DNA of 23,375 bases from JBDROU01 sp043809745 [NCBI: bacterium] (GTDB taxonomy: Bacteria; Elusimicrobiota; JBDRMW01), in assembly GCA_043809745.1 (NCBI GenBank), contig JBDROU010000069.1, positions 1 through 23,375 on the forward strand, given 5' to 3'. The notes beneath the pieces were generated by a model that worked only from the letters and a program-made list of their open reading frames with translations, ran no database searches and was not told where the DNA came from. Shown here piece after piece: positions 1 through 23,375 of this stretch. Positions within the stretch are counted from its first letter, which is position 1. Every line of letters starts with the position of its first letter. Made by a program: the position numbers and the translations under genes.

Positions 1-138
1 ATCCGAACGATGCGGTGTTTTACCAATAATTCGAGTTGTGACCGTATCTTTTATGCATTGGCCGATCGTTTTAATAAGAATCCATGGCGGTTGCCTGGTT
101 TTGTCCCAAATCGAAAGTCAGCAGAGATCTTGACATAA
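1..138 (+). CDS. C-terminal end of a transposase (IS256/Mutator-like), 5' end outside the window
   Basis: Frame 1 is open from the first base to a TAA at 136-138 and encodes 45 residues. It begins I-R-T-M-R-C-F-T-N-N and continues S-S-C-D-R-I-F-Y-A-L-A-D-R-F-N. This pattern, an R-T-R/M stretch, then an F-x-N-x-x-S segment, then R-I-F/L-Y-A-L before a short basic tail, resembles the end of Mutator/IS256-type transposases, where a conserved helix after the catalytic Glu closes the DDE domain. The catalytic residues lie outside the window, so activity cannot be judged. The assignment rests on motif recollection only. The next gene, trpS, has no functional link to it, which supports this being the edge of a mobile element rather than part of an operon. 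Confidence 0.45.
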   Translation: MRTMRCFTNNSSCDRIFYALADRFNKNPWRLPGFVPNRKSAEILT

Positions 139-155
139 TGAAATTTTTGCGATGC

Positions 156-185
156 TTGCAACACTGTCTTATAAAAATGTATAAT
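156..185 (+). promoter_or_regulatory. Candidate sigma70-type promoter for trpS
   Basis: A perfect -10 box TATAAT lies at 180-185. A partial -35 TTGCAA lies at 156-161, with an 18-base spacer. It sits between the transposase stop (138) and the trpS start (259), giving a leader of about 65 bases. It may fall within or just outside the end of the flanking mobile element. Supported by pattern only. Confidence 0.4.
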
Positions 186-258
186 TTACAGGTTTAACTG
201 TATATATAATGAAGTTTTGGAGATTCATAAGTTAATTAAATTAAAAAAAGAGGTATAT

Positions 259-1248
259 ATGAAAAAGGTTTTTTCTGGGATTCAGCCGACAGGGGTTATA
301 CATATAGGTAATTATATCGGGGCGCTAAAAAATTGGGTTAAAATGCAAAACGAATATGAATGTGTTTATTGCATTGTTGATAATCACGCTATAACTTCAA
401 AGCAAGAGAAGGAAGAATTGAAGAAGAATATTATATATACTGCGAAAATTTGTTTGGCTGCAGGGATCGATCCGAAGAAATCTCTGTTTTTTGTCCAATC
501 TGATGTGCCGGAACACGCGGAGCTTACCTGGATTTTAAATTGTTATACATATTTTGGTGAATTGAGGAGGATGACGCAATTTAAAGAGAAGGCTGGTAGC
601 TCTCAGGAAGGAAGCTGTATCGGGCTGCTGGATTACCCGGTACTTATGGCTTCCGACATATTGCTGTATCAAACAGATGCTGTTCCTGTGGGAGAGGATC
701 AACAGCAGCATTTGGAATTAACAAGAACTATTGCTCGCAGGGTTAATAATATTTATGGCTCCGTTTTTAAGATCCCAGAAGCTATAATTAATACACTTGG
801 AGCCAGAATTATGGGGCTGGATGATCCAACAAAGAAGATGAGTAAGAGTGCGCATAGCGAGTATAATTACATAGCCGTAGATGATAAAGCTGAAAGTATT
901 AGCAGAAAGATTCAATTTGCTGTAACTGATTCTGGTAAAGATGTATTGATGGATGAGGAAAGAAAACCAGCAGTTACTAATTTAATTACTTTATATACAT
1001 TATTCTCAGGTATATCTATAAGCGATATAGAAAAAAAGTATCTGGATTGCGGCTATTCTGCTTTTAAGAAAGATCTGGCACAAGTTGTGATTGATGGCTT
1101 AAAATCAATTAGAGAAAAAATGCTTGAATTAGATGGGAACGAAGGTGAAATAAAAAAGATTCTTAAAGAAAACGCGGTCAAAGCCAGGGAAACAGCTCAA
1201 AAAACATTAAATGATCTTAAATCTAAGATCGGCCTGGGTAGCGGATAA
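259..1248 (+). CDS. trpS: Tryptophanyl-tRNA synthetase
   Basis: Class Ic aminoacyl-tRNA synthetase that activates tryptophan with ATP and loads it onto tRNA-Trp in the cytoplasm. The protein starts M-K-K-V-F-S-G-I-Q-P-T-G. It carries the HIGH-type signature H-I-G-N at residues 15-18 and the second signature K-M-S-K-S at 193-197. The segment D-Y-P-V-L-M-A-S-D-I-L-L-Y, followed by V-G-E-D-Q-Q-Q-H-L-E-L, is typical of TrpS and lines the tryptophan and ATP pocket. An upstream in-frame ATG at 217 would add 14 residues, but the ATG at 259 is preferred: it has AGAGGT at 249-254 and matches the usual N-terminus. The 329-residue length is normal for bacterial TrpS. The gene is complete with no visible defect and lies 39 bases upstream of the next small gene. 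Confidence 0.97.
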   Translation: MKKVFSGIQPTGVIHIGNYIGALKNWVKMQNEYECVYCIVDNHAITSKQEKEELKKNIIYTAKICLAAGIDPKKSLFFVQSDVPEHAELTWILNCYTYFGELRRMTQFKEKAGSSQEGSCIGLLDYPVLMASDILLYQTDAVPVGEDQQQHLELTRTIARRVNNIYGSVFKIPEAIINTLGARIMGLDDPTKKMSKSAHSEYNYIAVDDKAESISRKIQFAVTDSGKDVLMDEERKPAVTNLITLYTLFSGISISDIEKKYLDCGYSAFKKDLAQVVIDGLKSIREKMLELDGNEGEIKKILKENAVKARETAQKTLNDLKSKIGLGSG

Positions 1249-1287
1249 ACTCAAAAATTACAATTCAGCGGTGCGAGAAAGATTTTA

Positions 1288-1593
1288 ATGAAAAAAACTG
1301 TAAGAGTGGAATGTCCTTATTGTAAAGCTACAATGTATGTAGATGCTTGTTCCGGGGAAGTTGTAGAAAAATGGCAAAAATTGGCTAAGGACCCTTCAAG
1401 AGATCAATTAGCTGAAGCGTTGCAAAAAATAAGCAGGGAAAAAGAAAATAGGCAGGTTAAATTCCAAAAAGCTCAGAGTGAATTAACTGAGAAGAAGCAA
1501 AAAATAGAGGAAGCTTTTAAAAAACAACTGAAAAAAGTAAAAGAGGAAGGAGAGCAAGGCAGACCTCCTCTAAAACCCATTGATCTGGACTGA
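1288..1593 (+). CDS. Small CPYC-motif coiled-coil protein of unknown function
   Basis: A 101-residue protein. The first 25 residues hold C9-P-Y-C12 and C21, which looks like a reduced or half zinc ribbon. The rest is strongly charged and helical with alternating Lys, Glu and Gln, predicted as coiled coil over roughly residues 45-90. The tail is acidic (P-I-D-L-D). No signal peptide or membrane segment is visible, so it is probably cytoplasmic. It follows trpS by 39 bases on the same strand and may be co-transcribed. Its composition and codon use match the neighbours and the stop is clean, so it looks like a real gene. Small proteins of this shape are seen as unnamed hypotheticals in other bacteria (recollection), but I cannot assign a role. 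Confidence 0.7.
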   Translation: MKKTVRVECPYCKATMYVDACSGEVVEKWQKLAKDPSRDQLAEALQKISREKENRQVKFQKAQSELTEKKQKIEEAFKKQLKKVKEEGEQGRPPLKPIDLD

Positions 1594-1744
1594 CAATCAA
1601 CAATCGAAAGACCTAAGATACGGTATCAAAGCAGAATTTTATTCAATCCTTAAATCTTATTAAGCCGAAGTGTTGAGCCGAATGATATCGATCTTTTTCT
1701 TTCCTGTTTCATGTCAATATCAGATCTGGCGCAAAGATATCTAA

Positions 1745-1772
1745 TTTACTTATCTAACAATAATTTTATACA
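1745..1772 (+). promoter_or_regulatory. Candidate promoter for the TauE-like/cysE pair
   Basis: TTTACT at 1745-1750 and TATACA at 1767-1772 are separated by 16 bases, 35 bases upstream of the ATG at 1808. The start itself has a good ribosome binding site, AAGGGG at 1795-1800. The 214-base gap from 1594 to 1807 shows no coding sequence and no clear terminator hairpin. Confidence 0.3.
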
Positions 1773-1807
1773 ATGAAATAAGCGCAAGCTGATAAAGGGG
1801 TTATTTT

Positions 1808-2173
1808 ATGCAAATAATAGTATTAGTTTTCTGCGGTCTGTTTTCAGGTTTTGCAAGCGGTTTGTTGGGAATTGGAGGAGGGGTATTGTTGGTGCCTTTA
1901 TTTTATTATTTATTAGGTATAACCATGTATAAAGCTGTTGGGACATCAATAGCCCTAATTGCTGTAACAACTATAGCCGGCAGTTTCGTGCATGCTTATA
2001 ATCATTTTATTGATTACCGGATATTTTTGATAAGTTTGGCGTTTGTGATTAGCGGCAGTATTTTAGGCGGATTTGCATTAAAGTATGTTAATGCGGAGAT
2101 TATTAGAAAAATATTTGCTGTAATTCTGTTTTTAGTTTCTTTAAGAATGTTTTTTGGAGGAAGGGGTTTGTAA
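1808..2173 (+). CDS. Half-length TauE/SafE-like membrane permease
   Basis: A 121-residue integral membrane protein with about four hydrophobic segments. Residues 18-26 (G-L-L-G-I-G-G-G-V) carry the glycine-rich signature of the TauE/SafE (DUF81) family, whose members export sulfite, sulfoacetate or related organic anions across the inner membrane. Typical family members are about 250 residues and contain two such repeats; only the first is present. The reading frame closes cleanly with TAA overlapping the cysE ATG (TAATG), and there is no second half downstream, so this looks like a natural half-size form that may act as a dimer rather than a frameshifted gene. A ribosome binding site AAGGGG lies seven bases before the ATG. 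Pairing with cysE suggests sulfur metabolism; the substrate is unknown. Confidence 0.8.
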
Positions 2174-2976
2174 TGTTTGAGGATATAAAAAATGTATTCA
2201 AAAGAGATCCGGCGGCCAAAAATATTTTGGAAGTAATACTTTGCTATCCAGGGCTGCATGCTATTTGGATTCACCGTATATCAAACAGGCTTTTTAAGAT
2301 TAAACTATATACTTTAGCGAGAATAATATCTCATATCTCTCGTTTTTTTACCGGTATAGAAATACACCCTGGAGCCAAAATTGGGAAAAGATTGTTTATC
2401 GATCATGGCATGGGAGTTGTTGTAGGTGAAACTACTGAAATCGGAGATGATTGTCTTATATATCAGGGTGTAGTCCTTGGAGGGACATCTATGTCCAAAG
2501 AAAAAAGGCATCCAACATTGCACAACAACGTTGTTGTCGGGGCAGGAGCGGTCGTCTTAGGCCCTATAATTATCGGCTCCGGGGCAAAGGTTGGAGCTGG
2601 ATCGGTGGTCTTAAATGACGTCCCGCCGGGAGCAACTGTAGTAGGGATTCCCGGGAGAATTGGAATTGGATTCAGCAATAAAGAAATGGTGGATTTAGAG
2701 CACGGTAAATTGCCTGATCCAGTTGCTGACGCAATTCGTTTTGTAATGAAAGAACAAAATGTTTTAGAAGGAAGAGTAAAGAAGATAGAATCTAAGCAAG
2801 GAATTGTCAGCCCTGCTGATAGATTTTTAGAAGAAAAGAAAAATGTAATTGAGAAGGAGTTCGAAATTCAAACTCTTTTAGATGAAAGAATAAAAGAATT
2901 AGAGGAAGAGGTTGAACAGATAAAGAAAGAGAAAAAAAGCTTTATCAAAATTGAGGACAAAGATCACGATAAATAA
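2173..2976 (+). CDS. cysE: Serine O-acetyltransferase with C-terminal coiled-coil extension
   Basis: Transfers acetyl from acetyl-CoA to L-serine to make O-acetylserine, the carbon acceptor for cysteine synthesis, in the cytoplasm. The left-handed beta-helix core is clear: [10 protein letters not shown] near residue 63, then the catalytic histidine in I-D-H-G-M-G (H78) and [10 protein letters not shown]. Later come the repeats [10 protein letters not shown] and V-G-A-G-S-V-V-L, and the closing V-V-G-I-P-G-R. Lacking the long N-terminal helical domain, it is the short Bacillus-like type, which also has Glu in I/V-E-I-H-P and L-P-D-P-V-A-D. After about residue 200 there is an unusual Glu/Lys-rich tail of about 65 residues, predicted coiled coil. 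Its ATG overlaps the preceding stop by one base, so translation is probably coupled. No cysteine synthase gene is in the window. Confidence 0.95.
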
Positions 2977-3020
2977 TATTTTCATCTTTGTGCAATTATA
3001 TGGTGTTTGTTTTATAGCAG

Positions 3021-3050
3021 TTGATAAGAGTGTTAAGAAATCAATATGAT
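3021..3050 (+). promoter_or_regulatory. Candidate promoter for the zinc-array membrane protein
   Basis: TTGATA at 3021-3026 and TATGAT at 3045-3050 are separated by 18 bases, about 76 bases upstream of the ATG at 3127. The start has AAAGG at 3116-3120. The box sequences are each one or two bases from consensus. Pattern evidence only. Confidence 0.4.
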
Positions 3051-3126
3051 TCGATTTTTTAAGTCATCTAGTTGCCTATCCTTGCAATATTTTTCAATTA
3101 ATCATAAAACTCTGTAAAGGTATTTT

Positions 3127-5178
3127 ATGCGCTGTCCAAAATGTAATAGTGAAATTAAAGGGTTTAAGGAATATTGTGTGAAATGCGGTGCCAGCGTAAA
3201 ACTTGAAATTCAGGATATTGCTAAAGATAACGAAAGTTCTGATAATATAGAAATAAATATAGACCCCGAAAAGGAGAAAGACGCGCATATAAAGTTCCCA
3301 GATCCTATAGAACTTGAAGAAATGGGAGAAGATATGCCACAAGAGGGAATTAAAAACAAAACACCGAAAGAAAGGGAAGTTCAAGTAGAACACCCTTCAT
3401 ATATCCTTGTTGATGCAGTAAAGGATGATCCTTTTCAGGATAAAGGATGGGGTCAGTGGGAAATAATCAAGGGAAAAATATATAAGCAGGAAGTTATAAA
3501 AAGTCCTGATGAAAAAAGTAAGTTTTATAAAATATTTAAAGATTGGATAAAAAAAATAGATAATGTGCATTGTGATGAAATAATGAGGAGAATAGGCATT
3601 CAGTCAGTTGTTGAGTACCCTTTTTATTACGTAAGCTTAAGTACAGTCCATGAAAAAAGAGAAGATGTAAAAGAGTTTTCCAGGCCTTATAAAGGTGAAA
3701 AGCTATTTAAGAAAACTGTTAGTATTGAGGAAAACTTGGACCTGTGGCCTTATAAATCTACAGATGATATAATGTTTTTGAAAAATCTGCAAAAAGTAGA
3801 TATTCCGGACTCCATGGAACAGATTAAGTGTCCGACCTGTTTGGGAAAAACCGTTAAGTGTAATTCATGCAGCGGTAAAAAGATTATTACATGTCCGGAT
3901 TGCCGCGGTATGAAGCGGATAACTTGCAGGGCTTGCAACTCTACCAAGAAAAGGACATGTCAAGAATGCAGTGGTAAAGGGAAAACCGGCAGCGCAGAAT
4001 GCTATCAGTGTAAAGGTACAGGTTCGGTGCCTTGTGAGGTATGCAGCAATGGCTACCTTCAGTGCGAAAAGTGCCATTCTAAAGGTCAAGTTCAATGCAA
4101 AAATTGCAATGGGGTAGGTTTTGAGAGCTGTAATATATGTGAAAATTCCGGGAAGATCCTTCAGGGTCTGCAATTTACTTCAAATTTCCAGATAAGCACC
4201 CAGGAGGCGGTGTTTGATAATTCTGCTATACCGACCAGAATTTTGCAGGCAGATAAAAAGATATTTACAAAAGACACAAACCTTGCAGAAGTAGTTGGTA
4301 AGAATTTTAATGAAAATGATTTTCTCAAAGGAGTTGCATACGAAGCCTTAAAAGAAAAAATAAAGCAATTTGTTAACGAAAGCCATGAAGAAAAAGATAA
4401 AGCATTAAAAATAAGGCGGCAGAAATTAAGTATAAAAAAGTATCCAATATGGCTGGTAAGATATTTATATGAGAACAGAGCATATGATTTGTATATAAAA
4501 ACAAACAGTTATGAAATTTATTATGACAGATCTCCATTCCAAATAATCGGAAAGAAAATGATATCCGAAGCCAAATGGGAGATGTTAAAATTAAATTTTT
4601 ATAAAACTGCGGCTTTGTGTTTGCGGGCAAGCGCTATAGCGGATTTTGCCGCAGTAGCAAATAGAATGTTGGGCAATATGAAAAATACAATGATTATTGT
4701 CTATAATTGCTCAGGAATTCTAGGAGGTGTAATAGCAGGTTTGTTTTGTATGCTGCATTTTTCTGCGATAGGTAAAAATAATTTTAACACCTTGGTGCCA
4801 AAACTAATATTTTATATTTTTGTCGTAATTATCGGTTATGTTTCCGGGGCCGCAACTAGAAGATTTGTAAAAATGAAACTGGATAAATATAAGAAAAGAC
4901 TTTTAGTCCCTGTTCTTACCGCTTTTTTTACTGTTTTGGTTTTATATTTTGGAGTATTTGCTCTAAGTGGATTTAATCCTTATATAATACTTGATCAGCG
5001 CCAGTTCAATAAGGAATTTTTTAAAGTTTTTCCATTTGGTATACATCCAACTTACATAAATGAGGAATATAATAATCTTAAAAGCATTATTGAAAAGTAT
5101 AAGAAAACGGGAGTAGATTTATCAATAGCTGAGAATGGATTGGCTGCGCAGGAGAAATTTAAATCAAAAAAAAAGTGA
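3127..5178 (+). CDS. Zinc ribbon and tandem CxxC-array membrane protein, function unknown
   Basis: A 683-residue multidomain protein that I cannot name. Residues 3-20 form a zinc ribbon (C3-P-K-C6 and C17-V-K-C20). An acidic linker and an unassigned region follow to about 230. Residues 235-338 hold ten C-x-x-C motifs at regular spacing (about 10-14 residues, several followed by G-x-G), resembling the zinc-binding region of DnaJ but longer: DnaJ has four motifs, and ten could bind about five zinc ions. After the array comes a mixed domain with Y-P-I-W-L-V-R-Y-L-Y-E at about 439-449, then three hydrophobic membrane segments at roughly 520-543, 559-577 and 594-613, and a soluble C-terminal tail of about 65 residues. 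There is no J domain and no N-terminal signal peptide, so the zinc part is probably cytoplasmic. A role in protein folding or membrane-protein handling would be a guess. Confidence 0.85.
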   Translation: MRCPKCNSEIKGFKEYCVKCGASVKLEIQDIAKDNESSDNIEINIDPEKEKDAHIKFPDPIELEEMGEDMPQEGIKNKTPKEREVQVEHPSYILVDAVKDDPFQDKGWGQWEIIKGKIYKQEVIKSPDEKSKFYKIFKDWIKKIDNVHCDEIMRRIGIQSVVEYPFYYVSLSTVHEKREDVKEFSRPYKGEKLFKKTVSIEENLDLWPYKSTDDIMFLKNLQKVDIPDSMEQIKCPTCLGKTVKCNSCSGKKIITCPDCRGMKRITCRACNSTKKRTCQECSGKGKTGSAECYQCKGTGSVPCEVCSNGYLQCEKCHSKGQVQCKNCNGVGFESCNICENSGKILQGLQFTSNFQISTQEAVFDNSAIPTRILQADKKIFTKDTNLAEVVGKNFNENDFLKGVAYEALKEKIKQFVNESHEEKDKALKIRRQKLSIKKYPIWLVRYLYENRAYDLYIKTNSYEIYYDRSPFQIIGKKMISEAKWEMLKLNFYKTAALCLRASAIADFAAVANRMLGNMKNTMIIVYNCSGILGGVIAGLFCMLHFSAIGKNNFNTLVPKLIFYIFVVIIGYVSGAATRRFVKMKLDKYKKRLLVPVLTAFFTVLVLYFGVFALSGFNPYIILDQRQFNKEFFKVFPFGIHPTYINEEYNNLKSIIEKYKKTGVDLSIAENGLAAQEKFKSKKK

Positions 5179-5216
5179 ATAATTTGTCTTAATTAGAGAT
5201 GTAAAAGGAAAAGAAG

Positions 5217-6338
5217 ATGAGTAAAAAGAGAATTATAATAAAGATAGGAACAAATGTAATTACTAATGCTGATGGTCTTTTAGATATGGATTTTATTGAG
5301 CGTTTATCCGGTGAGTTATCCGAAATTATATCAGGCGGTTGTGAGATAGTGCTAGTTAGTTCCGGCGCAATCGGAGCCGGTGCTGGCAAGTTGAATTTAA
5401 AAACAAGGCCGAAAGCACTTGCCCAAAAGCAGGCCATTGCTGCTGTAGGACAGGTGTTATTAATGCATGCATATGAGAAGTGCTTTGGCAGACATAACAT
5501 AAATGTTGCTCAGGTGCTATTAACACGAGAAGATTTGGAGATAAGATCCCGTTATTTAAATGCGCGCAATACCTTAAATACACTTCTTTCAATGAATATA
5601 ATTCCCATAGTGAATGAAAATGATACAGTATCAGTAGAAGAGATACAATTTGGAGATAATGATACTTTATCTGCAATAATAGCAGCAAAACTTGAGGCAG
5701 ATTATCTTATAATGCTAACAGATGTTGATGGGCTTTATATGGGTAATCCGAAACATGATAAAGAATGTAAGATAATTCAAAGAATTGAAAAAATTACTCC
5801 GGAACTGGAAAAATATATTTGCGGTAAATCCGGAAGTGTTTATTCTGTTGGTGGGATGTTAACTAAAGTTAGAGCTGCTAAGGCTGCGGTGTCTTCGGGT
5901 GTAACGGTTTTTATCGTCAATGGGAAAAAGTCCGGTGTAATAAAAGATGTTTTAGAAAATAAGAATATCGGGAGTTGTTTTGTCCCTGCTCAGCGCGGTA
6001 TCAAAGCAAGAAAAAGATGGATAGCATTTGGGGTCCGAATCAAAGGCAAGATATTGGTAGACAATGGCGCTGCTAAAGCAATTGTGCAGGGAGGGAAAAG
6101 TCTTTTGCCTTCAGGAATTATTGATATAGAAGGTAATTTCAGTATTGGTGACAGTGTATGCATAATTTCACCTGAAAAAGAGGAGATTGCTAGAGGGATA
6201 GTTTCTTTTAATAGTGATGAGATTTTGCAAATTAAGGGTAAAAAATCAAATAAGATAAAAGAGATACTGAATAAAGACGGTATAGAAGAAGTAATTCATA
6301 GGAATAATCTTGTTATAATATCTGATAAAGCTGGGTAA
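5217..6338 (+). CDS. proB: Glutamate 5-kinase with PUA domain
   Basis: Phosphorylates L-glutamate with ATP to give glutamyl-5-phosphate, the first step of proline synthesis, in the cytoplasm. The amino acid kinase domain occupies roughly residues 1-255. It starts with R-I-I-I-K-I-G-T-N-V-I-T, then has V-S-S-G-A-I-G-A-G and F-G-D-N-D-T-L-S-A, then M-L-T-D-V-D-G-L-Y, the typical nucleotide-binding and substrate-binding signatures. The C-terminal part from about 275 to 355 (I-L-V-D-N-G-A-A-K-A-I, then S-L-L-P-S-G-I) is the PUA domain of full-length ProB proteins. At 373 residues it is of normal length. AAGGAA at 5205-5210 precedes the ATG. proA is not adjacent; the gene lies between two membrane-protein genes of unrelated type, so it is probably not part of a proline operon here. 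Confidence 0.97.
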   Translation: MSKKRIIIKIGTNVITNADGLLDMDFIERLSGELSEIISGGCEIVLVSSGAIGAGAGKLNLKTRPKALAQKQAIAAVGQVLLMHAYEKCFGRHNINVAQVLLTREDLEIRSRYLNARNTLNTLLSMNIIPIVNENDTVSVEEIQFGDNDTLSAIIAAKLEADYLIMLTDVDGLYMGNPKHDKECKIIQRIEKITPELEKYICGKSGSVYSVGGMLTKVRAAKAAVSSGVTVFIVNGKKSGVIKDVLENKNIGSCFVPAQRGIKARKRWIAFGVRIKGKILVDNGAAKAIVQGGKSLLPSGIIDIEGNFSIGDSVCIISPEKEEIARGIVSFNSDEILQIKGKKSNKIKEILNKDGIEEVIHRNNLVIISDKAG

Positions 6339-6371
6339 GCACGAAATATTTGCGCTAACTAACAATAACTT

Positions 6372-8450
6372 GTGAAACAGGCAACAATATTTAAAGTTGT
6401 ACCTCCATTTCTTTGGTTGTTTATCCCGTTGCTTATATATATATATCATCTTTTTCCATCGATATACGGAGGGGACAGCCCGGAATTGATAACTTCAGGA
6501 GTAATTTTGGGTATTCCTCATGCCCCTGGTTATCCTGTATATTGTTTATTTGCAAAATTATTTTCAAATATCATTGTTTTTGGAAATAAAGCTTACAGGA
6601 TAAACACATTTTCTGCGGTTATTTCTTGCGTCAACATAGGATTACTATTTGTATTAATACGAAACACCATTAAAAACACATATATAGCTTTTCTTGTCGC
6701 CGTAATATTTGCTTTTTTGCCTATTCAATTTGAACAATCACTGGTTTCGGAAGTATTTGGATTAAATCTTCTTTTCTTTTTACTAATCCTGTTTATATTA
6801 ACAAAAGACTTTAGCAATAAGCATAAGGAACTATATCTGCCAAAATATTATTTGGCTTCCTTGCTGTTTGGATTAGGATTAGGCAATCATCATATATTGG
6901 TTTTTAGTTTGGTAGGATTTGCAATTCTAATTTTATCGGATGTCGGGAGAGAAAGATTTTTTAAACTTCTTTCAAAACCTATACTTTATTTATTCTGTTG
7001 CCTTGGTTTGAGTGTATATTTGTACTTACTTCTAAGAGCTCAATCCAATCCTGCTGTCAATTTTGGCGATCCAGATACAATTCAAAGATTATGGGCGGTT
7101 TTTACCCGTAAGGAGTTTGGTTCATTTGAACTGCATCCAACTGCTTTGCAAATAAGGACAGCGGACACACTTATTGGGCAGACATTGGGATATGTAGTAA
7201 CTTTGTTGAGAGGTTTTGGCTTGGTTGGTTTGCTGCTTATTTTTATAGGTTTTATAGTTGGCGCTGGGAATAGATTATTCCTCCCATTAATCGGAATCTT
7301 TCTGTTGGCGAGTCCGCTTTTTGTATTATACTCCAATCTGGCTCCTAACACTTTATCCTTATGGAGGCAGGAGCGTTTTTATTTATTTCCCGAAGCAATT
7401 CTATGTTTATTCCTTGCATTTTCGTTATTGGGTGTTGATAGGTTAATCTCAAAAATAATTAATACAGAGTACTTAAAAAAGGTAATTCTTTTAACCATAA
7501 CACTAATCATAATATTTTCTGGCGATAGAATTCATGGGAGCAGAGACAACTTTTATTTTCATGATTTCAGCAAAAATATTGTAAAAGGCGCAGAAAAAAA
7601 CGGCACACTCTTTTTAGATGAAATATTATTTGACGAATATGGCTCAGGATTGGCATATTTAACAAATGTACTTTACTTAAGGAGAGACTTAATAATTATT
7701 GCCAAAAGTGGGGCAATGTTTGAAAACATTTATGGAGAAGACTTTTTTGATTTAAGCTTTCCGGAAAAAGAAAAAAGGAAAAGGAATATAGAGAATAATT
7801 TGTTTAAGGCGGACAATTTGAAGCTGTGTATTGCAGTAATGGACAAAAACAGAATATCGACGCAAAAAGAGCTGATAAGTAACGGGCTTATATATAAAAC
7901 TTATTCTAAAGGAATAACCCCGTGGTTTGCATATAGCAGGCGGGAAATTATCTCAAAAAGGGCCTTGAATAATGATTATCCGACCAAATTGGTACTTGTG
8001 CATTATCCATATTTTCAGGGAAAGTTCAGTTTGGACATGAAGGATGCTTTAATGGCAGAAAAATATTTTAATGAGTGTTTAATGTATGGTTATGATCTTG
8101 AGTGGCTGCAGTTTAATATTGGATCTGTGTATTCTCAATTTGGAGATTTGAAGAGAGCTGAATATTTCTACAGCAATGCATTTAGGCTGGATCCATATTT
8201 TCCTAACACTTACTTTGGCTTGGGATATATTTATCTGACTAGAAATGAATATCCGACAGCTGAACGATATTTTTTAAAGTGTCTGGAATTAAATCCAAAT
8301 TTTAGTAAAGCTTATTATAATCTTGGTTTGATAAAATATAATTCAGGCAGAATTTCAGAAGCAAAATATTATTTTAATAAATACTTCCAATTTGAGCCTG
8401 AATCACCTCTTAAGAAAAGCATTGAAGATTTAGGTTTAGTTAGGAATTGA
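6372..8450 (+). CDS. DUF2723-family membrane glycosyltransferase-like protein with C-terminal TPRs
   Basis: A 692-residue inner-membrane protein. The N-terminus has a first membrane helix and then Y-G-G-D35-S-P-E38-L-I, followed by L-G-I-P-H-A-P-G-Y-P-V-Y. This is the hallmark of DUF2723, a family related to GT-C fold protein O-mannosyltransferases, which take sugar from a polyprenyl-phosphate donor; the acidic pair lies in the first outside loop. About ten hydrophobic segments follow to around residue 385. A soluble region comes next, and from about 555 to 690 there are at least three TPR-like repeats (for example Y-F-G-L-G-Y-I-Y-L and A-Y-Y-N-L-G-L-I-K-Y). It starts at a GTG with no evident ribosome binding site; there is no early in-frame ATG. 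Its 3' end overlaps the convergent GH5 gene by 11 bases. The acceptor and sugar are unknown. Confidence 0.88.
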   Translation: MKQATIFKVVPPFLWLFIPLLIYIYHLFPSIYGGDSPELITSGVILGIPHAPGYPVYCLFAKLFSNIIVFGNKAYRINTFSAVISCVNIGLLFVLIRNTIKNTYIAFLVAVIFAFLPIQFEQSLVSEVFGLNLLFFLLILFILTKDFSNKHKELYLPKYYLASLLFGLGLGNHHILVFSLVGFAILILSDVGRERFFKLLSKPILYLFCCLGLSVYLYLLLRAQSNPAVNFGDPDTIQRLWAVFTRKEFGSFELHPTALQIRTADTLIGQTLGYVVTLLRGFGLVGLLLIFIGFIVGAGNRLFLPLIGIFLLASPLFVLYSNLAPNTLSLWRQERFYLFPEAILCLFLAFSLLGVDRLISKIINTEYLKKVILLTITLIIIFSGDRIHGSRDNFYFHDFSKNIVKGAEKNGTLFLDEILFDEYGSGLAYLTNVLYLRRDLIIIAKSGAMFENIYGEDFFDLSFPEKEKRKRNIENNLFKADNLKLCIAVMDKNRISTQKELISNGLIYKTYSKGITPWFAYSRREIISKRALNNDYPTKLVLVHYPYFQGKFSLDMKDALMAEKYFNECLMYGYDLEWLQFNIGSVYSQFGDLKRAEYFYSNAFRLDPYFPNTYFGLGYIYLTRNEYPTAERYFLKCLELNPNFSKAYYNLGLIKYNSGRISEAKYYFNKYFQFEPESPLKKSIEDLGLVRN

Positions 8451-9630
8451 TGTGTTTTTTGAGCAAAAGAAGCAAATCCTTGTTAAGCTTAAAGTTTTTT
8501 GTATCCCACGAAGAATAGAGATTGTTAAGCTCGGCAGGATTTAAATTTACATAATTCTCCCAGCCGAAATTGGGCCCTTCTCGGTTAACCCATCGTGGAT
8601 TTTCAGAATAATAGAAAAGCCCGCTTGGCAAGTATGAATTTTGTATGGATTTATAAGACCAGTAAGTCCAATGAAAATCGAATTTGTCAAAAATAGAAAG
8701 AACATCATCGAGCCATTTTGCTTCTCCCCTAGACAGAGAGGGGGTAAGGTTGATGCCAAATTCACCTATCATAACAGGAACATTAAATCTCGTTCCCAGG
8801 TCATAATACTTTTTAAGAATCATCCTTAATACATTTTTATCCCAGTATTTTTTTTCTATTAGTCCCGGATAATGGAAATCGGGCATAAAGTTCATTACAT
8901 AAGATATTGGCAGATAGAAATGGGGTGATAATACTGTGTTATCAATGAGCGATGAGTCCAGAAACGAGAAATCCTGGCTCCATATATTACCATCAAGGAA
9001 AATTATATGTTTCTTGTCGATTGATCTTATTGATTTAAATAATGCGCGGTAAAGATTTTTCAGCATATTATTTTTGTCTGTAACAGGTTCATTAAGCAAA
9101 TTATATCCTGCTATAGTTTCTTCATGCTTGAAACAATCTGCCAGACTCTCCCATATGGAAATTACTTGATTTTGAAATCTTTTATTGCTCCACAAAAAAG
9201 ATTTGCCAAGACTGTCCGAATGCCAATCAGCATTCTGGCTTCCGGGCGCGGAATGCAAGTCTAATATGCAGTAAATTCTATTTTTTTTGCAAAGATTCGC
9301 GAAATATTTTATATAGGAAATGCCATAGTTTAATTTCCCAGTTGTGAATAATTTGTAGTGTAATGGCAAACGAATGCAGTTGAATCCAAATGCTTGTATG
9401 TTTTTGAGGTCATCTTTTTTAATAAAGGTTGATCTAAAATGTCTAATTAATTCCTCAACCCTTTTCCCAGGCCATTTGCTGGATAAAGTATATAAGAATT
9501 CTCTTTCAGATATATTTCTTCCGCCTAAAATATACCCTTCCATTGACAGCCATCCGCCCAGGTTAAATCCCTTTAGCTTGATTTCCCTTCCAAATCGATC
9601 TAAGATTCTTCTATTAAGGGTTTTTAGCAT
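8440..9630 (-). CDS. Glycoside hydrolase family 5 (exo-beta-1,3-glucanase/cellulase-like)
   Basis: A 396-residue TIM-barrel retaining glycosidase. The N-terminus reads G-R-E-I-K-L-K-G-F-N-L-G-G-W-L, close to the start of GH5 exo-1,3-glucanase-type enzymes. D-L-H-S-A-P-G-S-Q-N follows beta strand 3. The acid/base is E181 in L-L-N-E-P, and the nucleophile is E290 in I-G-E-F-G; both are intact. Aromatic residues (W-T-Y-W-S-Y-K-S) follow strand 8. No signal peptide or lipobox is visible at the chosen ATG, so it either acts inside the cell, is exported by another route, or starts elsewhere. No strong ribosome binding site precedes the ATG. It is the only minus-strand gene between 1 and 20.7 kb and is divergent from murB. 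The substrate is inferred only to family level. Confidence 0.9.
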   Translation of the reverse strand: MLKTLNRRILDRFGREIKLKGFNLGGWLSMEGYILGGRNISEREFLYTLSSKWPGKRVEELIRHFRSTFIKKDDLKNIQAFGFNCIRLPLHYKLFTTGKLNYGISYIKYFANLCKKNRIYCILDLHSAPGSQNADWHSDSLGKSFLWSNKRFQNQVISIWESLADCFKHEETIAGYNLLNEPVTDKNNMLKNLYRALFKSIRSIDKKHIIFLDGNIWSQDFSFLDSSLIDNTVLSPHFYLPISYVMNFMPDFHYPGLIEKKYWDKNVLRMILKKYYDLGTRFNVPVMIGEFGINLTPSLSRGEAKWLDDVLSIFDKFDFHWTYWSYKSIQNSYLPSGLFYYSENPRWVNREGPNFGWENYVNLNPAELNNLYSSWDTKNFKLNKDLLLLLKKHINS

Positions 9631-9660
9631 AAAAAATTGATATTGTCTTTTCTCATTTAT

Positions 9661-9678
9661 TTATATAATATTATATAA
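9661..9678. repeat. 18-bp perfect AT palindrome between divergent genes
   Basis: TTATATAATATTATATAA is its own reverse complement. It lies in the 113-base gap between the start of the GH5 gene (minus) and murB (plus). It contains TATAAT-like hexamers on both strands and may serve as overlapping -10 elements or an unwinding-prone spot. In such AT-rich sequence chance is a fair alternative. Confidence 0.4.
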
Positions 9679-9743
9679 CATTATATATAGAATTGCATTG
9701 ATATTTTGAGCGTTTTACTCTACTAAAAGTATAAGAGGTTAAT

Positions 9744-10667
9744 ATGAATTACACAAATTTGAAGAGGTCTTTAGAAAGCAAGTTTAATATCAGATGTAAG
9801 TTAAACCACTCATTGAAACTATGTTCTTCGTTTCACCTAGGCGGGACAGCCAGACTTTTTGCTGAGCCTGCTACTACTGCCGCATTGGTTTCTTTAATCA
9901 AGTTCTGCAGATTGGAGAAAATATCATATTATATGGTGGGGAACGGTTCTAACGTTATATTTAGTGATAAACCTTTTGAAGGCGTTATTATAACTACAAA
10001 GAAAATTAACAGAATTAAATTCAGAAAAAACATTATTGTTGCTGAGGCCGGTATTAATCTGGACACCCTTGTTAAAAGATCTATAAAAAAAGCTCTCGCA
10101 GGTTTTGAAGAATTATCTCATATCCCAGGATCTCTGGGAGGTGCTATTCGGATGAATGCCGGAGCATTTCATGCGGAGGTGGCGGATTATTTAGTAGATG
10201 TAAAAGTTTTAGATCCCCAAAATAGAATAAAAACGCTTAATCGATACAATATTGATTTTGGTTATAGAGAAGCGCCTCCCCTTAATTCAATGATTATTCT
10301 TGAAGCAAGATTCCGCCTGTTTCGAGATAATGTAAAGGATTTAATGAGGCGCAGGAGAGAAATAATAAAGAAAAGAAACAGAAAGCATCCGTTAAAATAT
10401 CCATCAGCGGGCAGCGTATTTAAGCGTCCGGAGGGATATTTTGTTCGTAAGCTAATTGAACTATCCGGGCTTCCGGGAAAAAGGGTCGGGGGTGCGCAGA
10501 TCTCAAAAAAGCACCCCGGATTTATAGTAAATTTAGGAAATGCTAAAAGCAGCGATGTGGTAAAATTAATTAAAATTATTAGAGACAAAATTTTTAAGAA
10601 TTTTAAGCTTAATTTGGAGCTGGAGCAGATTATTGTTGGCGATGATCTGATGAGAATGCTTAAATGA
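9744..10667 (+). CDS. murB: UDP-N-acetylenolpyruvoylglucosamine reductase
   Basis: FAD-dependent enzyme that reduces UDP-GlcNAc-enolpyruvate with NADPH to UDP-MurNAc, a committed cytoplasmic step of peptidoglycan synthesis. The FAD-binding domain shows Y-Y-M-V-G-N-G-S-N-V-I and then I-P-G-S-L-G-G-A-I-R-M-N-A-G-A. The catalytic serine lies in S-A-G-S-V-F-K-R-P. The C-terminal glutamate lies in L-E-L-E-Q-I-I-V-G, with the conserved H-P-G-F-I-V-N-L-G-N-A before it. The 307-residue length and these motifs fit the short type II MurB. AAGAGG at 9733-9738 precedes the ATG. The stop overlaps the start of the next gene in an ATGA arrangement, so that gene is probably translated by coupling. No other mur genes are in the window. 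Confidence 0.97.
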   Translation: MNYTNLKRSLESKFNIRCKLNHSLKLCSSFHLGGTARLFAEPATTAALVSLIKFCRLEKISYYMVGNGSNVIFSDKPFEGVIITTKKINRIKFRKNIIVAEAGINLDTLVKRSIKKALAGFEELSHIPGSLGGAIRMNAGAFHAEVADYLVDVKVLDPQNRIKTLNRYNIDFGYREAPPLNSMIILEARFRLFRDNVKDLMRRRREIIKKRNRKHPLKYPSAGSVFKRPEGYFVRKLIELSGLPGKRVGGAQISKKHPGFIVNLGNAKSSDVVKLIKIIRDKIFKNFKLNLELEQIIVGDDLMRMLK

Positions 10668-11137
10668 TAGGTTCAGAAAATTATTTAAGTTTTTTGCTTT
10701 TAGCTTTTACCGGTAAAAGAATAATTTCAATTCCTGCAGGGATTGCTTTCAAGTTAAATAATCTATTTATTTTGTCTGTTGTTGTGCTTGTTGATGTTAT
10801 CCAGATCCCGCTCTTCTATTATTTATATGAGAAGGGCGTGAAAAAAGTTAAATATCTAAGATGGTTGAGTGAATACTTGCCGTCAGAAAAGAAGTTAGAA
10901 AATACATTGTTGGGGAAAATAGCGCATCATCTAAGCGCATGGGGAATGCTGATTATTTCTGCATGGCCCATTTTTGGAGGCGGTATATGGACGGCGGTAT
11001 TATTTGGGAAGGTATTTCATGCGACCAGGCTGAAAAGCTATTTAATGATAATTGGCGGCAGTTTATTAGGATCTTTAATCCTGCTTGCAGGTACTGAGAG
11101 TCTGTACAATTTTTTTGTTTCTCTGCTAAATAATTAA
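10664..11137 (+). CDS. Small integral membrane protein, PF06695-like (putative small multidrug exporter family)
   Basis: A 157-residue protein with about four hydrophobic segments and no signal peptide. The pattern V-D-V-I-Q-I-P-L-F-Y-Y in the second segment, W-P-I-F-G-G-G-I-W-T-A-V-L-F-G in the third and a glycine-rich last helix (I-I-G-G-S-L-L-G-S) match what I recall of the family named putative small multi-drug export protein. That name is not backed by strong biochemistry, so transport of drugs should not be assumed. Its ATG overlaps the murB stop by four bases. The coupling implies coordinated amounts with MurB, possibly linked to envelope biogenesis, but no direct evidence supports this. 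Confidence 0.65.
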   Translation: MIGSENYLSFLLLAFTGKRIISIPAGIAFKLNNLFILSVVVLVDVIQIPLFYYLYEKGVKKVKYLRWLSEYLPSEKKLENTLLGKIAHHLSAWGMLIISAWPIFGGGIWTAVLFGKVFHATRLKSYLMIIGGSLLGSLILLAGTESLYNFFVSLLNN

Positions 11138-11186
11138 TCCATAAACCTCAAGTATTTTAAGGCAAATATATTTAGGATGAATTTAC

Positions 11187-13283
11187 ATGAAACATAAAAT
11201 CATCAAAATTTCGCATATCTTATTTTTTTTAATAGCATTCATCTTATGTGAGCCATCCGGTAGAGGTTATGCCTCTATGCCTGCAGATGTGTTGGATGAT
11301 ATGTATGGAGAGCAGGTTGAAGTGTTAAATTCTCTAAATGAAAAACTTGATTATATAGAGAAAAAGATTAGAGGTTTTAATTCAAAGGGGGACTATATAT
11401 CATTTTACTTTGATCCAGCGTGGGAAGCAAAATTATCGCAGGGTTGGTTAAGAAGGCCAAAAGAACAACTTCCAAAACGGATAAATTGGATGAGGGAAAG
11501 GATAGTAGAATACAAAAAGTTAAGGGAAAAAGCAGTTGCTGATGTAAAAAATATTTTAACTGAATTGGAATCTAAAAAAGAAATTATCTCAAAGGGCGAA
11601 AAGAATATTCTTCTTAGGTGCGAGGATATTAGTGATAACCTAAAGATTTTAGAAAAACATTTTAATAATGCCGGTTTCAGGATGGACGAAATACTTCAGA
11701 GGCTAGATGAGGCTGATACTGTAATTGAAGGCTTTAATAAAAGAGTGGAGAAGAAGATCCAAGCATATAAGAGTTTAGCGGGAGAATTAAATAAGATAAA
11801 AGTAGATTTAGAAAAAATTAACGCTTCTGAAGAACCTAAGACGGTTTCAGAATATAAGTTGTATTTTAACGAATATAATTGCTTTGACACAGGAAAGGTT
11901 CTTAATAGATTAAACGACTATAAAGATTTTATAATACGAGAAGAGTATCTCCCAGTTAATCTTGAGCTTAATTCATTGATAAATGAAGTAAGTACTTTAG
12001 AAAGGGGTATTTATGCATTAGGTGATGAAATTAGAATCCGGCTTACGACTTCCTTTAGTGTGTATCTGAGAGATATGAAGTTAATGGGAGTAAGGATAGA
12101 AGATTATCCAAATTTTTCACTGAATGAGGTTTATTCTGAATCATTGATGGATGGTGAATTTATAGCTTTAAGCTTCAGTTTTATATCAAGGGAAGGAAGT
12201 GTAGATCATTTCCTTATTAGAACCAGCATTAATGGAAAATGGCAAAATGTTTTGGTAAATAATTCTATGCAAAAATCAGACATTCCTGAAAATTTAGACA
12301 GTAAAGACAATGGAAATACTGACGTAAGTAAAGATTATGATAATGAGGGTTTAGGTAAAACAAAATTGATAGAATTTCAATGGGTGCCAATAGCTGGAGA
12401 AATTTGTTCAATTTCTATTGTGGCAGTTGATCCGTCAGGGCACAGGACCAATAATCTATATAAAGAACCAATGACATTTTATTATTTAGGAAGATATAAG
12501 AAAGAAATTGCAAACGAGGTGCTAAGCAAATTTGTTGATTCATATAACAATAAGGATTGGAAAGGATACAGGAGTCTCTTTTTTGATGAGTCAGATCTTG
12601 CGGATAATATTATAAAAACTGGAAAAACAAATGCAGATAATACTCTTAAAACAAATCTGACCATTAGCTCGAAAAAGTATAATTTTTCCAGTGCAGAGGA
12701 TTGGGCTAAAGTGGTGTTTGTGCAGTATTTTGAGGGCGCTATAGCTGATATAAGAAATATTGAAACTTCAATCTTGTTCAGTATTAACCGCAACCGTGGT
12801 AAAATTAAAGATATTCAAAATGCTGATCGTCTAATGAAAGCGATGCCTCTTGCAGATAAGAAATACTTGGAAAAACGAAAAATGGCTTATATTACTGTAA
12901 AAAATGGAAGTAATAATTTATATCATGTAAATCCCAATGATATAACTTATAAGGGTTTTGATATATCAAAGAAAAGGAACAGCAGTGCTGAGGATGAGGT
13001 TGACTTGGTTTGTGGTTTTAATTCAGATTTAGGTGGTGTTTACAGTATTGATCTGGGTAAAAGGCGATTATGGGATATTAAATATGTTAATACGAGTGAT
13101 TTTGAAATGAGCAAATTCTTTAAGAGGCGGGTAACCCTTAATCATGTATATGCTGTAAAGACAAAAGAGGATAAGTTTGCTTTGATATTTGTGAAGAAAA
13201 TAAACAATCAATACGGGCCTGACAGTTTTATCCAGTATGATTACCTGTATCAATCTTCAGGGCAAAATTATTTCAAATACTAA
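11187..13283 (+). CDS. Exported coiled-coil protein with NTF2-like region, function unknown
   Basis: A 698-residue protein I do not recognise. Residues 1-30 look like a signal peptide: basic start M-K-H-K, hydrophobic core H-I-L-F-F-L-I-A-F-I-L, and a possible cleavage after G-Y-A-S. The cysteine in I-L-C lacks the usual small residue before it, so a lipoprotein is less likely. Residues about 35-290 are charged and helical with coiled-coil character. Residues about 320-430 look like a beta sandwich (V-A-V-D-P-S-G-H-R near the end). From about 435, V-L-S-K-F-V-D-S-Y-N-N-K-D-W resembles the opening helix of NTF2/SnoaL-like domains. The C-terminus is mixed. It probably acts in the periplasm or outside the cell. 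AGGA at 11174-11177 is a modest ribosome binding site. No neighbour explains it. Confidence 0.8.
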   Translation: MKHKIIKISHILFFLIAFILCEPSGRGYASMPADVLDDMYGEQVEVLNSLNEKLDYIEKKIRGFNSKGDYISFYFDPAWEAKLSQGWLRRPKEQLPKRINWMRERIVEYKKLREKAVADVKNILTELESKKEIISKGEKNILLRCEDISDNLKILEKHFNNAGFRMDEILQRLDEADTVIEGFNKRVEKKIQAYKSLAGELNKIKVDLEKINASEEPKTVSEYKLYFNEYNCFDTGKVLNRLNDYKDFIIREEYLPVNLELNSLINEVSTLERGIYALGDEIRIRLTTSFSVYLRDMKLMGVRIEDYPNFSLNEVYSESLMDGEFIALSFSFISREGSVDHFLIRTSINGKWQNVLVNNSMQKSDIPENLDSKDNGNTDVSKDYDNEGLGKTKLIEFQWVPIAGEICSISIVAVDPSGHRTNNLYKEPMTFYYLGRYKKEIANEVLSKFVDSYNNKDWKGYRSLFFDESDLADNIIKTGKTNADNTLKTNLTISSKKYNFSSAEDWAKVVFVQYFEGAIADIRNIETSILFSINRNRGKIKDIQNADRLMKAMPLADKKYLEKRKMAYITVKNGSNNLYHVNPNDITYKGFDISKKRNSSAEDEVDLVCGFNSDLGGVYSIDLGKRRLWDIKYVNTSDFEMSKFFKRRVTLNHVYAVKTKEDKFALIFVKKINNQYGPDSFIQYDYLYQSSGQNYFKY

Positions 13284-13348
13284 TTGAACGCATCGGAAAA
13301 GTAATTGAATAGAATCAAATATTATTATGAAACTAATTTATAATTTTT

Positions 13349-14110
13349 GTGTTAAATAAAATGAAAAAGCGGTATAATGATCGTTATCATAGAAATATTC
13401 TAATAAATGAAATAGGAATTAAAGGTCAAAAAAAATTAAAAAAGTCTAACGTGTTAATAATAGGTTGCGGAGGATTAGGATCCTCGGCTGCATATTATTT
13501 AACAGCATGCGGTATCGGCGCCTTAGGCTTAGTTGACTATCAGAAGGTTGAACTTTCTAATCTTCAGAGGCAAATACTGTATTCCGAAAGGGATATTGGG
13601 ATAAAGAAAGCTGTTGCGGCTGGCAGGAAGTTGATTTCGCTGAATTCAGAGCTAAAATTAAAAATACATCAAAAAAGGCTCGATTTTCAAAATATCAATT
13701 CAGTACTAAAACCATACGATTTTATCATTGATGCTACTGATAATTTTACAGCCAAATTTCTTATCAATGATGCATGTGTCGCGTTGAAAAAGACTTTCGT
13801 ACATGCGGGTGTGCAGGAATGGAGCGGACAGGCAATTACGGTTCATCCAGGAAAAAGCGCATGCGTTAGATGTTTATTTGGGATGCCGGATATTAATAAA
13901 CTGCCTATCCCGTCTGAATTTGGCATATTGGGTATGGTTCCCGGAGTAATCGGGACTATTGAGGCGGTTGAAGCAGTAAAATACGTTCTAAAAAAAGGTA
14001 AGCCGCTAATTAATAAATTGCTTACATATAATGCACTTAACGCAAAATTTAGGGTTATTGCAGTAAAGAAAGATCCTAACTGCCCTGTTTGCAGCAAAAA
14101 GAGATATTAA
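13349..14110 (+). CDS. ThiF/MoeB/HesA-family adenylating (E1-like) protein
   Basis: A 253-residue protein of the ubiquitin-activating E1-like superfamily. These enzymes adenylate the C-terminal Gly of small sulfur carriers such as ThiS or MoaD. The nucleotide loop is I-I-G39-C-G-G-L-G44, the acidic residue is in V-D-Y-Q, and the arginine finger is in L-Q-R-Q. D-A-T-D-N-F-T-A-K-F follows, typical for the family. A structural zinc site is intact: C172-V-R-C175 and C245-P-V-C248. The cysteine normally placed a few residues before the G-V-I-G helix (Cys-V-E-A-G in MoeB, Cys-R-T-A-G in ThiF) is absent; P-S-E-F-G is found instead. It starts at GTG; the in-frame ATG at 13361 is an alternative. It lies 16 bases before the RseC-like gene. 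No carrier protein gene is nearby, so the exact role is open. Confidence 0.85.
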   Translation: MLNKMKKRYNDRYHRNILINEIGIKGQKKLKKSNVLIIGCGGLGSSAAYYLTACGIGALGLVDYQKVELSNLQRQILYSERDIGIKKAVAAGRKLISLNSELKLKIHQKRLDFQNINSVLKPYDFIIDATDNFTAKFLINDACVALKKTFVHAGVQEWSGQAITVHPGKSACVRCLFGMPDINKLPIPSEFGILGMVPGVIGTIEAVEAVKYVLKKGKPLINKLLTYNALNAKFRVIAVKKDPNCPVCSKKRY

Positions 14111-14126
14111 GAAATAAAATAAAACA

Positions 14127-14531
14127 ATGGATGATATTGGCGAAGTTATAGCAGTTAAAGATAATGTAATAAAAATTCAGTTTTTACGAAAACCGAGTTG
14201 TAAGCGCTGCGGTTTATGTATGACTTGTGAAGATGAAAAAAAAATGGTGCTTGAGTTGAATAATTCTATAGGTGCTGAGGTTGGGGATAATGTAAAAGTG
14301 AGCGTTCCGCAAGGAAGTTTACTTTTTGCTTCTTTTCTAGTTTATATAATGCCTCTTTTAGGATTTACTCTGGCAATAGTTATAAGTCAGTATTTTTTAA
14401 GGGATCGCCAGGAATTAGTTTTATTAATCGGTTTTATCGGCCTATTTTCAGCATTTGCGGTAATTAAGTATTTTGATTATTACTTTGAAAGAAAACAAAA
14501 AATGAATATGGTGGTTGAGAAAATAAAATGA
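14127..14531 (+). CDS. rseC: RseC/MucC-family membrane protein
   Basis: A 134-residue protein with the RseC layout. A short N-terminal domain (I-G-E-V-I-A-V) carries a cysteine cluster, C25-K-R-C28-G-L-C31-M-T-C34, followed by V-G-D-N-V-K-V-S-V-P. Two membrane helices lie at about 66-92 and 96-116. RseC is known from the SoxR-reducing and sigma-E systems and is frequently encoded beside rnf genes, where it is thought to help Rnf function or assembly. The four cysteines suit binding of a metal or iron-sulfur cluster. Its stop overlaps the rnfC start (ATGA at 14528-14531), strong evidence that it belongs to the rnf operon. No clear ribosome binding site is seen before its ATG. The family call is firm; the symbol is by family membership. 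Confidence 0.85.
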   Translation: MDDIGEVIAVKDNVIKIQFLRKPSCKRCGLCMTCEDEKKMVLELNNSIGAEVGDNVKVSVPQGSLLFASFLVYIMPLLGFTLAIVISQYFLRDRQELVLLIGFIGLFSAFAVIKYFDYYFERKQKMNMVVEKIK

Positions 14532-15853
14532 AATGCAGAAGCTTTAGCGGTGGAGTTCATCCGTCGATAGCAAAAGAATTAACCCAGGATATACCTATTA
14601 AAGTTATTCCTATCCCTAATGAGTTGATAATCCCGTTAAGTCAGCATACGGGTGCTCCATGCAAGCCGCTTGTTGCAAAAGGAGATAAAGTTTTGAAGGG
14701 CCAAAAAATAGGTGAAAGCGAGGCATTCATTTCCGCGCCTGTTCATTCACCTACTTCTGGAGAGGTGGTTGATGTTAAACCTCACATTCATCCTCTTGGA
14801 CAGAAGATAAACTCTGTTTTCATTAAGCCGGATATGAAGGATGAGTGGGTGGATAATCTCCCGAAGGTTTCAAATATTGATGATGTCAGCACAGAGGAGA
14901 TAGTAAAAAAGGTAAAGGAAGCCGGTATTGTTGGATTAGGGGGAGCAGCATTCCCAACTCATGTAAAGCTTTCACCTCCTAAAGACAAGAAGATCGATAC
15001 GCTATTAATAAATGCGGTAGAATGTGAACCTTATCTGACTGCCGATTATAGATTGATGCTGGAAGAAAAAGAGAGAATACTGATAGGTATAAAATTGCTG
15101 CTTAAAGGGTTGGGTATTAATAATGCGTATTTAGCAATCGAGGACAATAAACCTAAGGCAATAGAGTTGATGAGAGAAGCATTAAAGAAAATTACTGATA
15201 TAAATTTAGTCATACTTAAAACAAAATATCCTCAAGGTTCAGAAAAGCAGCTAATAGAGGCTATTACAAAAAGAAAGGTTCCTGTTGGCAAACTGCCGCT
15301 TGATGTTGGAGTGGTTGTCCAAAATGTTGGTACGGCTAAAGCAGTTGCAGATGCGGTGTTAGAGGGTAAACCGCTTATTGAAAGGGTTTTAACCGTTACA
15401 GGTTCAAACATAAAGAATCCAGGAAATTTCTTAGTGAGAATAGGAAGTAAATTTTCCGACATTATTGAATTTTGCGGCGGTCCTTACGAAGAATTAAGCA
15501 AGGTAATTATGGGCGGGCCCATGATGGGCATTGCCGTTTCCAGCTTAGATGTCCCGGTTATTAAAGGTACTTCCGGTATATTGCTCCTAAGTAAAAAGGA
15601 AGTGAAATATAATGAACCAGGGCCCTGTATAAAGTGCGGTAAATGCTTGCAGGTTTGTCCAATGGCGTTTGCGCCAAGCAGGTTTGTGGAAGCCGGCGAG
15701 ATTAGAGATTACGATCAAGCGATGAAGGATAATATATCAAGCTGTATGGAATGCGGTTCGTGCAGCTATGTATGCCCTGCTCGAAGGCCTATGGTGCAGT
15801 GGATAAAAGTTGTAAAATCGCAAATTCAAAAAAAATCTAAAGAAAAGAAATGA
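14528..15853 (+). CDS. rnfC: Rnf complex subunit C (NADH/FMN-binding, two [4Fe-4S] clusters)
   Basis: Peripheral subunit of the Rnf ferredoxin:NAD+ oxidoreductase, on the cytoplasmic face, where NAD+ is reduced. The opening F-S-G-G-V-H-P, the lipoyl-like segment S-A-P-V-H-S-P-T-S-G, and the flavin/NADH-binding loop G136-L-G-G-A-A-F-P-T-H with N-A-V-E-C-E-P-Y-L-T are all present. Two ferredoxin motifs follow: C367-x2-C370-x2-C373-x3-C377-P and C406-x2-C409-x2-C412-x3-C416-P. The 441-residue length is that of the compact type, without the long Ala-rich C-terminal repeats of the gammaproteobacterial protein. Its start overlaps rseC and its stop overlaps rnfD, each by four bases, implying coupled translation. 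Confidence 0.97.
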   Translation: MKCRSFSGGVHPSIAKELTQDIPIKVIPIPNELIIPLSQHTGAPCKPLVAKGDKVLKGQKIGESEAFISAPVHSPTSGEVVDVKPHIHPLGQKINSVFIKPDMKDEWVDNLPKVSNIDDVSTEEIVKKVKEAGIVGLGGAAFPTHVKLSPPKDKKIDTLLINAVECEPYLTADYRLMLEEKERILIGIKLLLKGLGINNAYLAIEDNKPKAIELMREALKKITDINLVILKTKYPQGSEKQLIEAITKRKVPVGKLPLDVGVVVQNVGTAKAVADAVLEGKPLIERVLTVTGSNIKNPGNFLVRIGSKFSDIIEFCGGPYEELSKVIMGGPMMGIAVSSLDVPVIKGTSGILLLSKKEVKYNEPGPCIKCGKCLQVCPMAFAPSRFVEAGEIRDYDQAMKDNISSCMECGSCSYVCPARRPMVQWIKVVKSQIQKKSKEKK

Positions 15854-16788
15854 TGCAGCAAAAAGATTCTAATATTTTAATAGTAGATACATCTCCTCAT
15901 ATCTTTATTGGTCAGACAACCGAATCAATTATGCGCGATGTCGTAATTGCCTTAATACCCGCAGCCGTTGCAAGCTTCTTCTTTTTTGGTATCGGCGCAT
16001 TGATAGTTTTAACTGTAAGTATAATCGGTTGCCTTGGCACAGAATGGATATTTTGCTTAATAACTAAAAGGCCGAATACACTAAAAGATACCAGCGCGCT
16101 TGTTACAGCGTTATTATTTGCTTTTTGTTTACCTTCTTCAATTCCTTGGCCAATGGTTTTATTTGGTTCAGTTGTAAGTATATTGATTGGCAAACTTATT
16201 TTTGGCGGTCTCGGATTTAATCTTTTTAATCCCGCGCTAGTAGGAAGAGCTGTGCTCATGGCTTCTTGGCCGCAGGAGATGACTACCTGGCCTAAACCCG
16301 GGAAAATCTTTTTGGGTGCTGTTGATACTCTAACCCAGGCTACTCCTTTAGCAGACCTTAAGGGATATTCCGCAAGCTACATGGATTTATTCCTGGGGAA
16401 CTGCGGAGGAAGCCTTGGCGAGACTTCTGCTTTAGCGCTTCTGATAGGCGGTTTATATTTAGTATTTAGAGGGGTTATAGAATTAAAAATACCGATGACC
16501 TTTATTGGTACAGTTTTTGTTTTTAGTTTTATCTTAAAGGTTGATCCTATTTATTCGATACTTGCCGGAGGGGTGTTTCTTGGCGCAATTTTTATGGCAA
16601 CGGATTATGTTACTTCACCTATAACATCTAAAGGTAAAATAATCTTCGGGATTGGATGCGGGATTTTAACTGTACTCATAAGGGCATACGGTGGATTCCC
16701 AGAAGGTGTGTGCTATGCTATACTTTTTATGAATGGGCTTGTGCCGCTAATTGATAAATTTACACAGCCTAAAATATTCGGAACATAA
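15850..16788 (+). CDS. rnfD: Rnf complex subunit D (membrane flavoprotein)
   Basis: An integral membrane subunit of about ten helices, homologous to NqrB, that carries a covalently bound FMN and takes part in ion translocation. The start S-P-H-I-F-I-G-Q-T-T-E-S-I-M matches RnfD, as do G-G-L-G-F-N-L-F-N-P-A-L-V-G-R and the late A-T-D-Y-V-T-S-P. The flavinylation site is expected at T165 in D-T-L-T-Q-A-T-P-L-A. The family consensus is S/T-G/A-A-T, so Gln stands where Gly or Ala is common. FMN attachment requires an ApbE-type transferase, which is not encoded in the window. The 312-residue length is normal. The gene overlaps rnfC and ends four bases before rnfG. Confidence 0.96.
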   Translation: MMQQKDSNILIVDTSPHIFIGQTTESIMRDVVIALIPAAVASFFFFGIGALIVLTVSIIGCLGTEWIFCLITKRPNTLKDTSALVTALLFAFCLPSSIPWPMVLFGSVVSILIGKLIFGGLGFNLFNPALVGRAVLMASWPQEMTTWPKPGKIFLGAVDTLTQATPLADLKGYSASYMDLFLGNCGGSLGETSALALLIGGLYLVFRGVIELKIPMTFIGTVFVFSFILKVDPIYSILAGGVFLGAIFMATDYVTSPITSKGKIIFGIGCGILTVLIRAYGGFPEGVCYAILFMNGLVPLIDKFTQPKIFGT

Positions 16789-16792
16789 TTCA

Positions 16793-17356
16793 ATGAAAAC
16801 TATTATTAATTATACCCTTAGACTAACTATAGTCAGCATAGTAGCTTCCGGCTTGCTTGCTTATGTATATCAGACTACATATGAACGGATCAAAGAAAAC
16901 AAAGAAAAAGAAAAAGTTGAGAAGATCAAAAGTGTATTGCCGGAAGTTGATAATATAAACGAAGTTGAGCGTAATGGCAAGATTATATATCAGGGGGTTT
17001 ACGGAGGAGAATTAAAAGGAACGGTAATTGAAGTTTCTGAGCAAGGTTATGCTGGCCCGGTAAAACTGCTTGTTGGGGTAGATACTAAAGGTAGGGTTAT
17101 TGCAATTAATGTGCTTTCCCATAAGGAGACTCCAGGTCTTGGGAATAAGATAGAGGATCAATGGTTCAAGGATCAATTCAAGAAAAAAGATTATGAAGGG
17201 GTAACATTGAAAAGAGATTCTCAAAGTAATTCTCAAGACGCGGTTTCCCAGGCGTCAGGTTATGACCGGGGCATAGATGCTATTACCGCTGCAACAATAT
17301 CTTCAAGGGCTGTTGTAAAGGCCGTTAGGAAAGCCTTAAGTGAGTTTAATAAATAG
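16793..17356 (+). CDS. rnfG: Rnf complex subunit G (FMN-carrying)
   Basis: A 187-residue subunit with one N-terminal membrane helix (I-V-S-I-V-A-S-G-L-L-A-Y-V-Y) and an outward-facing FMN-binding domain. The segment H-K-E-T-P-G-L-G-N-K-I and the flavinylation motif I-T-A-A-T168-I-S-S-R-A-V are the family hallmarks; FMN is attached to the threonine through phosphoester linkage by ApbE in known homologues. An in-frame ATG at 16751 would add 14 residues inside rnfD. The ATG at 16793 is preferred because it lies just after the rnfD stop and gives the usual N-terminus, M-K-T-I-I-N-Y-T-L-R-L. The rnfE start lies 24 bases downstream. Confidence 0.95.
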   Translation: MKTIINYTLRLTIVSIVASGLLAYVYQTTYERIKENKEKEKVEKIKSVLPEVDNINEVERNGKIIYQGVYGGELKGTVIEVSEQGYAGPVKLLVGVDTKGRVIAINVLSHKETPGLGNKIEDQWFKDQFKKKDYEGVTLKRDSQSNSQDAVSQASGYDRGIDAITAATISSRAVVKAVRKALSEFNK

Positions 17357-17380
17357 AGATCACTCAAAAAGGGGAGCAGT

Positions 17381-17977
17381 GTGAAAACGCCGTTATATAC
17401 ATTATTAAATGGTATTTTAAGAGAAAATCCAGTATTAAGATTGATGATAGGGCTCTGCCCGCTTCTTGCAGTTTCTACTACAGCGCTGAACGCTCTTGGA
17501 ATGGGATTGGCTGCGACATTCGTTCTTGTATCCTCCAATATAACCGTTAGTTCCTTAAGGAGAGTAATCCCGAGTGGAATAAGAATTCCGATATTCATAA
17601 TTATTATATCTACATTTGTGACTACGGTCGATTATGCAATGATGGCATATTTTCCAGAATTGCATAAAGCATTAGGCGTGTTCGTTCCGTTAATTGTTGT
17701 GAACTGCATTATACTTGGTCGAGCAGAGGCTTTTGCCTACAGGAATGGTGTTATCCTATCTATTCTGGATGCGCTTGGGATGGGTATAGGCTTTATTGCT
17801 GCAATACTCTTGCTTGGCGCTATTAGGGAGATTTTAGGTAATGGCACCGTTTTTGGAATCACACTCTTTACTGAAAATTTTAAACCCATGCTTATCATGA
17901 TTCTTCCTCCGGGCGCATTTTTAGTCCTTGGATTTTTGATGAGCGGATTAAATTTTATTACCAGGAAAGGCAGCTAA
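17381..17977 (+). CDS. rnfE: Rnf complex subunit E (integral membrane)
   Basis: A 198-residue, six-helix subunit homologous to NqrD that forms the membrane core with RnfA. Known structures place a shared [2Fe-2S] cluster between the two subunits, bound by cysteines within half-helices. L-G-L-C-P-L-L-A-type sequence is seen here as I-G-L-C-P-L-L-A, and V-N-C-I-I-L-G-R-A-E-A-F-A gives the second conserved cysteine. The start is GTG at 17381 with a strong GGGGAG ribosome binding site just upstream, within a 24-base gap after rnfG. Only two bases separate its stop from rnfA. Confidence 0.96.
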   Translation: MKTPLYTLLNGILRENPVLRLMIGLCPLLAVSTTALNALGMGLAATFVLVSSNITVSSLRRVIPSGIRIPIFIIIISTFVTTVDYAMMAYFPELHKALGVFVPLIVVNCIILGRAEAFAYRNGVILSILDALGMGIGFIAAILLLGAIREILGNGTVFGITLFTENFKPMLIMILPPGAFLVLGFLMSGLNFITRKGS

Positions 17978-17979
17978 AT

Positions 17980-18570
17980 ATGGCGTCCGAACTTTTTCTT
18001 ATATTCTTTGCGGCAATGATAGTTAATAATATATTGCTTATAAGGTTTTTAGGTTTATGCCCTTTCTTTGGAGTTTCAAATAAAATAGAAACAGCATTAA
18101 GCATGGGATTTGCTGTGATATTCGTAATGGTGATGGCAACAACAGTGAGTTGGATAATTTATCACTATATCCTTGAACCATTTAATTTGGTTTTTTTGAG
18201 AACAAGTTTTTTTATATTGATAATTGCTTCATTAGTACAGCTTGTAGAGATATTCATGAAAAAGATGTTCCCAATACTTTACCGCGCATTAGGTATTTAT
18301 CTGCCGCTTATAACTACTAATTGCGCAATACTTGGCACAGCATTTCTTACTATAGATTATAAATATAATATAGCAGAGTCAGTTATTTTTTCATTAGGAG
18401 CATCATTAGGCTTTATTATTGCAATAGTTATATTTGCAAGTTTGAAGGAAAAGATAGAATATGCGCCTATTCCGGAAGCCTTCAAGGGATATCCTATATC
18501 ATTTATTCTTGCAAGTCTTATGTCGCTTTCGTTTTTAGGATTTGTGGGAATGTTTGGGTTGCAACTATAA
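17980..18570 (+). CDS. rnfA: Rnf complex subunit A (integral membrane)
   Basis: A 196-residue, six-helix subunit homologous to NqrE and paralogous to RnfE. The conserved cysteine segments are L-G-L-C-P-F-F-G-V-S in the first part and T-T-N-C-A-I-L-G-T-A in the middle, the positions that bind the membrane-embedded iron-sulfur cluster with RnfE. The gene starts two bases after rnfE and ends two bases before rnfB, so expression is certainly from one message. Length and motifs are normal. Confidence 0.96.
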   Translation: MASELFLIFFAAMIVNNILLIRFLGLCPFFGVSNKIETALSMGFAVIFVMVMATTVSWIIYHYILEPFNLVFLRTSFFILIIASLVQLVEIFMKKMFPILYRALGIYLPLITTNCAILGTAFLTIDYKYNIAESVIFSLGASLGFIIAIVIFASLKEKIEYAPIPEAFKGYPISFILASLMSLSFLGFVGMFGLQL

Positions 18571-18572
18571 TA

Positions 18573-19367
18573 ATGGTAATTACAGCAATTATTAGTTTTG
18601 GTTTAACTGCATTATTTTTGGGTATATTATTATCTCTGGCTAATAAGTTTTTTGCTGTAAGAGATGATCCCAAGGTTGAAAGTATACTTGGCTGTTTGCC
18701 GGGAGTGAATTGCGGGGCTTGCGGATATCCTGGATGCAATGGCTATGCTGTTGCCGTTGCTGGTGGTGAAGCTGAGGTTAACAGGTGTACTGTTGGCGGA
18801 AACGAAACAGCCAAGACAATAGCAGGTATTATGGGTGTTGATGCTAAGGCTGCAGAAAAGTGTGTTGCTAGACTTTTTTGTCAAGGCGGAAAGAGCAAAA
18901 GTTCAGAGAAGTTCGAATATAGAGGGATAATCTCTTGCCAGGCGCTCAATATTGTTTCTGGAGGGAATAAGAGCTGTTCATACGGTTGTTTAGGAATGGG
19001 TGATTGCGTGCGCGTATGTCCTTTCGGAGCATTATACATGAATGAGGACAAGCTTCCTGTTGTAATTGAAGAGAAGTGTACCGCTTGCGGTCGTTGTGTC
19101 CAAACATGTCCAAGAACATTGTATGAATTATTGCCTGCCGCAAAAAGGGTCGTGATCGCATGCCGCTCATTTGATAAGGGAGCTGATACAAGAAAGGCTT
19201 GTAAGGTTGGTTGTATAGCATGCAAGAGATGCGAGAAAGCTTGTCCTGAGAATGCCATTACTGTAGAAAATAACCTGGCTAAGATAAATTATTCAATTTG
19301 CAAAAATACTGCTGCTTGTGTTGGAGTATGCCCCCAAAAAACTATTATGAAATTCCCGCCGTTGTAA
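18573..19367 (+). CDS. rnfB: Rnf complex subunit B (multi-cluster ferredoxin subunit)
   Basis: A 264-residue subunit that accepts electrons from reduced ferredoxin. One N-terminal membrane helix is followed by the Fe-S domain with C41, C47-G-A-C50-G-Y-P-G-C55. From about residue 140 there are four further cysteine motifs ending in C-P: C-x3-C-x5-C-x3-CP, C-x2-C-x2-C-x3-CP, C-x3-C-x2-C-x2-C-x3-CP and C-x5-C-x3-CP. This is consistent with two double-cluster ferredoxin-like units, so several [4Fe-4S] clusters besides the N-terminal one. That resembles the longer RnfB of anaerobes rather than the short proteobacterial form. It is the last rnf gene; no clear terminator follows. Confidence 0.96.
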   Translation: MVITAIISFGLTALFLGILLSLANKFFAVRDDPKVESILGCLPGVNCGACGYPGCNGYAVAVAGGEAEVNRCTVGGNETAKTIAGIMGVDAKAAEKCVARLFCQGGKSKSSEKFEYRGIISCQALNIVSGGNKSCSYGCLGMGDCVRVCPFGALYMNEDKLPVVIEEKCTACGRCVQTCPRTLYELLPAAKRVVIACRSFDKGADTRKACKVGCIACKRCEKACPENAITVENNLAKINYSICKNTAACVGVCPQKTIMKFPPL

Positions 19368-19436
19368 TATATATCTTTAATCTGAGTGTTACTTGCTTTT
19401 CTGATAAGTTGGATCTCTTTGTTGGAGGAAATTAAA

Positions 19437-20723
19437 ATGAATCTTGCTGAAAAAAAGGCGATATTTGGCTGGAGTATCTATGATTGGGCAAACTCTGCAT
19501 TTGCAACAACTGTTATGGCCGGTTTTTTCCCAATATTCTTTAAAGAATATTGGAGCTATGGTTCAGATACTGTGGTGAGTACTGCAAGATTAGGATTCGC
19601 AAATGCATTAGCAGGCATTTTGATAGCTTTATTCGCTCCGTTATTGGGTGCTGTAGCCGATAAAGGGGGTGTAAAAAAGAAATTTCTTTTCTTATTCACA
19701 TTAATCGGTATTATGATGACATCTTCGCTTTATTTGGTTTCAAAGGGTAATTGGCCATTGGCAGTTATGCTGTATGTGTTTGCTGTAGTAGGATTCTCAG
19801 GAGGCAATATATTTTACGATGCGCTCCTGGTTTGTGTTTCACCTATTAAAAAGATAGATTTTGTTTCTTCGCTCGGATATGCTTTTGGTTATCTTGGAGG
19901 GGGTATTCTTTTTGGTATTAATGTTTGGATGACATTAAATCCAACTTATTTTGGTTTAGAAAATGTACAGCAGGCAGTAAGGGTGTCATTTATTTCGGTT
20001 GGTATATGGTGGTTTGTATTTTCTTTACCGCTTCTTATATTTGTAAAAGAAGATACTGCGGCAAAAACAAATTCTTATCTAGTGATAATTAAAGGTGGGT
20101 TAATCCAGCTTAAAGAAACAATCCAGCAGATACGTTATTTGAAAACGATTTTATTATTTCTTCTTGCTTACTGGTTCTATATTGACGGAGTTGGCACAAT
20201 TATCCGTATGGCGGTGGATTACGGAATTTCTATTGGGTTTAAATCCAAGGATTTAATTTTTGCTTTGCTTATTACCCAGTTTGTTGGATTCCCTGCTGCT
20301 ATTGTGTTTGGTTATATAGGAGGTAAGCTGGGTGCCAGAGGTTCGATATTCATTGCTATAATGATATATTTACTTATAACGTTTTGGGGTGTCTTTATGA
20401 GGAGCAGTTATGAATTTTATATACTTGCCGTAGCTATTGGGATGGTTCAAGGAGGGATTCAAGCTTTGAGCAGGTCATTATATGCAACTTTGATACCGGA
20501 TAAAAGATCTGCAGAGTTTTTTGGGTTCTATAATATGGTTGGCAAATTTTCAGCTATTATGGGGCCCTTATTAGTAGGAAGCATAGCATTGCTTGCAAAA
20601 TATTTCGGTTTCAGTAATTCTGCAGCATCAAGATTAAGTATCGGTTCAATTTCGATATTCTTCATTGTCGGCGGTATATTATTGTTCTTTGTGGATGAAA
20701 ACAAGAGCAAAAAAGAAAATTAA
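19437..20723 (+). CDS. UMF1-type MFS transporter
   Basis: A 428-residue, twelve-helix major facilitator protein of the UMF1 (Atg22-like) group. The hallmark Y-D-W-A-N-S-A-F-A-T-T-V lies at the first helix, and L-L-G-A-V-A-D-K-G-G-V-K-K-K is the loop 2-3 signature. A second characteristic stretch, G-M-V-Q-G-G-I-Q-A-L-S-R-S, lies near the C-terminal third. Substrates of bacterial UMF1 proteins are not established; amino acid efflux is suggested for the fungal relative. A GTG at 19386 is in frame but the ATG at 19437 is preferred: it has GGAGG at 19424-19428 and the conserved start. It lies 69 bases after rnfB on the same strand and may be read through from the rnf operon. No defect is seen. Confidence 0.9.
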   Translation: MNLAEKKAIFGWSIYDWANSAFATTVMAGFFPIFFKEYWSYGSDTVVSTARLGFANALAGILIALFAPLLGAVADKGGVKKKFLFLFTLIGIMMTSSLYLVSKGNWPLAVMLYVFAVVGFSGGNIFYDALLVCVSPIKKIDFVSSLGYAFGYLGGGILFGINVWMTLNPTYFGLENVQQAVRVSFISVGIWWFVFSLPLLIFVKEDTAAKTNSYLVIIKGGLIQLKETIQQIRYLKTILLFLLAYWFYIDGVGTIIRMAVDYGISIGFKSKDLIFALLITQFVGFPAAIVFGYIGGKLGARGSIFIAIMIYLLITFWGVFMRSSYEFYILAVAIGMVQGGIQALSRSLYATLIPDKRSAEFFGFYNMVGKFSAIMGPLLVGSIALLAKYFGFSNSAASRLSIGSISIFFIVGGILLFFVDENKSKKEN

Positions 20724-20725
20724 TT

Positions 20726-20749
20726 AAGAATTGCCAGCAGTTAATTCTT
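20726..20749. terminator. Weak hairpin between convergent genes
   Basis: AAGAATT at 20726-20732 and AATTCTT at 20743-20749 can pair around a ten-base loop, between the MFS stop and the 3' end of the minus-strand gene. The stem is short and AT-rich, and no clean T-run follows on the plus strand, so termination activity is doubtful. Confidence 0.2.
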
Positions 20750-21259
20750 CTTAAAGTCTGTGTTGCAAAATGCACAGGAAAGCCAACTTTCTTCTATCTC
20801 CTCTTTGCATTTTGAACATATTAATTTAATCTGGGTTCTGCAATAAGGGCAGAATTTGAAATTCGGTTTAATATCTTTTGCGCAGTTAAAACACTTGGTT
20901 AATGATACTGTTTGCGATAGATCTTTAATATTCGCTAATACATTACTAGAAGAAATATTCCTTTTTAAAACGATCAATCCTTCATGAAGTTCTTTTAATC
21001 CGCTTCCAATAAATCTATGCGTCTGCCCGGGTGTTTTCAATTCAAGTCTTTTTTGAAGTGTATCGTCATAGTGAAATCCTTCAATATCATCCAATGGTAT
21101 GGGAATGTCAATCGAACCTAATGCTCTGTCGAGTTTAGTTGGCATGAACAGTAAGCCGTCCAGCCTAAGGGATAGAGTTCCTGCTTTAGCAATCATTTTA
21201 CCGAAAAAATAGGTAACCTTACATTCTGCAATCACTTCCTGTTTTATTTCCTCTGCCAT
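20741..21259 (-). CDS. GRAM/PH-like domain protein with C-terminal double zinc ribbon
   Basis: A 172-residue cytoplasmic protein. Residues about 10-100 look like a GRAM or bacterial PH-like domain: A-G-T-L-S-L-R-L-D-G-L-L-F-M-P, then I-P-L-D-D-I-E-G, then L-E-L-K-T-P-G-Q-T-H-R-F-I-G, the usual strand order with a C-terminal helix. Residues 123-165 hold four C-x-x-C pairs (C123/C126, C137/C140, C148/C151, C162/C165), a double zinc ribbon. Such domains often bind lipid or protein partners and act as adaptors, but I cannot give a function. The ATG follows an excellent GGGAGG ribosome binding site, and a sigma70-type promoter with tandem repeats lies upstream. It is convergent with the MFS gene. 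Confidence 0.82.
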   Translation of the reverse strand: MAEEIKQEVIAECKVTYFFGKMIAKAGTLSLRLDGLLFMPTKLDRALGSIDIPIPLDDIEGFHYDDTLQKRLELKTPGQTHRFIGSGLKELHEGLIVLKRNISSSNVLANIKDLSQTVSLTKCFNCAKDIKPNFKFCPYCRTQIKLICSKCKEEIEESWLSCAFCNTDFKKN

Positions 21260-21287
21260 TATAACCTCCCTGATACTATTTATACTA

Positions 21288-21317
21288 ATTATTAATTATA
21301 ATGAGCAATTGTGTCAA
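21288..21317 (-). promoter_or_regulatory. Promoter for the GRAM/zinc-ribbon gene
   Basis: Read on the minus strand, a perfect -35 TTGACA (plus-strand 21312-21317) and a -10 AATAAT (21288-21293) are 18 bases apart, about 30 bases upstream of the start codon. This is the best promoter match in the window. Confidence 0.55.
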
Positions 21318-21319
21318 GC

Positions 21320-21342
21320 GGTAATAATTACCCTAATTACCC
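21320..21342. repeat. Tandem 9-bp repeat and overlapping inverted repeat (operator-like)
   Basis: TAATTACCC occurs twice head to tail at 21325-21333 and 21334-21342. GGTAAT at 21320-21325 forms an inverted repeat with the first copy (GGTAATAATTACC, one-base centre). On the minus strand this reads as two GGGTAATTA units ending about two bases upstream of the -35 box, the usual place for an activator or repressor site. No regulator gene is adjacent. Confidence 0.45.
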
Positions 21343-21622
21343 CAGAAAATCGGTTAACAATACATAAAAGCAATTGGAAATAAAAAAACACCTCGCTGGC
21401 CGTCGAAAAATGATATAATATATTTGCATTTTTTGTTTAGTTTTTGGCCTTAGCGGATTTTTTGGGAATTAGCAAGTGGTTATTGAATAATAACAGCTCT
21501 TTTGTTATGCTTAATAAAGAGTCTGCTTCAAATGTTTTATTCGAAAATATGAAAAATATACTTGGTCAACCGGATTAATCTGATAATAGCAGCTTAGTAT
21601 AGAAGATAATTGAATAAAATTT

Positions 21623-22435
21623 ATGTTTAAACAGAAATATTATCTGCTTACATTAGTAGTAGTATTAATAATTATTTACAGCATAATTAATGTTTATAGT
21701 GCAGAGATTAACTCGAAAAACATAAAAACAGCGGATGATCTTACATTAACTTACATTTATGAAAATATTAATCAAGCTATTATGATTTATGAAGATATTT
21801 ATGATAATAATCCCGATAATTATGAACTATGTTGGAAACTTTCCAGAGCATACAATGCGATACTGGATATAAAAACAAACCAGGCAATAATAACTGTTGA
21901 AGGACTTACAGATACAGAAGAGAATAAAAAACTTTGGCGCGAATTTGGCAAAAATTCTTTTTTTTTTAGTGAAAAAGCACTTGAATTTAATCCAGATGGA
22001 GTCGAGGGTCTTATTTGGAATGCGATAAGTTATGCTTACTACTCGTCAAGTTACGGAATTGTAAAAGCTATATTTTCCGGCGCCGCAAAGAAATTTAAGA
22101 AAAACGCCAAATTGCTTATTGATAATGCACCGGAGCAGATGGGAGCTTTGGGATACAGGCACATGGGTATATTTTATTTGGCTGCGCCGTTTCCTATTGG
22201 GAGTGCATCAAAAGCAGCCAAGTATATGCAAAAAGCCCTTTCCTTGGATTCAAAATATTTGCAAAATCATTACTATTTTGGGTTAGCGCTTTATAGATTA
22301 GAAAAGTATAAAGATGCAAAAAGAGAATTTGATTATGTAATTCAGAATCCTCCTCAGGTTTATGAAAAACATTGTAACGAAGCATTCATGGAAGAGTCAA
22401 AACGGTTTATTGAGCTAATCAAGCGGAAGAAGTAA
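21623..22435 (+). CDS. Exported TPR-repeat protein
   Basis: A 270-residue protein with a signal peptide or membrane anchor in residues 1-28 (Y-Y-L-L-T-L-V-V-V-L-I-I-I-Y, possible cleavage after V-Y-S-A). The mature part is helical with TPR-like units. The clearest runs from A-A-K-Y-M-Q-K-A-L-S-L-D through N-H-Y-Y-F-G-L-A-L-Y-R-L-E-K-Y-K-D-A-K-R-E-F-D. The central segment (G-A-L-G-Y-R-H-M-G-I-F-Y-L-A-A-P-F-P-I-G) resembles a recurrent family of periplasmic TPR proteins distantly like the TRAP-transporter-associated TatT, but no TRAP genes are here, so a generic scaffold role is safest. No clear ribosome binding site precedes the ATG. The 3' end overlaps the convergent phosphatase-like gene by 21 bases. 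Confidence 0.8.
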   Translation: MFKQKYYLLTLVVVLIIIYSIINVYSAEINSKNIKTADDLTLTYIYENINQAIMIYEDIYDNNPDNYELCWKLSRAYNAILDIKTNQAIITVEGLTDTEENKKLWREFGKNSFFFSEKALEFNPDGVEGLIWNAISYAYYSSSYGIVKAIFSGAAKKFKKNAKLLIDNAPEQMGALGYRHMGIFYLAAPFPIGSASKAAKYMQKALSLDSKYLQNHYYFGLALYRLEKYKDAKREFDYVIQNPPQVYEKHCNEAFMEESKRFIELIKRKK

Positions 22436-23260
22436 GTGTTTTTTACGTATATTTTCCTTCCACTTATCAGTTGTTTCCATGTATACCGGATTTCTTGGGA
22501 ATTTCGTATCCTGGATCATTTCAAAATCATAATCAAAGTAGTAGTTAAAAACGACTCTAAATATATTTGAAGGCTGCATATCTTCATTTATAAGCTTATT
22601 GCCTCCATGAGGCAAATAATATGCAGCAAATACTTCAAATCTTTCCTGTTTATAATTTGATTTTTTAGACCAGTCAATATAATGAATACCGTGATCTCCC
22701 TGTAGTATTATAACAGGTAGTTTTTCCTTATCCTTCAAGATTTCATTTATTACTTCGATAAGTTTGCTATTTGTAAAAATAATTTGATTTATATACCAAT
22801 TATAATATTTTTCATCAGTCACCCGGTACAATTTTCCATAATCTATCAGATGTTCAGTGAAAGCACTGCCGTTTCTGGTAAATAAAAAAGGCTCGTGAGG
22901 AGCATAAATATGAGCATGTACAAATATAGGGCTATTAAATTTTTCTTTTATTATTTTAAGTTTATTAAAAGTAGAAAACGTAATATGCCTTATATCTTGT
23001 GTAACTTTATTCCTTATAAATTTAATATCTATTAATAATGTCTTGTGCATCATAACTGAAAACAATTCGCTGATATAAAAATGCTTAACTATATAATCCG
23101 CATTTGGGTTATTGCTCATCCACCCGAATTGATTCGCGAATATAATTAATTTGTAGCCTAGCTGTTTTGCTAAATCAAAGACTCTGCTGTTGTTTAAGTA
23201 GTATCTGACAACCCCTTGATCTGAAATATCCTGATAATCTTCCCCCGATTTGGTGGACAC
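22415..23260 (-). CDS. Sulfatase/alkaline phosphatase-superfamily protein, N-terminally truncated
   Basis: 281 codons are open. The C-terminal metal-binding motif is clear: V-I-I-L-Q-G-D-H-G-I-H-Y, the D-H pair of the sulfatase/phosphoglycerol transferase fold. Before it, V-H-A-H-I-Y-A-P-H-E-P-F-L-F matches the conserved H-x-x-x-P-H-x-P-F stretch, and F-A-A-Y-Y-L-P with N-I-F-R-V-V-F-N-Y-Y-F are typical of membrane-associated sulfatase-like proteins. The N-terminal half, which should carry the first metal-binding Asp and the nucleophilic Thr, Ser or Cys, is missing. The only available start is a GTG at 23258-23260, which falls inside sequence that looks like the end of an insertion element. 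The true coding part probably begins near D-Y-Q-D-I-S. It is most likely a disrupted gene without activity. Confidence 0.75.
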   Translation of the reverse strand: MSTKSGEDYQDISDQGVVRYYLNNSRVFDLAKQLGYKLIIFANQFGWMSNNPNADYIVKHFYISELFSVMMHKTLLIDIKFIRNKVTQDIRHITFSTFNKLKIIKEKFNSPIFVHAHIYAPHEPFLFTRNGSAFTEHLIDYGKLYRVTDEKYYNWYINQIIFTNSKLIEVINEILKDKEKLPVIILQGDHGIHYIDWSKKSNYKQERFEVFAAYYLPHGGNKLINEDMQPSNIFRVVFNYYFDYDFEMIQDTKFPRNPVYMETTDKWKENIRKKHLLLPLD

Positions 23261-23375
23261 GGAGAAAAGGTAAAAGGGCTATTTTCCAGGGCTAGTTTTA
23301 TAGTAGCATGGAAAAGAACAGGCAGAGTGTATGAAGTAAAGCCGTTAAAGTCCAAATATAAAGACGTTTAAGTTG
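23232..23375. mobile_element. Possible insertion-sequence end (IS3-like) interrupting the sulfatase-like gene
   Basis: From 23232 the plus strand begins TGATAATCTTCCCCC and then has a GTGGACA block at 23253-23259. A TG start, a C-run and a GTGGACA block a few bases later are how many IS3-family ends look to me (recollection). The sulfatase-like frame loses meaning exactly here, and no protein-like frame of recognisable family continues to the window end. The transposase itself would lie outside the window. The boundary is approximate and no target duplication can be checked. Confidence 0.35.

Follow-up and report, generated by a model that had tools for sequence, protein, structure and literature searches.

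A small family of predicted membrane proteins with a DnaJ-like CxxC array, and mirror-symmetric motif spacing in such arrays

The stretch of DNA analysed here (the window, 23,375 nucleotides) carries on its forward strand, at positions 3127-5178, an open reading frame with an ATG start that encodes a protein of 683 amino acids. Its CxxC motifs begin at residues 3 and 17, which form an N-terminal CxxC-x10-CxxC zinc ribbon (residues 3-20, positions 3133-3186, from Pfam and the family alignment), and at residues 235, 245, 256, 267, 278, 292, 303, 313, 324 and 335, which form an array. These twelve motifs compare with a mean of 1.1 and a maximum of 7 in 20,000 composition-preserving shuffles of the window protein. 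A pre-array domain delimited by the family alignment (residues about 118-232, positions 3478-3822) leads into the first arm of the array, with five CxxC by motif count and alignment (residues 235-281, positions 3829-3969), followed by a central turn measured at 10 residues (positions 3970-3999) and a second arm of five, by motif count and the mirror tests described below (residues 292-338, positions 4000-4140); the spacers between motifs are 6,7,7,7 | 10 | 7,6,7,7. The rest of the protein consists of a post-array domain, again from the family alignment (residues about 339-475, positions 4141-4551), a segment that lines up with a weak TPR-like region in relatives (about residues 476-520, positions 4552-4686), three hydrophobic segments (residues 530-548, positions 4714-4770; residues 556-574, positions 4792-4848; residues 592-610, positions 4900-4956), and a C-terminal tail (positions 4957-5175) in which the family alignment reveals a pattern like 'FPxG ... 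L...YxxTGVD'. The loop ahead of the third hydrophobic segment (residues 575-591) contains eight Lys or Arg residues and one Asp or Glu.

No Pfam or NCBIfam model scored above its cut-off against the whole window protein, and the full-length match to a known family that the initial annotation of this sequence had named as grounds against its own reading was found in neither collection. Residues 60-234 gave no Pfam match, and the post-array domain gave none above cut-off, either in the window protein or in the family. The isolated array scored best with DnaJ_CXXCXGXG (PF00684; 16.3 bits versus a cut-off of 32.7), while the N-terminal ribbon reached 17.6 bits with Zn_Ribbon_1 (cut-off 25). The HPD motif of J domains is absent from the window protein, and no J-domain match appears in the Pfam tables. 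AlphaFold2, run without an alignment, returned models of low confidence (pLDDT 41.7 for the array, residues 228-345, and 33.1 for residues 120-515). In most respects the initial annotation agrees with these results: the ten regularly spaced CxxC motifs that it placed at residues 235-338 are borne out by the motif count and the shuffles, its separate zinc ribbon corresponds to the CxxC pair at residues 3-20 with its sub-threshold Pfam match, its three membrane helices to the three hydrophobic segments, and its remark that there is no J domain to the missing HPD. Its suggestion that the gene has its own promoter-like sequence holds weakly: one such site, scoring 10/12, lies at 3021-3050, but the scan of positions 2900-5300 returned 15 sites against 9.9 +/- 2.7 in shuffled sequence.

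Several other genes in the window deserve mention. Positions 6372-8450 encode a 692-residue protein that combines a TMEM260-like O-mannosyl-transferase domain (5.9e-22) with TPR repeats at its C-terminus. The 698-residue protein of positions 11187-13283 has an apparent signal peptide, judged by eye, and matched no Pfam family at 1e-3. Positions 14127-19367 carry an RseC/MucC-like gene (Pfam PF04246) and, after it, an apparent Rnf electron-transport operon; the names of the Rnf genes other than that of RnfB are our assignments from the sequences. On the reverse strand, positions 20741-21259 encode a 172-residue protein in which an unassigned domain is followed, at the C-terminus, by a double zinc ribbon (DZR at 30.2 bits; cut-off 27.3). 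Among the best 80 of 350 relatives, the RnfB closest to that of the window is from Elusimicrobia bacterium UBA9639 (G001), at 59% identity, with the others at 51% or less, so that the window probably comes from this phylum or one close to it; neither the single-protein nor the alignment search found a match to the array family in the UBA9639 genome.

The array protein belongs, by pairwise and profile matches along its length, to a family of 15 full-length proteins, the window protein included, with 12 in genomes of an Elusimicrobia-titled phylum and one each in a Planctomycetota-titled and a Spirochaetes-titled phylum; the phylum names, here and in all counts below, are those of the record titles and not of a tested classification. 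Thirteen of the 15 make up alignment A2, whose other members are 18-23% identical to the window protein; the two left out are L104, which is cut and close to L105, and the relative from the Spirochaetes-titled phylum (L271, L313). In the Elusimicrobia-titled phylum, 9 of 247 genomes matched the single window protein at E <= 1e-6, and 15 of 294, in a sample overlapping the first, matched an eight-row alignment at E <= 1e-10; 12 of these 15 genomes account for family members and three for a match to the array only. Matches in the Planctomycetota-titled phylum (42 of 149 genomes) lie mostly over the array only, with one spanning both flanking domains (G628) and another the pre-array domain (G609). 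Matches came from 3 of 120 genomes in the Spirochaetes-titled phylum, including one of nearly full length (G888, E 9.9e-106), and from 2 of 119 in the Aminicenantes-titled phylum, the latter partial and at or near the array. The family alignment matched 0 of 193 genomes of the Omnitrophota-titled phylum, in a search run without a positive-control genome; the one match of the single protein there, among 285 genomes, turned out to be a DnaJ with HPD. Likewise, the single protein matched 6 of 20 genomes of many phyla at E <= 0.001, always over a short part of the array region, and seven of the eight loci from these twenty-genome and Omnitrophota searches are DnaJ with HPD. A scan of genome contigs for close relatives of the window protein yielded 18 pattern-matching stretches and no relative. 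In viral contigs, a DNA pattern of four CxxC matched at least 119 stretches; 17 of the 80 loci listed carry an open reading frame with a real array, and none of the viral array frames at these 80 loci matches along the family length. No title on this protein was seen among the matches listed in the literature on Elusimicrobia and DnaJ. The family is small and undescribed, falls outside the Pfam and NCBIfam models searched, and resembles a part of DnaJ without being DnaJ.

The 13 aligned members share a constant order of pre-array domain, array, post-array domain and hydrophobic segments. In the pre-array domain W207 is invariant and R178 nearly so; the array has 20 cysteines, of which 16 never vary and the remaining four are conserved to 90% or more. 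By a strict CxxC count, the two arms of the array are equal in 11 of the 13 members (nine with 5+5, L101 with 4+4 and L102 with 6+6), and counting one degenerate motif each in L114 (6+6) and L135 (5+5) makes them equal in all 13. In the other twelve aligned members the central turn has 16-20 residues (nine members), 22 (L102), 7 (L101) or 4 (L135); as read from the alignment, L101, which has no long turn, would have lost the central turn along with the innermost pair. Three members (the window protein, L102 and L114) have the N-terminal ribbon, which is an optional feature, and TPR_2 and TPR_14 each match one of the 13. HPD is absent from 12 members; the single HPD in L114 (residue 368) lies C-terminal to the array, not N-terminal, and was rejected as a J domain. 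Also dropped was the idea that the pre- and post-array domains are duplicates of each other (profile comparison, p 0.66).

Twelve of the 13 members have three hydrophobic segments and L102 has four. The loop between segments 2 and 3 holds 3-8 Lys or Arg residues in 11 of 13 members, eight of them in the window protein, and that between segments 1 and 2 holds one or two, again in 11 of 13. By the positive-inside rule these loops would put the large N-terminal part, including the array, in the cytosol; the tail might then be exported, a placement that we hold loosely and against which the lysine-rich C-terminal ends of several relatives argue. The tail pattern is common to most members, to varying degree, and is not recognisable in L102, L114 and L135.

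Nine related loci were compared with the window over stretches of 6.7 to 19 kb. The neighbours of the array gene in the window have no relatives there, by comparison of open reading frames and by tblastn at 1e-5, which leaves uncontradicted the earlier statement that the gene has no functional neighbour; the phyletic profile and the neighbourhood comparison that had been proposed as checks thus gave a full-length family in three titled phyla and no window neighbour shared with these loci. Across the nine, no neighbouring gene is conserved, be it a chaperone gene, a protease gene or any other. Sharing among them is local only, in two pairs and in ATPase genes: L108 and L111 have three genes in common, which we take to be ispF-, cysS- and rlmB-like, and L110, L111 and L112 have ATPase genes in common that are presumably of the ABC type. 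The second pair is L113 (12045-13014) and L114 (5330-6292), in each of which a two-CxxC protein, with 37.6% mutual identity, is encoded directly downstream of the array gene.

The equal arms of the family raise the matter of how the motifs pair, which was examined through the spacing of CxxC arrays inside and outside the family. Even-numbered arrays with at least six strict CxxC motifs were used, each distinct spacer vector once (31 of 89 vectors, with an odd motif number, were left out), and the summed asymmetry was compared with that obtained when the off-centre spacers were permuted within each array. None of 10,000 permutations was as symmetric as the broad set of 58 even vectors, which includes viral loci; the effect was weaker, 65 of 10,000, in the 41 vectors of this set that have no long off-centre spacers, spurious reading frames included. 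For the 40 vectors from genome and plasmid loci, mirror asymmetry was 259 against a mean of 468.5, with 0 of 20,000 permutations as low, whereas translational symmetry, which is the expectation from tandem duplication, was at chance in the same vectors (477 versus 468.8; 11,395 of 20,000). In 22 of these 40 no other spacer is as long as the central one, as against 4.5 expected. The effect extends beyond the family, both in all 33 outside vectors (252 versus 461.0; 0 of 20,000) and in the 22 of them that have at most ten motifs (10 of 20,000), in a collection of arrays found mainly with family profiles, which favour arrays of similar size. Taking one array per 45%-identity cluster, a step that removes relatedness only partly, 29 arrays outside the family gave 244 versus 445.9, again with 0 of 20,000. 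Taken singly, 7 of 21 informative cluster arrays ranked in the top 10% for symmetry against their own permutations (about 2.1 expected), and strong asymmetry (30-46) is seen in 5 of the 29 representatives. Exact mirrors are seen in L130 (11,7,7,9|10|9,7,7,11) and L289 (7,9,18,7,9,9|16|9,9,7,18,9,7), and a near-mirror in L310 (7,7,17,16,11|10|11,16,17,8,7).

Such mirror spacing points to nested antiparallel pairing, in which an insertion between two rungs of one arm has its counterpart in the opposite arm. In DnaJ, zinc is held by motifs 1-4 and 2-3, and a five-site nesting in the window protein would extend these two sites. Judged from spacing, motifs 1-10, 2-9, 3-8, 4-7 and 5-6 probably pair, and five zinc sites are predicted: C235/C238 with C335/C338, C245/C248 with C324/C327, C256/C259 with C313/C316, C267/C270 with C303/C306, and C278/C281 with C292/C295. 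There is good reason to expect both the nested pairing and the five zinc ions.

Compared with the PDB, the family profile matched, over the array region only, the DnaJ cysteine-rich domain (1exk, 1.5e-5), BSD2 (6ekb, 8.1e-4; 9ci1, 3.2e-3) and EMB2737 in 8xku (1.5e-3), and, within that region over a span of 27-30 profile positions, anti-TRAP (3lcz, 8.8e-4; 2bx9, 3.9e-3). PF00684 and PF25436 (BSD2_CRD) each match 5 of the 13 aligned members at E <= 0.01, and the NCBIfam model RtpA matches four (best E 7.5e-4). The array resembles that of DnaJ in its CxxCxGxG-type knuckles, its predicted zinc tetrads and the placement of motifs on each side of a longer central spacer, two per side in DnaJ. DnaJ, however, is not known as a membrane protein, it has a J domain, which the window protein lacks, and its four motifs and two zincs come with spacers of about 13,18,10. 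These spacers were found in five of the seven DnaJ control proteins measured; eight loci were given, and L095 was left out because its HPD and four CxxC are not in one frame. With no HPD, and with the wrong motif number and spacers, the window protein was rejected as a type I J-protein.

The 1exk and 6ekb matches instead place the array with J-less DnaJ-like cysteine-rich domains of the BSD2/ZnJ kind. To our knowledge, ZnJ2, ZnJ6, FIP and ORANGE all lack a J domain, and ORANGE has membrane spans; ORANGE carries four CxxCxxxG repeats. A J-less CxxC array is also known from animal SSUH2/ssu-2, where conserved regions flank it on both sides; it has fewer motifs than the array here, and no such membrane region is known there. 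In PMC4428491, the four CxxC of DnaJ are described as binding two zinc ions, and BSD2 as having no J domain; ZnJ2 appears in PMC5818400 as a DnaJ-like zinc protein with four motifs. BSD2 and ZnJ2 thus resemble the window protein in having a DnaJ-like array without a J domain and differ from it in having four motifs rather than ten; since the similarity is confined to the array, the window protein was rejected as a BSD2 orthologue. The tethering of a zinc-finger domain to the membrane resembles that of ZnJ6 and FIP. PMC7865324 presents ZnJ6 as a DnaJ-like protein of the thylakoid membrane; it has a transmembrane domain, binds zinc and holds clients. FIP, according to PMC5915565, is membrane-anchored and binds FtsH5. 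Yet ZnJ6, FIP and ORANGE are plastid proteins, and ZnJ6 and ORANGE have four motifs each. The statement in the initial annotation that DnaJ with its motifs always comes with other domains is therefore wrong or overstated as a contrast, J-less DnaJ-type zinc fingers being known already (BSD2, PMC4428491), and its surprise at a J-less array was overstated in view of the 42 Planctomycetota-titled genomes with matches. The window family is a variant of these known proteins.

Long arrays without a J domain are also visible by eye in Planctomycetota-titled, haloarchaeal and Streptomyces proteins, whose flanking domains differ from those of the family. As a set, the arrays outside the family are mirror-symmetric; the haloarchaeal L001 is mirrored, L002 is not, and the Streptomyces arrays have an odd motif count. 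Two-sequence profiles on the plasmid side make the haloarchaeal post-array region weakly similar to that of the family (p 0.0034) and give no support to the Streptomyces one as a relative (p 0.49), and because the post-array profiles differ in this way we do not claim one family for all array proteins. By eye, the Planctomycetota-titled array proteins vary widely in length and flanks; one of them (L144 in G606) has very long CxxC arrays, with 25 motifs in the part seen, among other repeats. Several of the non-family proteins, L129, L131, L137 and L140 among them, have apparent N-terminal signal peptides by eye, and some CxxC arrays may be exported. On Halobacterium salinarum plasmids, a 12-motif array frame at L002 (3896-4708) has no gene in the incomplete plasmid gene table, and the same is true of an array frame at L008 (near 3001-3408); transposase genes lie nearby.

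Starting from the observed motifs, family, layout and hydrophobic segments, we propose, with a probability of roughly 45%, that the window protein is a membrane-anchored, DnaJ-zinc-finger-like holdase or adaptor working on the cytosolic side. The two arms of five CxxC would run antiparallel around the central turn, motif k and motif 11-k together holding one zinc, to give a rigid five-rung hairpin between two family-specific domains. At the membrane it would most likely bind polypeptides that are unfolded, nascent or not yet assembled, or else one dedicated partner, so that the protein, though lacking a J domain, would serve as a holding chaperone or an adaptor like the chloroplast DnaJ-like zinc proteins. 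This agrees with the zinc-rich, chaperone-like or protein-interaction rod at the membrane that was suggested at the outset, which fits the DnaJ and BSD2 profile matches, the three membrane segments and the mirror-symmetric spacing with its implied pairing into five sites. Binding of clients, like the sidedness of the tail, is put forward hesitantly. The proposal is supported by ZnJ6, which is membrane-associated, zinc-binding and client-holding (PMC7865324); the array alone is no proof of chaperoning, because ZnJ6 holds citrate synthase independently of its zinc fingers (PMC7865324). Against the proposal also speaks that no chaperone or protease gene is a conserved neighbour at the nine loci.

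The main rival, which we consider unlikely though a serious contender, is that the ladder serves as a rigid recognition rod that docks, at the membrane, on one specific partner. Anti-TRAP is a small zinc protein that recognises TRAP, and the short anti-TRAP (3lcz, 2bx9) and RtpA profile matches speak for such a role, as do the conserved domains flanking the array and the wide differences in length and flanks that are seen by eye among Planctomycetota-titled array proteins; however, the anti-TRAP match covers only 27-30 profile positions, and no partner gene is conserved beside the array gene at the nine loci. Quite improbable, by comparison, is a thiol-redox protein whose CxxC motifs switch between the dithiol and the disulfide state. 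ZnJ6 is reported to have oxidising activity (PMC7865324) and DnaJ a weak thiol-reductase activity (PMC4428491), which would be precedents, but array cysteines of which 16 in 20 are invariant and the rest at least 90% conserved are what is expected for structural zinc, and the Rnf-like genes suggest an anaerobe, which would have less need for such chemistry.

We regard as still less probable a zinc store or sensor, in which the array would buffer or measure cytosolic zinc and signal through the membrane to the tail. Twelve CxxC, three membrane segments and a conserved tail would suit that role; the mirror layout, on the other hand, points to structural sites, and the nine loci show no conserved neighbour gene. 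That same layout makes it very unlikely that the motifs are independent zinc knuckles, with neighbours pairing (1-2, 3-4 and so on) into a flexible string instead of a hairpin. Such a string agrees with the regular period of about 11 residues, but it does not predict the mirror symmetry that is strong over the array set, translational symmetry is absent, and each arm contains five motifs, an odd number.

The CxxC array is a widespread bacterial module that Pfam and NCBIfam cover poorly. If, as we think has slightly less than an even chance of being right, the zinc domain of DnaJ is the smallest form of an extensible nested zinc ladder, rungs would be gained and lost in pairs (4+4, 5+5, 6+6 and longer), mirror spacing would be a signature readable from any genome, and the family described here would be the membrane-anchored, client- or partner-binding version, with ladder length setting its reach. 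The mirror rule is likely to be of most interest to specialists: it offers a simple sequence test of motif pairing, tells how many zinc ions an array of any size should bind, and unites scattered hypothetical proteins in one structural class related to the DnaJ zinc domain. The membrane family, for its part, provides a defined and testable bacterial case of the kind of protein that has been studied in chloroplasts in the papers cited here.
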